DNA of 64,000 nucleotides from Bacteroidota bacterium (GTDB lineage Bacteria; Bacteroidota; Bacteroidia; M30B66). Below are positions 1 through 64,000 of the stretch, one piece after another. Location: positions 1-64,000 of the forward strand of contig JAIXUS010000034.1 in assembly GCA_027483445.1 (NCBI GenBank). The letters are read 5' to 3'. Below the pieces are notes generated by a model. The model was not told the origin of the DNA. It was given only the letters and a program-made list of their open reading frames with translations, and made no database searches. A program made the position numbers and the translations under genes. Positions within the stretch are counted from its first letter, which is position 1; each line of letters opens with the position of its first letter.

Positions 1-1119
1 CTCATACGATGAGCTGAGCGTTATCGCTCCACCACTACAAATGGTCGTGCTTCCAGAACTGGAAACGACGGGTGCAGCAGGATTCGCATTTTCTCCCACT
101 TCTACAACAGAAGAAGCACTGCTTTGGCAGCCATTGGCATCGGTGTGGACAACGCTCAATGAGGCGCTATTGTCGACGATGATGCTCTGTGTGTTGGCAC
201 CGTTGCTCCAGAGGTTTCCGCTTGTGTAGTTTGAGGTTAGTTCTACACTGCCGCCTTCACAAAACTGCAAGGCACCACCGGCGGAAATAACCGGTGCAGT
301 TGGATTGGGGTTTACGGTGAAAGCAAGGGTGGAAGAAGGCCCTGTACCGGCGGCATTTTGTCCCGAAACGGTAATGGTGCCGTTAACGGCGGATGGCTCT
401 AAGTTAACCGTGATGGCATTGGTGCCTTGCCCCGAAACAATCGAATACCCGGCAGGAAGTGTCCAATTGTAGCTGCTCGCTCCGGCGAAGGTTGGCGTAC
501 TGAATTGAAGGCTTGCGGCACCTGCACAGGCAGAAGTTGGTCCTGAGATAACTCCGGCTGCAGGAGGCGCCAATACGTTAAATACGGCCTGGAAATTTTG
601 TCCAAATCGAGAGTCGAAGCGGTCACCGAGGTTTGTACGAATACGCCAAAACACTTCGAGCACCCAAGTACCGGCTGAACGGCCGGCCAGGAGATTTACG
701 TTGTGTGCGGTGCGTGCCCATCTTTGATCTCCGGCAGGAAACAAGTTGGCACTAAAGGGCAGATCGATGGTCGTAAACGGAACCAGGTTGGCATTTGTGC
801 CGAATGGATAAACGCGATAGGAAATTTCTGCACCCAGTACATTACCGCCTCCATTCTTAAAGGTTTTGATTTCGCCACCATTCAAAATGAGGGTCTGGTT
901 CGGAAAGAAGCTTCCCATTTGCCAGTCCTGAAAGGTGGCAGCATTGTCGGCATTGAAGCCTCCAGCTCTAAATTCGTTGCCGTTTCCGCGGTTAACGATA
1001 GCGTAGGTTTGAAAAATTCCGGCTTGCTGCGCCAACACACCCGTGCTGATGAGCAAGAACAACATTCCGAGCGCGCGTTGCAGGAATGCGTTGATTGCTG
1101 ATGTAGAAACTTGTTGCAT
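1..1119 (-). CDS. Secreted Ig/PKD-like repeat protein, N-terminal part (runs off window)
   Basis: This reading frame is absent from the ORF track because it has no stop inside the window. I read 373 open codons on the minus strand from an ATG at 1119 to base 1. The protein starts MQQVSTSAINAFLQ, followed by a hydrophobic signal peptide ending near STGVLAQ. A roughly 150-residue unrecognised region follows. Then come repeated Ig/PKD-like modules typical of T9SS surface proteins, with phrases such as GPTSACAGAASLQF, NPTAPVISAGG and WSNGANTQSI. The Bacteroidota family usually ends in a C-terminal sorting domain, which lies outside the window. Function is probably adhesive or structural at the cell surface, but the substrate is unknown. 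The frame is certain; the role is not. Confidence 0.85.
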   Translation of the reverse strand, partial: MQQVSTSAINAFLQRALGMLFLLISTGVLAQQAGIFQTYAIVNRGNGNEFRAGGFNADNAATFQDWQMGSFFPNQTLILNGGEIKTFKNGGGNVLGAEISYRVYPFGTNANLVPFTTIDLPFSANLFPAGDQRWARTAHNVNLLAGRSAGTWVLEVFWRIRTNLGDRFDSRFGQNFQAVFNVLAPPAAGVISGPTSACAGAASLQFSTPTFAGASSYNWTLPAGYSIVSGQGTNAITVNLEPSAVNGTITVSGQNAAGTGPSSTLAFTVNPNPTAPVISAGGALQFCEGGSVELTSNYTSGNLWSNGANTQSIIVDNSASLSVVHTDANGCQSSASSVVEVGENANPAAPVVSSSGSTTICSGGAITLSSSYE

Positions 1120-1140
1120 AAATGAAATTTATTCCAAGCT

Positions 1141-1148
1141 CAAAACTA
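1141..1148 (-). promoter_or_regulatory. Candidate -7 element of the secreted Ig/PKD gene
   Basis: The minus strand reads TAGTTTTG, a match to the Bacteroidota -7 consensus TAnnTTTG, 21 bases before the ATG at 1119. I see no TTG at the usual 17-23 base distance upstream, so this is only a half-match. The rest of the 1120-1475 gap holds a 7-bp perfect inverted repeat, CGGGAAA-A-TTTCCCG, at 1198-1212. Otherwise I see nothing there except the tRNA terminator. Confidence 0.35.
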
Positions 1149-1442
1149 CATAAAGCGCTTTTCATAGTGTCTATTCTACACCATTAATTTTCGGTATCGG
1201 GAAAATTTCCCGCATGAAGCGAATAGTGTTGATAACTGGCAACGTAGGTCAACCGCAATCGATTCGTTTTCAGATGCCTGAATGCGGATCATGTAAAAAA
1301 CCAACTCGGCACTTAGTTATTTTCAGAATAGTTATCCCCATAAACTGAACTGCGGGCTAAACAGGAAAAGGCAATTAAGGTTTTGCTCCATGCTTAGCAT
1401 TTAGCGGATAACCCTGAAGAGCATTGCGCGAGGACGTAAATC

Positions 1443-1474
1443 AAAAAAGCCCCTCGGAAAAAACCGAAGGGCTT
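1443..1474 (-). terminator. Rho-independent terminator of the tRNA-Ala gene
   Basis: The minus strand just after the tRNA forms an 11-bp stem with one mismatch (AAGCCCTTCGG with CCGAGGGGCTT) around a T6 loop, and runs into TTTTTT. It starts two bases after the tRNA 3' end. Confidence 0.85.
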
Positions 1475-1475
1475 G

Positions 1476-1549
1476 TGGAGAATACCGGATTCGAACCGGT
1501 CACCTCTTGCCTGCCAGGCAAGCGCTCTAGCCAAATGAGCTAATTCCCC
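1476..1549 (-). tRNA. tRNA-Ala (anticodon GGC)
   Basis: The minus strand folds as a complete 74-nt cloverleaf. The acceptor stem is GGGGAAT with ATTCTCC plus discriminator A. The D arm is GCTCATTTGGCTAGAGC. The anticodon stem CTTGC/GCAAG encloses the loop CTGGCAG, giving anticodon GGC. The T arm is ACCGG-TTCGAAT-CCGGT. CCA is not encoded, since the next bases are CAA. A strong terminator follows. Confidence 0.95.
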
Positions 1550-1647
1550 ATTTAAAACTGAAAGGCCAATATTTCCTTTCGATTTTAGCGGATGCAAAAA
1601 TAGAAAATTTACAAAGCAACACTACCTTCGTGGTAAAAAACAAACGC

Positions 1648-2061
1648 ATGGAACAGATAAATTCATCAAGAGCCCCTGAACCGGTAGGCTTATATCCACA
1701 TGCTCGCAGAGTTGGAAACTTATTGTTTCTCTCGGGTGTAGGACCAAGAGAGCGAGGCACGAAGGTAATTCCGGGTGTTGAATTAGACGAGCATGGCCAA
1801 ATCGTCAGCTATGATATTGAAACCCAATGTCGCTCCGTATTTAACAACATTCGCTACATTCTGGAAGATGCGGGTTCGTCGTGGGCAAACATCGTTGATG
1901 TAACGGTTTTTCTCACCAACATGAAGGATGACTTCAAAACCTACAATAAAGTTTATGCTGAGTATTTTAAGGATAACCAGCCATGCCGAACGACGATTGA
2001 AATCAACTGCCTTCCAACACCGATTGCCATCGAACTGAAGGTTATTGCGACAATTGATTGA
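1648..2061 (+). CDS. RidA-family protein, probable 2-aminomuconate deaminase
   Basis: This is a 137-residue YjgF/RidA-fold protein, the family's usual size. Family landmarks are the N-terminal APEPVGLYPHARRVGNLLFLSG, the central NIRYILEDAGSSWANIVDVTVFLTNM, and the C-terminal CRTTIEI carrying the conserved arginine. The YPHARR start and long central region resemble 2-aminomuconate deaminases (NbaF/AmnD) more than housekeeping RidA. These act late in kynurenine and 2-nitrobenzoate breakdown. That fits with kynU and kmo elsewhere in the window, although the gene stands alone here. RidA proper, which hydrolyses reactive enamines and imines, is the alternative. I chose the ATG at 1648 over the GTG at 1630 used by the ORF track, because a -7-like TACCTTCG lies at 1623-1630. 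Confidence 0.8.
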   Translation: MEQINSSRAPEPVGLYPHARRVGNLLFLSGVGPRERGTKVIPGVELDEHGQIVSYDIETQCRSVFNNIRYILEDAGSSWANIVDVTVFLTNMKDDFKTYNKVYAEYFKDNQPCRTTIEINCLPTPIAIELKVIATID

Positions 2062-2235
2062 GAAAAGAATCGGCACCACCTGAAGCCGGAATACCGCCTA
2101 AATTCATCTCTACAACACGAAAACGAACGGCGCAGGGAAAATAGCTATTTACCTGTTTGTCTTTTATTTAGAAATTGTAATTCGTCAATGTAAATCTCTA
2201 CACAACTCATCGCATGTTGTACGATATTTGTCGAG

Positions 2236-4161
2236 ATGAAAAACATGCGATGTAGACTTATTCTTTTTCTCTTTTTGGGGCTCCGCTCTGTTGTGTTTTG
2301 TCAGATACAAGAGAAGATTAGTGATTTGGAGCGCAGACTGAAAACGAGTAAGGATACCCAACAGATAAAGGTTCTCTTGGATTTATCGCACGAGTATCGG
2401 AAGGTAGATACGGAGAAAAGCTATAAAACCGCAAAGTTAGCCGACAGCCTTAGTCGCAAATCGGGCTTTGAACGTGGAATCGCCTTATCGACCAAGGCTT
2501 TGGCTTCGGCTTGGTATGGCAAGGGGCAGCTAGCAACTGCCGAAAAACTGGCAAAAGCTGCGCTCACTTCGCTGGAACAGATTGGTACAAGAGCAGAAGT
2601 TGCCGTTACCGCGAACATTTTGGGTTTAAGTATTATGCACCAAGGGCGATACATTGAAGCTGAAAGGCAATTTCAAAAGGCCTTGGTCGCGTATCGCCAA
2701 TCGGGAGATGAACATGGAGAATGTAAGGCGCTCAGCAATTTAGGAGTAGTTTACTTTTATCAATCAAAATACCCTCAAAGCATTACTCAGTATTTTAGTG
2801 CTTTGCGCATTGCTGAGGGCAACAAAGACAAGGCAATGCTGGCCGAAATACACACCAACCTCGGTCATGCCTACTCTAGTCAAAAAGAGTATTTACGATC
2901 AGTTTACCACCATCGACTAGGCTTGGTCGGACATTATCAGAATGGGAATCTTCAGGCTGCGGGGCGATCCCATTTGGGTATTGGCACTGCATTCTTTAAT
3001 GCCGGAAATCTCGATAGTGCACTCGTGAATTATGCTCAGTCTGCTGGCATAGCTGAGCAAACCGGTGATGTTTCTACACTGGCCGGTGCGCTAAACAATG
3101 AGGGCGAAGTGCTATTGCTTAGAAAAAAACCCAATGAAGCCTTACCCTTGTTGGAGCGAGCCTTAAGAATCAGGCGCGATAATGGAGAGGTGTATGGAGA
3201 GGCCATCATTCTAAACAATTTGGCGAAGGCTTGGGCAGCGAAGGCAAACGTCGAAAAAGCCTCAACTTATTTTGAACAAGCCGAAAAAATAATCAATAGC
3301 CTTGATGCCCGATGGCTCCAGGCTGAATTTTACCTCGCCCGATCAGAATACTACACCCGCGAAGGCTCGCTATTAAAGGCCATCAACGATTTAAGGCGAT
3401 TTGCCAATCTAAAAGACAGCTTATACAGCCAACAAAAAGCCGAAGCCTTGGTCGAAATGCAGGCTTTATATACTGTAGAAAAAAAAGATGCAGAGCTCTT
3501 CAGGAAGCAGAATGAACTGCTTCGACAGCGGCAAAGAACTCAGCTTGCCATTGCAATGGCTGTTGTGGTTTTGGTTTTAGCCGGCGGGCTTTCAGCCGGA
3601 GTTATTTTTCGAAGTCGTCAGCGAAAAAGAAAGTCGGCCGAAGAATTAGAACGGGTTAAACAGTCTGAAGCCCTTTTACAAGCCCGAAAGGAGGCCACTG
3701 AGAAAGAGCTGGCCTTACAAAAAGCGGAGGCCATCGCAGTGCAGCAAGAGCTGGATTTTAAGCGAAAAGAAATCACCCAGCTAGCCTTGCACATCGGCCG
3801 ACAAACAGAGATGCTTGAGCATTTGAAATCGCAGCTCAATCAATTGGGCGATCTGCAGGTGCGCACCATAAGCCGCGACCTCGACGCGCAGCTAAACATG
3901 GCCAGGCAACGGGAGCAATTTGAGCTGAATGTAGACTTGATGAATGAAGACTTCTACCGGCGTTTATCGGAGAAACACCCAAGCTTAACCGAGAACGAAA
4001 AGAAGTTATGTGCAATGCTCCGTTTGAAACTAAGTTCAAAAGAGATTGCAGCGGTCCAGAACATTAGTCCCAAAAGCGTCGACATGAATCGTTACCGATT
4101 GCGCAAAAAGCTCAATATTGTTAACGAAATGGACTTAGCAGACTGGATGGAACAAGTGTAA
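2236..4161 (+). CDS. Membrane-anchored TPR protein with C-terminal LuxR-type HTH
   Basis: This 641-residue protein begins with a signal peptide (MKNMRCRLILFLFLGLRSVVFCQ). About 380 residues of tetratricopeptide repeats follow, for example QGRYIEAERQFQKALVAYRQSGDE. Next come one membrane span near 436-458 (LAIAMAVVVLVLAGGLSAGVIF), a long charged coiled coil, and a LuxR/GerE-like helix-turn-helix at about 583-627 (LTENEKKLCAMLRLKLSSKEIAAVQ). The TPRs should lie in the periplasm and the DNA-binding end in the cytoplasm. This layout is common in Bacteroidota and is thought to couple an envelope signal to transcription. No kinase or receiver domain is present, and target genes are unknown. It is monocistronic, with hairpins downstream. 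Confidence 0.85.
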   Translation: MKNMRCRLILFLFLGLRSVVFCQIQEKISDLERRLKTSKDTQQIKVLLDLSHEYRKVDTEKSYKTAKLADSLSRKSGFERGIALSTKALASAWYGKGQLATAEKLAKAALTSLEQIGTRAEVAVTANILGLSIMHQGRYIEAERQFQKALVAYRQSGDEHGECKALSNLGVVYFYQSKYPQSITQYFSALRIAEGNKDKAMLAEIHTNLGHAYSSQKEYLRSVYHHRLGLVGHYQNGNLQAAGRSHLGIGTAFFNAGNLDSALVNYAQSAGIAEQTGDVSTLAGALNNEGEVLLLRKKPNEALPLLERALRIRRDNGEVYGEAIILNNLAKAWAAKANVEKASTYFEQAEKIINSLDARWLQAEFYLARSEYYTREGSLLKAINDLRRFANLKDSLYSQQKAEALVEMQALYTVEKKDAELFRKQNELLRQRQRTQLAIAMAVVVLVLAGGLSAGVIFRSRQRKRKSAEELERVKQSEALLQARKEATEKELALQKAEAIAVQQELDFKRKEITQLALHIGRQTEMLEHLKSQLNQLGDLQVRTISRDLDAQLNMARQREQFELNVDLMNEDFYRRLSEKHPSLTENEKKLCAMLRLKLSSKEIAAVQNISPKSVDMNRYRLRKKLNIVNEMDLADWMEQV

Positions 4162-4203
4162 ACACATCCATAAAAAAAACCACCCCAAAGGGTAGTTGCC
4201 CTA

Positions 4204-4237
4204 TAACCAAAACCATTGTATCATTGGGTGTTGGTTA
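4204..4237 (+). other. Imperfect hairpin downstream of the TPR/LuxR gene
   Basis: TAACCAAAACCATTG pairs imperfectly with CATTGGGTGTTGGTTA around a short loop. It has no T-tract and lies between the stop codon and the stronger terminator at 4277. It may assist RNA 3'-end stability. Confidence 0.35.
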
Positions 4238-4276
4238 TCTTATTTCAAAACTCTCTATTACTTGTAGTGTTTTGTG

Positions 4277-4317
4277 CCCGAAGAATAATTTAGCGTTGTT
4301 CTTCGGGTTTATTTTTT
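4277..4317 (+). terminator. Rho-independent terminator of the TPR/LuxR gene
   Basis: A 9-bp perfect stem, CCCGAAGAA/TTCTTCGGG, encloses a 13-base loop and is followed by TTTATTTTTT on the plus strand. It lies between the convergent ends of the TPR/LuxR gene and radA. Confidence 0.8.
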
Positions 4318-4326
4318 AAGGCCGTC

Positions 4327-5709
4327 TCAATGTTCGCCTCCGTACAATATTCGGAACGCCTCCTCAATTTTGCGGACAGGAACAATTTGGATTGGAGATT
4401 TAACTGTTGGTTGCCCTTTCACGTTGTATTCAGAAACCAAGATTTTAGAAAATCCCATTCGAGCGGCCTCGGTAATGCGCTGATCTACACGGCTCACCGG
4501 GCGAATTTCGCCACTCAGGCCAACTTCTCCAGCAAAGCATGTTTTTGCGGGTATCGGCATGTCGAGATCAGAAGAGAGTATGGCACAAATTACACCCAAA
4601 TCTACGGCCGGGTCTTCGGTGCGAATACCTCCGGTAACATTAAGGAAGACATCTTTTTGTCCCAACTTAAATCCACATCGTTTCTCAATCACGGCCAAAA
4701 GCATGTTCAATCTTCGAAGATCGAATCCTGTGCCTGACCTTTGTGGAGTGCCGTATACAGCGGTGCTAACGAGTGCTTGCGTTTCAAGCAGCATGGGGCG
4801 GGCTCCTTCGACGGTGACCGAGATGGCAATACCGGAAAATGGCTCATCAAGCTGTGAAAGCAACACTTGAGAGGGATTGTTGACCTCGCGGAGCCCTTCG
4901 CCTACCATTTCATAAATGCCAAGCTCGGCGGTTGAGCCAAATCGATTTTTCGCAGAGCGTACGATTCGATATAAGTGGTGCCTGTCGCCTTCAAACTGCA
5001 ACACCACATCAACCATGTGTTCGAGGATCTTTGGGCCGGCAATATTTCCTTCCTTGGTAATATGACCAATCAAAAACACGGGAGTGTTACTCTCTTTTGC
5101 AAATCGCAAGAGTTCGGCAGTGCATTCTCTGATTTGAGAGACGCTACCTGGCGACGACTCAATGCTTTCGGTTTGAAGCGTTTGTATTGAGTCAATTACC
5201 AGTAATTCGGGCTGAACCTCAGTGATATGCTGAAAAATGCGTTGCATTTGGGTTTCTGCGAGAATAAAACAATCGGTGTTTTGGATACCGATTCGGCCCG
5301 CTCGCATTCTGATTTGCTGTTCGCTTTCTTCGCCCGAGACGTAGAGCACCTTCATATTCATGCTTCTCACCGCTAGTTGAAGCATGAGTGTTGACTTTCC
5401 GATTCCGGGTTCTCCTCCCAACAAAATAAGTGAGCCGGGTACAATTCCACCCCCAAGAATACGGTTCAACTCCTCGTCGCCTGAGTTGAGTCTCATTTGG
5501 TCGCGTTGTTCAACTTCGGAGATTCGAACCGGCTTGGGTGCACGCATTTTTTCGCTGTTTACCCAGGACGCCGAGCCTGATGCTTTTTTCTTTTGAACTA
5601 CTTCTTCGACAAAAGAATTCCAGGAGCCGCAGGAAGGGCATTTACCAAGCCATTTGGGAGATTGAAACCCACAACTTTGGCAGTAAAACTGAGTTTTATT
5701 GGTAGCCAT
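4327..5709 (-). CDS. radA: DNA repair protein RadA
   Basis: RadA is a RecA-like ATPase that promotes branch migration and processing of recombination intermediates. The 460-residue length is normal. The N-terminal zinc finger has C10, C13, C24 and C27 (CQSCGF...CPSCGSW). Walker A is GGEPGIGKST at 98-107. Walker B lies in ELLVIDSIQT, and the RadA signature KNRFGS is present. The C-terminal third is the Lon-protease-like domain (VNVTGGIRTEDPAVDLGVICA). The ATG directly follows the T-tract of an intrinsic terminator, leaving no room for a normal leader. Its own promoter must lie inside or across that hairpin, or expression depends on read-through. Confidence 0.97.
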   Translation of the reverse strand: MATNKTQFYCQSCGFQSPKWLGKCPSCGSWNSFVEEVVQKKKASGSASWVNSEKMRAPKPVRISEVEQRDQMRLNSGDEELNRILGGGIVPGSLILLGGEPGIGKSTLMLQLAVRSMNMKVLYVSGEESEQQIRMRAGRIGIQNTDCFILAETQMQRIFQHITEVQPELLVIDSIQTLQTESIESSPGSVSQIRECTAELLRFAKESNTPVFLIGHITKEGNIAGPKILEHMVDVVLQFEGDRHHLYRIVRSAKNRFGSTAELGIYEMVGEGLREVNNPSQVLLSQLDEPFSGIAISVTVEGARPMLLETQALVSTAVYGTPQRSGTGFDLRRLNMLLAVIEKRCGFKLGQKDVFLNVTGGIRTEDPAVDLGVICAILSSDLDMPIPAKTCFAGEVGLSGEIRPVSRVDQRITEAARMGFSKILVSEYNVKGQPTVKSPIQIVPVRKIEEAFRILYGGEH

Positions 5710-5733
5710 AAAAAAACCCTCATGGGAGGGTTT
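5710..5733 (-). terminator. Terminator hairpin touching the radA start codon (also palindromic on plus)
   Basis: AAACCCTC/GAGGGTTT forms an 8-bp perfect stem with a 4-base loop. On the minus strand it runs into seven T, and radA's ATG is the very next codon. It should end the upstream lipoprotein transcript. The plus strand also shows a T-run a few bases after the stem. Confidence 0.75.
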
Positions 5734-5757
5734 GCGTTTTTTCGGTAGAATCCTGAG

Positions 5758-6171
5758 TTAACTGTTAACGTTGTTTACCCGGGTAAACTCAACAAGCACC
5801 TGACCAGCAGGCTGATCATTTTCGTTAAACACCTTCAACACCATTCGAAGCACATCTTGTTTGAAGGTTACAATTTCCCATTCTCCATTGAAATCTTGGT
5901 CGAACTTGCTGATATTTAGCCTATTTCGCTTGCTAAAGCCCCAACGGCCAACAGAAAGAAGATTTTGTTCTAGATCTGTGACCTCATAACGGAGAATATC
6001 GTTATCGGAGGTGAATTCCCAATAGATTTTTGGAAATTCTTCAGGAAGCGCATCCATTGGGGTAAGTTCCCATGTTCCAATAAGCTTACCATCCTGCGAA
6101 CCGGAGCAGGAGGCTAGTGCCATGATTATCATCAGGCAGAAACTCAAAGAAAGAATTCTAAGGGATTTCAT
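5758..6171 (-). CDS. Small lipoprotein, lipocalin-like
   Basis: This 137-residue protein has a lipoprotein signal peptide with lipobox LASC (MKSLRILSLSFCLMIIMALASCSGS), so it should be lipid-anchored in the envelope. After the cysteine, LIGTWELTPMD and later beta-rich stretches (GRWGFSKRNRLNISKFD, ILVEFTRV-like end) resemble the lipocalin-like domains widespread in Bacteroidota lipoproteins. Ligand and function are unknown. It has its own consensus promoter and is followed by a terminator, so it is probably monocistronic. Confidence 0.75.
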   Translation of the reverse strand: MKSLRILSLSFCLMIIMALASCSGSQDGKLIGTWELTPMDALPEEFPKIYWEFTSDNDILRYEVTDLEQNLLSVGRWGFSKRNRLNISKFDQDFNGEWEIVTFKQDVLRMVLKVFNENDQPAGQVLVEFTRVNNVNS

Positions 6172-6186
6172 ACACGTAAGATTCTA

Positions 6187-6215
6187 CAAACTTATTGAAA
6201 TTTATTGAAAATCAA
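6187..6215 (-). promoter_or_regulatory. Bacteroidota-type promoter of the lipocalin-like lipoprotein
   Basis: The minus strand reads TTG-N18-TAAGTTTG, a full match to the TTG / TAnnTTTG pattern. The -7 element ends 15 bases before the ATG at 6171. Confidence 0.65.
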
Positions 6216-6242
6216 AAGTTGGGGCTGTTTATTGCTTGCGCA

Positions 6243-6734
6243 TTATTGTTGGCGGAGTCGGTTGATGATGGTAGTCGTAGAATATCCATCCACAAATGGA
6301 AGCACTTTTACCAGCCCACCATTGGCTTGAACCTCCTGCGCTCCAACAATGGTGTCGATGGTGTAATCGCCACCTTTCACCAGAACATTAGGTTTAAGTG
6401 ATTTTATCAATTGAAGAGGCGTATCGTCATCAAAGGCTACAACCATTTCTACAAACTGTAAAGCAGCTAAGGCCAGTGCCCGGTCGTGAAGCTTATTTAC
6501 CGGCCTTTCCGGACCTTTTAGGCGGCTTACCGACTGATCGCTATTCAATCCAATCACCAGTGCCTGACCTAATTCGGCCGCTTGCATTAAGTATTCGAGA
6601 TGGCCCCGATGGAGAATGTCGAAGCATCCGTTTGTAAATACGACTTTTTTTCCCGCCTTGCGCCATTGGTCGCAACGTTGGGTGGCCTCTTGGAGGGTAC
6701 AAATGCGCTGGCTAAGGGTTTGGAGCAGACTCAT
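6243..6734 (-). CDS. rfaE2: D-glycero-beta-D-manno-heptose 1-phosphate adenylyltransferase
   Basis: This cytidylyltransferase-fold enzyme makes ADP-heptose for the lipopolysaccharide core. The 163-residue protein corresponds to the C-terminal half of E. coli HldE as a stand-alone protein, as is usual in Bacteroidota. It has the nucleotide-binding TNGCFDILHRGHLEYL (HxGH motif), GLNSDQSVSRLKGPERPV and the C-terminal GYSTTTIINRL. Its start overlaps the end of the upstream membrane-protein gene by 23 bases, which suggests translational coupling in the panC-panD-membrane protein-rfaE2 run. Confidence 0.93.
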   Translation of the reverse strand: MSLLQTLSQRICTLQEATQRCDQWRKAGKKVVFTNGCFDILHRGHLEYLMQAAELGQALVIGLNSDQSVSRLKGPERPVNKLHDRALALAALQFVEMVVAFDDDTPLQLIKSLKPNVLVKGGDYTIDTIVGAQEVQANGGLVKVLPFVDGYSTTTIINRLRQQ

Positions 6735-7770
6735 GGTTTGACTTTTTCCTTCTAAAAAGCGTAAATGCCATCAACGAGAGTGCACCGAGCACGACAGTCA
6801 TCACAAACTGACCAGTGTGGACGATTGTGGCGAAAACCAGGCCTGGACGAAGTTCTGCGCCCGAGAGCGGGTTAATGGATGGATTGATTTGATAGATCAT
6901 CAGGGCCTTCTCGACAAGATAATGGAATGCGCCAAAACCTCCTTGCACCGGTGCTGTCATCCCCAAACCGCCTACAACCATTAAAAACAGGCCATCGAAA
7001 GGACCCAAACCTGCAGTGGGTTCATAGGAATAGACGCAAACCCAGGTCATCAAAAAGTAATTTCCCCAAATAAAAAGCGTATGGAAAAGGAAAGCCCATT
7101 TACGCTTCATTTTAAAAAGCGTAATAAGGCCATCACCAATACCGGCTAAAAAACCCGAAATTTTTTGAACGATTGCTTTGTGTTTCCACGGGCCGCGAAC
7201 GAGACGAATTAAAGCCATCAGCGCCAGCAATAAGGCTAAGCCGAGAATAATCAACAGCAATCCATAACGTTCCATCAATGCGTTTACGCTTCCTATTTTT
7301 CCGCTAAAGAACTCCTTCATAAAAAAGTCGCCGAAGAGGTCGTAACGGGTAAAAACCACGAGTGCGATAAGTCCTAAAAGCATGACCACATCGATTACCC
7401 TCTCCAGAATTACGGTTCCAAACGATTGATTTACAGGAACATTATCGGTCTGGTTTAGAATGGTACAACGCACTACTTCGCCCATTCGGGGCAAGGCAAT
7501 ATTTGCGAAATAACCAATGGAGACGCCGTAGAAGAGGTGGAGAAATCCGGGTTTGTAACCAAGCGGCTCTAGAAGTAGCTTCCAGCGATAGGCGCGGGAG
7601 GCCATGGCCAAAATGCCGCAAACAATAGAAAGTCCAATCCACGCGAAGTTGGCTTGTTTGATTTCGTTCCACATCCAAGCGAAATCAACGTCTTTAAAAA
7701 CGATGTATATCAGCCCCGCAGCTACTGCCAGAAAGAGATAGTTCCGGATGCGGGGCCAAAGCGTTTGCAT
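6712..7770 (-). CDS. Flippase-like integral membrane protein (LPG synthase TM family)
   Basis: The 352-residue protein has about eight membrane segments and the family pattern of lysylphosphatidylglycerol synthase membrane domains (UPF0104/YbhN-like). Visible features include IRNYLFLAVAAGLIYIVFKDVDFAWMW, ANIALPRMGEVVRCTIL and GGLGMTAPVQGGFGAFHYLVEKAL. The catalytic C-terminal domain of true MprF is missing, so lipid or polyprenyl-lipid translocation is more likely than aminoacyl transfer. The start is 3 bases after panD and the end overlaps rfaE2, so it is in the same operon. The exact substrate is unknown. Confidence 0.82.
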   Translation of the reverse strand: MQTLWPRIRNYLFLAVAAGLIYIVFKDVDFAWMWNEIKQANFAWIGLSIVCGILAMASRAYRWKLLLEPLGYKPGFLHLFYGVSIGYFANIALPRMGEVVRCTILNQTDNVPVNQSFGTVILERVIDVVMLLGLIALVVFTRYDLFGDFFMKEFFSGKIGSVNALMERYGLLLIILGLALLLALMALIRLVRGPWKHKAIVQKISGFLAGIGDGLITLFKMKRKWAFLFHTLFIWGNYFLMTWVCVYSYEPTAGLGPFDGLFLMVVGGLGMTAPVQGGFGAFHYLVEKALMIYQINPSINPLSGAELRPGLVFATIVHTGQFVMTVVLGALSLMAFTLFRRKKSNHESAPNP

Positions 7771-7773
7771 CGG

Positions 7774-8130
7774 TTAAGGTTTAAGGCGGTTGGTTTCGGT
7801 ATCGGGAAAGACTACCCAAGGCCTGAAGCTGCGGGCCGCTTCGAAATCCATACGGGCGTATGAGATGATGATAATGACATCGCCGACACTCACTTTTCGG
7901 GCAGCCGGGCCGTTGAGGCAAATCACACCGGAGCCACGTTCGCCTTTAATTACGTAGGTTTCGAGACGTTCGCCATTGTTCAGATTCAAAACCTGAACCT
8001 TCTCATTTTCGATGAGGTTGGCAGCATCCATTAGGTTTTCGTCGATGGTAACCGATCCTATATAGTTAAGGTCGGCTTCGGTAACTGTAACGCGATGGAT
8101 TTTTGATTTAAGGACCTCTATTGTCATCAT
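7774..8130 (-). CDS. panD: Aspartate 1-decarboxylase
   Basis: PanD makes beta-alanine for pantothenate. It is a pyruvoyl enzyme made by self-cleavage at Gly-Ser. The cleavage motif YIGSVTID is present, with Ser26 from the first Met or Ser25 if the second Met is the start, matching the E. coli numbering. The 118-residue length is typical. [19 protein letters not shown] is the conserved C-terminal part. It follows panC by 39 bases in the same direction. A perfect -7 element (TAGCTTTG, 8139-8146) lies 8 bases before the start, so panD may also have its own promoter. Confidence 0.95.
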
Positions 8131-8138
8131 TGCGGGCG

Positions 8139-8146
8139 CAAAGCTA
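8139..8146 (-). promoter_or_regulatory. Candidate -7 element directly upstream of panD
   Basis: TAGCTTTG on the minus strand matches TAnnTTTG and ends 8 bases before the panD ATG. No TTG sits at the expected -33 position, so it may be weak or fortuitous. Confidence 0.35.
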
Positions 8147-8169
8147 TGAAAATGTTTCAGGCTAATGAT

Positions 8170-9024
8170 TTAAGCCGTTGGTCTGGGTGGAAGCAAAATG
8201 TTATCGATCAGTCTTACTGCCCCATACCGAACCGCTAAACAGGCTACGGCTTCGTGATTACTTGAACTGGAGAACGGCTTTAGGCTCTGACTGTCGGCAA
8301 TTTCGAGGTATTCTACTTCTACACCAGCTTCGGTAAGCAGGTTCATGGCTTCGTCGCGTAGCTTTTCGGCCGGCTCTAGCAGCCAAGCTTGATGAATATG
8401 CAGGAGCGCACGGTGTAACACTCCGGCATGACTTCGATCGGCATCGTTGAGGAGCGTATTTCTGGAGCTCATGGCCAATCCGTTGGCTTCCCGATGAATT
8501 GGACAACCCACAATTTGAATATGCGGATGGCGGCGCTTGGCCAGCAGTTGAATAATGGCCAATTGCTGGAAATCCTTCTGTCCAAAGAATGCCGCATTCG
8601 GACTGATGAGCGAAAAGAACTTATCGACGATAGTTACCACGCCCTGGAAATGGCCGGGCCGATGCTTGCCTTCCATTACCGCATCGAGCCCTTCAAAATC
8701 GAAATTGAGCAGAGGCTCAGCATCAGCGTACATTTCAGAAGCTTCGGGCAGAAAAACGATATCCACGTAGGCCTTACGGAGCATATCGAGGTCGGCTTGT
8801 TCGTTCCGCGGGTAGCGGTCGAAATCGCTTTGTTCGTTAAACTGTGTAGGATTGACGAATATGCTTACCACCACAAGCTCACAGTGAAGCTTAGCCGCTT
8901 CGACCAAAGAAATATGCCCATGGTGAAGGGCTCCCATTGTTGGAACAAACGCCACTGTATGACCATTCTGCTTCGCTTGCAGCAGAAGTTGCCGGAGCTG
9001 ATGGCTATCGCGGACGCTGATCAT
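8170..9024 (-). CDS. panC: Pantothenate synthetase
   Basis: PanC condenses pantoate and beta-alanine with ATP. The 284-residue protein has the nucleotidyltransferase motif PTMGALHHGHISLVEAA, the family signature VSIFVNPTQFNEQSDFDRYPR, and GQKDFQQLAIIQ and AMSSRN in the C-terminal half. It leads the minus-strand operon panC-panD-membrane protein-rfaE2. A divergent promoter pair lies between it and the GT5-like gene. Confidence 0.96.
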   Translation of the reverse strand: MISVRDSHQLRQLLLQAKQNGHTVAFVPTMGALHHGHISLVEAAKLHCELVVVSIFVNPTQFNEQSDFDRYPRNEQADLDMLRKAYVDIVFLPEASEMYADAEPLLNFDFEGLDAVMEGKHRPGHFQGVVTIVDKFFSLISPNAAFFGQKDFQQLAIIQLLAKRRHPHIQIVGCPIHREANGLAMSSRNTLLNDADRSHAGVLHRALLHIHQAWLLEPAEKLRDEAMNLLTEAGVEVEYLEIADSQSLKPFSSSSNHEAVACLAVRYGAVRLIDNILLPPRPTA

Positions 9025-9097
9025 ACAACGAACAAGGATTCAATTCTGAAAAAAGCGTAAAGTGCGCTGTATTTGGCATTTACCATAAAAAGGGCTG

Positions 9098-9130
9098 CAA
9101 AGCTATGCGAATGGACTTGAAACATCCCAA
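9098..9130 (-). promoter_or_regulatory. Promoter of the panC operon
   Basis: The minus strand has TAGCTTTG at 9098-9105 and TTG at 9128-9130, a 22-base spacer. It interlocks with the plus-strand promoter at 9117-9148, so RNA polymerase cannot sit on both at once. Confidence 0.5.
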
Positions 9131-9148
9131 ATTTTTTTCTTAATTTTG
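9117..9148 (+). promoter_or_regulatory. Promoter of the GT5-like/DUF4270/glmS operon
   Basis: TTG at 9117-9119 and TAATTTTG at 9141-9148, with a 21-base spacer. This places transcription start more than 100 bases before the ATG at 9262. Confidence 0.5.
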
Positions 9149-9261
9149 TATTCCTTTTGATTCTTGATGGATTATTCTGCCGACACCTTTAAATGTATAA
9201 GGCCTTTCAATTTGAAAGCGATAATCCTGAATCTCGATTTCCACGTTTTAACTTTTCTGTT

Positions 9262-10095
9262 ATGAAAAAAACAAGAGTACTCTTTGTTTCTCAGGAGATT
9301 ATGCCCTATCTCCCGGAAACTCACATGTCGAAGATTGCACGAGAATTACCACAAGCTATACAAGAGAAGGGAAGGGAAATCAGGACATTCATGCCGCGTT
9401 ATGGCAGTATCAATGAACGCCGGAACCAGCTGCATGAAGTTATCCGTTTATCAGGAATGAATTTGATTATCGACGACAACGATCAGCCGCTAATCATTAA
9501 GGTGGCCTCTATTCAGGCGGCCAGAATGCAGGTATACTTCATAGACAATGAAGAGTATTTTCAGCGCAAGCATGTTGTAACCGACAAAAACGATGGTTTT
9601 TTTGAAGACAACGATGAGCGCATGTTGTTTTTCTGCAAAGGCGTATTGGAAACGGTGAAGAAGTTAGGCTGGTCGCCTGATGTTATTCATTGCCATGGTT
9701 GGATGACATCATTGCTTCCTGTGTTGTTGAAGCGCAAATACAAAGACGATCCTTTGTTCTCAGACAGTAAGGTAGTGTATTCGGCATACAATGATGGTTT
9801 CGAAGCCACCATGGATCACCGCTTGGCGGAGAAGCTCATGTTGGATGGCATAGAATCCAAAGACACCGAAATTTTGAAGACGCCTACCTACACTAACCTG
9901 ATGAAGCATGCAATTCAGTTTTCGGATGGCTTTATTGAAACAGAGTCTGGAATTTCAGCTGATTTGATTGAGTTTGCCAGAAAATCAGGAAAGCCGGTGT
10001 TAGATATGCCCGCTCCTGAAATGTTGGCTGATGCTTGCTCTTCTTTCTATGATGAAGTGTTGTTGGGGGAGCCCGTGGCCGAGCTGGCTGAATAA
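9262..10095 (+). CDS. GT5 (glycogen/starch synthase) N-domain-like protein
   Basis: The 277-residue protein matches only the N-terminal Rossmann half of GT5 glycogen synthases. It opens with RVLFVSQEIMPYLPET and has RTFMPRYGSI, MQVYFIDNEEYFQRK, DVIHCHGWMTSLLPVLLK and VVYSAYNDGF. The ADP-glucose-binding KTGGL motif of true synthases is replaced by ETHMSKI. The whole C-terminal catalytic half is missing, so a glucan-synthesising role is doubtful even though databases often label it glycogen synthase. I chose the ATG at 9262 over 9193 because MKKTRVLFVSQEI is the natural family start. It leads into DUF4270 and glmS with gaps of only 15 bases. Confidence 0.82.
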   Translation: MKKTRVLFVSQEIMPYLPETHMSKIARELPQAIQEKGREIRTFMPRYGSINERRNQLHEVIRLSGMNLIIDDNDQPLIIKVASIQAARMQVYFIDNEEYFQRKHVVTDKNDGFFEDNDERMLFFCKGVLETVKKLGWSPDVIHCHGWMTSLLPVLLKRKYKDDPLFSDSKVVYSAYNDGFEATMDHRLAEKLMLDGIESKDTEILKTPTYTNLMKHAIQFSDGFIETESGISADLIEFARKSGKPVLDMPAPEMLADACSSFYDEVLLGEPVAELAE

Positions 10096-10110
10096 TTTTC
10101 GACAGAACCC

Positions 10111-11433
10111 TTGACAAAGCCTACTTATTTCGCATACTGGAGCGTTCGGGTGATCGCTCCTTTGCTGTTTGGGGTGATGGCACTTGTGGCTTGTCGTGAG
10201 CCCTCGCTCGGCCTTGAAACTCAAAATGCTGGAGATGCTGCCAATCTGATTCGGGTTGATACCTTCAGCCTTGAAATTGCTCAGGATCGAGAAGATTCTG
10301 TGCGCTCCGATGAATTGTCGGCTAACCTTTTAGGGGCTATCAACGATCCACTCATCGGGCAGAGCCGGGCCTCAATCTATTTCCAGGTGCGCCCAGGCAA
10401 TAGCAATATTACCCTTGGGGCCAACCCAATTGTCGACTCTGCCATTTTGGTGCTTCCTTACCGCGGGTTTTATGGTGATATTACCAAACTCAACGGGTTA
10501 CAGCGTTTTAGCGTGCATCGGGTAACCGAAGCAATGTCGCGTGAAGCAGCGTATTTTTCAGTGGATTCTCTGGCTTACGAAATCGCTCCAGTGGGCCAAA
10601 CCGGCTTTATAGCTCCCCTACTTAGCGATAGCGTTCCGGTTACAGGTCGTAGAGAAGCACCCCAATTGAGAATCAAGTTAAACGACAGCTTTGCCCAGGA
10701 GTTTGTAAGCAATCCTGATGCATTGCTGAGTGTAGATGCCTTCACCTCATTTTTCAAAGGCTTTTACGTGAAGGCCGAAACACGCGATTTGCTTGATGAC
10801 CGCGGAGCGATTTTAGATTTCATTCTCACCTCAGGAGCTCGCCTAGACATCTTTTATAAGAACGACACACAGGACAGCCTTCGGGTTACATTTCCGGTAA
10901 ACGACCAGTCGGCCCGGTTTAATCGTTTTCGCCACCAATACAAGCAGAACATTATTCATGCACTAGGCTCATTCGAGGCCGGTAAAAATGGTGTACTGAT
11001 TCAAAATATGGGTGGCCTGAGGGCCCGGGTGCGTATTCCACATCTGCTTAGCTGGAGAGGCAATCGCCGAATTCTTGTACACAAAGCCCGGCTAGTGGTT
11101 TCGGTGCCTGAGAGCAGTTTAACAAAATATGCTCCGCACCCGCAGCTGAGTATCGTGTTGAAAGATCAGGCCGGAAATCTGGTTATCTCACCCGACTTGG
11201 CCGTAGATAATCTTGCATACAGCGGAGGAACTTACAGCGCGAGCTCGAAAACATACGCATTTAACATAACCCGTTACGTTCAGGCCCGTTTGAATGATAT
11301 CATTACCACTGAAGATTTTTTCATTCAGCCTTCTGCCACAGCTGTAAGTGCCTTTCGCGTGGCATTAAACGGAACGCAATCGGCCGATAGGCCAGTAAAA
11401 CTTGAAATCCTGTATCAGGAATTACCACAATAA
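10111..11433 (+). CDS. DUF4270 family lipoprotein
   Basis: The 440-residue protein has a hydrophobic N-terminus ending in lipobox LVAC (FGVMALVACRE). The pattern typical of DUF4270 follows: LIRVDTFSLEIAQDREDSVRSDELSANLLGAINDPLIGQSRASIYFQVR. The rest is beta-rich, ending LEILYQELPQ. Function in the family is unknown, and an outer-membrane or periplasmic lipoprotein is expected. The start codon appears to be TTG at 10111; no ATG allows a full signal peptide. It sits between the GT5-like gene and glmS in one operon. Confidence 0.85.
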   Translation: MTKPTYFAYWSVRVIAPLLFGVMALVACREPSLGLETQNAGDAANLIRVDTFSLEIAQDREDSVRSDELSANLLGAINDPLIGQSRASIYFQVRPGNSNITLGANPIVDSAILVLPYRGFYGDITKLNGLQRFSVHRVTEAMSREAAYFSVDSLAYEIAPVGQTGFIAPLLSDSVPVTGRREAPQLRIKLNDSFAQEFVSNPDALLSVDAFTSFFKGFYVKAETRDLLDDRGAILDFILTSGARLDIFYKNDTQDSLRVTFPVNDQSARFNRFRHQYKQNIIHALGSFEAGKNGVLIQNMGGLRARVRIPHLLSWRGNRRILVHKARLVVSVPESSLTKYAPHPQLSIVLKDQAGNLVISPDLAVDNLAYSGGTYSASSKTYAFNITRYVQARLNDIITTEDFFIQPSATAVSAFRVALNGTQSADRPVKLEILYQELPQ

Positions 11434-11448
11434 TCAACCTAAACAACT

Positions 11449-13296
11449 ATGTGCGGAATTGTTGCATACCAAGGGGAAAAGCAAGCTTACCCCATTTTGA
11501 TAAAGGGATTGCATCGACTGGAATACCGAGGATACGATAGCGCCGGTATTGCTTTGCTTAACCCCGGTGAAGACATTCGCTTGTATAAATGCAAGGGAAA
11601 AGTATCCGACTTAGAGTCGTTTGCAGAAGGAAAATACAATGGTGGAACAATGGGCGTAGGTCATACCCGTTGGGCTACACATGGTGTTCCGGATGATAAA
11701 AACGCGCACCCACACTTTTCAGAATCGGGTAACCTGGTCATTATCCACAACGGGATTATTGAGAACTACGCCTCTTTAAAGAAAGAGCTTCAAAACAGAG
11801 GACATGTTTTCAAAAGCGATACCGACACGGAGGTGCTCATTTATCTCATCGAAAACATTCAGAAAAACGAAGGTAAGGATCTCGTTTCGGCTGTAATGAC
11901 GGCGCTAAACCAAGTGGTGGGTGCTTATGCTATCGTGATTTTGTCGAAAGACAATCCAGACCTGATGATTGGAGCCAAAAAAGGGAGTCCTCTTGTTGTT
12001 GGTGTGGGCTCGAACAACGAATTTTTCATTGCCTCTGATGCAACGCCGATTATCGAATACACACGCAATGTGGTGTATCTCGATGATGAGGAAATTGTGA
12101 TTTTGGAACGGGGCAAGGAAATGAAAATCAAGACGATCCGAAATCAGGACAAGACGCCTTACGTGCATGAGTTGGAAATGCAACTGGAGACGATTGAAAA
12201 AGGCGGATTCGACCATTTCATGTTGAAGGAAATTCACGAGCAACCACGCAGTATTCGCGACAATATGCGTGGGCGTTTGAACATCGACCTGCGCGAGGTA
12301 ACGCTGGGCGGCATCATTGATTACCAAAGTAAAATCATGAATGCCGACCGGATCATCATTGTGGCGTGTGGAACGTCGTGGCATGCCGGTCTGGTGGGCG
12401 AATACCTCATTGAAGATCTGGCCAGGATTCCTGTTGAAGTAGAGTATGCTTCGGAGTTTCGCTACCGCAATCCGATAATTACAGAAAAAGACCTGGTAAT
12501 TGCCATTTCACAATCGGGAGAAACGGCCGATACCCTTGCTGCGGTTGAGCTGGCGAAGTCGAAGGGTGCCACCATTTTTGGTATTTGTAACGTTGTAGGA
12601 AGCTCGATTGCCCGGGCAACGCACGCAGGCTCTTATACCCACGCCGGCCCGGAAATCGGTGTAGCCTCAACAAAGGCCTTTACGGCGCAGGTAACAGTGC
12701 TCACGCTGATGGCTCTTGTATTTGCCCATAAGAAAGGAACAATCTCCGAAGCCAAATACCAGCAATTGCTCTTAGGCTTGGATGAGATTCCAAAGAAAAT
12801 CGAGGAGATGCTCAAGTCGGATGACAAAATCCGCTACATCAGCGACATCTACAAGGACGCAAACAACTTCCTGTATCTTGGCCGAAGCTATAATTTCCCG
12901 ATTGCACTCGAGGGCGCTTTGAAGCTCAAAGAGATTTCGTACATCCACGCCGAAGGATATCCGGCTGCCGAAATGAAGCACGGCCCGATTGCCTTGATTG
13001 ATGAGAACATGCCCGTTGTAGTGATTGCTCCAAACAAAGGGGCATACGAGAAGATTCTGAGCAACGTTCAAGAGGTAAAAGCACGCGGAGGTAAAATTAT
13101 TGCCATTGTTACAGAAGGCGATACCGATGTGGCTTCACTTGCCGATCACGTGATTGAAATACCCGAAACCGAAGAAGAGCTTACTCCTCTACTGTCGGTA
13201 ATTCCTTTGCAGTTGCTGGCCTATCATATTGCCATCATGCGTGGCTGTAATGTGGATCAGCCAAGGAATCTGGCCAAGTCGGTAACGGTAGAGTAA
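11449..13296 (+). CDS. glmS: Glutamine--fructose-6-phosphate aminotransferase (isomerizing)
   Basis: GlmS makes glucosamine-6-phosphate for peptidoglycan and lipopolysaccharide. The 615-residue protein begins MCGIVAYQG, with Cys2 as the glutaminase nucleophile. The glutaminase domain shows GHTRWATHG, and two SIS domains follow (CGTSWHAG, SQSGETADT, GRSYNFPIALEGALKLKEISYIHAEGY). It ends in the invariant PRNLAKSVTVE. It is the last gene of the operon and has no clear terminator. A repeat-rich spacer follows. Confidence 0.98.
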   Translation: MCGIVAYQGEKQAYPILIKGLHRLEYRGYDSAGIALLNPGEDIRLYKCKGKVSDLESFAEGKYNGGTMGVGHTRWATHGVPDDKNAHPHFSESGNLVIIHNGIIENYASLKKELQNRGHVFKSDTDTEVLIYLIENIQKNEGKDLVSAVMTALNQVVGAYAIVILSKDNPDLMIGAKKGSPLVVGVGSNNEFFIASDATPIIEYTRNVVYLDDEEIVILERGKEMKIKTIRNQDKTPYVHELEMQLETIEKGGFDHFMLKEIHEQPRSIRDNMRGRLNIDLREVTLGGIIDYQSKIMNADRIIIVACGTSWHAGLVGEYLIEDLARIPVEVEYASEFRYRNPIITEKDLVIAISQSGETADTLAAVELAKSKGATIFGICNVVGSSIARATHAGSYTHAGPEIGVASTKAFTAQVTVLTLMALVFAHKKGTISEAKYQQLLLGLDEIPKKIEEMLKSDDKIRYISDIYKDANNFLYLGRSYNFPIALEGALKLKEISYIHAEGYPAAEMKHGPIALIDENMPVVVIAPNKGAYEKILSNVQEVKARGGKIIAIVTEGDTDVASLADHVIEIPETEEELTPLLSVIPLQLLAYHIAIMRGCNVDQPRNLAKSVTVE

Positions 13297-13326
13297 AATT
13301 ACTACCTCTCTCTCCTGTCTCTCTCC

Positions 13327-13588
13327 GCGGGAGAGAGATGATACTTCACGATAAAGCGGAGTTTTTGGATGAAAGAGAAATTTCGTTTTTGACGTGAATC
13401 GCTCTCACTCTACACTCTCACTCTGACCTTCAGCGGGAGAGAGATGATACTGAAGTGGTCAAACGGGGTTTATTGGTGAAAGAGAGTTGCCATCAATGGC
13501 GTGAATCGCTCTCGCTCTGCACTCACACTCTGACCTTCAGCGGGAGAGGGACAATACTGTATTGGTCAAACTGGGTTTGTCGGTTAAA
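13327..13588 (+). repeat. Degenerate tandem repeat, period 106-107 bp, about 2.5 copies
   Basis: The anchor GCGGGAGAGRGA recurs at 13327, 13433 and 13540, giving periods of 106 and 107 bases. Between anchors, GTGAATCGCTCTC, CTCTGACCTTCA and GGTGAAAGAGA-like stretches recur with about 75-85% identity by eye. The unit contains a CTCTCTCC/GGAGAGAG hairpin. No reading frame spans it convincingly. Strand is nominal. Confidence 0.75.
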
Positions 13589-13589
13589 T

Positions 13590-13669
13590 GGCGGAAATGC
13601 AATTTCCGCCGAACAAACTGAAAGACAGCGGGTAAATCGGTCAATGACAGCGCAAATACAATTTCCGCT
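13590..13669 (+). repeat. Two copies of a short palindromic repeat
   Basis: GGCGGAAAT-GCA-ATTTCCGCC (13590-13610) is a perfect 9-bp stem. About 59 bases on, AGCGCAAAT-ACA-ATTTCCGCT (13649-13669) repeats it with one mismatch. A third, decayed copy is at 61532-61552. These look like REP-type extragenic palindromes. Strand is nominal. Confidence 0.65.
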
Positions 13670-13689
13670 GATCGAAGGTAGATTCGCGC

Positions 13690-15498
13690 TTAATTTTGGT
13701 CGGGCATTCGAACAACTTCGAACTGGCCATTCGTTATTGTTACCGGGAACTCTTCAAGGGTTTGAGTAGTTTCGTTGAAAAACAAGCGTTTCGCCGAACC
13801 TGAGAAGGTTCCTTTAATTCTCTGGCTCACACCACCGAACTCGGTAACTGTGATTTGTGAAACATCCAAACCTATATACTGAAAATCGCCGATGCTGACG
13901 GTTAGATTAATATTGTCGTCGGGCAGGCTGAACGACCCGATGGTGTTGCCTGGAAATAGCAAAGAAATGGAAGCGTTGTCGTCGCTGCCTATGGCAACAG
14001 TTGCTTGATTTTGAGGACTATAAATGGCAAATGCGGCCATACAATCAGAATTGATAAAGAAGGTTTGATTGTTATACCCATCACCCGTTATGGTAAAGCG
14101 CTGCTGAACAGTACAATCAGGATTTGTAGACGCCTCACAGACCTCAATATCGCCTGCGTCGATGGAATTTCCGCTCACCGAAGGCAAGGTTATGGACCGG
14201 CTAACTGACACGTTGTTTAGTGAATTTACCACTGTAAGCGTAGCATTTTGTCCGTTCGCGGGCACCAAGAGTCGAAAAGAGCCATCCCCGAGCAGGTAAG
14301 AACTAATCGAATTCGACCCGAAATTCATAGCCACATATCCAATAACGGGCTGATTCGTCGAACAAATGACTCTGCCGGTTACGTATGAAAGACAGCCTAA
14401 AGCAAAATCTGGAATAGTGTACGTGGTTCCTGCGCTAACGGGATTTACGGTTTGTGGTGGCGACTGAATGCTCAATTCTGAATGATCGACCTGAACGCTA
14501 AAGGTTGTGTTTGAGGGCCCAAAAGTCTCAAAGTAACCGTTGCTGTCGGTAAAGATGACTCCCTGCCCAACCTTTACACGGATTGAGGGCACGGGTTGGT
14601 TGTTGCAATCAAGTACTCGCCCTTTAAACGTTGCTCTTTGTTCGGCCAAGTCGCAGTTCCAGGTGGAGAAATGCGAAACCGAGCCCACATAATTGCTACC
14701 CTGTAAACTGGCGGTGCCTTCTTCTTCCCAAATACCAGTTGTTTCGTTCAGGTGCCAAAGCGGAATGGTTTGAGGGGCATTTCCAATCATTTCAGGAGGC
14801 ACCGGGAAGGTAATTGTGGATGTATTTCCGGGGGCCAGCTGGAGCTCGTTTCCACTATCGTCGGTCATCTGCACCATGAGCATACCGTAGGAGTACAACT
14901 GACGCAGCTCTCCGTTGGTACGGGTCCCCAGCAAGTCTCCACCCGGAGTTACATTGGCAAAATCATTGTCTGAAGGGTTTAGGTGAACGATGGCCACATT
15001 GAGGTTTCCTGTGTGGATGGCGCCAGAGGCTGATTGAACGCTATTGGCCGGCAGTTGAATTCCCGCACCATTGTCGAGCAGAAGATTTTGTGCTGAATTC
15101 AGGTTTACGGAAAAGTTTGGCGCATTGTCGATGAGCCTCATTTCTATCACGCTGATTGCCCCCTTCGACGGCTTGAGCGCATAATTTCCTTTGAAATAGC
15201 CCGGTTTTACAGCGGTAACCATCAATCGCTCTGCGAAGGGCACCTGATTCAAGAGGAAAGCACCATTGATGTCGGTAGTGGTAGTTTGGCCTCCGGCAGA
15301 GATGCTCACTCCGGGAATTGGATTTCCGGTCCGATTTTTCACCAAGCCGCTCACTGCTGTGATGCCCGAATAATCGAAAGTTACCGCTGGTGTCGGCTCT
15401 TCTTTGTTGCATGAAAAGCTGAGCATTAAGAAATACAAAGCCATGATGGTGAGCAATGGCTTTACGATTGTGCTTGAACTCAAACGCGATAGTAACAT
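13690..15498 (-). CDS. Large lipoprotein with carboxypeptidase-regulatory-like domains
   Basis: This 602-residue protein starts with a lipoprotein-type signal (YFLMLSFSCNKEE). The first domain is CarboxypepD_reg-like (VSGLVKNRTGNPIPGVSISAGGQTTTTDINGAFLL). A region resembling the FAM171/CILP-type module follows (GIQLPANSVQSASG, TITFPVPPEM, GIWEEEGTASLQGSNYVGSVSHFSTWNCD), then a second carboxypeptidase-regulatory-like repeat (FKGRVLDCNNQPVPSIRVKVGQGVIFTDSNGYF). It probably lies on the cell surface, but no binding partner or enzyme activity is evident. It has a candidate -7 element and appears to be transcribed alone. Confidence 0.82.
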   Translation of the reverse strand: MLLSRLSSSTIVKPLLTIMALYFLMLSFSCNKEEPTPAVTFDYSGITAVSGLVKNRTGNPIPGVSISAGGQTTTTDINGAFLLNQVPFAERLMVTAVKPGYFKGNYALKPSKGAISVIEMRLIDNAPNFSVNLNSAQNLLLDNGAGIQLPANSVQSASGAIHTGNLNVAIVHLNPSDNDFANVTPGGDLLGTRTNGELRQLYSYGMLMVQMTDDSGNELQLAPGNTSTITFPVPPEMIGNAPQTIPLWHLNETTGIWEEEGTASLQGSNYVGSVSHFSTWNCDLAEQRATFKGRVLDCNNQPVPSIRVKVGQGVIFTDSNGYFETFGPSNTTFSVQVDHSELSIQSPPQTVNPVSAGTTYTIPDFALGCLSYVTGRVICSTNQPVIGYVAMNFGSNSISSYLLGDGSFRLLVPANGQNATLTVVNSLNNVSVSRSITLPSVSGNSIDAGDIEVCEASTNPDCTVQQRFTITGDGYNNQTFFINSDCMAAFAIYSPQNQATVAIGSDDNASISLLFPGNTIGSFSLPDDNINLTVSIGDFQYIGLDVSQITVTEFGGVSQRIKGTFSGSAKRLFFNETTQTLEEFPVTITNGQFEVVRMPDQN

Positions 15499-15520
15499 GA
15501 GCTGGACAAATGGGTCAAGG

Positions 15521-15528
15521 CAAAACTA
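15521..15528 (-). promoter_or_regulatory. Candidate -7 element of the large lipoprotein gene
   Basis: TAGTTTTG on the minus strand matches TAnnTTTG and ends 22 bases before the ATG at 15498. I find no TTG at the ideal distance. Confidence 0.35.
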
Positions 15529-15592
15529 AACCTAATTGTGGGGAGCCGTAATCACTTAAAAGGGGGAAATTCATCCTCCCAAAAACAGGGAG

Positions 15593-15621
15593 AAAACAAA
15601 AAAGCCGGGAACTAACCCGGC
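15593..15621 (-). terminator. Terminator of pyrH-frr
   Basis: On the minus strand GCCGGG-TTAGTT-CCCGGC is followed by TTTTTTGTTTTC, 28 bases after the frr stop codon. Confidence 0.85.
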
Positions 15622-15649
15622 CTTAAATGAATATCGAATGGTGAGGAAA

Positions 15650-16213
15650 TCACACGGTCATGATTTCTTTCTCTTTGATTTCAAGGTGCTTATCGGCTTT
15701 AACGATGTAAGCATCTGTAAGCTGTTGAATTTTTGTTTCGGCATCTTTTGCGAGGTCTTCCGCAAGCCCGTCTTTCTGAAGCTTTTTGATGGCTTCATTG
15801 GCTTCGCGACGAATATTTCGGATGCTCACTTTGGCATGTTCAGCTTCGCCCTTGGCTTGTTTTACAAGATTTATGCGGCGTTCTTCGGTGAGGGGCGGAA
15901 TATTTATACGGATCATCTGCCCATCGTTCATTGGCGTGAGGCCAATGTTTGAGCCAAAGATGGCTTTTTCAATCGGGCCGAGCATTTGTTTTTCCCAAGG
16001 CTGAATCGCCAGTGTGCGGGCATCAGGAGTATTGATATTGGCCACCTGATTTAAAGGAGTGTTGTTCCCGTAGTAATCCACAAAAATGCCATCGAGCATT
16101 TGAGCACTGGCTTTCCCGGCGCGAATCTTGGCAAGCTCTGCTTCCAGGTGAGAAATGGCTTTATCCATGCCGGCCGTAGCGGCATCAATTTGAGGTTTAA
16201 CAGCTTCGTTCAT
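15650..16213 (-). CDS. frr: Ribosome recycling factor
   Basis: Frr acts with EF-G to split post-termination ribosomes. The 187-residue length is standard. Signature stretches are LAKIRAGKASAQMLDGIFVDYYGNNTPLNQVANI, IQPWEKQMLGPIEKAI, IRINIPPLTEERR and VSIRNIRREANEAIKKLQKDGLAEDL. It follows pyrH by 57 bases and shares its terminator, the common bacterial pyrH-frr pairing. Confidence 0.98.
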   Translation of the reverse strand: MNEAVKPQIDAATAGMDKAISHLEAELAKIRAGKASAQMLDGIFVDYYGNNTPLNQVANINTPDARTLAIQPWEKQMLGPIEKAIFGSNIGLTPMNDGQMIRINIPPLTEERRINLVKQAKGEAEHAKVSIRNIRREANEAIKKLQKDGLAEDLAKDAETKIQQLTDAYIVKADKHLEIKEKEIMTV

Positions 16214-16270
16214 AAACTAACGGTTCAAATGCGCTTGCAAAGAAAAGAGATTTTCGGTGAATTGTTAATG

Positions 16271-17033
<763 letters not shown>

Positions 17034-17040
17034 CATGGGT

Positions 17041-17068
17041 AAAAAAAAGAGTGCCCTAGAGCACTCTT
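17041..17068 (-). terminator. First of two tandem terminators after tsf
   Basis: AAGAGTGC/GCACTCTT is an 8-bp perfect stem with a 6-base loop that runs into T8 on the minus strand, 10 bases after the tsf stop codon. Confidence 0.85.
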
Positions 17069-17077
17069 TTCATAATC

Positions 17078-17914
17078 TTAGTTACCGATTGCAATTCGGC
17101 GGAAGCCGATTACTGCCAATTCTTTGTCTTTTGTCTGTACGTACTGACGAACAGAGAGTTTGTTGTCTTTGATAAACTCCTGATTCAACAGTGTGCTTTC
17201 TTTGTAGAATTTCGCCAATTTGCCTTGTGCGATTTTCTCTACCATTTCTTCGGGTTTACCTTCCTGGCGGATTTGTTCGCGGGCAATTTCGAGTTCACGC
17301 TCTAAGGTACGAACATCTACATCGTCTTTGTCGAGTGCAACAGGAGCCATAGCAGCAGCCTGCATCGCAACGTCTTTACCCACTTCGGCAATACCATCCA
17401 CATTCTTGTTGAATGCGATAATGGTTGCCAGTCGATTTCCAGGGTGGTTGTATGCTACGGCGTAAGCTCCGGTGAGAGCTGCATATTGAAGCTCCATTTT
17501 CTCCCCTATTTTGCCTACGAGATCCGTAATTTGATCGCGAATAGCGCGGCCTTCCATTGAGAAATCAAGTAAGGCTTCGGTATCTGTAAAGCTACCGTTG
17601 AGAGCCGCCTCAGTAATTTTGCTGGTGAAATCGATAAACTCTTGGTTTTTGGCCACAAAATCGGTTTCGCAGTTTAGTGCTACCAACACAGCACGGGTAG
17701 CATCGCCATTTACTTTGGCAAGAACAACGCCTTCGTTTGCTTCACGGTCGGCGCGGTTTCCGGCTACTTTTTGACCTTTCTTGCGAAGAATGTCGATTGC
17801 CGCTTCAAAGTCACCACCGGCTTCGGTGAGCGCTTTTTTGCAATCCATCATTCCGGCACCGGTAATTTGGCGGAGTTTGTTAACGTCAGCAGCGGTAATG
17901 GCTACAGTTGACAT
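17078..17914 (-). CDS. tsf: Translation elongation factor Ts
   Basis: EF-Ts exchanges GDP for GTP on EF-Tu. The 278-residue protein begins with the UBA-like VNKLRQITGAGMMDCKKALTEAGGDFEAAIDILRKKG and contains ALNCETDFVAKN, both family hallmarks. It is last in the rplM-rpsI-rpsB-tsf run, 23 bases after rpsB, and ends in tandem terminators. Confidence 0.98.
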   Translation of the reverse strand: MSTVAITAADVNKLRQITGAGMMDCKKALTEAGGDFEAAIDILRKKGQKVAGNRADREANEGVVLAKVNGDATRAVLVALNCETDFVAKNQEFIDFTSKITEAALNGSFTDTEALLDFSMEGRAIRDQITDLVGKIGEKMELQYAALTGAYAVAYNHPGNRLATIIAFNKNVDGIAEVGKDVAMQAAAMAPVALDKDDVDVRTLERELEIAREQIRQEGKPEEMVEKIAQGKLAKFYKESTLLNQEFIKDNKLSVRQYVQTKDKELAVIGFRRIAIGN

Positions 17915-17937
17915 GGTAATGTTTTTTAGGAGGTTGA

Positions 17938-18708
17938 TTATTCGTTTCCAGTTTCTTCGGTTGCAGCTACTTCATCGCCTTTTTCGCGACGTGCTTCCTC
18001 TTCGCCTTTATCTTTCTCGTGCTTACGCTCGCTGAGTCCTTCCTGGATTGCACCAACAACCACTTCCATGATCAATGCAATTGATTTTGCAGCATCATCG
18101 TTAGCTGGAATTGGGTAATCAACCAGATTAGGGTTTGAGTTTGTATCCACAATCGCGAAAGTTGGAATATTGAGGCGACGTGCTTCAGCTACAGCGATGT
18201 GTTCTTTGGAGATGTCGACGATAAACAATGCGGCTGGGAGACGGCTCATATCGGCGATTGAACCGAACTGAATTTCGAGTTTTTCGCGCTCACGAGAAAT
18301 GGTAAGCTTCTCTTTTTTGGAGATCGTAGAGAAGGTTCCATCGGTATTCATTTTATCGATGGTAGCCATTTTCTTAACCGCCTTACGGATGGTTGCGAAG
18401 TTGGTTAGCATTCCGCCCGGCCAGCGCTCTGTAACGAAAGGCATGTTTACCTTACGCACTGCTTCAGCCACAATTTCTTTCGCTTGCTTTTTGGTGGCAA
18501 CGAATAAAATTTTCTTCCCTGATTTTGCGATTTGCTTCAATGCAGCTGAGGCTTCTTCGAGCTTTGCTACAGTTTTGTTCAAATCGATAACGTGGATACC
18601 ATTGCGCTCCATGAAGATGTAAGGCGCCATGTTTGGATTCCACTTGCTCTTGAGGTGGCCAAAGTGAACACCTGCATCCAGAAGCTGATCGGTTGAGATT
18701 CTTGACAT
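17938..18708 (-). CDS. rpsB: 30S ribosomal protein S2
   Basis: S2 is recognisable from LLDAGVHFGHLKSKWNPNMAPYIFMERNGIHVIDLNKT, FVATKKQAKEIV, TERWPGGMLTNFATI and FAIVDTNSNPNLVDYPIPANDDAAKSI. The 256 residues include a charged C-terminal tail (KHEKDKGEEEARREKGDE), as in other Bacteroidota. The gap to rpsI is 24 bases. Confidence 0.98.
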   Translation of the reverse strand: MSRISTDQLLDAGVHFGHLKSKWNPNMAPYIFMERNGIHVIDLNKTVAKLEEASAALKQIAKSGKKILFVATKKQAKEIVAEAVRKVNMPFVTERWPGGMLTNFATIRKAVKKMATIDKMNTDGTFSTISKKEKLTISREREKLEIQFGSIADMSRLPAALFIVDISKEHIAVAEARRLNIPTFAIVDTNSNPNLVDYPIPANDDAAKSIALIMEVVVGAIQEGLSERKHEKDKGEEEARREKGDEVAATEETGNE

Positions 18709-18732
18709 ATCGTTGTGTAAATCGGGGCGTGA

Positions 18733-19119
18733 TTAACGTTTAGAGAACTGGAAGCGTTTACGGGCTTTCTTCTGGCCTGGCTTTTTACGTTCCACCATGC
18801 GTGGATCGCGAGTAACCAAACCGGCTGCACGCAAACCGGGTTTAACAGTTGCGTCGAGCTCTACCAGAGCTTTCGAAATGGCCAGACGCAGCGCTTGAGC
18901 CTGACCTGTAATTCCGCCACCGGTGATATTTGCTGTAACGTCGAATTTCCCTTCCTGCTGGGTAAGCTGGAAAGGTTGTTCAACGGCACCCTGCAACATG
19001 GGCACGGAGAAATATTCTTTGTAGTCGCGGTTGTTTACGGTAATTGTACCGTTACCGGGCTTAAGATATACGCGGGCTACTGAAGTTTTTCTTCTTCCGC
19101 TGGTATTGATGATTTCCAT
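18733..19119 (-). CDS. rpsI: 30S ribosomal protein S9
   Basis: The 128-residue protein has SGRRKTSVARVYLKPGNGTITVNNRDYKEYF and the conserved arginine/lysine-rich C-terminus GQKKARKRFQFSKR, which reaches the decoding P site. Its ATG overlaps the rplM stop codon in TAATG, so the two are translationally coupled. Confidence 0.98.
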   Translation of the reverse strand: MEIINTSGRRKTSVARVYLKPGNGTITVNNRDYKEYFSVPMLQGAVEQPFQLTQQEGKFDVTANITGGGITGQAQALRLAISKALVELDATVKPGLRAAGLVTRDPRMVERKKPGQKKARKRFQFSKR

Positions 19120-19574
19120 TATCTCAAATCGTTAAGGTTGATGGACTTAGGCTGCTGTGCCGCATGCGGATGGTTTGATCCGGTGTATACGAACAGGTTG
19201 CCAAAGAGGGCACGCCCGAGACGGCCTTTAGGCAACATGCCTTTTACCGCTTTCTCGATGATGGCCTCAGGCTTCTTGTTGAGCAATTCGCGTGCGGTAG
19301 CGTGGCGCTGCCCACCTGGATAGCCGGTGTAGTGGGTGTAGACTTTCTCTTCGGTTTTTTTACCGGAAAGGATGATCTTCTCAGCATTGATAATGATCAC
19401 GTTGTCTCCACAGTCGACATGCGGTGTGAATGAAGGCTTATGCTTGCCACGGATGATCATGGCAACCTTGGAACTCAATCGTCCCAGTACCATGTTTTCG
19501 GCGTCAACAAGAACCCATTCTTTGTTCACGGTTGCCTTGTTGGCCGAAACGGTTTTATAACTCAGTGTATCCAC
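19119..19574 (-). CDS. rplM: 50S ribosomal protein L13
   Basis: The 151-residue protein carries WVLVDAENMVLGRLSSKVAMIIRGKHKPSFTPHVDCGDNVIIINAEKI, YTHYTGYPGG and KAVKGMLPKGRLGRALFGNLFVYTGSNHPH. It is first in the ribosomal-protein operon, behind a consensus promoter with a roughly 40-base leader. Confidence 0.98.
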   Translation of the reverse strand: MDTLSYKTVSANKATVNKEWVLVDAENMVLGRLSSKVAMIIRGKHKPSFTPHVDCGDNVIIINAEKIILSGKKTEEKVYTHYTGYPGGQRHATARELLNKKPEAIIEKAVKGMLPKGRLGRALFGNLFVYTGSNHPHAAQQPKSINLNDLR

Positions 19575-19616
19575 TTTTACGGTAGGATTAGGAAATACGA
19601 TTTTTCAAACGGGCTG

Positions 19617-19646
19617 CAAAGATAGGAATGAATTCTACATGTCCAA
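19617..19646 (-). promoter_or_regulatory. Consensus promoter of the rplM-rpsI-rpsB-tsf operon
   Basis: The minus strand reads TTG-N19-TATCTTTG, a perfect match to the Bacteroidota pattern with ideal spacing. The -7 element ends 42 bases before the rplM ATG. Confidence 0.8.
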
Positions 19647-19747
19647 ATTTTGTCAACATCAAATTTTTAACTTGATCTTAACTCTTCATTTTATTTGGGT
19701 TGTGATGTGGATAAATGCGAATGGATAATGCCCTATTTGCGGCAGGT

Positions 19748-20764
19748 TTAACCGACCATGAGATTGCAGCCCCGAATTTCGGCGTGGTCGAACCGGCCGA
19801 GGACTTCGAAGCTGCCATCCGCAGACATGCGCCCCAAATCGGCGGTGGAGATAAAAGCACAGGTGTCGAGGTTGGCGAGGTCAACGACATCAATGCCGCC
19901 GGTTTTCCCCAATGGTGCTAAAGCAAGCGGATCGTCGGCTTCGCGGATTTGCACCTGCATCCATGGCGGGCACTCAAAACGGCCGTCGGCGCGTGTCCAG
20001 GCCTGTGAGAATAACTCAGTCATTCCATACTCCGAATGAATCTCGGGTACGCTCCAATATTGCCTGATTTCGGCATGGAGTTCTTCCCGAATCATTTCGC
20101 GCCGGCGACCTTTCATGCCTCCGGTTTCAAGCACCGTGAGATTCTCCCAATACGGAGGGTTGAGCGCGGCAAAATCGAGAAGTGCAAAGCTCACTCCGAT
20201 AAGCCAAACTTTCGCGTTAGAATTTTGGAGTACCGTAAGGTCATCCCGCAGGGCCTCGTAATTGTGCAGAAAAAAAGCCCCGCCCGGTTTGCCCGAATCC
20301 ATAAGGCTTTTGACCATATATATAAGTGATGAATCGTTGCGCTCGAGGTAGGAAGGCAGCAAACCAATAAACACGTAGCTGGAAGGATGACCATAGCGGC
20401 GAATAAAGCCGTTTATGAAGCTTTCTTCGTAGAGCTTGGGATCCGCCACGTGGCATGCCGAAGTGAGTGTTGCAGTGGTGCCAGAGCTTCGGAACACCAA
20501 GGCATCGTGGGTAAAACCGGTGCGGATGGCATGGTGGCGGAAAAAAGAAAGGGGCAAAAATGGAATATCGGTAGCTTGTTGGACGGTTTCAGGGTTTCGG
20601 TTAAAGGCCAGAGACCAATTTCGGTATACCTCGTTGTGCTCAAACTGATAGCGAAACACATCGAGCATAAGCTCATGGCGACTGCGTTCGTTGTGAACCC
20701 TGAAAATACGATTGCGCAAGGATTCTCGTTCCGGCGGAAAATTCAAAGTATCTTTGTGCATCAT
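19748..20764 (-). CDS. LuxE-like acyl-protein synthetase / adenylate-forming protein
   Basis: The 338-residue protein belongs to the LuxE-type branch of adenylate-forming enzymes. It has the nucleotide-binding loop FRSSGTTATLTSACH, ETGGMKGRRREMIREEL, and the YGxTE motif in HSEYGMTELFSQAW. It ends TADLGRMSADGSFEVLGRFDHAEIRGCNLMV. LuxE activates fatty acids for reduction by LuxC in bioluminescence. No luxC, luxA or luxB is near, and Bacteroidota often carry this gene alone, so the acyl substrate is unknown. The first or second of two adjacent ATGs could be the start. The first overlaps the start codon of the divergent lipoprotein gene. Confidence 0.82.
   Translation of the reverse strand: MMHKDTLNFPPERESLRNRIFRVHNERSRHELMLDVFRYQFEHNEVYRNWSLAFNRNPETVQQATDIPFLPLSFFRHHAIRTGFTHDALVFRSSGTTATLTSACHVADPKLYEESFINGFIRRYGHPSSYVFIGLLPSYLERNDSSLIYMVKSLMDSGKPGGAFFLHNYEALRDDLTVLQNSNAKVWLIGVSFALLDFAALNPPYWENLTVLETGGMKGRRREMIREELHAEIRQYWSVPEIHSEYGMTELFSQAWTRADGRFECPPWMQVQIREADDPLALAPLGKTGGIDVVDLANLDTCAFISTADLGRMSADGSFEVLGRFDHAEIRGCNLMVG
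20749..20756 (+). promoter_or_regulatory. -7 element of the divergent lipoprotein gene, inside the luxE-like gene
   Basis: TATCTTTG on the plus strand is a perfect TAnnTTTG. Only 6 bases separate it from the ATG at 20763, predicting a leaderless or near-leaderless transcript. The -33 position shows TTC rather than TTG. Confidence 0.5.
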
Positions 20765-21296
20765 GTTTCGGTCGACAAAGGTAAGCGCCCTGTGTGTTTT
20801 CGTTGCAATGTTTGTTGTGATGGCCTGCCAAAAAGAGGAGGGCTTTGCCGATACACCTGAAATTCGGTTTGAAGGATTTCGGAAGGTGGTTGCACAAAAT
20901 GGAAGTGATTCGGCTGGTGTTTTAACCCTTTATTTTACAGATGGTGATGGTGATATGGGACTTTCGCCGGCCGATACGACAGCTCCGTTTAATCCGGGAA
21001 GTATATTCTACTACAATTGTTTTGTGAGCTTTTTCGAAAAGCAAAACGGTGCATGGGTGAAGGTTGGCTTCCCTCCACCTTTTCCGGGTGGCGATACTTT
21101 GAGTAACAGCGCTCGGATTCCCGATTTAACCCCTGAAGGCCAAAACAAAACTCTTGAAGGGAACATCGAGTTGGGGTTGTTTTTGGGAAGCCCTTTTTCG
21201 CCTTACGACACCATAAAGTATCAGGTAAGTATTTGTGACAGAGCGCTAAACAGAAGTAATACGATTGAAACGCCGGAGATTATTGTAAACAAGTAA
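20763..21296 (+). CDS. Hypothetical lipoprotein
   Basis: Starting at the ATG at 20763 (not the TTG at 20712 of the ORF track), the 177-residue protein opens with a lipoprotein signal, VFVAMFVVMACQKEE. It continues with an acidic, beta-rich body that includes LTLYFTDGDGDMGLSPADT, a Ca-binding-like aspartate-rich loop, and ends SICDRALNRSNTIETPEIIVNK. No known domain is certain; similar small lipoproteins are common in Bacteroidota. Its start codon overlaps that of the luxE-like gene within CATG. Confidence 0.78.
   Translation: MFRSTKVSALCVFVAMFVVMACQKEEGFADTPEIRFEGFRKVVAQNGSDSAGVLTLYFTDGDGDMGLSPADTTAPFNPGSIFYYNCFVSFFEKQNGAWVKVGFPPPFPGGDTLSNSARIPDLTPEGQNKTLEGNIELGLFLGSPFSPYDTIKYQVSICDRALNRSNTIETPEIIVNK
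20776..20783 (-). promoter_or_regulatory. -7 element of the luxE-like gene, inside the lipoprotein gene
   Basis: The minus strand reads TACCTTTG, with TTG 22 bases further upstream. The element lies within the first codons of the divergent lipoprotein gene, 11 bases before the luxE-like ATG. Confidence 0.5.
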
Positions 21297-21326
21297 AGTT
21301 GATCTGATTACCTGCAAATAGTAATT

Positions 21327-21513
21327 TAGGGCTTACTGAAAAACATTCAATAGTTTTATTGATTAGGCTTTAGCCAATTTTTGAATGAAGCTTAATGCAA
21401 GGGTTTTTAGTCAAGCTTTTGAAAACCCATGCACCCTTGAATTCATTGAGCTCAGTTTTTCGTTAGCCAGCAATGCAGCATCTGCCGCATTTCTGAATTT
21501 TCAGTAGGCCCTA
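21327..21513 (+). mobile_element. MITE-like element, copy 1 (187 bp)
   Basis: The element begins TAGGGCTTACTGAAAA and ends with the inverted form TTTTCAGTAGGCCCTA, with TA at both borders. Its interior matches the copy at 48088-48275 along its whole length, with roughly 80% identity by eye. Shared stretches include CAATAGTTTTATTGAT, AGCTTTTGAAAA and TTTTTCGTTAGCCAG. It has no reading frame of note, so it would be non-autonomous. The rest of the 21297-21736 gap shows only the terminator at 21688. Confidence 0.75.
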
Positions 21514-21687
21514 CTTGCTGTGTACTTCCCCAATATGCACAGGAAGCTCTATACTGCCTTTTCAGTACTCAATTTAGCATTCTCTTGGGTAAGAGCTTTC
21601 AAAGTAGTGCGCCTGTAATTCTTGCTTCTATGTTTCCGATTTCTTCATTCAAGGCATTTACAAGTGTAATCCGGGATTAACAAATGC

Positions 21688-21718
21688 AAAAAGGGCGACC
21701 CACGTTGAGTCGCCCTTT
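21688..21718 (-). terminator. Terminator of the T9SS protein gene
   Basis: AAAGGGCGAC/GTCGCCCTTT is a 10-bp stem with a 9-base loop and a short T-tract on the minus strand, 18 bases after the stop codon at 21737. Confidence 0.85.
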
Positions 21719-21736
21719 CGAATAATTCTATTCGCT

Positions 21737-23638
21737 TTATTTAATCACAATAAGCGGAAGGCTTTGGCTTTGTCCTTGACCTACCAAACGAACGAGGTAA
21801 GTTCCGGCGGCCATTTCTTGTGTGTAGATGTTTACAAGCACTTTACCGGCCGGCATAGACCCTTGAAATGCTGTTTGGATTCTCTTACCGGTTAAGTCGA
21901 GAATTTCTACGGTAATTTCGGCATTCACACGCTGGTTAAACACGAGTTGGCTCATTTCGGCAGCAGGGTTAGGCTGTAATGAAAAACCATAGGCAAAACC
22001 ATTGTTTTCAATGCCTACTTCCTGAATCACAACTTCATTGGTGATGGTGTCGTTGCCGCAAGTATTTGAAGCGATCAAGGTAACCGTGTAGGTTCCAATG
22101 TTTTGATAGGTGTGCGTTGGTGTGGCCTCTGTTGAAGTATTTCCATCGCCGAAACTCCACTGGTAAGTGGTTGCCGAAGCGCTTGTATTTGCGAAGGTTG
22201 CAGAACGCAGTTCGTCGTTTACAGTGGATGAGAAAGCTGCGGTAGGGCCAAAATTGAGCGGAGCGTTGTACGGTTCGTCGAAGGCGTTAAACTCGGTCCA
22301 GCACTCGGTCCAATTTTCGGTTCCAATAGCTCCGCGGAAAGAGGTAGGCGTAAAGAAAGAATCGGAAATTTTAGGGCCGGAAAAGTCGGCTCCGGAAGAA
22401 GCCAGTCCGGCGCTGTTGGCCGAGAAATCTGGGTTAAGGTAATTAAATGGATTGTTCAGGATGCCATTAAAAGTGGCAGCAGTATCGTTGCCCTGGCTCA
22501 TGAATTTTGTAACCACATTGGAATACAGTGCTGTTTGGTTGGTGGTGATGTTGCGGGTTAATGCTCCTGCAATCACATTGTTCTTCACAAGCAGCGTATC
22601 GTTCAGGTATGCATTGGTGGTTCCCGCTCCATCGAGCAACAAACCGGTTGGGTATCCGATGGCAACAGAGTTGAACAGCGACAAAATCGAGTTACGGCGA
22701 ATGCGCAAGCCATTTTGGAATGAGCCCGGATCTTCGAGCACACCCGATGCATTCGGCCCAACGAGCGTTACATTAGAGAACACACCAGAAGTACGGGGAT
22801 TGTTGAATGTTGGACCACCGTCGTTGTCGCTTTCGAAGCTATTGGTTGTTGGGTTGCTTCCGGTATCGAAGTTGAAAGAGTCGCGCTGCGCGATGGCAAA
22901 TTGTACATTTCCACTGTAACCGAAATCGGTATCGAAATCGTCGTCGATAGCCCCGGTTGAAATCAGGTATTTCCCGTTAACGTTACCCCCAAACCACTCG
23001 AAAGAATCGTCGTTGGCCTGAAAAATCTGAACGTACTCAATGGTTGTTCCATTACCAACACCACCAAGTGTGAGAGAGTTGATCTCGTTTCCGCTGGTAA
23101 TGAGTACGCCGGCAAATTCGATCCGTACATACCGAAGAACGCCAGAGTTGTCGTTTGTGGCTGTACCGCCGTAAAGGCCATCACCCGCCGCGTTATCGAT
23201 GTCGCCTTCAATCGCATTCTGAGCTCCTTCTAATGTTGCGGCTACAGCTGCACCCGGGCAGGTTGAGCAGTCGGCATCGCGGTTAATGAGATTTCTTCCC
23301 AGAATTACCAAGCCACCCCAATCGCCAGGAGCACGGTTTCCAACAGATTCGTTAGAGGTGAAAACGATTGGACGGGCTTTTGTACCATTGGCCACAATTT
23401 TTGAGCCCATGGTGATAATCAATGTTGAACGCGAGGCTTTTATTCCCTTTACAATCGTTCCCGGCTCAACGGTGAGGGTTGCATTGTTTTTGACAAAAAC
23501 GAAACCATCCAACACATAAATAGTATCGTTGTGGAAGGTATAGTTTGAAGTGATATTGCCCGTTATGGTGCGCGTAGGCGTTTGCGCCAATCCCATAGAG
23601 GCTATGGAAAGAAACAAAAAGGTAAAGAGATTTTTCAT
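21737..23638 (-). CDS. T9SS-exported beta-helix-like protein with PKD domain
   Basis: Starting at MKNLFTFLFLSIASMGLAQ (ATG at 23638; the ORF track's longer start lacks a signal peptide), the protein has 633 residues. The first 430 carry NATLTVEPGTIVKGIKASRSTLIITMGSKIVANGTKARPIVFTSNE and APGDWGGLVILG, the pattern of a widespread exported family. A PKD domain follows (ATTYQWSFGDGNTSTEATPTHTYQNIGTYTVTL). The C-terminus is a type A T9SS sorting domain (LQPNPAAEMSQLVF...GTYLVRLVGQG). It lies downstream of a TonB-dependent receptor, and the two probably act together in capturing a nutrient. A Pho-box-like repeat precedes it. Confidence 0.88.
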   Translation of the reverse strand: MKNLFTFLFLSIASMGLAQTPTRTITGNITSNYTFHNDTIYVLDGFVFVKNNATLTVEPGTIVKGIKASRSTLIITMGSKIVANGTKARPIVFTSNESVGNRAPGDWGGLVILGRNLINRDADCSTCPGAAVAATLEGAQNAIEGDIDNAAGDGLYGGTATNDNSGVLRYVRIEFAGVLITSGNEINSLTLGGVGNGTTIEYVQIFQANDDSFEWFGGNVNGKYLISTGAIDDDFDTDFGYSGNVQFAIAQRDSFNFDTGSNPTTNSFESDNDGGPTFNNPRTSGVFSNVTLVGPNASGVLEDPGSFQNGLRIRRNSILSLFNSVAIGYPTGLLLDGAGTTNAYLNDTLLVKNNVIAGALTRNITTNQTALYSNVVTKFMSQGNDTAATFNGILNNPFNYLNPDFSANSAGLASSGADFSGPKISDSFFTPTSFRGAIGTENWTECWTEFNAFDEPYNAPLNFGPTAAFSSTVNDELRSATFANTSASATTYQWSFGDGNTSTEATPTHTYQNIGTYTVTLIASNTCGNDTITNEVVIQEVGIENNGFAYGFSLQPNPAAEMSQLVFNQRVNAEITVEILDLTGKRIQTAFQGSMPAGKVLVNIYTQEMAAGTYLVRLVGQGQSQSLPLIVIK

Positions 23639-23681
23639 GTTCTTTTTTTTGGCAAAAGTGTATTGGACGAAAAACCTCACC

Positions 23682-23698
23682 ATTAAGCGCCCGTTAAC
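23682..23698 (-). promoter_or_regulatory. Pho-box-like direct repeat before the T9SS gene
   Basis: The minus strand reads TTAAC-N6-TTAAT, two TTAA(C/T) units on an 11-base period. Similar 11-base-period TTAAC repeats are bound by PhoP/PhoB-type regulators in other bacteria. The same layout occurs twice upstream of the neighbouring receptor gene. Confidence 0.45.
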
Positions 23699-23830
23699 GA
23701 TTGGTCAAGTGTGGTTGATTTCAGTGTTAAGAATATTTACTGTATATTAACAAGTTTAATTGACTGTTATGTGGCGAGAGGGAATTATTCCCCTAACAAG
23801 GTAACATCGTGAACTTGAAAATTAAAAGAA

Positions 23831-26671
23831 TCAGAATTTCAGACTAAGGCTTAAGCTTGCGTTTAAACCGAAGGTGTATGAAAACACGGTATTGTCGGCC
23901 GGGGCATTGAAGCGTTTGTTGTTATCCAAATCCATGTAAAAAACCAGGTTTTGAGCCAGCAAGTCTGATACCGTTAACTTCATTTCCAATTGCTTAAGCA
24001 GTCGCTTGGAAAGCTGAACATCGACAATTGTGCGGGGATTCTCGTAAATATCAGGAATCGCGGCATTGCCGACAAATGCAATACGGCGCCCCACGCGGTT
24101 AACCATGACACTCATTCCGAGTCCGCGCTCAGCATCGTTGTATTGCAGGCCTGAATTGATGATGTATGGACTTTGCCCTTGCAACGGACGCACACCGGTG
24201 CCTGCGAGGCCAAAGTCGCTCAGATCGACCTCTGAAACGATGTAGGAGAAGTTCCCGATAAAAATAAGGTTGCCGAGGAACCGGGTACTGAAAAGGCTAT
24301 CGAGAAAGGCAAAGTTCTTCCGAAACTCGAACTCGAAGCCATAATTGCTGGCCTCGGGAATGTTTGCATACCCAAATCGGCGGCTTCCGGCCCCTACATC
24401 AATGTCGTTGATAAACTCGATAGCATTGGTGAATCGTTTACTAAATGCAGAAACGGAAATAATCTGCCCTCCACCGGGGAAAAACTCATAACGAAGGTCG
24501 AAATTTTCTATGGAAGCACGCTGCAGATTGGGATTTCCCGAAATAACGTAGTCAATGTTAAAGTCGAAGAAGGCGAATGGAGCAATCTCGCGGAACTCCG
24601 GGCGCGATAATGTTCTGGAAGCCGAAAAGCGAAGGTTCGACTTTGGGCTTAACTCATAGGTTGCGTTCAATGATGGAAGAAAGTCCTGCTTCAAGGTTCT
24701 CACTTGCACTGAATCGGCATTTGAGTTGAGCGAGTTCAGTCTTTGCAGGAACTCCTCGAAACGAATACCATAGACCAGGCGCAATTTGGAGAACAGCTTC
24801 TGATCGAACATGAAGTAACCCGCATTTAACCTAGAGTTTGCGGTATAGCTATCGTTTGGATTTGTTCCCTCTTCGATCATAAAGTAACGTCCGTTCTGAA
24901 ACACGAAGCGGGCTGGATCGAACACGCTGTCTAGCCCTAGCTGACGTATAGAAGATGGCACATTGGGCCCCGGGCGAAAGATATAGCCAAACTGACGGGC
25001 ACCGAACTGTCTAACCCTTTCCTGGAAGTAATACCCGATTTTGAAGGTGGTATTCACTTTTTTGGAGTTGATACCCTCCAGCGGTAAGGTAAAATCTACG
25101 GCAGCACTTCTTACATCTTCATTGAGGTTAGAAAAGAATCGACCGGCCTGCTCGAGTTGCACCTGGTTGCCCATTTGGAGGCGGAAAGGAGCGGTTGAAT
25201 CTGCCTGCAGGCGATTGTAGGAAGCTCTTCTAAAATCGGGAATTTCTCTTTGAATGTTTGAATACCCACCGGTCCACTTCACTTTGGCATTCCACGAACT
25301 AAACACATGCTCACCCGAAAGTTGGGAGGTAAACAAGCGGTTGGCGGTGTACCACAAGGCAGTATTGAGGATTTCCAATTCGCTGCCGGGAACGTTTAAG
25401 GTTGTACCTCCTCTACGTCGGATGGTTTGGTCTTCGCCGTTGAGCGTGTAGCTGTTTTTGAAGCTGATTTTCGATTTAGCTCCTGGCTTTACCGAAAAAT
25501 TGAACAGGGCTCCGGTGAGCACTTCATGCCGGTGTGAGCTATCGCGGTAAGAGGTTAACAATGTATTGTCGTCTAAAACGTCGTAGAAATTCCGTTCAAC
25601 CTCTGAAAAGCGATAAGATTCACTTCGCGACAACGAGGCGACAAAACCTGAGGGGGCGCCCAGAATTTTAAATGGAACGCCACCCGAAATCTGGAAACTG
25701 TTGTTAATTGGAGCCTCTCCCCTACTCAAGGCCCAGTTGTTTTTGAACAAACGGCCATAGGCGAGTTTATTGGTATCGGAGAGCAGGAGTCCCTTGAAGG
25801 TGTCGGTATTGGGCAAACCTTCCGGTAATGCGCGGGTGCCATCATCAAAACCCAGCCAATCGGTTTTCCCGCCTTGGTAATCGAGTCGGTCTTTAAAGGT
25901 TGTGATGCTATTGTAGCCGGCCGACGTACTGAATTGAAAGAACGCTTCTTCGGGAATTTCTTTGGTGTTTATTTGGATGACACCTCCGGCAAATTCAGCA
26001 GGCATGTCGGGTGTTGCAGTTTTGTAAATCACCAGATTATCAAGCATATTGGATGGAAAAAGATCGAAAGAGAAGGCTCTCCGATCGGATTCCGTGCTTG
26101 GCAGTGGTGCCCCGTTGATGAATGCGGCGTTGTAACGATCATTCAAACCACGGATTACGGCGAATTTATTTTCCTGAATGGCGGCTCCCGAAACTCTTTT
26201 CATCACGTCGGAAGCTGCATTGTCGGGGGTTTTACGGATAATGTCGGCCGAAATTCCATCACTTACCGCCACCGCATTTTTTTGCTCCATCAGCTGCACA
26301 TTGGCCGTTTCCCGGTTAAACGACGAAACAATTTCAATCTCTCCAAGTTCGGTGGTGTTTTCCTCCAAATTGAAGTTTGCCGTGGTAACCTCTCCCGCTT
26401 TAACCACAACACCTTCGATGATTTTGGTTTTGAATGATACATACCGAGCCACAAGCTTGTAGGAACCCGGAGCGACATTGTTGATGACAAACTTTCCATC
26501 CAGGTCTGTGCTCGCGCCCTGCTTGTTTTCTTCGATGAATACGGCAACTCCAATCAGTGTTTCACCGGTTTTCGCATCGACAACTTTGCCAGAAATTTTA
26601 CCCGTTTGCGCTACTAATAGATTAACTGCCAAGCAAAGCAAAACTGTTATTGAAAGTCCAATTCGAATCAT
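23831..26671 (-). CDS. TonB-dependent outer-membrane receptor
   Basis: The 946-residue protein has a signal peptide (ending NLLVAQ) and an N-terminal CarboxypepD_reg-like domain (GKISGKVVDAKTGETLIGVAVFIEENKQGASTDLDGKFVINNVAPGSY). The plug domain follows (NAASDVMKRVSGAAIQENKFAVIRGLNDRYNAAFING...FAGGVIQINTKEI). The rest is a long 22-strand-type barrel ending in aromatic LSLSLKF. It should import a ligand across the outer membrane using TonB energy. No SusD partner is present. The gene downstream is a T9SS-exported protein instead, and the TTAAC repeats upstream hint at phosphate control. Substrate unknown. Confidence 0.93.
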   Translation of the reverse strand: MIRIGLSITVLLCLAVNLLVAQTGKISGKVVDAKTGETLIGVAVFIEENKQGASTDLDGKFVINNVAPGSYKLVARYVSFKTKIIEGVVVKAGEVTTANFNLEENTTELGEIEIVSSFNRETANVQLMEQKNAVAVSDGISADIIRKTPDNAASDVMKRVSGAAIQENKFAVIRGLNDRYNAAFINGAPLPSTESDRRAFSFDLFPSNMLDNLVIYKTATPDMPAEFAGGVIQINTKEIPEEAFFQFSTSAGYNSITTFKDRLDYQGGKTDWLGFDDGTRALPEGLPNTDTFKGLLLSDTNKLAYGRLFKNNWALSRGEAPINNSFQISGGVPFKILGAPSGFVASLSRSESYRFSEVERNFYDVLDDNTLLTSYRDSSHRHEVLTGALFNFSVKPGAKSKISFKNSYTLNGEDQTIRRRGGTTLNVPGSELEILNTALWYTANRLFTSQLSGEHVFSSWNAKVKWTGGYSNIQREIPDFRRASYNRLQADSTAPFRLQMGNQVQLEQAGRFFSNLNEDVRSAAVDFTLPLEGINSKKVNTTFKIGYYFQERVRQFGARQFGYIFRPGPNVPSSIRQLGLDSVFDPARFVFQNGRYFMIEEGTNPNDSYTANSRLNAGYFMFDQKLFSKLRLVYGIRFEEFLQRLNSLNSNADSVQVRTLKQDFLPSLNATYELSPKSNLRFSASRTLSRPEFREIAPFAFFDFNIDYVISGNPNLQRASIENFDLRYEFFPGGGQIISVSAFSKRFTNAIEFINDIDVGAGSRRFGYANIPEASNYGFEFEFRKNFAFLDSLFSTRFLGNLIFIGNFSYIVSEVDLSDFGLAGTGVRPLQGQSPYIINSGLQYNDAERGLGMSVMVNRVGRRIAFVGNAAIPDIYENPRTIVDVQLSKRLLKQLEMKLTVSDLLAQNLVFYMDLDNNKRFNAPADNTVFSYTFGLNASLSLSLKF

Positions 26672-26727
26672 GTTGTTGGGGTAGCTTTAAAAACCGAGCG
26701 AAACTACGCCGCCAAAAAAAGCTTAGA

Positions 26728-26744
26728 ATTAACTCCGGGTTAAG
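26728..26744 (-). promoter_or_regulatory. Pho-box-like direct repeat upstream of the TonB receptor (proximal)
   Basis: The minus strand reads TTAAC-CCGGAG-TTAAT, an 11-base period, 57-73 bases before the receptor ATG. Confidence 0.45.
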
Positions 26745-26758
26745 GAAAATTCCGCTTT

Positions 26759-26776
26759 TGTTAAGATGATGTTAAC
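26759..26776 (-). promoter_or_regulatory. Pho-box-like direct repeat upstream of the TonB receptor (distal)
   Basis: The minus strand reads TTAAC-ATCATC-TTAAC, a perfect 11-base-period direct repeat. It is centred about 32 bases, or three helical turns, from the proximal copy. I see no other clear signal in the AT-rich 26672-27086 gap. Confidence 0.5.
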
Positions 26777-27086
26777 TGAATTTGAATATTCTATATCGCA
26801 CGCTCAAGTTATTATGGCCTTTCGAGTTCACATTGCTGTGCTGGAAATTCTAAACCTCTCCATTAATAAACATTAACTCCGATACTTATTACCAATCGTA
26901 CCTGCTTAACACTTCAATAAGACTCCATTGTGTGTTACTCAAATGTTAATGCTGTTGGGTGCAGTTAAATTTTTAGGTGGCCCTTGCGGGATGACCTCAT
27001 CTTATTTCGAGCATATCAATGCACCCAAATGTGCATTTGATAGTCAGTGCCGACAATGTATTTTGCACGCAAATACTATCGTTCAG

Positions 27087-28340
27087 ATGAAAAAACGTTG
27101 GCCCCTAATTTTTCCATTTTGTTTAGCCCTGTTGTTTTCAATTACAGCCAAAAGTCAAACAGTACCACAAGCCATCTCATATCAAGCCATTGCTAGAACG
27201 GCCAACGGAAGCGTCTATGTTAACCAATCGATTACGGTTCGCATCGGCATTCGTTCGGGAGGCGCAATCGGACCCCTATTGTATCAGGAGCTACACACCG
27301 CTCAAACGAATCAATTTGGGTTATTCAATTTACAAATTGGTCGGGGAAATCCTCAAATTGGCTCGTTTTCGGCCATTAATTGGGCTGACGCCAATCAGTA
27401 TTGCGATGTAGAAATTAACCTTGGAAATGGCTTTGTTTCTATCGGAAGTAATGAATTGTTGAGTGTGCCCTATGCATTTTATGCCCAGCAGGCCGCCAAT
27501 GGTGGAGGTGGTGAGCCCGGACCTCAAGGGCCTCCCGGTCCACAGGGAGAACCCGGTCCGCAAGGAGAGCCAGGGCTTACCGGACCAGTTGGGCCTGCAG
27601 GGCCAGCCGGACCACAAGGTGAAGCCGGACCACAAGGTCTACAGGGAATTACTGGGCCTGCTGGGCCTGCTGGTGCTACAGGACCGCAAGGTCCGGCCGG
27701 GCCACAGGGGCCACAGGGGCCAGCCGGAAGTGGTGGAGGTGCAGATTTAGTAACTGCAGATGCCGTTAGATTTGGAGCCACCGCCATAGCAGACCCTAGT
27801 CCGGTAAGCCTTGGTGGAGCCGGAACCGCTAGTGCAGCATCGCTTTGGCTGGAGAACACCACCGCTTTGTGTGCCGTATGCACCCAGCCCTACGCCCAAA
27901 GCTTGCCGAATTTTGCAGGCCAGGCCGAAGTGCTCGACATTCCCATACAAACCTACACCCTGGGCAATGATGCCACTGCCGGAAATGGTATTTTGGTGAT
28001 GGCCAACGTGACCATCAAATCGACCAACAATGCGAGCTCATTGGGAAACAGCAATCGTTTTAGTATTTGGGTACAACGGAGCACAACTGCCGACTTTAGC
28101 GCCAATGTGAGCAATGTTTACCGTGTAGAAGACGGGCTTTCGGGAGGCGTAAACAACATTTCCAATCCTGTTACCCTGGGCTCCGGCATCGCGTGTACTT
28201 CGATTATTTATCCTGATTTAAACCTCAGTCCCGGGACTTACTACTACCGACTTGTTTATCAAAACATCATGGGTTCGAACAACGGTCAAACGATTTTTGC
28301 CCAGGACCGAAACATGATTCTGATGGAAATCAGACGATAG
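27087..28340 (+). CDS. Secreted collagen-like triple-helix repeat protein
   Basis: The ATG at 27087 starts a clear signal peptide ([24 protein letters not shown]); the ORF track's 53 extra residues do not look like protein. The 417-residue product has an N-terminal domain common in Bacteroidota collagen-like proteins ([30 protein letters not shown]...[13 protein letters not shown]). About 24 uninterrupted Gly-X-Y triplets follow ([16 protein letters not shown]...). The C-terminal globular region (about 190 residues) is not recognised. It probably forms a surface fibre or stalk. It lies directly upstream of sufC but has no functional link to it. Confidence 0.85.
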
Positions 28341-28409
28341 GTCATCCCACGTTAGTGGAGATTTCCCGATGAAATCGCGAATTTATGAACATTGGATGCC
28401 CTGAACTGT

Positions 28410-28417
28410 TAATTTTG
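28410..28417 (+). promoter_or_regulatory. Candidate -7 element of the suf operon
   Basis: TAATTTTG matches TAnnTTTG and ends 49 bases before sufC. The nearest upstream TTG is only 15 bases away, so the -33 element is poor. Confidence 0.4.
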
Positions 28418-28466
28418 CAGATTATTTAGAACCGTTATAAACTGAAAACGGTCAACCTGCAAAACT

Positions 28467-29222
28467 ATGCTAAGCATCAAAAACCTGCATGCCCGAGTGG
28501 AGGAGAAGGAAATCCTCAAGGGCTTTTCGTTGGAAGTTAAACCCGGCGAGGTTCACGCAATAATGGGTCCGAATGGTTCCGGAAAATCTACGCTGGCATC
28601 GGTACTGGCTGGTCGCGAAGACTATGAAGTAACTGATGGAGAGATTTGGTTTGAAGGCAAAAATCTCATTGAGATGGCGCCGGAAGATCGTGCCCGCGAA
28701 GGTATTTTTCTGGCCTTTCAATATCCGGTTGAAATTCCGGGTGTGAGCATTACCAACTTTCTGAAGACGGCCATCAGCGAACAGCGCGAATACCGTGGAC
28801 TTCCGCCAATGGAGCCTAAAGACTTTCTGCAAATGATGAAAGAGAAGAAGGCCTTGGTTGAAATCGATACCAACCTTACGAATCGCTCTGTGAACGAAGG
28901 ATTTTCGGGTGGTGAAAAGAAGCGAAACGAGATTTTCCAGATGGCCATGCTCGACCCAAAATTGGCCATTCTCGATGAAACAGATTCGGGCCTCGACATT
29001 GATGCCTTGCGCATTGTGGCAACCGGCGTAACTCGCCTGAAACGCCCTGATAATGCGTGCATTGTTATTACTCACTATCAGCGCTTGCTGGATTATATTG
29101 TTCCGGATTTTGTGCACGTGCTCTATAATGGACGCATTGTAAAATCCGGCACCAAGGAACTGGCACTGGAGCTCGAAGAGAAAGGCTACGACTGGATTAA
29201 GAAAGAAGTGGCAGCTGTTTAA
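28467..29222 (+). CDS. sufC: Fe-S cluster assembly ATPase SufC
   Basis: SufC is the ABC-type ATPase of the SufBCD scaffold. The 251-residue protein has Walker A GPNGSGKST, the SufC-type signature SGGEKKRNEIFQM, Walker B LAILDETDSGLDIDAL, and the switch histidine in VITHYQRLLDYI. It is the first gene of a tight six-gene run. sufB, its usual upstream neighbour in Bacteroidota, is missing here. Confidence 0.97.
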   Translation: MLSIKNLHARVEEKEILKGFSLEVKPGEVHAIMGPNGSGKSTLASVLAGREDYEVTDGEIWFEGKNLIEMAPEDRAREGIFLAFQYPVEIPGVSITNFLKTAISEQREYRGLPPMEPKDFLQMMKEKKALVEIDTNLTNRSVNEGFSGGEKKRNEIFQMAMLDPKLAILDETDSGLDIDALRIVATGVTRLKRPDNACIVITHYQRLLDYIVPDFVHVLYNGRIVKSGTKELALELEEKGYDWIKKEVAAV

Positions 29223-29239
29223 CCGTTAATCGAACAGAC

Positions 29240-30550
29240 ATGTCAGACGTAATTTCAGGAATACCACTAACCGAGCGGCTTTTGGCCGACTATGCTCTAC
29301 GGAGAGAGGCTTTACACAGCGACAATCCGATGGTGCAAGCCTGGCGTGACAAAGCGGCTGAGGCCTTCCGAAAAACTGGGTTTCCGGCTCGAAAAGACGA
29401 AGAGTATCGATACATACCGTTCGATAAGTTTTTGCGCGATTTAAGTCATCCGCTGAGCGGCCCCGAAAAAAAGCACCCGCTAAAGGCCTCGTCGCTGATC
29501 GACCCGGAAGCGCCGCTTATTGTTTTACGGAATGGCTATTTCTCCCCTTCAGACAGCCGTCTTGAAGGCCTTGAAAAAGGACTTCACATTGAGTCGTTGC
29601 AGGGAGCCATTGCCGGCAAAAACACCACTGCATTGGCCCACCTTAGCGGCATTTCGGATGTGGAGTCAGATCCGCTACTCTCGTTGAACAGCGCGCTTTT
29701 TCAGGATGGCGTGTTTGTTCATATTGCCAAAGGCGCGCAACTCAACAAGCCCGTGCAGATATTTCAGCACTTCGAGGCCGACGAGCCCACCCTTATTCAG
29801 CCTCGCGTATTGGTGGTTGCCGAAGAAAATTCTGAGGCCAATTTTGTGCATTTGGCCGATAACAATCAAAGTACGGCTGCTTTCCTGAACTGCGCCATCG
29901 AGGTGTGCGTATTGAAGTCGGCAAGAATTACCCTTGCACAGGTGTTTAATCAGCCGGGGCTTTCGGCCACACAACATACCGAAGCACAAGTTCACCGCGA
30001 TGCCGTGTTTAGTCACTACTCATTTTCGTTACAGGGTAAACTGCTTCGAAACACGCTCAATGTAGTGCTGAGTGAGTCGCATTGCGAAGCGCACTTGTAC
30101 GGGTTTTATCATCCATCCAAAGACGAGCTTTTCGACAGCCACACCCTGGTTGATCACCGTATGCCGAACTGCCAAAGCAACGAGCTTTACAAAGGTGTGG
30201 TGAGCGACAATGGCACAGCGGTATTTAACGGCAAAGTGTATGTGCGTCAGGATGCGCAAAAAACCAATGCCTATCAGAGCAACAAAAACATTCTGATGAG
30301 CGAAGAAGCCACGGTAAACACCAAGCCTCAGCTGGAAATTTACGCCGATGACGTGAAGTGTTCGCATGGATCGTCAACCGGAGTAATTGACCCTGAACAG
30401 CTGTTTTACCTCCGTAGCCGTGGAATTACTACACAGAAGGCTAAATCGTTGCTTCTTCAGGCCTATGCCGGAGAAATTCTCGAACAAGTACCTACAGAGC
30501 ATTTGCGTTTAGCCCTAACCGATATCCTCCATGCCCGTTTCTCCATCTGA
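29240..30550 (+). CDS. sufD: Fe-S cluster assembly protein SufD
   Basis: SufD is the beta-helix scaffold subunit that pairs with SufB. The 436-residue protein carries KDEEYRYIPFDKFL, the SufBD core GFYHPSKDELFDSHTLVDHRMPNCQSNELYKGVVSDNGTAVFNGKVYVRQDAQKTNAYQSNKNIL, and the HGSSTGVIDPEQLFYLRSRGI motif with the conserved histidine. It lies 17 bases after sufC. Confidence 0.96.
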   Translation: MSDVISGIPLTERLLADYALRREALHSDNPMVQAWRDKAAEAFRKTGFPARKDEEYRYIPFDKFLRDLSHPLSGPEKKHPLKASSLIDPEAPLIVLRNGYFSPSDSRLEGLEKGLHIESLQGAIAGKNTTALAHLSGISDVESDPLLSLNSALFQDGVFVHIAKGAQLNKPVQIFQHFEADEPTLIQPRVLVVAEENSEANFVHLADNNQSTAAFLNCAIEVCVLKSARITLAQVFNQPGLSATQHTEAQVHRDAVFSHYSFSLQGKLLRNTLNVVLSESHCEAHLYGFYHPSKDELFDSHTLVDHRMPNCQSNELYKGVVSDNGTAVFNGKVYVRQDAQKTNAYQSNKNILMSEEATVNTKPQLEIYADDVKCSHGSSTGVIDPEQLFYLRSRGITTQKAKSLLLQAYAGEILEQVPTEHLRLALTDILHARFSI

Positions 30551-30560
30551 CATTTCTGTA

Positions 30561-31784
30561 ATGGGTGCATTTGATGTAGAGCAAGTTCGCAGCGACTTTC
30601 CGATTCTCCATCAAACGGTGAATGGGAAGCCGTTGGTGTATTTCGACAATGGTGCAACGTCGCAAAAACCACGTCAGGTCATCCATGCAATGGTTGATTA
30701 TTATGAAGGGTACAATGCGAACATTCACCGTGGAGTGCATCACCTCAGTCAGAAGGCTACTGCGGCCTATGAACAGGCCCGTGAAACCCTGAGGAGTTTT
30801 TTGGGTGCAGCCAATGCGGATCAAATCATCTTTACCAAAGGAACCACAGAAGGCATCAATCTGGTGGCTCAAACCTGGGGTAGAAATTACCTGAAGGAGG
30901 GCGATGAGATTGTAATTACAGCCATGGAGCACCACGCCAACATTGTACCTTGGCAGATGGTGGCCGAAGAAACCGGTGCTGTGCTCAGAGTAATTCCCAT
31001 GAGTACCGATGGGGTGTTGGATTTAGAGGCGGCAGAAGCCTTGATTGGCGCACGCACGCGCATGGTTTCGGTGGTGCATGTTTCAAATGCGCTAGGGACC
31101 ATCAATCCGGTTCAGGAAATTATTGCTCTGGCGAAGAAAACCGGCGCTTTGACTTTGATTGACGGCGCACAGGCTGTTCCGCATTTTAAGGTTGATGTTC
31201 AGGCGCTCGACTGTGATTTTTACGTGTTTTCGGCACACAAACTTTTTGGCCCTACCGGGATGGGTGTATTGTATGGCAAGGCCGACATTCTCGCCCAAAT
31301 TCCACCCTACCAAGGTGGTGGCGACATGATTCGCGAGGTGAGTTTTGAACGTACAACGTACAATGAGCCTCCGCTAAAGTTTGAAGCCGGAACTCCCAAT
31401 ATTGAAGGAGCCATTAGCATGGCTGCAGCGGTAAAGTATTGGCTCTCTTTAGACCACCATGCCGTGCAAGAGCATGAAAACGACTTGCTGCACTACGGCA
31501 CAGAGCAATTAAAAGCAACCGGATTTATTCGCATTGTGGGAGAGGCTCCAGCCAAGGTTCCTGTGATTTCCTTTTTAATGGACGGCGCGCATCCTTATGA
31601 TGTAGGTTTTATTCTCGACAAAGAGGGCATTGCCGTAAGAACGGGTCATCATTGCGCACAGCCCATCATGGATTTTTTGCAAATTCCCGGTACGCTGAGA
31701 GCTTCGTTCGCCTTTTACAACACGCGGGCGGAAATCGACCGGATGGTTAATGCCCTTCATCTCGCCAAAAAGATGTTGTTATGA
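30561..31784 (+). CDS. sufS: Cysteine desulfurase SufS
   Basis: SufS is a class V aminotransferase-fold PLP enzyme that mobilises sulfur from cysteine. Key features are FDNGATSQKP, the PLP lysine in YVFSAHKLFGPTGMGVLYGK, and the catalytic cysteine loop VRTGHHCAQPIM. I place the start at the ATG at 30561 (MGAFDVEQVRSDFPIL), which matches family N-termini. The ORF track's ATG at 30531 would overlap sufD by 20 bases. The stop codon overlaps sufE's ATG. Confidence 0.96.
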   Translation: MGAFDVEQVRSDFPILHQTVNGKPLVYFDNGATSQKPRQVIHAMVDYYEGYNANIHRGVHHLSQKATAAYEQARETLRSFLGAANADQIIFTKGTTEGINLVAQTWGRNYLKEGDEIVITAMEHHANIVPWQMVAEETGAVLRVIPMSTDGVLDLEAAEALIGARTRMVSVVHVSNALGTINPVQEIIALAKKTGALTLIDGAQAVPHFKVDVQALDCDFYVFSAHKLFGPTGMGVLYGKADILAQIPPYQGGGDMIREVSFERTTYNEPPLKFEAGTPNIEGAISMAAAVKYWLSLDHHAVQEHENDLLHYGTEQLKATGFIRIVGEAPAKVPVISFLMDGAHPYDVGFILDKEGIAVRTGHHCAQPIMDFLQIPGTLRASFAFYNTRAEIDRMVNALHLAKKMLL

Positions 31785-32197
31785 GTATTGAGGCCAAACA
31801 AGCAGAGATTGCCGAAGAATTTTCGCTGTTCGACGATTGGCAGGAGAAGCTCCAATTGGTTATCGATACCGGTGAAACCCTCAAGCCTATGGCTTCGGAG
31901 CTTCAAACGGAAGAGCACCGCATTCATGGATGTCAGAATAAAGTATACCTCGTGAGCCAGCTGGAAAATGGACTTCTGCATTATCAGGGCTCCAGCGAGG
32001 CGCAAATTCCACGTGGCTTGCTGGCCTTGCTTATTCGGTTGGTGAACGATGAAAAGCCCGAAGAGGTGGTTCAAGCCAAGCTTGATGTATTCGAAAAAGT
32101 GGGAATCAAAGACACCCTGTCGATGCAACGAGCCGTAGGTTTAGAATCGATGATTCGGCAGGTTAAACTTGAGGCCGCCCGCCACATACATAGTTAA
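31781..32197 (+). CDS. sufE: Sulfur acceptor protein SufE
   Basis: SufE takes persulfide sulfur from SufS and passes it to the scaffold. The 138-residue length is typical. The acceptor cysteine is in HRIHGCQNKVYLVSQ, and RGLLALLIRLVNDEKPEEV is conserved. Its ATG overlaps the sufS stop codon (ATGA). Confidence 0.95.
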   Translation: MSIEAKQAEIAEEFSLFDDWQEKLQLVIDTGETLKPMASELQTEEHRIHGCQNKVYLVSQLENGLLHYQGSSEAQIPRGLLALLIRLVNDEKPEEVVQAKLDVFEKVGIKDTLSMQRAVGLESMIRQVKLEAARHIHS

Positions 32198-32518
32198 ATG
32201 ATGGAAAAGACCATTGAACAACTCGAAAACGATGTGGTAGATGTAATTCGCACCTGCTACGACCCGGAAATCCCGGTGAACATCTACGAGCTGGGATTAA
32301 TCTATGAGATTCGAATCAACGAAAATCGGGATGTACACGTTATGATGACCCTCACCTCTCCATCGTGCCCGGTTGCCGAAACACTGCCGCCTGATGTGGA
32401 GAATAAAATTGCCGGCGTGCCCGGAGTGAGTTCCGCGAAAGTGGAAATCACCTTTGAGCCACCCTGGGACCAAAGCATGATGAGTGAGGAAGCAAAACTG
32501 GAACTAGGCTTTTTGTAA
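32198..32518 (+). CDS. DUF59/MIP18-type Fe-S assembly factor (SufT-like)
   Basis: The 106-residue protein has the MIP18 family core DVVDVIRTCYDPEIPVNIYELGLIYEIRI, MMTLTSPSCPVAETLP with the conserved cysteine, and VEITFEPPWDQSMMSEEAKLELGF. Relatives (SufT, PaaD-like) help mature Fe-S proteins. It abuts sufE with no gap. Confidence 0.92.
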   Translation: MMEKTIEQLENDVVDVIRTCYDPEIPVNIYELGLIYEIRINENRDVHVMMTLTSPSCPVAETLPPDVENKIAGVPGVSSAKVEITFEPPWDQSMMSEEAKLELGFL

Positions 32519-32520
32519 AC

Positions 32521-33033
32521 ATGGATGAGCAAATTGTCAATAAAGTCGCCAACAGTGGCCTTGTAAATTTTGACCTTGAAGACTACTACGTTCGTGGTCC
32601 TAGGAAGCATATCGACCTTAAAGATCAGCTCTATATGGGGCTCATTCTTAAGGAGAAGGATTTCAGGGAATGGATCAAAAACAACGACTGGTCGGCCTAC
32701 GCCGGATGCTATGTTTCGGTAAACTGCACAGAAGACGCCATTGTACCCGTTTGGGCATTTATGCTCGTGGCCTCGGCTTTAGCTCCTTATGCTAAAAAAG
32801 TAGTTTTCGGCGATTCCGAGCAACTAGAAACCGCGCTGTACAAAGAAGTAATCGATCAACTCGACACGACTGCGTTCGCAGACCAACGTTTGATTATTAA
32901 AGGTTGCGGCAATCTACCTGTTCCCCGGTCGGCGTTTGTGATGCTCACCGCGAAACTTCAGCCTATAGCGAAAAGCGTGATGTATGGTGAGGCTTGTTCG
33001 ACGGTGCCGATTTATAAGAAAACAAGCCAATAA
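32521..33033 (+). CDS. DUF2480 family protein of the SUF operon
   Basis: The 170-residue protein matches the Bacteroidota DUF2480 family (MDEQIVNKVANSGLVNFDLEDYY, DWSAYAGCYVSVNCTEDAIVPVWAFMLV, LIIKGCGNLPVPRSAFVML). The family is usually found inside suf operons and its biochemical role is unknown. Conserved cysteines in GCYVSVNC and KGCG could bind a cluster or metal. It lies 2 bases after the DUF59 gene and closes the operon. Confidence 0.88.
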   Translation: MDEQIVNKVANSGLVNFDLEDYYVRGPRKHIDLKDQLYMGLILKEKDFREWIKNNDWSAYAGCYVSVNCTEDAIVPVWAFMLVASALAPYAKKVVFGDSEQLETALYKEVIDQLDTTAFADQRLIIKGCGNLPVPRSAFVMLTAKLQPIAKSVMYGEACSTVPIYKKTSQ

Positions 33034-33085
33034 GCGCTTCATCCATCATCGATTGTAAGCCGTACTGGGGAAAACCCTGAGTCGT

Positions 33086-35056
33086 GTGGTGATTTTGAGA
33101 ATTGTTACTTACTTTCACTTTGTGAAGCACTGCATTCTCAGGGTTCTGTTAGTTTGTTTTTCCCTTACGGGGATGGTCATCAGCGCGTATGCGCAAGACA
33201 ATAAGCGCCCTTCAAACGACTCGCTCCGCAGGATTTTGAATGACCGTAACTCAGACGACTCGCTGAGAATTCGTGCCTTGAATGCATTGGCAAGCGGCTA
33301 TTTGATGGTTCGCCCTGATTCGGCAAACTTCTTTGCCAAAGGCTTGTTGACAGAGGCTCAAAAACAGGGCAACATTCGCAACGAAGGTGAGGCGTACCGC
33401 TTGCTGGCCATCAGCTCAACGTTTTTAGGACAGCAAAAAGAAGCCCTCGAGTTTATTTCAAAAAGCATCCGGATTTTTGAGGCGGCAGGAATGATGGATA
33501 AGGTGGAAATGGCCACCTCGAACCGCGGAAACATTGAATCCAGCTTTGGAGATTATCGCTCAGCCCTGACGCACTACAAGGAGGCTTTGAGATTGGCCCT
33601 GGAGCGAAACGATACCGCCAAAATAGGTGGAGCCTTGATTAATCTGGGAGTGGTGTATGAAAAGTTAAAGGAGAACGCACTGGCCGAGCGCAATTATAAG
33701 GCTGCACTTCAACTTTTTTTACCCTTGCAGAATAAGACCGCTCTGGCTAACCTTTACAACAATTTCGCGGTGGTGAGTGCTGCCCAAAAGAAGCACAAAC
33801 AAGCCATGATGCTGTACCGGAAAGGTCTTGACTTGTCGCAGCAAATTGGCGACCTCCGTCTGGAGCTAACCTTAACCAACAACATTGGCTACGTCCACCT
33901 CGAAACTGCCCAGTACGACTCGGCGCTTATGTATCAGCAGCGGGCTCTTGAAGGACGAATCGCCATTAACGATTTGATGGGACGCATAGAATCCCACCTG
34001 GGTCTGGGTGAGGTTTACCACAATTTAAAAGATTACCCTTCGGCCATGCAGCATTTAGAAACCGCCCTTCAACTGGCCGATTCTTCGATGAATTACCCTT
34101 TGCAAGCTGATGTACATAAATGGTTGTATAAAACCCATAAATCGCTCGGCAACAGCAACAAAGCACTGTATCATTTTGAGAGTCAAAATGCGCTGCTCGA
34201 CACGATACAAAAAGAAGAGCTGCGGCAAAGCCTGATGAGTCAACAGTTTCAGGTTGAACTCTCCCAGCAGGAGGCCTCATTTGCGAAAGAGAAAATGAGG
34301 GCTTCGGAGGCACTTCAGCGTCGAAACCAACAAATTGTCGGACTCATTATTTTGGCCTTCCTGTTTATTGCGGCGAGTGTCGTGTTCTACCGCCAACGGA
34401 GGCGCATTCAAATTGAGCAACAAAAAAGCGAACGTCTTTTGCTGAATATTTTGCCGGCGGCTACTGCCCGAGAGCTCAAGGAAAAAGGCCATTCGGAGGT
34501 TCAAACCCTCCAGTATACAACCGTGCTGTTTAGCGACTTTGTAGGATTTACAGAACTGAGTGCTCGTTTGAGTCCCGCCGCACTTATAGAGCTGCTCAAC
34601 CGGCATTTCTCGGCGTTCGATGAAATCATGCAAGCGCATGGTCTCGAGAAAATCAAAACCATTGGTGATGCCTATATGGCGGCAGCCGGCGTTCCCAATG
34701 CGAGTTTAAACCATGCCGAGCAGGCAGCTAAAGCGGCGCTTGCCATGAAACAGTTTGTAGCCAAAGTATTTGAGGAGTCTGAAGGTAAAAATGCCTTCCA
34801 AATTCGTATTGGTTTGCACAGCGGGCCCGTGATGGCCGGAATTGTAGGAAAGCAGAAGTTCCAGTATGACATTTGGGGCGAAACGGTCAACAAAGCCTCA
34901 CGCATGGAAAGCTCAGGCGTGGTTGGAACCATCAATGTGAGCCGGGAAACTGCCGAGCTGCTTAACCGGCAGTTCGAGCTAAGCCCTCGCGGCGAAATCG
35001 AAGTAAAAGGACTTGGGCCCCAACCCATGTATTTGTTGGTTGGCGAAAAATCGTAA
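33086..35056 (+). CDS. Membrane adenylate cyclase with periplasmic TPR sensor
   Basis: The 656-residue protein has an N-terminal signal/anchor, about 330 residues of TPRs, one membrane span near 416-434 (IVGLIILAFLFIAASVVFY), and a class III cyclase domain at about 479-640. Catalytic residues look complete. Metal aspartates are in TTVLFSDFVGFT and KIKTIGDAYM. The substrate Lys is in EKIKTIGD and the Asp in FQYDIWGETVNKASRM, a pattern that favours ATP over GTP. The transition-state Asn/Arg are in the same motif. It is thus a probable envelope-signal-driven cAMP source. The start is uncertain: GTG at 33086, or GTG at 33122, which gives a cleaner signal peptide (KHCILRVLLVCFSLTGMVISAYAQ). Confidence 0.88.
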   Translation: MVILRIVTYFHFVKHCILRVLLVCFSLTGMVISAYAQDNKRPSNDSLRRILNDRNSDDSLRIRALNALASGYLMVRPDSANFFAKGLLTEAQKQGNIRNEGEAYRLLAISSTFLGQQKEALEFISKSIRIFEAAGMMDKVEMATSNRGNIESSFGDYRSALTHYKEALRLALERNDTAKIGGALINLGVVYEKLKENALAERNYKAALQLFLPLQNKTALANLYNNFAVVSAAQKKHKQAMMLYRKGLDLSQQIGDLRLELTLTNNIGYVHLETAQYDSALMYQQRALEGRIAINDLMGRIESHLGLGEVYHNLKDYPSAMQHLETALQLADSSMNYPLQADVHKWLYKTHKSLGNSNKALYHFESQNALLDTIQKEELRQSLMSQQFQVELSQQEASFAKEKMRASEALQRRNQQIVGLIILAFLFIAASVVFYRQRRRIQIEQQKSERLLLNILPAATARELKEKGHSEVQTLQYTTVLFSDFVGFTELSARLSPAALIELLNRHFSAFDEIMQAHGLEKIKTIGDAYMAAAGVPNASLNHAEQAAKAALAMKQFVAKVFEESEGKNAFQIRIGLHSGPVMAGIVGKQKFQYDIWGETVNKASRMESSGVVGTINVSRETAELLNRQFELSPRGEIEVKGLGPQPMYLLVGEKS

Positions 35057-35069
35057 CCACTTTGAATGC

Positions 35070-36227
35070 TTACTTTGCTCCCGGTCGCTTCGGCGGATTC
35101 GCACCCGGACGAGCCGGTGGCGCCAACTTACTATCACACATTTCCTTTTGCTTTTTTGGATATTCTTCAGCAGGCTGGATGGCAGAAGCGGCCGCATACT
35201 TTTCTCCGGCTTCTTTAAACTTTCCTTCTTTGAATAACTGATCAGCCTGAGCAATCAATTCGTTGTATTGACTTGCTTTAACTTCCGGTTTTGACTGCAC
35301 AGCCACATTTCCTTTTGTGGGAGCGGCCTGTTCGGTCTTCACCGGGGTATTGCTCGGAGCGCTGGAGGGCTCGGCCGGAGACTGCCCAAGTTTGGGAGCA
35401 CTGTTCGGGTTAAAGGCTTCAGCGGTGTAGAACTGTGCTCTGTGTTCTTTTCGGTATTCATGAGGATTTACAGTGTATTCGCCCCAAATGGAGTTCCCCA
35501 GCGGAGTTTTCACTGCAAATCGAACCTGTAGGGGCAAATTGGTGTTGATCCACGAAGGTAGCGTAGAAGTTAGCGCCAAGGCATTGCCGTTGTTGAGCGT
35601 TCCCTGAAGAGGCTCTTCAAACTTTCTCCACGTTGAAGCGGCCTCCTGCTTTAAGAACAATTCAAAATCGCTGCGCTCGAACTTCAGTGGACCTTCCTTT
35701 TCAGCATACTTTGAGCGGAGGTCAGCGTTTTCGATAAAAGCCGCGAAGGCCAAGCAGAGCTTTTTCTCCGGTTGAATTTTGTCGTTGCTCGAACGCCACA
35801 TGTATTTATCCAAAACAATAGGCTTTGAAAAATCGGCTGCCACTTGTGTTCCACGAGCGAAAACCTCATTGCCCAGCACGGTTGGCATAATCACTTCATA
35901 TTCAATGGGTTTAGCAAGATCTACACGCTTTATATTTACCTTAAGGTCCACTTTAAAGTCGTACTGTCCTTGTGCATTCCGGTCGGCTTTAACGGCGGCC
36001 CTGGCCCTATCGCCACTTTTTTGTTCAGGATTGTGAATTTCAACCTCAACATTGGTGACCAAAGCCGTAGACCCCGAAGCAGTATACCAGCTCAATCGGT
36101 CGTTGTTTTGGCTTAGCTGCGATGCCACGCTCGAATTTACACCTTGAATGGAGAGTTTCAACGTTTGTTGCGCGTTGGCTGAGCTCCATAAAATTCCACA
36201 AAAAGCGAGGGTCAGTAAATGTTTCAT
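35070..36227 (-). CDS. Secreted hypothetical protein with proline-rich basic tail
   Basis: The 385-residue protein has a signal peptide (MKHLLTLAFCGILWSSANAQ). A beta-rich body follows with no domain I recognise (LKLSIQGVNSSVASQLSQNNDRLSWYTASGSTALVTNVEVE). Next are a Pro/Ser-rich linker, a single TPR-like helix pair (ELIAQADQLFKEGKFKEAGEKYAAASAIQP), and a KLAPPARPGANPPKRPGAK tail. It converges with the cyclase gene at 13 bases' distance and has a perfect promoter of its own. Confidence 0.75.
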   Translation of the reverse strand: MKHLLTLAFCGILWSSANAQQTLKLSIQGVNSSVASQLSQNNDRLSWYTASGSTALVTNVEVEIHNPEQKSGDRARAAVKADRNAQGQYDFKVDLKVNIKRVDLAKPIEYEVIMPTVLGNEVFARGTQVAADFSKPIVLDKYMWRSSNDKIQPEKKLCLAFAAFIENADLRSKYAEKEGPLKFERSDFELFLKQEAASTWRKFEEPLQGTLNNGNALALTSTLPSWINTNLPLQVRFAVKTPLGNSIWGEYTVNPHEYRKEHRAQFYTAEAFNPNSAPKLGQSPAEPSSAPSNTPVKTEQAAPTKGNVAVQSKPEVKASQYNELIAQADQLFKEGKFKEAGEKYAAASAIQPAEEYPKKQKEMCDSKLAPPARPGANPPKRPGAK

Positions 36228-36243
36228 GAGGAGGGATTTGTGG

Positions 36244-36273
36244 CAAAAATAATGAATGCAATAACTTATGCAA
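36244..36273 (-). promoter_or_regulatory. Consensus promoter of the secreted hypothetical gene
   Basis: The minus strand reads TTG-N19-TATTTTTG, a perfect match and ideal spacing, with the -7 element ending 16 bases before the ATG. Confidence 0.75.
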
Positions 36274-36282
36274 AAGTTTGAT

Positions 36283-37254
36283 TTAGCGCAACTTAAGAAT
36301 TTGCCCAGATTGTGCTTGACTTCCTTGTTGAAGGGAATTCAGACTGTATAATCGCTTGAGTTTGATGGCATGCAGCTGGGAAATTGAGAGCATGGTTTCG
36401 CCCGGTTTTACGGTATGCGTTCTTTCCTGCCCTTTGCGCTTTTTGGGTTCGATGTAGAGTCGGTCGCCGGGTTTCAGGGCCGCCGAACGCGGCAGATCAT
36501 TGTACTTGGGCAATTGCCAGGGCATCAGGTCGAGCTCTTTGCTAAGGCTCTCAAAGGTGTCGCCCGCTTTAACGATGATGTATTGCACATCATTGTTACG
36601 TTCGGTTGGGCGTTTACCACGCTGGCGGTCGAGTTCAAAGTCGGGTAAATCGCTGCCGTTTGAGGGTCGTTTCTTGTTTTTTCCCTGCGTGATGGCTGCA
36701 TCGGTTTTTTTGTTACCCGGTTGTGGGGGCTGGTATTTGGGAGTGTTTCCGGGTTTATCGTATTCGAAAAGTCGGTTTTCTTCTATGGTTTTGATGAGCA
36801 ATGGCGCATACTTCGGGTTGGTGGCATAGCCGGCCTTTTTCAAGCCATGTGCCCACGACGAGTAATCGCTTGGTGCGTAGGTAAATAGCTCAGCGTAGCG
36901 TTGGTTTTTCCGCAAAAACTGACTGTGATCTTCGTATGAAGCCTGAACAGTCGAATACTTGCGAAAGCACTCATCTTTTTCGTCATCATCTTGAATGTAT
37001 GTAGGGCCTGTCCAGTCTTTCTTGCATTTGATGCCAAAATGGTTGTTCGCTTCACGGGCCAGAGGGCTGTTGCCGGACGATGATTCCAAAATGCCCTGAC
37101 CCAACTTCACTGAAGCCGGAACCTGCCAGTTTTCCATTTCGCGAACAGCAATCCACGCGTATTTCTCGATGTATTCGGCGGTAGTCATCCGCGCTTGCGC
37201 GAAAACACCACCGTAACACAGGCTTAAGAGTAGGCTTAAAACGAAGGCTTTCAT
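36283..37254 (-). CDS. Glucosaminidase-type peptidoglycan hydrolase with two LysM domains
   Basis: From MKAFVLSLLLSLCYGGVFAQ (ATG 37254; the ORF track's start adds a non-signal extension), the 323-residue protein has a FlgJ/GH73-like domain. It shows MTTAEYIEKYAWIAVREMENWQVPASVKLGQGILESSSGNSPLAREANNHFGIKCK, including the catalytic glutamate in ILES. A basic linker and two LysM repeats follow (YIIVKAGDTFESLSKELDLMPWQLPKYN; HTVKPGETMLSISQLHAIKLKRLYSLN) that hold it to peptidoglycan. It probably cleaves glycan strands in growth or division. Confidence 0.9.
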   Translation of the reverse strand: MKAFVLSLLLSLCYGGVFAQARMTTAEYIEKYAWIAVREMENWQVPASVKLGQGILESSSGNSPLAREANNHFGIKCKKDWTGPTYIQDDDEKDECFRKYSTVQASYEDHSQFLRKNQRYAELFTYAPSDYSSWAHGLKKAGYATNPKYAPLLIKTIEENRLFEYDKPGNTPKYQPPQPGNKKTDAAITQGKNKKRPSNGSDLPDFELDRQRGKRPTERNNDVQYIIVKAGDTFESLSKELDLMPWQLPKYNDLPRSAALKPGDRLYIEPKKRKGQERTHTVKPGETMLSISQLHAIKLKRLYSLNSLQQGSQAQSGQILKLR

Positions 37255-37358
37255 ACGACAAAAATCGACGCAAATCGGGCTTTCAAACGAGGCGATCACG
37301 ATTACTTTTTAACCTTAAAACGTGAATTCACGGCACTTTCATACATAGCATGGCGCAC

Positions 37359-37390
37359 TTGCTATTGGCTACCTGCTTTTTGTACCTTTG
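37359..37390 (+). promoter_or_regulatory. Promoter of the queA-ispD-purD run
   Basis: TTG at 37359-37361 and TACCTTTG at 37383-37390, with a 21-base spacer. It lies downstream of the ORF track's first ATG (37350), which supports the queA start at 37419. Confidence 0.6.
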
Positions 37391-37418
37391 CAGGCCTCAT
37401 TTAAAACCCCGGCTTCCC

Positions 37419-38468
37419 ATGAAGTTGTCTAATTTCAAGTTCAAGCTCCCACCCGAACTTATTGCTGAACGTCCAACTGAAAACCGTGATGAGTCGCGGC
37501 TGATGATACTCGACCGAAAGACGAAAACCATCGAGCACCGCATGTTCAGAGACATTCTGGAGTATTTCGATGATGGCGACACGTTTATCATTAACAACAC
37601 CAAGGTTTTCCCCGCGCGCATGTACGGTAACAAGGAAAAAACGGGTGCAAAAATAGAAGTGTTTCTGTTGCGGGAGCTGAATCGGGAGAGCCGTTTATGG
37701 GACGTTCTGGTTGATCCGGCACGAAAAATTCGCATTGGGAATAAGCTGTATTTCGGCGAAAACGACAACCTGGTGGCCGAAGTAATCGATAACACCACTT
37801 CAAGAGGGCGTACACTCCGTTTCTTGTTCGACGGCAGCCACGAGGAATTCAAGAAGACCCTCTATTCACTCGGTGAAACGCCAATTCCAAAATATATTGA
37901 GCGCACACCCGACGAGGAAGATGAGATACGCTACCAAACCGTGTTTGCCAAGCATGAAGGCGCTGTAGCGGCCCCAACTGCAGGGCTGCACTTCAGCAAA
38001 GAGCTGATGAAGCGCATGGAGCTCAAAGGGGTAAACTTCTCTGAAATCACCTTGCATGTTGGTCTGGGATCATTTCGTACTGTTGAAGTTGAAGACCTCA
38101 GCAAACACAAAATGGATAGCGAGGAAATGTTTATTTCTGAAGCCGCAGCTGAGGTGGTAAACGAAAGTAAACGCAACCGTAAACGCGTAGTATCGGTTGG
38201 AACAACCACCATGCGGGCAATCGAAAGTTCAGTAAGCACTGATGGCTTCTTGAAGCCCTATACCGGTTGGACGAATAAGTTTATTTACCCTCCTTACGAT
38301 TTCAGAGTAGCCAACGCGCTAATCACCAATTTCCACATGCCCATGAGCACATTGCTGATCATGGTTTCGGCCTTTGGTGGTCACGATTTTATCATGGAAG
38401 CCTACAAAGAAGCGGTAAAAGAAAAGTACCGCTTTTACACGTATGGCGACGCCATGCTGATTCTCTAA
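37419..38468 (+). CDS. queA: S-adenosylmethionine:tRNA ribosyltransferase-isomerase
   Basis: QueA builds the epoxyqueuosine ring in tRNA wobble G34. The protein starts [31 protein letters not shown] and has [48 protein letters not shown] and [21 protein letters not shown]. Length 349 residues, normal for the family. A stop codon one base ahead of ispD implies co-translation. Confidence 0.97.
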
Positions 38469-38469
38469 A

Positions 38470-39144
38470 GTGGAGCGCAACGTTGTTGTTGTGGCCGGTG
38501 GCAGTGGAAGCCGTATGGGCGCCCCGGTTCCAAAGCAATTCCTTGAACTGCAGGGCAAGCCAATTCTCATGCACACCCTTCAACGCTTCGAGGAAGCCTT
38601 TCCCGGAATTCGGCTTATTGTGGTTCTTCCAGAAACCCAGATTCAAACCTGGGAAAGCGTGTGTAGGCAACATCAATTTGAATGCTCACACGAAACAGTG
38701 GCTGGTGGAGAAACACGTTTTCAATCTGTACAAAATGGCCTAGCGCTGATTGAAGGAGGTCTAGTGGCTGTTCACGACGGAGTTCGTCCGCTGGTTAGCC
38801 TGAAAACCATCCGCGAAACCTTTGCAGAGGCCGAATTGACGGGTGCAGCCGTTCCGGTAGTTCCTGTAAATGAGTCGGTACGCATGGTGAGCCAAAGCCA
38901 CAGTAAATCGCTCGATCGCAGTCAGTTACGCATAGTTCAAACTCCTCAGGTTTTCCGCTACGCGTGGATGAAAGAAGCCTTCAGCCAGGAGTACCGCGAA
39001 GCATTTACCGACTGCGCGTCGGTGCTGGAAAGTGCGGGCTTTCCGATCTCAATCACTGAGGGAAATGCGGAAAACCTAAAAATTACCCGACCTGTCGATC
39101 TTTTGTTGGCAGAGGCCATTCTAAGCTCAGGATTCGTTTTCTAA
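38470..39144 (+). CDS. ispD: 2-C-methyl-D-erythritol 4-phosphate cytidylyltransferase
   Basis: IspD is a step of the non-mevalonate isoprenoid route, which also uses ispH in this window. The 224-residue protein starts at GTG. It has VVVVAGGSGSRMGAPVPKQFLELQGKPILMHTL, VHDGVRPLVSLKTI and VQTPQVFRYAWMKEAF, with the C-terminal FTDCASVLESAGFPISITEGNAENLKITRPVDL. It lies 1 base after queA. Confidence 0.96.
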   Translation: MERNVVVVAGGSGSRMGAPVPKQFLELQGKPILMHTLQRFEEAFPGIRLIVVLPETQIQTWESVCRQHQFECSHETVAGGETRFQSVQNGLALIEGGLVAVHDGVRPLVSLKTIRETFAEAELTGAAVPVVPVNESVRMVSQSHSKSLDRSQLRIVQTPQVFRYAWMKEAFSQEYREAFTDCASVLESAGFPISITEGNAENLKITRPVDLLLAEAILSSGFVF

Positions 39145-39172
39145 TTCGCCCCAAAAAGCAGAAGTTTGTACC

Positions 39173-40441
39173 ATGAACGTACTGCTGCTTGGCTCTGGTG
39201 GCCGCGAACACGCATTCGCATGGAAAATTGCGCAAAGTAACAACCTCAACAAACTGTGGATTGCACCCGGTAATGCCGGAACGGCACAACATGGAGAAAA
39301 TATAGCCCTCAACCCACTTCAGTTCGATGAAGTTGCTCGATTTGTGCGCGAAAATGCCGTTGATATGCTCATCGTCGGACCGGAAGAGCCTTTGGTCAGG
39401 GGCATTGCCGATTATTTTGAGCATCAGGCAGACCTCAGCAACCTCATCGTAATTGGCCCCAAAGCCGACGGCGCACAATTGGAAGGCAGCAAGGATTTCT
39501 CGAAAGCTTTTATGCTTCGTCATGGCATTCCAACCGCACGATACCAGAGTTTTACGCCCCAAACCCTAGAGGCAGGGAAAGCCTTTCTTTCTACGCTGAA
39601 ACCCCCGTTTGTGCTAAAGGCATCAGGCTTGGCCGCCGGAAAAGGTGTGGTAATACCCGAAACCCTCCTTGATGCAGAAGCAGAACTGGAAGCTATGCTC
39701 GGGGGAAAGTTTGGCGAAGCCGGAAATGTGGTGGTGATTGAAGAATTCCTTCCCGGACTTGAGTGTTCGGTGTTCGTGCTCAGCGACGGGAAGCACTACC
39801 TTTTATTGCCCGAAGCCAAAGACCATAAGCGCATTGGAGAAGGCGACACCGGGCTGAATACAGGCGGTATGGGAGCCTTTTCGCCGGTTTCGTTTTGCGA
39901 CGGTGCTTTCATGGAGAAGGTGGAAAGCCGCATCATTCGCCCTACAATGAAAGGACTAATTAAGGAAGGCATTGATTACAAGGGTTTTATTTTCTTTGGA
40001 TTGATGAATGTTCAGGGCGAGCCTTATGTGATTGAATACAATTGTCGGATGGGCGATCCGGAAACAGAGGTTGTATTGCCCCGATTGGAGAATGATATAC
40101 TAGATGTTTTCCGCGCTGTGGGTGATGGCACACTCAATAAGGTTGAGGGCCGTATAAGTCGAAAAGCCGCAGCTACAGTGGTTACTGTATCAGAAGGCTA
40201 CCCGGAAAGCTACCAAAAAGGATATGCTATTGCAGGTTTAGAGCATGTAAACTCGGCGCAGGTATTTCACGCCGGAACCTCACTAAAAGAGGGCAAAGTG
40301 CTCACCGCCGGAGGACGCGTATTGGCCTTCACCGGCATGGGGAACACTGTTTCTGAAGCCCTTTCGAACAGCTACGAAGGCATTAAAAAAGTGTGTTACG
40401 ACAATATCTATTTCCGCCGCGACATTGGCAAAGGATTCTAA
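39173..40441 (+). CDS. purD: Phosphoribosylamine--glycine ligase
   Basis: PurD is an ATP-grasp enzyme of purine synthesis. The 422-residue protein shows MNVLLLGSGGREHAFAWKI, VGPEEPLVRGIADYF, KASGLAAGKGVVI, EEFLPGLECSVFVLSDG, GDTGLNTGGMGAFSP, and IEYNCRMGDPETEVVLPRLENDI with metal-binding residues. Normal length. Confidence 0.98.
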   Translation: MNVLLLGSGGREHAFAWKIAQSNNLNKLWIAPGNAGTAQHGENIALNPLQFDEVARFVRENAVDMLIVGPEEPLVRGIADYFEHQADLSNLIVIGPKADGAQLEGSKDFSKAFMLRHGIPTARYQSFTPQTLEAGKAFLSTLKPPFVLKASGLAAGKGVVIPETLLDAEAELEAMLGGKFGEAGNVVVIEEFLPGLECSVFVLSDGKHYLLLPEAKDHKRIGEGDTGLNTGGMGAFSPVSFCDGAFMEKVESRIIRPTMKGLIKEGIDYKGFIFFGLMNVQGEPYVIEYNCRMGDPETEVVLPRLENDILDVFRAVGDGTLNKVEGRISRKAAATVVTVSEGYPESYQKGYAIAGLEHVNSAQVFHAGTSLKEGKVLTAGGRVLAFTGMGNTVSEALSNSYEGIKKVCYDNIYFRRDIGKGF

Positions 40442-40443
40442 GC

Positions 40444-40783
40444 ATGATTACAGAATCGAAAAGCTGGTGGCTCCATAAAGTGCGCTTTGAGTTTTTGTTG
40501 CTGGCGCTGATGATGGTGTTGTTCAACACAATTTTCGTTTTTGCTGCTGGAATTCTTTCAGCCCGCCTCCTTCAACAATACCACCTTGCATAACATTCCT
40601 GAGTTTTACAATGAGATTGCCTATTTCAGCATGATTACCCTTGGCACCATTGGTTACGGCGATATTACTCCGGCAACGGCTTCGGCTCGACTCATGAGCG
40701 CTTACTTCGGCTTTGCAGGACAGTTTTACATGATTACCCTCGTTGGAATTATTGTTTCACGCTTTAGCAGTCGCAGGGCTTAA
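40444..40783 (+). pseudogene. Two-TM potassium channel, broken by a frameshift
   Basis: The first frame gives MITESKSWWLHKVRFEFLLLALMMVLFNTIFVFAAG, a first membrane helix, and then stops at QQYHLA. The +1 frame from about 40541 continues with ASFNNTTLHNIPEFYNEIAYFSMITLGTIGYGDITP, a pore helix with the K+ selectivity filter TIGYGD. A second helix follows (AYFGFAGQFYMITLVGIIV). The two halves fit one small ion channel, so a 1-base change near 40540-40560 has split it. It could be a real pseudogene or a sequencing error. It begins 2 bases after purD. Confidence 0.8.
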
Positions 40784-40867
40784 TCGCCGCTTTACAAATG
40801 TTAAAGCGCGAACAGGTGAAGGCCTGGGGACAAATCCCTCAAAAATGTGGTGTTACTCTCAGATAGA

Positions 40868-41209
40868 TTACTGGGCCTTTTTGGAGTGCTCGTGCAAACG
40901 GAGCCGCTCCACAGGCCGATCGTTCAAAATGTGCTCCTGCACGATTTCCTCCACGTCGCTTAACTGCACATTGCCATAAAACACACCATCGGGATAAACC
41001 ACAACCGTTGGCCCTTGCTCACACAAGTCGAGGCAACCCGACTTTTGTGCCCGTATAGGAACCTGCAATTTCAAATCATTGATGGCCTTCTTGAAGGCTA
41101 CGACCAATTCAAGTCCATGCGCTTCTCCGCAACTGGGTCTGGGGGCATTCGCCGGCCTCTGATTGGTGCAAATAAACAAATGCTTATGGTAGATAGAGGG
41201 CTTGCTCAT
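40868..41209 (-). CDS. Thioredoxin-like [2Fe-2S] ferredoxin
   Basis: The 113-residue protein has the shape of the Aquifex-type ferredoxins: HLFICTNQRPANAPRPSCGEAHG early and KSGCLDLCEQGPTVVVYPDGVFYGNVQLSDVEEIVQEHI late. Four cysteines (CTNQ...SCG; GCLDLC) fit the cluster ligands. It is a soluble electron carrier with unknown partner. It ends HEHSKKAQ, and a -7 element touches its start. Confidence 0.88.
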   Translation of the reverse strand: MSKPSIYHKHLFICTNQRPANAPRPSCGEAHGLELVVAFKKAINDLKLQVPIRAQKSGCLDLCEQGPTVVVYPDGVFYGNVQLSDVEEIVQEHILNDRPVERLRLHEHSKKAQ

Positions 41210-41214
41210 ACCGA

Positions 41215-41222
41215 CAAAGGTA
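41215..41222 (-). promoter_or_regulatory. -7 element immediately upstream of the ferredoxin gene
   Basis: TACCTTTG on the minus strand, only 5 bases before the ATG, predicts a leaderless transcript. No clear -33 TTG is present. Confidence 0.4.
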
Positions 41223-41293
41223 AGCGGAGTATGTATTTGTAGATAGAATGGTGCGCTGAATTTTGTTGAGCAAAACTCAACGATAACAAATCA

Positions 41294-42103
41294 TTAATGC
41301 GGCACCTCCACTTTTCGGGCATTTAACCGACGTGGATCAAGGCGCAATATCGAGCGCATAGATTCATACAATTCAGGAAGCTGCGTGTAGAAGGCTTCGG
41401 GCGCTTCAAAAAAGTGCTCCACACACACAGCCCAGAACTCATCCATATTGGAGGCTGCATAATCGCGAAGAAATGGGTGATTCCCAATGGCATTCATGCT
41501 TTCAAAAATGGGGAGAGCTTTGTCTTTCCAACCCGCAAAGCCAAATCGCTCGGTTCGGTTACCAAAGTAATCGAGGTACAAGGCATGAGCCAGCTCGTGG
41601 ATGAGCAGGTTTACTTTATCGTCGGCTACCTTGTGCCCATCGAGTGCATGTGGCCAGGAAATGGCAATCATTCCGCTGTGGTATACGGTAATTCCTTTCA
41701 CATTGCGATCGAATAAGCGCGAGTAAAAGACGTCGGGAAAAATCACAAAGCGCGTAAAATGCGGCAATTGGTAGTCTTTCAATCCAAAGGTAATTTGAAC
41801 CAGTGTGGCACAAATCAAAAGCATCATTACAGGGTGCACTTGAAGGCCCTCCTTGCCTAGAAAATACTTCTCTTTTAACACAGCCCGTATGCGAACCAGA
41901 AACCGCTGACGGTTGTGTGGTCCAAGCTGTTTGTAAAACGGAAAATGTTCCGAAAGAAATTTATCGACCTGTTCAGTAGTGGGCTGAGGAATAAATTGCA
42001 CAAAACCGTCTTCAACCTCCTCAGTGGCTTTTTTGAAGCCTCCCGACACATAAATGGCTCTTACAACTAAAGCAACAAGCGCAAATAAAAAAATGACTTC
42101 CAC
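41294..42103 (-). CDS. M90/MtfA-type zinc metallopeptidase
   Basis: The 269-residue protein has an N-terminal membrane helix (VIFLFALVALVVRAIYVSG) and the M90 peptidase core. This includes HFPFYKQLGPHNRQRFLVRIRAVL, GITVYHSGMIAISWPHALDGHK and the zinc site LIHELAHALYLDYFGNRTERFG, followed by DYAASNMDEFWAVCVEHFFE with the third ligand. E. coli MtfA binds the Mlc repressor. Here the partner is unknown and the membrane anchor differs. Confidence 0.88.
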   Translation of the reverse strand: MEVIFLFALVALVVRAIYVSGGFKKATEEVEDGFVQFIPQPTTEQVDKFLSEHFPFYKQLGPHNRQRFLVRIRAVLKEKYFLGKEGLQVHPVMMLLICATLVQITFGLKDYQLPHFTRFVIFPDVFYSRLFDRNVKGITVYHSGMIAISWPHALDGHKVADDKVNLLIHELAHALYLDYFGNRTERFGFAGWKDKALPIFESMNAIGNHPFLRDYAASNMDEFWAVCVEHFFEAPEAFYTQLPELYESMRSILRLDPRRLNARKVEVPH

Positions 42104-42231
42104 GATACTTTTTACAGGTATATAAAAGCACTAATAATGGCAAAATAAATGAAAAACTCAGCCATTGTTCTTCATGATTAAAATCGAAAAATCCACCTTA
42201 ATTTCGCAGCCGTTGAATATTCCCCGTTTTT

Positions 42232-43980
42232 ATGTTGAGAACCCATACCTGTGGCGAGCTGCGCCTTTCTGACTCAGGAAAAAATGTAACGTTAAGTGGC
42301 TGGCTGGCCCGTTCTCGCGATTTGGGTGGGATGACCTTCATCGATCTTCGAGACCGTTATGGAATTACGCAATTGGTATTCAACATGGACGAAAATGCCG
42401 ATTTGTGCAGTCAGGCCCGCAAATTGGGACGAGAATTTGTGCTCCAGGTAAGTGGTGAAGTGCGTGAGCGAAGCGCAAAAAACCTCAACATTCCGACCGG
42501 AGAAATCGAGCTACGCGTTACTGCACTTCAGGTGCTTAACCCTTCTAAAACGCCGCCATTTACGATAGAAGAAGATACTGATGGTGGTGATGACTTGCGG
42601 ATGAAATACCGCTATCTCGATTTGCGCCGTAATTCGGTTCGAAGCAACCTTGAAATGCGTCATCGGCTTGCCGGGAGTATTCGCAAATACCTCGATGCGC
42701 AGCAGTTTATTGAAGTAGAAACTCCGGTTTTAATTAAATCGACACCAGAAGGCGCCCGAGATTTTATTGTGCCTTCTCGCATGAATCCGGGCGAGTTTTA
42801 TGCCCTTCCTCAAAGCCCTCAAACCTTCAAACAAATTCTTATGGTTGCGGGCTTTGACCGTTATTACCAAGTAGTAAAGTGCTTCCGAGATGAAGATTTA
42901 CGCGCTGATCGTCAACCGGAATTTACCCAGATCGACTGCGAACTCTCATTCATCACTCAGGAAGACATTCTCAATATTTTCGAAGGATTGGTTCGCCAAC
43001 TTTTCAGAGAGGTGAAGAATCTTGAACTGGGCGATTTTCCGAGGATGACCTATGCCGAAGCGATGGAACGTTTCGGAAGCGATAAGCCCGACACCCGTTT
43101 TGGAATGGAGTTCTGCAATTTAGTATCAGAAACACGCAGTTGTGGCTTCAGCATTTTTGAAGCGGCCGAGTTTGTTGGCGGTATTGTAGCGCCGGGTTGT
43201 GCCGAGTATACCAGAAAGCAGCTAGATGAGCTTACTGATTGGGTAAAACGCCCTCAAATTGGAGCTACCGGACTGGTGTACATCCGCTGGAACCCCGACG
43301 GAAGTTTGAAATCATCGGTCGATAAATTTTTCAGCCCCGAGCAACAACAGGCCTTCATGGAAAAAGCCGGAGGCAAGCCAGGCGACCTGATGCTCATCCT
43401 CGCCGGAGGCGATACCAAAACACGCAAAGCCCTTAACGAACTGCGCCTTGAAATGGGCAATCGTTTAGGTTTGAGGCCCAAAGATCAATTCTCGCCACTT
43501 TGGGTTGTCGATTTCCCACTGCTCGAGTGGGACGAAGAAAGCCAGCGTTACCATGCGATGCACCATCCGTTTACCTCGCCCAAACCGGAAGACGTACATT
43601 TGATCGATGAAAATCCCGGAAAGGTGCGTGCAAACGCTTACGACCTTGTAATAAATGGCGTGGAGATTGGCGGAGGTTCCATTCGAATTCACAACCGCGA
43701 TTTGCAAAAGCAGATGTTTACATTGCTAGGCTTTAGCGACGAAGAGGCGCAAAACCAATTCGGCTTTTTGATGAATGCCTTCGAGTATGGGGCTCCTCCG
43801 CACGGTGGTATTGCTTTAGGCTTCGACCGCTTGTGCTCAATTTTCGGTGGCGCCGATTCTATTCGCGACTTCATTGCCTTCCCCAAAAACAACTCAGGCC
43901 GCGATATGATGATTGACGCGCCCTCACCTGTGAATCCTGCGCAATTGGTGGAATTAGGAATTCGCATCCAAGGCGCTTAA
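42232..43980 (+). CDS. aspS: Aspartate--tRNA ligase
   Basis: The class II synthetase has 582 residues. The OB-fold is [41 protein letters not shown]. Motif 2 is [24 protein letters not shown]. The GAD insertion domain follows the motif 2 region, and motif 3 is [16 protein letters not shown]. It ends [16 protein letters not shown]. Confidence 0.98.
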
Positions 43981-43990
43981 CTTTGGCCGC

Positions 43991-44569
43991 ATGAGGTCGA
44001 TCGTATCGCTATTGCTTGCCTTGTGCTTACTGTGTTTTGCAGAAAAAGCCCAGGCCCAGAGAAAGAAATTTACCCAGGCTTTCGACAAGGGTATGTTTAC
44101 CGTCGATGCGCACACCTCACTTGGTCTTTACCGAAGCCGACAGTTTCTGAGCTCACGAATGCCTGTTTTTGTAGGGGCCGACTATGGCGTGCGCAGTGAT
44201 GTGGGCATTGGTGTTCTTTTGGGCTGGAACCAACGCATGTTCAAAGATCCGGGGGCTCCACCGTACAATGTGAACTACTATTATTACGGACTCCGTTTAG
44301 GCTTGCATCTAACGCGCTTCATCAACCAAAATACGCCGTTCCGATTGAACCCAAACCATATCGACACCTACATCAATGTTTTTGCAGCCAGGCAGGTGGC
44401 TTCGCAAGTTACCTTTAGTGCCGGGGGCCTCGACAATACAGGTTCTGTTACTTTGGTTGGCGGAGTTTTAGGGGCGCGATTTTACACCATGAATTACGTG
44501 GGAATTTTACTGGAGGTAGGTGCCGGGCCTTACGGAATTGTGAATGCGGGAATTTGCGCGAAGTTTTAA
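43991..44569 (+). CDS. Outer-membrane beta-barrel protein
   Basis: The 192-residue protein has a signal peptide (LLALCLLCFAEKAQAQ). Alternating beta strands follow (GMFTVDAHTSLGLYRS, YGVRSDVGIGVLLGWNQR, NYYYYGLRLGLHLTRF, YVGILLEVGAGPYGIVNAGICAKF), with an aromatic terminus. This fits an eight-strand barrel. It starts 10 bases after aspS, but no functional link is evident. Confidence 0.78.
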   Translation: MRSIVSLLLALCLLCFAEKAQAQRKKFTQAFDKGMFTVDAHTSLGLYRSRQFLSSRMPVFVGADYGVRSDVGIGVLLGWNQRMFKDPGAPPYNVNYYYYGLRLGLHLTRFINQNTPFRLNPNHIDTYINVFAARQVASQVTFSAGGLDNTGSVTLVGGVLGARFYTMNYVGILLEVGAGPYGIVNAGICAKF

Positions 44570-44582
44570 GCTTTACGGCGCT

Positions 44583-44726
44583 TCAGGGCCTGTTTTCTTC
44601 TTGCAACCTTTTTCGTGAAACAGGCAAAGCAATGCCAATATTGAGCTGGACTTCTACGGGCTCAGTTTTGAGGCCATCCAAAAAGTGAAGGTTGATTACC
44701 TAGGACTTATGAATGCGCATAAATGC
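44583..44726 (-). pseudogene. Remnant of a LytTR DNA-binding domain
   Basis: The minus strand translates as AFMRIHKS-stop-VINLHFLDGLKTEPVEVQLNIGIALPVSRKRLQEENRP-stop. This is the end of a LytTR domain (consensus FMRIHKSY[VI]VN...IPVSR). One in-frame TAG replaces the usual tyrosine codon at 44700-44702. Nothing upstream can be read in frame. It appears to be the dead C-terminus of a LytTR-type response regulator. A MITE-like fragment lies next to it. Confidence 0.7.
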
Positions 44727-44799
44727 GGATGACGCTAACCGACAAGGCTAAGCTCTATTTTTTATACTCGACACTCAGGCAATAAAGCCGTTTTCGCAT

Positions 44800-44942
44800 T
44801 TAGGCTAACAAATTATTGAGCACTGTACATCCAGCCGTACATGAATTTTCAAAAGTCCAACCTAAAAACCTTGAAATTAAGCCTATTCAAACAGGGATTA
44901 AAGTGCCAAGAAAAAATTATTGAGTGTTTTTCAGTGGCCCTA
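44800..44942 (-). mobile_element. MITE-like element, copy 3 (one end preserved)
   Basis: Read on the minus strand from 44942, it starts TAGGGCCACTGAAAAACACT and continues with CAATAATTTTTT, AAGGTTTTTAG, GACTTTTGAAAATTCATG and TTGTTAGCC. This matches the copies at 21327 and 48088. The far end is not recognisable. Its TAG doubles as the stop codon of the SRPBCC gene. Confidence 0.65.
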
Positions 44943-45389
44943 TGCAAGGTTCGATAACAGGCGCTGATACACCGGCTGTCGAAAGGTAAATACTCGCTTC
45001 AGCTGTGGATAGACGAAAATGGCCGGGATCGGGAAAGGTGTGGTGAAGGTGATGTCGTCGATGATTTCAACATCATTACCGACCTGGATTAATGTGTGCC
45101 TATGCTGCCATGAAGCCAGAAAGAAGGGAAGTTTTCGACCAACATCGACGAATTCGTGGCGCTGACCGGGAACATGGCTTTCGTCGGTGATTTCGCTAAG
45201 CCAACGTTGAGGTGCAAGCGGCAGGAGAAGCTTTACCTCAACCCAATCGCCTTTTTTACATCCATCAAAGCGAAGCAGCTTCGATGCCGGGAATGGGGGA
45301 CTAAGCTGGAGAAATAATTCGCGGTTGAAGTGCGCAAACACAGCATCGACCCTGGCATTGGCCACACGTGTTCGGATTTCCAGTTTCAT
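44940..45389 (-). CDS. SRPBCC-fold (START-like) protein
   Basis: The 149-residue protein has the pattern of ligand-binding SRPBCC proteins (MKLEIRTRVANARVDAVFAHFNRELFLQLSPPFPASKLLRFDGCKKGDWVEVKL...FVYPQLKRVFTFRQPVYQRLL). Similar genes often sit in Bacteroidota carotenoid clusters, where their role is not known. It is the last gene of the sigma-crtB-ispH operon, 6 bases after ispH. Its stop codon comes from the end of a MITE-like repeat, so the C-terminus may have been altered. Confidence 0.75.
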   Translation of the reverse strand: MKLEIRTRVANARVDAVFAHFNRELFLQLSPPFPASKLLRFDGCKKGDWVEVKLLLPLAPQRWLSEITDESHVPGQRHEFVDVGRKLPFFLASWQHRHTLIQVGNDVEIIDDITFTTPFPIPAIFVYPQLKRVFTFRQPVYQRLLSNLA

Positions 45390-45395
45390 GGATGA

Positions 45396-46247
45396 TTAAA
45401 GCTCAAGCAATGCTTTCTGCACGTCTTCCATCAGCCACATTGGAGTGGAAGTAGCACCGCAAACGCCCACTTTGTCGCCTTCCCTAAACCAGGAAAAGTC
45501 GAGTTCATCGACCCGCGAAATAAAGTGTGTTCGGGGGTTTACTTCCTTACACACATTGTAAAGCACTTTCCCGTTCGATGACTTGGTGCCCGATACAAAA
45601 AGCACAACATCGAATTCGGCGGCAAAATTTCGGAGTTCAGAGTCGCGGTCGCTTACTTGTGAGCAAATGGTATCGTGTGCATTTACCTTGATTCCTTGAG
45701 CCTCTAAGGCCTCTTTAGTTTCGCGGAATTTCTGCTTGCTTTTGGTAGTTTGTGTGTAAAGGGTGATTTCGCGGGGAAGGCTTTCTGGCTCCAGTTCAGC
45801 CACATCGGTGAACACAATGCCCTCGTTATTAATTTGTCCCATCAATCCGGTTACTTCCGCATGGCCTTTTTTGCCCATTAGAAAGATGGTTTCTTTCTTA
45901 TCGTATGAGTTGCGGATTCTGTTTTGGAGCTTTAACACTACCGGGCAGGTGGCATCGATCAACGTAATGTTGTTTTCGATGGCCTTTTGGTAGGTTGATG
46001 GCGGCTCGCCATGGGCGCGAATCAGGACCTTCTCATTAAACAGACCGGAAAACTGCTCATGATCAATGATGCGAAGTCCCTTGCTTTTCAAGCGATTTAC
46101 TTCTTCATCGTTGTGCACAATATCGCCGAGGCAGTACAAGTAGCCCTGATCATTGAGAACATCCTCAGCCATTTCTATGGCGTAGACCACTCCGAAACAA
46201 AATCCGGAGTTTGTGTCGATGGTAACAGATAAGTTCCGGCCTGACAT
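45396..46247 (-). CDS. ispH: 4-hydroxy-3-methylbut-2-enyl diphosphate reductase
   Basis: IspH is the last enzyme of the non-mevalonate route and makes IPP and DMAPP. The 283-residue protein keeps the three [4Fe-4S] cysteines at 17 (NSGFCFGV), 101 (DATCPVV) and 195 (DTICSQVSDRD). It has RAHGEPPSTY, GKKGHAEVTGLMG and the C-terminal VGVCGATSTPMWLMEDV. Its place between crtB and the SRPBCC gene ties isoprenoid precursor supply to carotenoid synthesis. Confidence 0.96.
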   Translation of the reverse strand: MSGRNLSVTIDTNSGFCFGVVYAIEMAEDVLNDQGYLYCLGDIVHNDEEVNRLKSKGLRIIDHEQFSGLFNEKVLIRAHGEPPSTYQKAIENNITLIDATCPVVLKLQNRIRNSYDKKETIFLMGKKGHAEVTGLMGQINNEGIVFTDVAELEPESLPREITLYTQTTKSKQKFRETKEALEAQGIKVNAHDTICSQVSDRDSELRNFAAEFDVVLFVSGTKSSNGKVLYNVCKEVNPRTHFISRVDELDFSWFREGDKVGVCGATSTPMWLMEDVQKALLEL

Positions 46248-46292
46248 ACGAGGAGGGTTTAATAGTGTGTAACCGGACTAGCCGGTAAATGT

Positions 46293-47126
46293 TTAAATCA
46301 AATTGAGCTGGTGGCGGACAAATGACTGAAGAATGAGTGCGTATTTCCGGGCGTCGGGAATGCGAACTCGTTCTTCCAGAATACGTGCAGAGGGTGTATT
46401 GCTAATTTTATTCAGCAGTGCATAGTAGTAAACGTAAGCTACATACACACCAAATCGGGCTCCTTTGGGAAGTTGTTTGATACCGGCAAAACCCGCGTCA
46501 AAGTCGCGTCGGATATCGGCCAAAATCTCAGACTTGGTGTTTTCGTCGAAGCGATCTATTTCCAATTGGGGGAAATACATTCTTCCCAAGGTGAAATAAT
46601 CGTTTTTAAGGTCGCGGAGAAAATTTATCTTTTGAAAGGCTGAGCCAAGCTTCATGGCAGGCTCGCGAAGCCGCTGATACATTTCATCATTGCCTTCGCA
46701 AAACACTCTCAAACACATCAGGCCTACCACTTCGGCAGAGCCCAGAATGTAATCTTCATACCCGGATTGGTCGTACGTCTTCTCCGACACGTCCATTTCC
46801 ATAGAGTGCAGAAAGGTTTCGATCAGGCTTCTGTCGATGTGATAATCATTCACCGCTTGTTGAAAGCTGTGCAGAATCGGGTTAAGGCTTACCTTTCGGT
46901 CGATGGCCTTCCAGGTATCATTTCGGAATTCGAGGAGAAGCTCGTGTGCATCTTCGCGGTGAAAGGTATCGACGATTTCATCCGCGAAGCGGACAAACCC
47001 GTATATGGCATAAATTGGATCGCGAAAGCGGGGCGCCAGCGAGCGAATTCCCAGTGTGAACGAGGTGCTGTAACGCTGCGTGGTGAGGCGGCTACACCGT
47101 ATACAAACGGAGTCGTAAAGATTCAT
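46293..47126 (-). CDS. crtB: Phytoene synthase
   Basis: CrtB condenses two geranylgeranyl diphosphates. The 277-residue protein has the first aspartate motif in IYGFVRFADEIVDTF and the second in FQKINFLRDLKNDYFTLGRMYFP. YILGSAEVVGLMCLRVF is also typical of the squalene/phytoene synthase family. It is 25 bases after the ECF sigma gene. Squalene synthase is the alternative, but the crtY gene and the light-type regulator favour carotenoids. Confidence 0.93.
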   Translation of the reverse strand: MNLYDSVCIRCSRLTTQRYSTSFTLGIRSLAPRFRDPIYAIYGFVRFADEIVDTFHREDAHELLLEFRNDTWKAIDRKVSLNPILHSFQQAVNDYHIDRSLIETFLHSMEMDVSEKTYDQSGYEDYILGSAEVVGLMCLRVFCEGNDEMYQRLREPAMKLGSAFQKINFLRDLKNDYFTLGRMYFPQLEIDRFDENTKSEILADIRRDFDAGFAGIKQLPKGARFGVYVAYVYYYALLNKISNTPSARILEERVRIPDARKYALILQSFVRHQLNLI

Positions 47127-47151
47127 TAGAGGGGGCCGGTTTTTGTCAATC

Positions 47152-47655
47152 CTAACGATAGCCTTTCAGCATAGTCATGAGCTGACGCCGAGCAAGGAAG
47201 ATACGACTTTTTACCGTACCGATTGGCAAATCAAGATAATCTGCAATCTCTTTGTATTTGTAGCCATCGAAGTACATGGTAAATGGGATTTTGTACTCGT
47301 CTTGCAACACCTCAATTTTCTTCAGAATCTCACGCTCTGAGTATTTCGATTCAGGAGCAACAAACTCGCCTTGCTGAGGAATGTTGAGAAAGTACAAATC
47401 CTTGGTTTGGTCGACGATGGTGTTGGTTTTTACCGAGCGGCGGTAGTTGTTGATGAAGATATTCTTCATGATGGTGTACAACCAGGCCTTGAGGTTTGTT
47501 TTGTCAACAAAACGGTGACGGTTGCTGATGGCTTTCAGCAATGTCTCCTGAAGAAGATCTTTCGCTTCCTCATCGTTCGAAGTGAGGTTGAGCGCAAAAT
47601 ACCGAAGCGGTTTGCTTAGGCTGAGAACTTGGGCATTGAATTCAACTGACGACAT
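47152..47655 (-). CDS. ECF-type RNA polymerase sigma factor
   Basis: The 167-residue protein has sigma region 2 (LTSNDEEAKDLLQETLLKAISNRHRFVDKTNLKAWLYTIMKNIFINNYRR) and region 4 (KIPFTMYFDGYKYKEIADYLDLPIGTVKSRIFLARRQLMTML). No anti-sigma gene is adjacent. It heads the operon with crtB and ispH, and the promoter has a palindromic operator in its spacer. Its targets may include other carotenoid genes such as crtI elsewhere. Confidence 0.93.
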   Translation of the reverse strand: MSSVEFNAQVLSLSKPLRYFALNLTSNDEEAKDLLQETLLKAISNRHRFVDKTNLKAWLYTIMKNIFINNYRRSVKTNTIVDQTKDLYFLNIPQQGEFVAPESKYSEREILKKIEVLQDEYKIPFTMYFDGYKYKEIADYLDLPIGTVKSRIFLARRQLMTMLKGYR

Positions 47656-47683
47656 GAGAACGTGGTTTTGTTTAACGTTTTAA

Positions 47684-47713
47684 CAAATGTATTAAACATT
47701 TTCTGTTTAACAA
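47684..47713 (-). promoter_or_regulatory. Promoter of the sigma-crtB-ispH operon with operator palindrome as its spacer
   Basis: The minus strand reads TTG, then exactly 19 bases TTAAACA-GAAAA-TGTTTAA (a perfect 7-bp inverted repeat), then TACATTTG. The operator thus fills the whole spacer between the -33 and -7 elements, as MerR-family operators do. The -7 element ends 28 bases before the sigma factor's ATG. Confidence 0.8.
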
Positions 47714-47724
47714 TACCCGCTACA

Positions 47725-47745
47725 ACATTAAACAAAATTTAATGT
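47725..47745 (-). promoter_or_regulatory. Second operator-like palindrome upstream of the sigma-crtB promoter
   Basis: ACATTAAA-CAAAA-TTTAATGT is a perfect 8-bp inverted repeat with a 5-base spacer, the same layout as the first. Its centre is about 34 bases further upstream, which suits cooperative binding of an oligomeric regulator. I see no gene in 47746-48087. Confidence 0.6.
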
Positions 47746-48087
47746 CGATACACAGAATTTGAATCCCGGAAAACAACCTATGTTCCTGTATACGAGAACT
47801 TTAGGTTAATGTTAAAAAAACTAAACATAGGGGTTAACGCCCACAATTGACCCTGAGAAACACTTCCACAGGTTCTACAAAATCAAAAAACCGGCGGTTA
47901 AACCATCGAATTCATCTTGCGAGCTTGGGTCGTCCAAGGCCTTTCGACAGGTGGAGACTCCGTTTAAACTCATATTAAACCGCCTTTTAATCGGAAGAGA
48001 GCCTGCTCAAGATTCAGAAATGTGGCAGAAGCTAGCGACAAGACGAGCCGACTCGAATACTGCGGGCGGCGCAACAAAGTAGATACT

Positions 48088-48275
48088 TAGGGCCTGCTGA
48101 AAAACACTCAATAGTTTTATTGATAATGCTTTAGCCTTTGTTTGAATTAGACCTAGTACAAAGGTTTTTAGTCGAGCTTTTGAAAATCCATGCACGCTTA
48201 AATTCATGAAGTTCAATTTTTCGTTAGCCAGAAATATAGCATCTGCTGCATTTCTGACTTTTTCAGTAAGCCCTA
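48088..48275 (+). mobile_element. MITE-like element, copy 2 (188 bp)
   Basis: It runs from TAGGGCCTGCTGAAAAA to the inverted TTTTTCAGTAAGCCCTA, bounded by TA. It aligns end to end with copy 1 at 21327-21513. It lies between the MerR/CarH-like gene and the sigma-crtB operator region. Confidence 0.78.
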
Positions 48276-48363
48276 ATAGATGTGTTTGTTGAGGGAACCA
48301 TTCGTTCCACTGCGTAAAACCAGCAATGCAGTGTTGTAAATGGGCGAAAAATCCTTGTGTGGA

Positions 48364-49296
48364 TTAGTCAGTTCCGGTAATGGAACGCAGCGATTTGCCT
48401 TCGCTGAAGTTAATCAAGTCGTAAACTGAACTGATAAATACGACTCCTTCCGGAAGCTCCACGTCGGGGGAGTGAACTTGCATACCAGCCACCAGTAGAC
48501 GTGTGTTGCCAATCCAAGTGGTAAGGTCCTGCAAATACTCGTTAATCGACTCGCTCGTGTAAGCCGCAGTAAAAAAGGTGAGTAGAAACTGAGGCCGATG
48601 CTCCTTGCAGTAAATCCGGAGATCTTCTCTTGGAACATTTTGACCGAGGTAAATAATGCGCTTACCACGGGCTTTCAGGAGATACTTCGAAAAGAGCAAG
48701 CCAATCTCGTGAAGTTCGCCTTCGGGCAGAAACAAGAGATATACTTCGGCCGATGGGTCTTTAGGGGCTGGTATGGAATCGATTTCAACCAACAACTTTT
48801 TGCGAATCAGGTTGGTCATAAAGTGTTCCTGAACAACCGTCGACTCGCCGGTCCTCCACATCATGCCTACTTTTTGCAAAAAGGGAATTACCACATTTAA
48901 CATGGTAAGCTCAAAGCCAACTTTGTCGCAGCAAACCTTCAGGGTAGAGTCAAACAGAGCATCGTCGAAGCTCAGCATGGCCATAATCAGATTGTCTACC
49001 TGAATTTGATGATACTCATCGTGGTTGCCTGAACTGCGCGAAATCTCCGAAACCTTTTTGGAAATTTCAGGAAGACTCCAGCGTGCTACATGGGAAATTT
49101 TAAAGCCGTGGTTCACCAACAATGAAATGTTCAGCAAAAGCTTCACATCGTGATCGTTGTATTGCCTGATATTCGACTCTGTTCTATCGGGGTTAAAGAG
49201 ATTGTAACGCTGCTCCCAAATGCGAATGGTATGGGCTTTAACGCCCGATAACCTTTCCAGATCCTTAATGGTGTACTTGGAATTCAACGGTTGCAT
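48364..49296 (-). CDS. CarH-like MerR regulator with B12-binding domain (probable light sensor)
   Basis: The 310-residue protein begins with a MerR HTH (YTIKDLERLSGVKAHTIRIWEQRYNLFNPDRTESNIRQYNDHDV). The helical cap carries the CarH hallmark W-x9-EH (W147...E157 H158 in MMWRTGESTVVQEHF). The cobalamin-binding Rossmann part has ELHEIG, with His196 as the likely axial ligand, and IIYLGQNVPREDL. In Thermus and Myxococcus, CarH holds adenosylcobalamin and represses carotenoid genes in the dark; light breaks it up. The sigma-crtB-ispH operon just downstream, with palindromic operators, is the obvious target. Confidence 0.88.
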   Translation of the reverse strand: MQPLNSKYTIKDLERLSGVKAHTIRIWEQRYNLFNPDRTESNIRQYNDHDVKLLLNISLLVNHGFKISHVARWSLPEISKKVSEISRSSGNHDEYHQIQVDNLIMAMLSFDDALFDSTLKVCCDKVGFELTMLNVVIPFLQKVGMMWRTGESTVVQEHFMTNLIRKKLLVEIDSIPAPKDPSAEVYLLFLPEGELHEIGLLFSKYLLKARGKRIIYLGQNVPREDLRIYCKEHRPQFLLTFFTAAYTSESINEYLQDLTTWIGNTRLLVAGMQVHSPDVELPEGVVFISSVYDLINFSEGKSLRSITGTD

Positions 49297-49567
49297 CAGT
49301 CTTCTCTTTTCGTGCGCACTTTGCGGCCAAGCCGTTTTTCAATCTAATGCAATAAAACAAAAGTTTAGGAGAAAGGTTCTGGACCTCCTCATTTTTTTTA
49401 ACCTCGTTTTAATCTTGGCACTATCGAATCGGTCTGTAAGACTTGCTGTTATTGCCAAACCTAAGGTTAAATTTTGTTTTCGCCCGAACTCCAAATGTTT
49501 ATCGAAACAGTGTTTGACACACTTTAGGAAGCCAGCAGTGATATCAGCTCCGAAAGAGCTTCATCAC

Positions 49568-50155
49568 TCATTGTTTTTGAAGCAGTTTGGCGATGTATTT
49601 CCCCAAAATATCAAACTCAAGGTTAACAGCATCACCTTCTTTGAGGTCGGAGAGGTTTGTATGGTTCCAGGTATAGGGAATAATCTCTACAGAGAAACCG
49701 GAGTCATGACTTTCGACTACGGTTAAACTCACACCATTGACGCAAATCGATCCTTTGGCCACTGTTACAAAACCGGGTGCTGGTGAATACTCGAAAAACA
49801 GTGCCCATGAGCCGTTGCGGTCGATGATTTTGCGCAAAACGGCTGTAGTATCGACGTGCCCCTGAACTATGTGTCCATCGAATCGCCCGGTAGCCGGCAT
49901 TGATCGTTCCAGATTTACGCGTGCACCGGCCTGAAGTGATCCAATATTCGTTTTTCTCAGCGTTTCGTCAATAGCCGTAACCCTATAACGATCGGCTGCA
50001 AGCTCAGCGACTGTGAGGCAAACTCCATTGTGTGAAAGGCTTTGGTCTACTCTAAGCTCAGCAACGAAAGGACAACTGAGCCAAAACTCCCGGTTTGAGC
50101 CCGCAGTAAAAGTATCGAGCACTAAGCCCGTTGATTCAACAATTCCGGTAAACAT
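49568..50155 (-). CDS. ribE: Riboflavin synthase, alpha subunit
   Basis: The enzyme dismutates lumazine to riboflavin. The 195-residue protein shows the two Lum-binding repeats: MFTGIVESTGLVL...SLSHNGVCLTVAELAADRYRVTAIDETLRKTNIGSL and GHIVQGHVDTTAVL...GSICVNGVSLTVVESHDSGFSVEIIPYTWNHTNL. It follows the gliding-type surface gene, which starts upstream and ends 2 bases before its ATG. Confidence 0.96.
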   Translation of the reverse strand: MFTGIVESTGLVLDTFTAGSNREFWLSCPFVAELRVDQSLSHNGVCLTVAELAADRYRVTAIDETLRKTNIGSLQAGARVNLERSMPATGRFDGHIVQGHVDTTAVLRKIIDRNGSWALFFEYSPAPGFVTVAKGSICVNGVSLTVVESHDSGFSVEIIPYTWNHTNLSDLKEGDAVNLEFDILGKYIAKLLQKQ

Positions 50156-50157
50156 AA

Positions 50158-52746
50158 TTAATCGAGGTCGGTGTTACGGCTTCCAATGATATAAATTGTG
50201 CCTTTGAGTGTTCTCGGAACGATTCCCTGAAGCCTTTGTTCATTTACAACACATATATAGTAGTACACTCCATCGGGCAGGAGTGCCCCGCTATTGGCAA
50301 TTCGGCCATTCCATAAAAGGTCGGCGCTGCTGCTTTTGAACACCTCAATGCCCCAACGGTTGTACACGGTAAATTCAACACCGTCGATAAAGCGATAGGG
50401 GAATGGCATGAACACATCGTTTTTCCCATCACCATTGGGCGAGAAGGTATTCGGAAGGCTATACTCAGGACAATTGTCGACGCAGACCGCTTCGAGGATG
50501 CTTTCATTTTGGAATGAATCAACCGCAGCAACAGCGTAACAGCCGGCTACTTCCGTTCCCGGGAAATGCGTAAACTCATCCACAGAAAGCGGAAAGCTAT
50601 CAATTAGCAACCAGGCATCGACCTCAAATCGCTTGAAGTACAACCGATAGCTCACGGCCTCATCGTCTTTACCGCTCCACTCGATGGTGTTGTTCAGCGA
50701 ATCGCACGATACAAACACGAGTTTTTCCGGGGGTTGAGGAGGCGTATTGTCGATGGCCGAAGAACAACTTTCCTGAGAGAAGTTTCGGATAGGCACCGGA
50801 AAGCCATCCGCCGAAAAGGCGCCCATTGTTTCTACCCTGTAACAATACTCTACGCCATTGGCCAAACCGGTATCGGCGAAGGAATTTCCGGATACGGTAT
50901 CAATGGGAATCCACGTTGAATTGGCGGGGTCGAAGCGATACACGATGGTGGAATCGTTGGTCCATAAAACATCAGTTTGCCACGAGAGGCTCAACGTGTT
51001 GTCGCTTGGAGTAATTTGCAGAAACACCGAAGAGGATGGAAGTCCCTGGCCAATTACACCGGTGCCCGGCTGCTCGAGCCTAACCCGGTAATTCCAGCCT
51101 GAAGTGCTGGTATTTAGTAATGTATCGGTGTAGGTTGTATCGTTGAGTCCGTCGCGATTGGCAACTACCTGAAAACTTGTGCCTTGCAGGCCTTCCGCCC
51201 GCTCAATTACGTATCGGTAAGGCCCGGGCCATTGCAGTGTGTCGAGATCGTCGGGTTTCGACCAACGTAATGCCATCCGCCCGGTGGCAACATCGGTTTG
51301 CAGAACACTTACCTGAGAAATCACCGGAATCACCTCGGGAAGCTCCACACAGGCTTCATTGCTGGCATAGCTCTCGGCTCCATCCGCGAAGCGGCAAACC
51401 ACCATGTAACAGTACTTTTGACCCGGTAACAAGCCGGCTCCGCTTAAGCCATCGGTGTAGGTGGTATCGCCTGCCTGAACCGTACCCAAAAACGAATAGC
51501 CGGTATATGAAGGCACGCCGGTTTCGCAGAGCGCGGGCTCAAAACCATAAAACCCGTTGCGGCGATAAACATCGTAGGCTACGGCTTGCGCGCAGGGTGA
51601 AGGGCTCCAAACCAATGAAACCGCATTTCCGGTAGCCTCGGCCAGCAGCGTGTCGACCGCCGGAGCCACAACACGAACGCTAACTGTTCGAAAGGTGGTA
51701 AGGTTTGGATTGCCGTTGTCGATGGCCTTAAAGCTAAAGGTATGCGCTTGTTTTCTGATGTGCGCGCAGGAGGTAAGCCAGCTGAAATTTTGCTGTACCA
51801 GGCCTGCTCCTGTTTGTGTGGTAAAGATGGCATTACCGGGAGCCGCAAACTGGAAAGCGCCGCCTGTAGCCGATAGTGTGACCAGTTGAACCGGGTTATC
51901 GGGGTCGGAAGCTTCGACGGTGAACGCAACGGTATCGCCTGCATTCACACATAAATTGGGCAGAGGCTCGATGGATGGCGGCCTGTTGTTGCAGGGCACC
52001 ACATTGATTTGCATGTCGCGGGTTACCAAACCAACAAGCACACCGTTTCGCCATTCTTCGATGATAAAGGCTACGTTGTATTCACCAACACTTGAGTTGG
52101 AGGGCGTATCCCAAATCAAATCGCCGTTGAATGGGTTGAGGATGAATGAATTGGTGCCTACCGGTTGGGTGAAGCCGGGTATGATCTCTCCATTTTCGCC
52201 TCGGCAGCTTACCAAACGGTAGGAAAGGCTATCTCCGTCGGGATCATACGCGCCCGGATTGTGCATGAATAACTGCCCGGCACAGGCTTCATCGATAGGT
52301 GGATTAAGGAGTTGCACCGAATTGTTCACCCCCAGAAATGGATTGATGATTAGGGTGGAGGAAACGAAGAAAGGAATGTTTACCGAGTTTGGAATATTCA
52401 CCACGCCGCCATTGCGGTTTGGGTCTTCGAAACTGATGATGTAGCTCGAGGCCGCAGGAAAGGTGTGTAGGCCGACGTAAACATTTTTCTTGGTGTCGAT
52501 GGCTACCATTTCGCCCAGCCCGCCGCCATTGACGCGCGGCAGGGTATCGATGAGTCCATCGCCCCAGTTGATGGGCAATTGAGGGCGATCGGCCGGGCTA
52601 TCGGATTTGGTGTAGGTTGTAATGGTGGCTTCGTACTGGAAACCAATAATGTGGCGAAAGGTAATTTCACCGGCCCTGTTGTGGGTCGCTTTCGAGGCCA
52701 GAAGCGGGCCCAAAAGGAACAAGAGAAAGAGCAGGCGGGAAATCAT
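50158..52746 (-). CDS. Surface protein with fibronectin type III domains and gliding-type C-terminal signal
   Basis: The 862-residue protein has a signal peptide (MISRLLFLLFLLGPLLASKA) and an N-terminal region typical of this family (THNRAGEITFRHIIGFQYEATITTYTKSDSPADRPQLPINWGDG). Several fibronectin III-like modules follow (TLLAEATGNAVSLVWSPSPCAQAVAYDVYRRNG). The C-terminus is the gliding-motility-associated type B T9SS signal (SLPNTFSPNGDGKNDVFMPFPYRFIDGVEFTVYNRWGIEVFKS...LPDGVYYYICVV). Export and surface display are expected; ligand unknown. Confidence 0.92.
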   Translation of the reverse strand: MISRLLFLLFLLGPLLASKATHNRAGEITFRHIIGFQYEATITTYTKSDSPADRPQLPINWGDGLIDTLPRVNGGGLGEMVAIDTKKNVYVGLHTFPAASSYIISFEDPNRNGGVVNIPNSVNIPFFVSSTLIINPFLGVNNSVQLLNPPIDEACAGQLFMHNPGAYDPDGDSLSYRLVSCRGENGEIIPGFTQPVGTNSFILNPFNGDLIWDTPSNSSVGEYNVAFIIEEWRNGVLVGLVTRDMQINVVPCNNRPPSIEPLPNLCVNAGDTVAFTVEASDPDNPVQLVTLSATGGAFQFAAPGNAIFTTQTGAGLVQQNFSWLTSCAHIRKQAHTFSFKAIDNGNPNLTTFRTVSVRVVAPAVDTLLAEATGNAVSLVWSPSPCAQAVAYDVYRRNGFYGFEPALCETGVPSYTGYSFLGTVQAGDTTYTDGLSGAGLLPGQKYCYMVVCRFADGAESYASNEACVELPEVIPVISQVSVLQTDVATGRMALRWSKPDDLDTLQWPGPYRYVIERAEGLQGTSFQVVANRDGLNDTTYTDTLLNTSTSGWNYRVRLEQPGTGVIGQGLPSSSVFLQITPSDNTLSLSWQTDVLWTNDSTIVYRFDPANSTWIPIDTVSGNSFADTGLANGVEYCYRVETMGAFSADGFPVPIRNFSQESCSSAIDNTPPQPPEKLVFVSCDSLNNTIEWSGKDDEAVSYRLYFKRFEVDAWLLIDSFPLSVDEFTHFPGTEVAGCYAVAAVDSFQNESILEAVCVDNCPEYSLPNTFSPNGDGKNDVFMPFPYRFIDGVEFTVYNRWGIEVFKSSSADLLWNGRIANSGALLPDGVYYYICVVNEQRLQGIVPRTLKGTIYIIGSRNTDLD

Positions 52747-52760
52747 TGGTTAAAAGTACC

Positions 52761-52801
52761 AAAAAGCAACGGCGCCACAGCAAAGGTGTTGTGGCGCCGT
52801 T
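52761..52801 (-). terminator. Terminator between recQ and the surface-protein gene
   Basis: AACGGCGCCACA/TGTGGCGCCGTT is a 12-bp perfect stem with a 10-base loop, then GCTTTTTGG on the minus strand. It lies 18 bases after the recQ stop codon. Confidence 0.85.
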
Positions 52802-52818
52802 TAAATGGAGAAAGAAAA

Positions 52819-55038
52819 TTAATTCCCGTTTTCGGAGATGAAGCGTAAGCGAACCAAGCGAAGCTCCTGCTCGCCAATCTCGTCATCGCCAAGCTCTTTA
52901 AGGGCTACGGCAATGGAATCGGTTTCGGCTTTGCGGAAATAGTCGATGATTTCATCCTGAATCTCTTCATCGATGGAATCGTCGATATAATAACCAATAT
53001 CGAGACGAGTGCCTGAATACACGATGGCTTCCATTTCTTCGATGAGTTGTTCCATCGACAAACCGCGGGCATCGGCGATATCTTCAAGGGCAATTTTGCG
53101 GTCGACCGATTGAATGATATGCACCTTTTGGGTCGACTTGTTCACGATACTCTTCACCACCATGTTCATGGGGCGATCAATCTCATTGTCGCGCACGTAG
53201 TCGGCAATAACCTGAACAAATTCCTTCCCGTATTTCTCCGCTTTTCCGGCCCCAACTCCTGCGATTTGCTTGAGTTCGTTCAGATTTACGGGATACTGTA
53301 TGGTCATGTCGATGAGCGATTGCTCCTGAAAAATGACATACGGAGGCATGTTGTGTCTCTTGGCGATTTTCCGTGTCAGATCTTTGAGAATCGCAAAAAG
53401 TGTTTCATCGGCGGCTCCTCCACCCTGATTCCCCGCAGTGATGATCTCGTCGTCTTCGTCGGTATCGCTGTAATCATGGTCTTCGGTAATCATCATTTCC
53501 TTGGGATTCTCCAGGAAATCAAAGCCCGCCTTGGTGAGTTTTAGCGTTCCGTAATTTTCCACCTCTTTTTCGAGGAGGCCTTGAACAACGGCTTGGCGAA
53601 TCACGCTGCTCCAGTGTAATGCACTTTTATCGGAACCTTTGGAAAACAACTCCAGCTGGTCGTGCTTATACGACTTAATGGCCGAGTTGATTTGCCCCGT
53701 AAGCACATGAACAATGTGTTTGTCTTTAAAACGCTCCTTAACGGCAAGAACCGTATCGAGAGCCAGACAAACATCTTCCTGCCCGTCGAATTTCTTTTTA
53801 GGATGGCGACAGTTATCGCACATCGAGTTACATCCACTGTCGTCGTATTCCTCACCGAAATAGTGTAGGAGGAATTTTCGGCGGCACATCGAAGTTTCGG
53901 CGTAGCCTGTTGTTTCGGCTAGCAGTTGTTGCCCGATTTCTTGTTCGGCGACATGTTTGTTTTTGAGAAACTTCTCCAGCTTTTGAATGTCGTCGTAGCT
54001 GTAGAATGAAAGGCAAATGCCTTCACCACCATCTCTTCCGGCGCGCCCTGTTTCCTGGTAATATCCTTCGAGGCTTTTGGGCATTTCGTGGTGAATTACG
54101 AAACGTACATCGGGTTTGTCGATACCCATTCCGAAGGCAATTGTTGCCACAATCACATCGGCTTCTTCCATCAGGAATTTGTCCTGGTGTGAGGCCCGTG
54201 TTGAGGCATCCAATCCGGCGTGGTAAGGCAAGGCTTTAATGCCATTCACCTGAAGTGTTTCTGCCAACTCTTCTACCTTTTTGCGGCTGAGGCAATAAAT
54301 AATGCCTGACTTTCCGGGGTGTAGGCGAATGAATTTGATGATTTCCTTCACTACATCTTTCTTAGGACGCACCTCATAATACAGGTTTGGCCTGTTGAAC
54401 GACGACTTGAACAGGGTGGCGTCGTTCATGTTGAGGTTCTTCATAATGTCCTGCTGAACCTTTGGCGTAGCCGTAGCTGTGAGGGCCATGATGGGAACAG
54501 AACCGATGGCTTCGATAATGGGGCGAAGGCGTCGGTATTCAGGGCGGAAGTCGTGCCCCCACTCGGAAATACAATGCGCTTCGTCGATGGCGAAGAAGGA
54601 AATATTGATTTCGCGCAAAAACTGCACGTTTTCGTCTTTTGTTAAGGATTCAGGCGCCACGTACAGCAACTTGGTAACCCCGTTGGTAATGTCGGCCTTC
54701 ACCTGAGCAATCTCGCTTTTATTCAGTGAGGAGTTCAGAAAGTGAGCAATACCGTTTTCTCCGCCGAAGTTTCGGATAGAGTCAACCTGATTCTTCATTA
54801 AAGCGATTAAGGGAGAAACCACTATAGCTGTACCCTCGCTGATAAGCGCGGGTAGCTGATAACAGAGCGACTTCCCTCCGCCGGTAGGCATAATCACGAA
54901 TGTGTCGTTGCCGTCGAGAATATTCCGAATAATGGCCTCCTGGTCGCCCTTAAAGGCGTTAAAGCCGAAAAAATGCTGTAGATGGTCTGTAAGCTGAGCC
55001 TGACTGTCTGCTACTTCCAACATGTTAGATGAATACAT
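52819..55038 (-). CDS. recQ: ATP-dependent DNA helicase RecQ
   Basis: The 739-residue protein has Walker A MPTGGGKSLCYQLPAL, the DEAH box FFAIDEAHCISEWGHDFRPEYR, motif VI QETGRAGRDG, the RQC zinc-binding cysteines (CRRKFLLHYFGEEYDDSGCNSMCDNC), and an HRDC domain (MPPYVIFQEQSLIDMTIQYPVNLNELKQIAGVGAGKAEKYG). About 120 extra C-terminal residues are normal for Bacteroidota RecQ. The start may be the first Met or MLEVADSQAQ five codons on. Confidence 0.97.
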   Translation of the reverse strand: MYSSNMLEVADSQAQLTDHLQHFFGFNAFKGDQEAIIRNILDGNDTFVIMPTGGGKSLCYQLPALISEGTAIVVSPLIALMKNQVDSIRNFGGENGIAHFLNSSLNKSEIAQVKADITNGVTKLLYVAPESLTKDENVQFLREINISFFAIDEAHCISEWGHDFRPEYRRLRPIIEAIGSVPIMALTATATPKVQQDIMKNLNMNDATLFKSSFNRPNLYYEVRPKKDVVKEIIKFIRLHPGKSGIIYCLSRKKVEELAETLQVNGIKALPYHAGLDASTRASHQDKFLMEEADVIVATIAFGMGIDKPDVRFVIHHEMPKSLEGYYQETGRAGRDGGEGICLSFYSYDDIQKLEKFLKNKHVAEQEIGQQLLAETTGYAETSMCRRKFLLHYFGEEYDDSGCNSMCDNCRHPKKKFDGQEDVCLALDTVLAVKERFKDKHIVHVLTGQINSAIKSYKHDQLELFSKGSDKSALHWSSVIRQAVVQGLLEKEVENYGTLKLTKAGFDFLENPKEMMITEDHDYSDTDEDDEIITAGNQGGGAADETLFAILKDLTRKIAKRHNMPPYVIFQEQSLIDMTIQYPVNLNELKQIAGVGAGKAEKYGKEFVQVIADYVRDNEIDRPMNMVVKSIVNKSTQKVHIIQSVDRKIALEDIADARGLSMEQLIEEMEAIVYSGTRLDIGYYIDDSIDEEIQDEIIDYFRKAETDSIAVALKELGDDEIGEQELRLVRLRFISENGN

Positions 55039-55473
55039 TGATAAAAAAACAAGCGCTTCACACGAACTATTAACAAGCCTTTGGTCAAATTGTTATGATT
55101 ATGCCAAAAAATTGCAGGGTCCTTTTCCAGAAACACAATTGAAGATTAAAGATACATCTATATATCGTTTACACAACAAAAAGATTGTCTTTTTTCTGCT
55201 GATTTCATCTTGTTGATTTCGAGGCATGTATAAAAGCGATTGTGTGTTTGTACATCATTTTGTTCATGATCTTGGGTACAGAAAACGCATTTTCCGACAC
55301 CGGGAAAAACGAGAACCATTTTTACAAGGTTTCAATGACACAGAAAATTCTGAATGCGTCGCTGCTGATGGCTCGTTTCCAAATTTAATTTGGCTTTGTA
55401 AGCGCTTAAATTCTGCCCTCCTGAAGCCTGCAACGAACAGGCATTCGCTAAATTGCCAGCGGAAAAACGAAGT
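55039..55473. other. Intergenic region between divergent recQ and kynU; no clear feature
   Basis: This 435-base, AT-rich stretch should hold the promoters of recQ and kynU. I see no full TTG-N19-TAnnTTTG match, no hairpin with a T-tract, and no RNA gene. The short ORFs in the track here look spurious. Confidence 0.6.
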
Positions 55474-56757
55474 ATGACACAACTCAGCACAACCAACACC
55501 TTTACTGCCGAATACGCCCAAATGCGCGATGAAGCAGATCCGCTGAAACGATTTAGGGACGAGTTCCTCATACCCCAACACCAGGGAAAACCGGTGGCCT
55601 ATTTCTGCGGAAACTCTTTAGGGTTGCAACCCAAAGCGGCTGAAGATTCTGTTAAACAGGAGCTCCGCGATTGGTCTGAACTCGGTGTTGAGGGACATAC
55701 GCAAGCCCGCCGACCTTGGGTGAGCTACCATGAACTGCTCACCGAAGCCCTGGCAGAAATTACCGGAAGCCTTCGTTCGGAAGTGGTGGCCATGAACGCG
55801 CTCACGGTAAATCTACACTTGCTCATGGCTAGTTTTTACCGCCCAAACAAAGAGCGATTCCGGATTCTCTGCGAAGCCAAAGCCTTTCCGTCCGACCAGT
55901 ATGCCTTGCAAAGTCAGGCCGAATGGCATGGATTGATGCCGGCTGAGGTTATCCGCGAAATTCATCCCCGCGAGGGGCAACACCACATCGAGCTGGATGA
56001 TATTTTGCAGGCCATTCGTGAAGAAGGAAGCCAGCTGGCCTTGGTCATGATTGGTGGCGTGAACTACTACAGCGGTCAGGTGTTCGACATGGAAACCATT
56101 ACCCGGGAGGCCCACAAGGTTGGAGCCATCGCGGGCTTCGATTTGGCCCACGCCATCGGAAACATCCACCTGAAGCTGCACGAATGGAATGTTGATTTTG
56201 CGGCCTGGTGCTCCTATAAATACCTAAACTCAGGGCCGGGTGGAACTGCAGGAATTTTCATCCATGAAAAACATGCAAGCTCGCCAGAGACTTTCCGCCT
56301 GAAAGGATGGTGGGGCCACAACAAGGCCGAACGGTTTAAGATGGGCCCTGATTTTGAGCCGATTCCGACCGCCGAAAGTTGGCAAATGAGCAATGCTCCG
56401 GTTTTGTCGATGGCTGTTCAGATTGCTTCGCTCGAACTGTTCCGGCAAGCGGGGATGACAAACCTGCTCGGAAAAAGCAAGGCTCTAACCGCCTATGCCG
56501 ATCAACTCCTGAGTGAAGTGATGCGGCAAGGACCTCTGGCCGGGGCCTTCGAAATCATCACTCCCAAGGACCGTGGATGCCAGCTTTCGCTCTTGTTTTC
56601 GCGCCACGGACGGGCGGTATTCGATTACCTAACGGCCAACGGCGTAATTGCCGACTGGCGCGAACCGAATGTCATCCGCATAGCGCCTGTACCTTTATAC
56701 AATCAATTTTCCGACATCTATCGTCTGGCATCACTGCTGGCACAATTTCCGGGTTAA
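55474..56757 (+). CDS. kynU: Kynureninase
   Basis: KynU splits kynurenine or 3-hydroxykynurenine to (3-hydroxy)anthranilate and alanine. From the ATG at 55474 the protein has 427 residues. It carries FCGNSLGLQPKAAEDSVKQELRDW, AMNALTVNLHLLMASFYRP, GFDLAHAIGNIHLKLHEWNVDFAAWCSYKYLNSGPGG with the PLP lysine at 249, and KGWWGHNKAERFKMGPDF. The ORF track's TTG start adds seven unlikely residues. It is followed after 1 base by kmo. Confidence 0.96.
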   Translation: MTQLSTTNTFTAEYAQMRDEADPLKRFRDEFLIPQHQGKPVAYFCGNSLGLQPKAAEDSVKQELRDWSELGVEGHTQARRPWVSYHELLTEALAEITGSLRSEVVAMNALTVNLHLLMASFYRPNKERFRILCEAKAFPSDQYALQSQAEWHGLMPAEVIREIHPREGQHHIELDDILQAIREEGSQLALVMIGGVNYYSGQVFDMETITREAHKVGAIAGFDLAHAIGNIHLKLHEWNVDFAAWCSYKYLNSGPGGTAGIFIHEKHASSPETFRLKGWWGHNKAERFKMGPDFEPIPTAESWQMSNAPVLSMAVQIASLELFRQAGMTNLLGKSKALTAYADQLLSEVMRQGPLAGAFEIITPKDRGCQLSLLFSRHGRAVFDYLTANGVIADWREPNVIRIAPVPLYNQFSDIYRLASLLAQFPG

Positions 56758-56758
56758 C

Positions 56759-58105
56759 ATGAATGAAAACCTCCACAAACCAAAGCATATTGCCATCGCC
56801 GGCTCCGGCCTCGTTGGCGCGTTACAGTCGATTTACCTTAAAAAAAGAGGCTTTGATGTAAGCCTTTACGAACGCCGGCCCGATATGCGAAACAACCGCA
56901 TCAGCGCGGGCCGATCGATTAATTTGGCGCTTTCAGACCGCGGCTTTAAAGGCCTGGCCGGTGTAGGTATCGATGAGGAAGTACGACAGATTAGCATTCC
57001 CATGTACCGCAGGGTGATGCACGATAAAGAAGGCAAGCTTAGCTTTCAGCCTTATGGTAAAGATGGTCAGGCCATTTATTCGGTTTCGCGGGGAGGCCTG
57101 AATTGTAAGCTGATGGATTTGGCCGAAGCGCATGGTGTGAATATTCACTTCAACCACCGTTGCACCTCAGTAAACCTCGAAGAGGGCAGTGCCGTATTTG
57201 AGTCGGACCATGATCGCGTTGAAGTGAAGCCCGAGTTTTTGGTCGGAGCCGACGGTGCTTATTCTGAGGTGCGCAACGAAATGGAGAAACGCCCGTGGTT
57301 CAACTACTCCCAATACTACATCGACTATGCTTACAAGGAATTGAGCATTCCTCCGGCTGCCGATGGAACGCATCAACTGGAAAAGAACGCCTTGCATATT
57401 TGGCCTCGTAAGGATTTCATGCTCATTGCTTTGCCCAATCTCGACGGAAGCTTTACCTGCACCTTGTTCTTTCCGAAATCAGGACCGCTTTCTTTCGATA
57501 GCCTTGATACACTCGACAAAGCAGAGGCTTTTTTCAAAGAGCAGTTTGCCGATGCTTTGGCGCTGATGCCCCATTTTCGGGAAGAATACAGCAGCAACCC
57601 GGCGGCGGCGATGGTTATTGTGAAGTGCTTTCCATGGACTTGGGGCGACAAAGTGATGTTAATTGGTGATGCCGCGCATGCTATTGTACCCTTTTACGGA
57701 CAGGGCATGAATTGCGGGTTTGAGGACTGTTCGGTGTTCGATGAGCTTTTGGTGAACCACGAAGGTTCGTGGCGCGATTTGATGCACAAGTATGAAAAGG
57801 CCCGCAAAGCCAATGGAGATGCGATTGCAGAACTGGCCTTGCGGAACTTTATTGAAATGCGCGATAAAGTAGCCGACCCTGGCTTTTTGCTGCAAAAGAA
57901 AATCGAGGCCCGTTTTAGCGAAAAGCATCCCGACAAATGGATTCCGCTGTATTCGATGGTAACATTCAGCCACATACCGTATCATGAGGCCTTGATGAAT
58001 GGCGACCGACAAGAGAGCATCATGCGCGAAGTGATGGCCTTGCCGGAAATTGAGCAACGCTGGGATTCTGAGGAGGTAGAGCAGCTGATTTTGAGTCGTT
58101 TATAA
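56759..58105 (+). CDS. kmo: Kynurenine 3-monooxygenase
   Basis: This FAD hydroxylase acts on kynurenine before KynU. The 448-residue protein has the FAD fold IAIAGSGLVGALQSIYLKKRGFDVSLYERRPDMR, ISAGRSINLALSDRG (typical of KMO), and the second FAD motif MLIGDAAHAIVPFYGQGMNCGFEDCSVFDEL. The C-terminal region YSMVTFSHIPYHEAL is also typical. KynU and Kmo give 3-hydroxyanthranilate for NAD synthesis or breakdown. The later genes (haaO, ACMS decarboxylase) are not in the window. Confidence 0.96.
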   Translation: MNENLHKPKHIAIAGSGLVGALQSIYLKKRGFDVSLYERRPDMRNNRISAGRSINLALSDRGFKGLAGVGIDEEVRQISIPMYRRVMHDKEGKLSFQPYGKDGQAIYSVSRGGLNCKLMDLAEAHGVNIHFNHRCTSVNLEEGSAVFESDHDRVEVKPEFLVGADGAYSEVRNEMEKRPWFNYSQYYIDYAYKELSIPPAADGTHQLEKNALHIWPRKDFMLIALPNLDGSFTCTLFFPKSGPLSFDSLDTLDKAEAFFKEQFADALALMPHFREEYSSNPAAAMVIVKCFPWTWGDKVMLIGDAAHAIVPFYGQGMNCGFEDCSVFDELLVNHEGSWRDLMHKYEKARKANGDAIAELALRNFIEMRDKVADPGFLLQKKIEARFSEKHPDKWIPLYSMVTFSHIPYHEALMNGDRQESIMREVMALPEIEQRWDSEEVEQLILSRL

Positions 58106-58218
58106 GATACGATTCAGCAATCAAAAAGTGCGTTGCTTTCGGTCTTGTTGCAATGGCTTAAGAAGGGCTTGCTAAAACTCAGGAATGCCGGCGAGCGAAA
58201 CGAGGGTTCATGAGTGGA

Positions 58219-59373
58219 CTACGAGAACAGCTGTTTTATACCCGACTGTGCAAAGGGGGCAAGGGGAACGCTATTGCGAATTTTAAATTCATCGAGATGT
58301 GTGCTTTCATCGGCCAAAAAGGCCAATACCCGCTCTGGATCGTTTTTCTTGAAAAGATTGGTAAATATTTGTTCACCGCCCACCTTTTTGCTGAGCAACA
58401 CATCGAGCAGCGTCATGTCGTACCAATGGAACATTTTCTCGCGCAACGATGGGGTTGAATCGGGCTTTTTCCCGGAAGCCAGCAGGCTTACTATTTTTTT
58501 CAGCTTCTTGTGCACAAACTTAAATGTATAGCCTGTGCTTGCCTTAGTGTATCCGCCTGCTGTTCCAATATTAATAATATTGGAGTACTTGCCGGCTACA
58601 GGTTTGAACTTTGCGGTTGACATTGGAATTACGCCAAATTCTGTATGGGTGATTTCATAATTGTTCAGCTTTAAGTTGTGTTCAATATAATGACTGAGGG
58701 CCTTTTTGTACTCTTCCTTTTCGAGTAAAGCCTCGCTGAATAGGGTGTACTCAACCAGGGCTTCATGCGCTGATGTTGGCAAAATATACATGAACGTAAT
58801 ACCCTTTGCCTGCGAAAGGGTAAAGTCCATTAAAGTACCTACGCTGGAATCGAACGCGGCATGGTTTGTTCGGATGAACCAACCTTCGAAGTGCTGAAGC
58901 AAGGTGTTGGATGGATCCAGCGTTGGGTTAAACAAACCTGTAGAGTTGAACACCAAAGTGGAGCTGTATTCGCTCACATTTGTTTTCACACTAGCGCCTT
59001 GCGGGGAATCTACGATAGATTGAATGGTTTCGGTAACATATTGAACGTCAACCTTCGAAACTGCTTCTTTAATGAAGCGGTAGTAATCAACTGAGCGAAT
59101 GAGTTTGTAGGCGTAGTCGCGTAACGCAAAGGTCCGATTTAAAGTAGGCGATTCAAATTTAAGGCGATTCCAACGCGCGTAAACCAAGGGTTCGTAGAAG
59201 TCTTGGTCCTTTTCCCAGAAACACCAAGTACGATCATTCTGGTTTTTCTCCACCGCATCGATCACCAAAATTGATTTGTTCATCAGGGCCGGCTCCTTTG
59301 AAATATAGTATAATAAGCTTAGACCCGAAAGTCCACCTCCTGCAATGATGTAATCGAAATGGGTCTTTGACAT
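58219..59373 (-). CDS. crtY: Lycopene beta-cyclase
   Basis: CrtY forms the beta rings of carotene. The 384-residue protein has the dinucleotide fold FDYIIAGGGLSGLSLLYYI, the cyclase motif NDRTWCFWEKDQDFYEPLVYARWNRLKFESP, and IPMSTAKFKPVAGKYSNIINIGTAGGYTKASTGYTFKFVHKKLKK. It lies 9 kb from crtB and is oriented toward kmo. I see no consensus promoter or CarH-type palindrome in front of it. Confidence 0.92.
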   Translation of the reverse strand: MSKTHFDYIIAGGGLSGLSLLYYISKEPALMNKSILVIDAVEKNQNDRTWCFWEKDQDFYEPLVYARWNRLKFESPTLNRTFALRDYAYKLIRSVDYYRFIKEAVSKVDVQYVTETIQSIVDSPQGASVKTNVSEYSSTLVFNSTGLFNPTLDPSNTLLQHFEGWFIRTNHAAFDSSVGTLMDFTLSQAKGITFMYILPTSAHEALVEYTLFSEALLEKEEYKKALSHYIEHNLKLNNYEITHTEFGVIPMSTAKFKPVAGKYSNIINIGTAGGYTKASTGYTFKFVHKKLKKIVSLLASGKKPDSTPSLREKMFHWYDMTLLDVLLSKKVGGEQIFTNLFKKNDPERVLAFLADESTHLDEFKIRNSVPLAPFAQSGIKQLFS

Positions 59374-59552
59374 TGTTTCCTCGAATGTTACTGATAAATA
59401 GAGTTAGGCAGATTATTGTTTCGATACGCCCGCAAATTACGTAAATACTCAAGCTTGCCTCGAAGATCTGTTATGCCCTGAAATAGGTCGACCGTTTTCA
59501 CAGCGTACACAATTCCAATATTCCAACCCTTACTAAGGAAATTCTTGGTTTT

Positions 59553-59580
59553 GGTACTTTTTGCATAACCAAAGAGTACC
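59553..59580 (+). repeat. Hairpin GGTACTTTTTG/CAAAGAGTACC in a 490-base spacer
   Basis: An 11-bp stem with one G-T pair and a 6-base loop lies in the 59374-59864 gap. The flanking sequence (GCAAAAGTCCAGGG, CGGTCGCGTGGGATTTTGTGG) resembles a repeat I recall from other Bacteroidota genomes. Only one copy is in this window, so this is unproven. Strand is nominal. Confidence 0.4.
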
Positions 59581-59735
59581 GCAAAAGTCCAGGGAAATGC
59601 TAAGCTTCCCCGCGCCCTTCCGAACGACTAGAAAGACACACAAACGGTCGCGTGGGATTTTGTGGTTGTTCCCAATTGAAATATTTTCATGTTAAACCCA
59701 GAACATCAACGCTATTTAGGCAAGGTCAGTCACTC

Positions 59736-59868
59736 TTTCCCCTTTCTCCTTTCTCCTTTCCCCTTTTCCTTTTCTCCTTTCACCTTCCCCCTTTCCCCTT
59801 TCCCCTTTCGCCTTTTCCCTTTCAACTTTCAACTTTTAACTTTCTACTTTCAACTTTCAACTTTCTAC
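59736..59868 (-). repeat. Heptamer tandem array (TTTCNNC), 19 units
   Basis: Exactly 133 bases are made of TTTCCCC, TTTCTCC, TTTCAAC and TTTCTAC units. One neighbouring 6- and 8-base pair keeps the phase. On the minus strand it reads (GNNGAAA)n. The last unit contains the TAG stop codon of the T9SS gene, so the array forms its entire 3' untranslated start. Confidence 0.85.
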
Positions 59869-61397
59869 TCCACCCTTACCCATTTCCTCGTAAAGGCCTG
59901 CCTGCCACTTTGCACCTGCACGGTGTACACCCCGGGTGGAAGGTGTAAGGTGTTGGTATGGAGCGCGGTGTATTCCTGCTCCAAGGCTTGGCGGTGCAGC
60001 ACCTGGCCCATGCTGTTGTGCACGGTAAGCAGTGCCGGGTGCTGCGCTAAGCCTTGAAAACGCACATGCAAGACCTCCCGCGATGGGTTGGGAAAGATCG
60101 ACAGCGCATCGCTTGCCGATTTTACCGGCGCACCTACCGTTACCGAACCCAAGGTGTCGCAAACACTGCCCGCCAAAGGACCTAAACGGTAATTGGCGAA
60201 GTTGGGGGAAGCAAGCATTACCGGTGCATTTACCAAAGGGTATTTGAAATCGTCAACATTAGCGAGTAGGCCTAAGGAGTTTGGACTTTGAATAGATCCG
60301 AGATAACGAAATGAGGTGTCATTAACAATTACTCTTGAGTACAAGTACAACTCTTTGAAATTTGATGATAAAAAAAGCAGGTTACCAATTGGCGACATAA
60401 AAATTAGGCTATCTAATTGAAAATCATATTGATAAGTCCCTTCAACATAAGTAGAATCATTATAATTCAACCGATACCCATAAAACTTTGATCCATCGGG
60501 ACTCAAAATAAAATTGCCCACCTCTGCCGGCCGAAACATAGGGTTTAAATCGGTTTCGCGGGGATTGCTCAAATTGCCGGTACAGCGGTCCACGTCGAGG
60601 CGCTGGCAATACTTAGCCTGATAGGTAGAAAAATGGGCCATCATGCTGCCGTCTTGCGTAAAATGGGTCATGGTAAAGGCCTGTTCGCGCCCTTGCATAT
60701 TGGGTACGGTGTACAGCTCAAATTCCGACAAACCTGCCGTACTGAGCAAGCCCCGGTAGTATTGGTTGCTTTGCAGGGTGGGTTTGTAAATCCACCAATC
60801 GCGGCCATTGCCATGCCGCAGGGCCACCATGTCGGACAGGGCGGTTACCTGGTCGAGAATAATGTGGTCTTTGCTGATTAAACTTTGGGTAGGAATGTCG
60901 AGCAAGGCATAACAAAAGCGCACATCAACCCGGGCAAAGCCCAAGGTTTGCATAGGGTAATTGGTAACATACTCGCCATAAAACAAATACACCCGATTGC
61001 TGTCGGCCGGATCGGGCAAAAACAAAGGCCCGCGGGTTAAATCTACCCGTGTGGTGTCGGGCGAGCCTCCGGGCCAGGGAATATCGTCGTGCCAGAGCTT
61101 ATACGACAGCACTTCGCAATAACTATTCACCAAACGCCAGCCGTTGGAGGCAAAGAGCAAATTCCCCTCCTTATCGGCAAAACTGGCACTGCTGTAAAAG
61201 TTCGACATGACGATGGGCGTAGAGGTGTCCTCGCCTAAAAAAGTGGTATCGTCAAACTGTAATATAGAGTTCCGCTGTGGCGAAGGAAATGAACTGCTAA
61301 AAAAGGCATTCCCCACCAAAATTGCGTCGGCCTGGCGTTGTGCGCACAAAAGGAAGCATTGGGGCCACAAAAGGATCAACAGAAGTTTACTTTTCAT
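59865..61397 (-). CDS. T9SS type A secreted protein, mosaic composition
   Basis: From [20 protein letters not shown] (ATG 61397; the ORF track's start adds 31 residues without a signal) the protein has 510 residues. The body resembles beta-propeller-like surface proteins ([48 protein letters not shown]-like repeats). It ends in a type A sorting domain ([17 protein letters not shown]...[23 protein letters not shown]). The middle third (60240-60500) is clearly AT-rich, while both flanks are GC-rich. The stop codon lies in a heptamer array. Confidence 0.85.
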
Positions 61398-61531
61398 AAA
61401 AAATGCGGCCTTTAAAGGTTTTACCGGTAGTATTTTCGAGTTAGATAACTTTAGCAGTAAAAATAAACCAGATTCTTTAGGTATCCACACCCAAAATACA
61501 AGAGATTTTCAAATAGTGGAAAAAAATTGAA

Positions 61532-61552
61532 AGCGGAAATACAATTTCTTCT
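61532..61552 (+). repeat. Third, decayed copy of the GCGGAAAT palindrome
   Basis: AGCGGAAAT-ACA-ATTTCTTCT repeats the element seen twice at 13590-13669, with two mismatches in the right arm. Strand is nominal. Confidence 0.5.
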
Positions 61553-61582
61553 TGGCTGATAAAATGGTGAACAACCAAAGGT

Positions 61583-61954
61583 TTAGCGGGGAATGGTCAT
61601 GTTTCTATCAATACCAAGTTGAAAGCTCAAAGCATCAATTATTTCTAATTGTTTAACTGAATCAGTAATTTGTCCATACTCTTTGGTAAGTCTTTGCTTA
61701 TCTAACGTTCGAATTTGATGACAAAGGACAATTGATTCATTACTGAGTCCAAAATTATTCGCCGGGATTAAAACTTCATTAGGATAAACCATTCTACCCG
61801 GCTTTCGGCTTGTGATTGGGATTACATTGACCGTATTCAAGAGCTGATTGATTTCATCTTCACTCAGAACAAGAACCGGTCGCGATTTTCCCTGCTCTGA
61901 ACCTATCACAGGATCAAGATCGGCGCGTAAAATCGACCACTTTTTTACCGTCAT
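61583..61954 (-). CDS. MazF/PemK-type toxin (endoribonuclease)
   Basis: The 123-residue protein has the PemK/MazF core: KKWSILRADLDPVIGSEQGKSRPVLVLSEDEIN, VNVIPITSRKP, NEVLIPANNFGLSNESIVLCHQIRTLDKQRL. Members cut mRNA when freed from their antitoxin. Its start overlaps the end of the antitoxin gene (ATGA), the usual order and coupling. This module is AT-rich compared with its neighbours. Confidence 0.9.
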   Translation of the reverse strand: MTVKKWSILRADLDPVIGSEQGKSRPVLVLSEDEINQLLNTVNVIPITSRKPGRMVYPNEVLIPANNFGLSNESIVLCHQIRTLDKQRLTKEYGQITDSVKQLEIIDALSFQLGIDRNMTIPR

Positions 61955-62175
61955 AATGTTTCACTGTCTATGGCATTAAAATCATCATTAACTTCTTTTA
62001 TATCCGCATTAAAAATCGGGTCGTTCATCGCCATTCTTAACAACTCCAGTTTTTGAGCCCTCTCATCGATGTGGTCATTCACATACACTGTTACCATTTT
62101 CTTGTCACTGAAATCGGGCGGTAGTGTAAACACCACTTGATTGTTTTTCACAGCGCAAACGATTTTATATGTCAT
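61951..62175 (-). CDS. Antitoxin of the MazF-type pair
   Basis: The 74-residue protein has a short N-terminal beta region (MTYKIVCAVKNNQVVFTLPPDFSDKKMVTVYVND) and an acidic C-terminal tail (NADIKEVNDDFNAIDSETL) that should thread onto the toxin. It precedes and overlaps the toxin gene. The N-terminus is not a clear AbrB or RHH fold, so its DNA-binding class is uncertain. Confidence 0.8.
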   Translation of the reverse strand: MTYKIVCAVKNNQVVFTLPPDFSDKKMVTVYVNDHIDERAQKLELLRMAMNDPIFNADIKEVNDDFNAIDSETL

Positions 62176-62222
62176 TGGTTAAAAAATTTGAACACCCTAA
62201 AGTACGATTTTTCTGATCCCCC

Positions 62223-62257
62223 TTTCAACTTTCCCCTTTCCCCTTTCAACTTTCAAC
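62223..62257 (-). repeat. Second heptamer array, 5 exact units
   Basis: TTTCAAC, TTTCCCC, TTTCCCC, TTTCAAC, TTTCAAC in perfect phase. This is the same repeat family and orientation as 59736-59868. It lies just upstream of the toxin-antitoxin operon. Confidence 0.8.
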
Positions 62258-62295
62258 TCGCGAAGCGCAAGCGCCATGCGGGTGCAGCGGATACC

Positions 62296-62387
62296 CCGCA
62301 AAACAGAGTGAGTGTGGGAGCGGGAGTGAAGAGCGTGGGGGGTGAGCGTGAGCGGAAAAGCCGCGCGATGGCGGCTCTGTTTTGCGG
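62296..62387. repeat. GC-rich element with 13-bp inverted repeat
   Basis: CCGCAAAACAGAG (62296-62308) and CTCTGTTTTGCGG (62375-62387) are perfect inverted repeats about 66 bases apart. An inner AGCCGC/GCGGCT hairpin sits at 62359-62376. The surrounding 62260-62460 is GC-rich and has no convincing ORF. It may be a structured RNA or an extragenic palindrome; I cannot say which. Confidence 0.6.
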
Positions 62388-62517
62388 AGTATGAGCGAAA
62401 CACGCGGTGCCCGGCGATGCGGCATCAATGTACCGTGAGGCTCAGCGAGGCAGGCGCCCAAAACCATCATCGAGAGGTTAAAAACAGCCTGTTGTGGTTG
62501 GTTGGGCTGTGATTGGA

Positions 62518-63714
62518 TTAATCGAGTTCGGCCGGTTTGATGCGGGTTGCAGCGTACATACAAATGAGCCCGGCTCCAAAGGCAATCCACCCAACTGTAT
62601 TGTAATGTGCCAGACTGCCATCGGGGTTTTTGGTAACGATCGAACCGGCGATATAGGCTGCCAGTCCTGCCGAAAGTTGCTGTACCGAAGAGTTGAAGCT
62701 CATAAAGCTGCCCCTCGTTTGGGGCTCGGTGGTAGATGTGATGATGGCCATTGCCGGAACTACCCTGCCATTTACAGCAATAAAAAACGAGCTAGTTACC
62801 ACAAGCGCAAGCGGCACTCCGATGGGCCCCATGTGCGTAATGAGCAGCACCGGCGCGAGGGTGATGGCTGCGAAAAGGAGAAAGACCTTCAAACGGCCAA
62901 TGCGATCGGCCAGGCGACCTACCAACGGAGCGGTAAATACAGCGCAGAGCCCTCCGAAGAGGTAAATCCAGTTTACCTGATCTCGGGTGAAGCCCACGTT
63001 CAATTCCATATACGGCGCAATAAACGGAATGAGGGTGAACTGCGAAAACATGAGCATACTCATGAGAAACAGGGCCCTACGCTGGTTGAGATTTCGACTT
63101 AGATTCAGCATTACTTTCAGTGGATTCGGGCGATCTTGCCGCAAGCGGATGTGGCTGTTCATAGGAGGAACGAACACCTGCAAGCCAATTTGAATGAGCA
63201 AGCCAATGGCAGCAATAAACAAAAATGGTGCATGCCAGTTAAACGCCGAGGCCAGGAAGCTGCCAAAGGGAACGCCAAATACCGAGGCGAGGGCAAAGCC
63301 TGAGGTAACGATGCCCATGGCAGAGGAGCGCCGGGCGAGCGGAATGGCATCAGACACTATCGAAAGCATGAGCGTGCTCAGCAGGCCGCCGAAAGCACCG
63401 GTGAGAACGCGGGCAAGAAGCATCCATGCGTAACCCGGGGCAAAGGCGCAAGCCAAGGTTCCGAGTAAAAAGCCGAGGTACATGAGCCGGAGGAGCTTCT
63501 TGCGGTCGAAGTTGTCGACAAAAAACGCCCCGGCAAATCCAACGATGCCGGCAGTAACGTTGTACGACGAAACGATGTGGCCAAACTCAGCGGGGCCAAT
63601 GTTGAAGATGCCCATCAGCTGGTTTCCCATGGGCATGATAATCATAAAATCCATCACATGCGTGAATTGAATCAACGCCAGGGTGATGAGCATTTGGTAT
63701 TCCTTACGGTTCAA
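62518..63714 (-). CDS. MFS transporter, drug-efflux (DHA1) type
   Basis: The 398-residue protein has 12 predicted membrane helices and MFS motifs. These include VDNFDRKKLLRLMYLGFLLGT at loop 2-3, LLARVLTGAFGGLLSTLMLSIVSDAIP, and GRLADRIGRLKVFLLFAAITLAPVLL at loop 8-9. It resembles AraJ/sugar-efflux-like permeases; substrate unknown. It lies 9 bases after feoB in the same direction and may be co-transcribed. Confidence 0.88.
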   Translation of the reverse strand: MNRKEYQMLITLALIQFTHVMDFMIIMPMGNQLMGIFNIGPAEFGHIVSSYNVTAGIVGFAGAFFVDNFDRKKLLRLMYLGFLLGTLACAFAPGYAWMLLARVLTGAFGGLLSTLMLSIVSDAIPLARRSSAMGIVTSGFALASVFGVPFGSFLASAFNWHAPFLFIAAIGLLIQIGLQVFVPPMNSHIRLRQDRPNPLKVMLNLSRNLNQRRALFLMSMLMFSQFTLIPFIAPYMELNVGFTRDQVNWIYLFGGLCAVFTAPLVGRLADRIGRLKVFLLFAAITLAPVLLITHMGPIGVPLALVVTSSFFIAVNGRVVPAMAIITSTTEPQTRGSFMSFNSSVQQLSAGLAAYIAGSIVTKNPDGSLAHYNTVGWIAFGAGLICMYAATRIKPAELD

Positions 63715-63723
63715 TGGGTTTGT

Positions 63724-64000
63724 TTAAAAGACAAGCTGAGCAACGAAGGCAGCAATCCAGGCAAGCGCACCAAACCAAAAGAATTGAAGCAAAGGCCATT
63801 TCCAGCTTCCGGTTTCACGCTTCACCACGGCCATGGTGCTCATGCATTGCATTGCAAAGGCATAAAACAGCATAAGAGCAAGCGATGTTGGGAAATCAAA
63901 CAATTTTCGGCCAGAGTGGTGATGGGTATCGAGCATCATCTTTTGCCGCAGGGCAAGTGAATTTTCTTCGGCATCACCGGCGCTGTAAATGGTGGCCATG
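63724..64000 (-). CDS. feoB: Ferrous iron transport protein B, C-terminal end (runs off window)
   Basis: The last 92 codons show the typical FeoB C-terminus: MATIYSAGDAEENSLALRQKM, FDFPTSLALMLFYAFAMQCMSTMAVVKRETGSWKWPLLQFFWFGALAWIAAFVAQLVF, two membrane helices of the GTP-driven Fe2+ permease. The ATG at 63999 is internal and not the gene start. The N-terminal G domain lies beyond the window. Confidence 0.88.
   Translation of the reverse strand, partial: MATIYSAGDAEENSLALRQKMMLDTHHHSGRKLFDFPTSLALMLFYAFAMQCMSTMAVVKRETGSWKWPLLQFFWFGALAWIAAFVAQLVF

Follow-up and report, generated by a model that had tools for sequence, protein, structure and literature searches.

The closest described systems are the CarH-type B12 photoreceptor repressors of Thermus thermophilus, Bacillus megaterium and Myxococcus xanthus, whose operators consist of three to five tandem 11-bp direct repeats over a primary-sigma promoter of carotenoid genes; none of the CarH operators characterized in Thermus, Bacillus and myxobacteria uses the -33/-7 promoter of Bacteroidota, a class of the form TTG-N17-23-TAnnTTTG. 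In the LitR-LitS system of Streptomyces, a B12-binding MerR regulator controls the adjacent ECF sigma gene within a light-carotenoid pathway, and we know of no link of this pair to rhodopsins. The classical regulators MerR, CueR and SoxR combine a MerR-fold DNA-binding domain with an inverted repeat at the promoter, where one dimer site and an overlong spacer go together with activation by distortion, and the MerR-like proteins TnrA and GlnR recognize the box TGTNA-N7-TNACA, with a centre spacing of ca. 12 bp.

The locus analysed here shares some features with each of these systems. Its regulator has the domain plan and the cobalamin light signature of CarH, and its putative operator shares with that of CarH the TnnACA half-site core and the position over a primary-sigma promoter, with boxes that cover the spacer and the -7 element. 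It differs from CarH operators in its outward-facing half-sites at 23–24 bp, arranged in two units, in the -33/-7 promoter and in its predicted targets, an ECF-sigma operon and, often, rhodopsin genes; since the half-sites are inverted at this distance and not direct repeats of 11 bp, the geometry of binding must differ from that of CarH. With LitR-LitS it has in common a B12-binding MerR protein next to an ECF sigma gene, whereas phylum, sigma family, promoter class and operator are different. Like the sites of MerR, CueR and SoxR it includes an inverted repeat at a promoter, but the spacer has a normal length and the palindrome that fills it is a junction, and although the half-sites resemble those of TnrA/GlnR in sequence and face outward in the same way, they are about one helical turn further apart. 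The operator of promoter PB, bound by CarA/CarH in M. xanthus, is likewise large (~55 bp), lies over the promoter and is filled cooperatively; inverted repeats were also noted there, but even relatives do not share them (PMC9304148), whereas the unit conserved at the present locus is the inverted repeat itself. We found no earlier report of a CarH operator in Bacteroidota, or of a link between CarH and rhodopsin, in the open-licence papers searched, and an earlier one may exist.

In the window (the whole 64-kb stretch of DNA analysed), the regulator gene is followed on the minus strand by genes for an ECF sigma factor, a phytoene/squalene synthase family protein, IspH and a 149-aa protein:

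48364–49296, minus strand: CarH-like MerR regulator of 310 aa (MerR HTH, B12-binding four-helix bundle, cobalamin Rossmann domain)
47152–47655, minus strand: ECF sigma factor gene, first of the predicted controlled operon (PF04542, PF08281; MerR-sigma-crtB synteny in the family)
46293–47126, minus strand: squalene/phytoene synthase family gene, crtB-like (PF00494, 1e-45)
45396–46247, minus strand: ispH (lytB), isoprenoid precursor enzyme (PF02401, 1e-85; gene order kept in locus L015)
44940–45389, minus strand: gene for a 149-aa protein after ispH (order conserved; L015 has a counterpart with 49% identity in this position)

The best NCBIfam score of the crtB-like product was to HpnD, below the cut-off, and the 149-aa protein gave no Pfam match, resembling SRPBCC proteins by eye only; ispH and the gene after it are probable members of the operon. 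Between the MerR and sigma genes, an open stretch on the minus strand (48061–48360) looks by eye like a C-terminal transposase remnant, and a 95%-identical species carries different DNA in its place.

The product of 48364–49296 matches Pfam families PF13411 and PF02607 and aligns to T. thermophilus CarH (5c8d; E=8e-21) over residues 6–231. We call it only CarH-like because it did not reach the cut-off of the NCBIfam CarH equivalog NF052513 (104 bits, cut-off 400 bits); from these comparisons it appears to be a CarH-like member of a separate Bacteroidia branch and no CarH equivalog as defined by NF052513. The four motifs proposed for the light response, GxxW, EH (Wx9EH), GxxH and GxxxP (PMC11796333), are all present as GMMW-RTGESTVVQ-EH, GELH and GQNVP, and this signature extends over 117 loci (W 98%, E 92%, H 99%, ligand H 98%, G 100%, P 99%), with a looser first G of GxxH (69%). 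The sequence-only reading had named this neighbour a CarH-like MerR protein, and both the sequence match to 5c8d and the four motifs agree with it. The protein could conceivably bind its operator and yet sense B12 status or oxidative stress instead of light, as CarA of Myxococcus binds the CarH operator without B12 (PMC8156234), and the position of H132 in T. thermophilus CarH is here occupied by Arg. However, CtMerR, which also has Arg in this position, retains both adenosylcobalamin binding and a response to light (PMC11796333), the four motifs are conserved, and the candidate targets described below include rhodopsin, retinal and carotenoid genes, so that we regard a signal other than light as unlikely. 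A cobalamin adenosyltransferase is also encoded in the genome.

On the minus strand, the promoter of the sigma gene consists of TTG, a spacer of exactly 19 bases (TTAAACA-GAAAA-TGTTTAA) and TACATTTG, as the sequence-only reading had described; a second palindrome with a 5-bp centre, noted in the same reading about 34 bp upstream, is also there:

47725–47745, minus strand: second palindrome, ACATTAAA-N5-TTTAATGT, whose TGTTTAA half is half-site H1
47704–47734, minus strand: CarH-type box 1, TGTTTAA-N17-TTAAACA, with H1 at 47728–47734 and H2 at 47704–47710 (exact pattern match)
47711–47713, minus strand: -33 element TTG (spacing TTG-N19-TAnnTTTG kept in the family, including G009, which lacks H2)
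47692–47710, minus strand: spacer palindrome TTAAACA-GAAAA-TGTTTAA, formed by H2 and H3 at the junction of boxes 1 and 2
47684–47691, minus strand: -7 element TACATTTG (TAnnTTTG in nine of nine relatives with the regulator)
47669–47698, minus strand: CarH-type box 2, TGTTTAA-N16-TTAAACA, with H3 at 47692–47698 and H4 at 47669–47675 (exact pattern match)

Half-sites H1 to H3 had been recognized earlier; the fourth, a TTAAACA lying 8 bp past the -7 element and just ahead of the start codon, had been missed. Together, the boxes span 66 bp that begin ahead of the -33 element and run past the start region, with H2 of box 1 inside the spacer and abutting TTG, the -7 element inside box 2 and half-sites on both sides of TAnnTTTG. 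Palindromes of the form 7-N5-7 are not rare in themselves, with 11 of any sequence in the window. Pattern GTTAAACA-N5-TGTTTAAT had a single match at 0–1 mismatch in the 4.26-Mb genome, none of its matches there having exactly one mismatch, and at 2–3 mismatches its count was about that of the reversed-pattern control.

Our collection holds ten genomes of this family, nine with the MerR gene and one, G006, without it. The genes for MerR, sigma and CrtB lie on one contig in eight of the ten; G003, the ninth, has the same sigma promoter on two short contigs, one of which ends just past the MerR gene and promoter. The promoter TTG-N19-TAnnTTTG with its TTAAACA/TGTTTAA half-sites recurs before the orthologous sigma gene in all nine genomes with the MerR gene, and their alignment shows four half-sites in alternating orientation (H1 TGTTTAA, H2 TTAAACA, H3 TGTTTAA, H4 TTAAACA) at fixed centre distances of ca. 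24, 12 and 23 bp, with TAnnTTTG after H3. Box 2 is kept in all nine, with one substitution in H3 of G002, and box 1 in eight; in G009, which retains the MerR gene, TTG-N19-TACATTTG and H3–H4, both H1 and H2 are gone and the spacer palindrome is thus broken. The expectation that the palindromes would be found before related ECF operons therefore held for the spacer promoter and its half-sites, but not for the second palindrome, which has both halves only in the window and in a single species at 95% identity; other relatives keep only the TGTTTAA half (H1), and we discarded this palindrome as an independent operator.

To define the unit beyond the family, all pairs of TTAAACA were counted by orientation and distance in 91 MerR loci from outside it (575 kb). 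Outward-facing pairs occurred 45 times at 23 bp (N16) and seven times at 24 bp (N17), whereas these loci contained two convergent pairs at 12 bp (N5) and no same-strand pairs at 11 bp. For comparison, 104 control words were composed from the same letters; the highest count was that of ATTAAAC (12), which overlaps the box itself, and no other word exceeded 3. From these orientation and distance counts, set against the control words, we take the operator unit to be the outward-facing inverted repeat TGTTTAA-N16-TTAAACA, or its N17 form, with 23–24 bp between half-sites, and not the N5 palindrome; the spacer palindrome would then be the meeting point of two such units. A logo of 100 unique boxes (81 N16, 19 N17) reads TTTTGTTTAAY-N14-RTTAAACAAAA, its centre is not conserved, and no hidden third half-site was found within these boxes. 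Direct-repeat architecture as in CarH was rejected, with no 11-bp tandem signal and no third half-site in the box.

These counts also bear on the idea that the N5 spacer palindrome is itself the operator and that, as in classical MerR activation, a dimer on it untwists an overlong spacer. The palindrome does fill the spacer exactly and the neighbouring regulator is a MerR protein, and the sequence-only reading had seen in this the hallmark of MerR control. However, the N5 palindrome is found in only two of the 91 loci, against the abundant N16/17 units, is broken in G009, which still has the promoter and box 2, and fails as a MerR dimer site on both conservation and spacing; in other families, the units leave the spacer unfilled and overlap the -33 element, the -7 element or DNA further upstream. 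Additionally, the half-sites of the N5 palindrome face the opposite way to those of TnrA, and spacers of 19 bp are normal for this promoter class, leaving no overlong spacer for untwisting to correct. Classical activation is thus highly improbable in our judgement, and repression by occlusion fits better. The -7 elements centred inside a box numbered 20 against 3.5 in shuffled sequences, which was the only excess; an apparent tendency of the -7 element to overlap the edge of the box (19 cases) was discarded, being mostly expected from the TTTTGTTTAA consensus.

The MerR-sigma pair occurs throughout the class Bacteroidia. At a threshold of E≤1e-35, the MerR gene was called in 184 of 295 sampled Bacteroidia genomes, and an exact box was present in 153 of these 184 as opposed to 22 of the 111 genomes without the gene (odds ratio 20, p=8e-28; tables compiled by hand). 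The reversed pattern showed no association (35/184 versus 14/111, p=0.2), and the 22 of 111 is about this reversed-pattern background. Because genomes of the same family are not independent, we also used a stratified test within the 20 families that hold genomes of both kinds, which gave an odds ratio of 12.8 (p=1e-8). Since MerR-linked loci were where the box was first identified, the genome-wide association is in part a consequence of how the motif was found; the independent evidence is that of the unlinked rhodopsin sites, presented below. Exact boxes were absent from 31 of the 184 genomes with the gene, which suggests that the motif drifts or that some orthologues differ. Eight genomes of family f8 (G060, G096, G128, G158, G187, G213, G263 and G286) all have the MerR gene and only one of them an exact box, which may mean that the DNA motif of their regulator has changed.

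It could be argued that the boxes belong to another regulator travelling with the MerR-sigma pair, such as the ECF sigma factor itself or a CRP/FNR protein, given that in most loci the sigma gene is linked as closely as the MerR gene. However, G006 retains the sigma gene and has lost this MerR gene and the adjoining crtB, and with them the half-site pairing at the sigma promoter, no exact box being found in its whole genome. Additionally, in five loci the MerR gene is itself immediately preceded by a box, and to our knowledge sigma factors do not bind inverted repeats of this kind. The half-site TTAAACA, moreover, contains TAAACA, which fits the core TnnACA of the CarH repeat nnnnTnnACAn (PMC9304148). 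A different owner of the boxes is accordingly very unlikely. As motif and protein co-occur across the class and the core agrees, the sequences make it very likely that a CarH-type operator is built into a Bacteroidota -33/-7 promoter, as first proposed, with the N16/17 units in the place of the N5 palindrome. The MerR gene of the window has no exact box upstream, and autoregulation was rejected there on this ground. In G006, a different B12-binding MerR gene (L011:1486-2409) lies beside a gene similar to those for isopentenyl diphosphate isomerase, and its own promoter contains ATTAAACA and GTTTAAT half-sites.

Exact boxes elsewhere in the genome of the window point to further candidate targets:

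L168:1501-1530 (G000 C9:40472-40501): exact box 8 bp ahead of the start of a proteorhodopsin-type gene
L171:1501-1530 (G000 C71:218808-218837): exact box before a gene for a four-domain fasciclin protein (PF02469)

The rhodopsin (PF01036, 5e-44; DTE-type residues by eye) is unlinked to the MerR gene. The fasciclin box is kept between the fasciclin and RNA methyltransferase genes in five genomes of the family, with a one-mismatch form in G001. Another exact box (C9:229829, L169) falls within a gene for an LptF/G-like permease, probably by chance. The crtI gene of this genome is unlinked and has no upstream box at ≤2 mismatches.

Across the class, 28 of 59 rhodopsin genes, from 13 of 22 families, are preceded by a box with ≤1 mismatch and a gap of 15–18, which was the case for 4 of 2,950 shuffled upstream sequences (0.14%), the shuffles keeping base composition only. 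The rhodopsin genes with an exact box are mostly on contigs other than that of the MerR gene or far away from it (cases compared by eye), and the MerR gene is present in 60 of 61 rhodopsin-bearing genomes versus 124 of 234 others (p=2e-13). Other genes directly after exact boxes include blh (beta-carotene 15,15'-dioxygenase), a crtI-type oxidoreductase gene and genes for GTP cyclohydrolase I (folE) and 6-pyruvoyl tetrahydropterin synthase (L138, L213, L111, L121 and L160). The light regulon may include pterin synthesis, which could perhaps provide cofactors for photolyase/cryptochrome.

The promoter, the boxes and their conservation, the co-occurrence with the regulator, the candidate targets and the cobalamin signature, all read directly from the DNA, lead us to consider it probable that a double CarH-type operator over a housekeeping -33/-7 promoter confers repression in the dark and release in the light, and that the genes bearing the box form a light regulon. 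Each TGTTTAA-N16/17-TTAAACA unit would be bound by the CarH-like protein encoded upstream, unit 1 covering the upstream region into the spacer and unit 2 the spacer, the -7 element and the start. In the dark, the adenosylcobalamin-bound protein on both units would block RNA polymerase; in the light, breakage of the Co-C bond would release it and the ECF sigma/crtB/ispH operon would be made. Binding, repression and the dependence on adenosylcobalamin and light we infer, with dark repression and light release taken by analogy from CarH (PMC8156234). The same box at unlinked genes (here proteorhodopsin-type and fasciclin; elsewhere folE, blh and the regulator) would define the light regulon, and the ECF sigma factor, once made, may serve further carotenoid genes, such as the unlinked crtI that lacks a box, as a matter of speculation.

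With somewhat less confidence, we favour a light regulon common to the class Bacteroidia, in which the CarH-type B12 photoreceptor would act through the outward-facing operator to control directly proteorhodopsin-type pumps, retinal synthesis and the ECF-sigma/carotenoid operon. If true, this would supply the regulator so far missing for light-induced rhodopsin phototrophy in Bacteroidota, and a single light sensor may govern pigment synthesis as well as rhodopsin-based phototrophy. It predicts that a B12 photoreceptor, and therefore also the supply of vitamin B12, sets the timing of proteorhodopsin making in marine and freshwater Bacteroidota; a defined box also makes the putative light regulon of the whole class readable from sequence. 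Going by the titles cited in PMC3587595, rhodopsin expression in flavobacteria was light-induced at the level of transcription in one case and constitutive in another.

Two further observations concern genes near boxes. The rhodopsin gene of L168 is followed by one for a SnoaL-like protein of 153 aa. Exact boxes also directly precede genes for secreted DUF4397 proteins (L163, L248, L250, L253, L254 and L256), at least one of them with a type IX secretion tail, which makes these proteins candidates for light-induced surface proteins.
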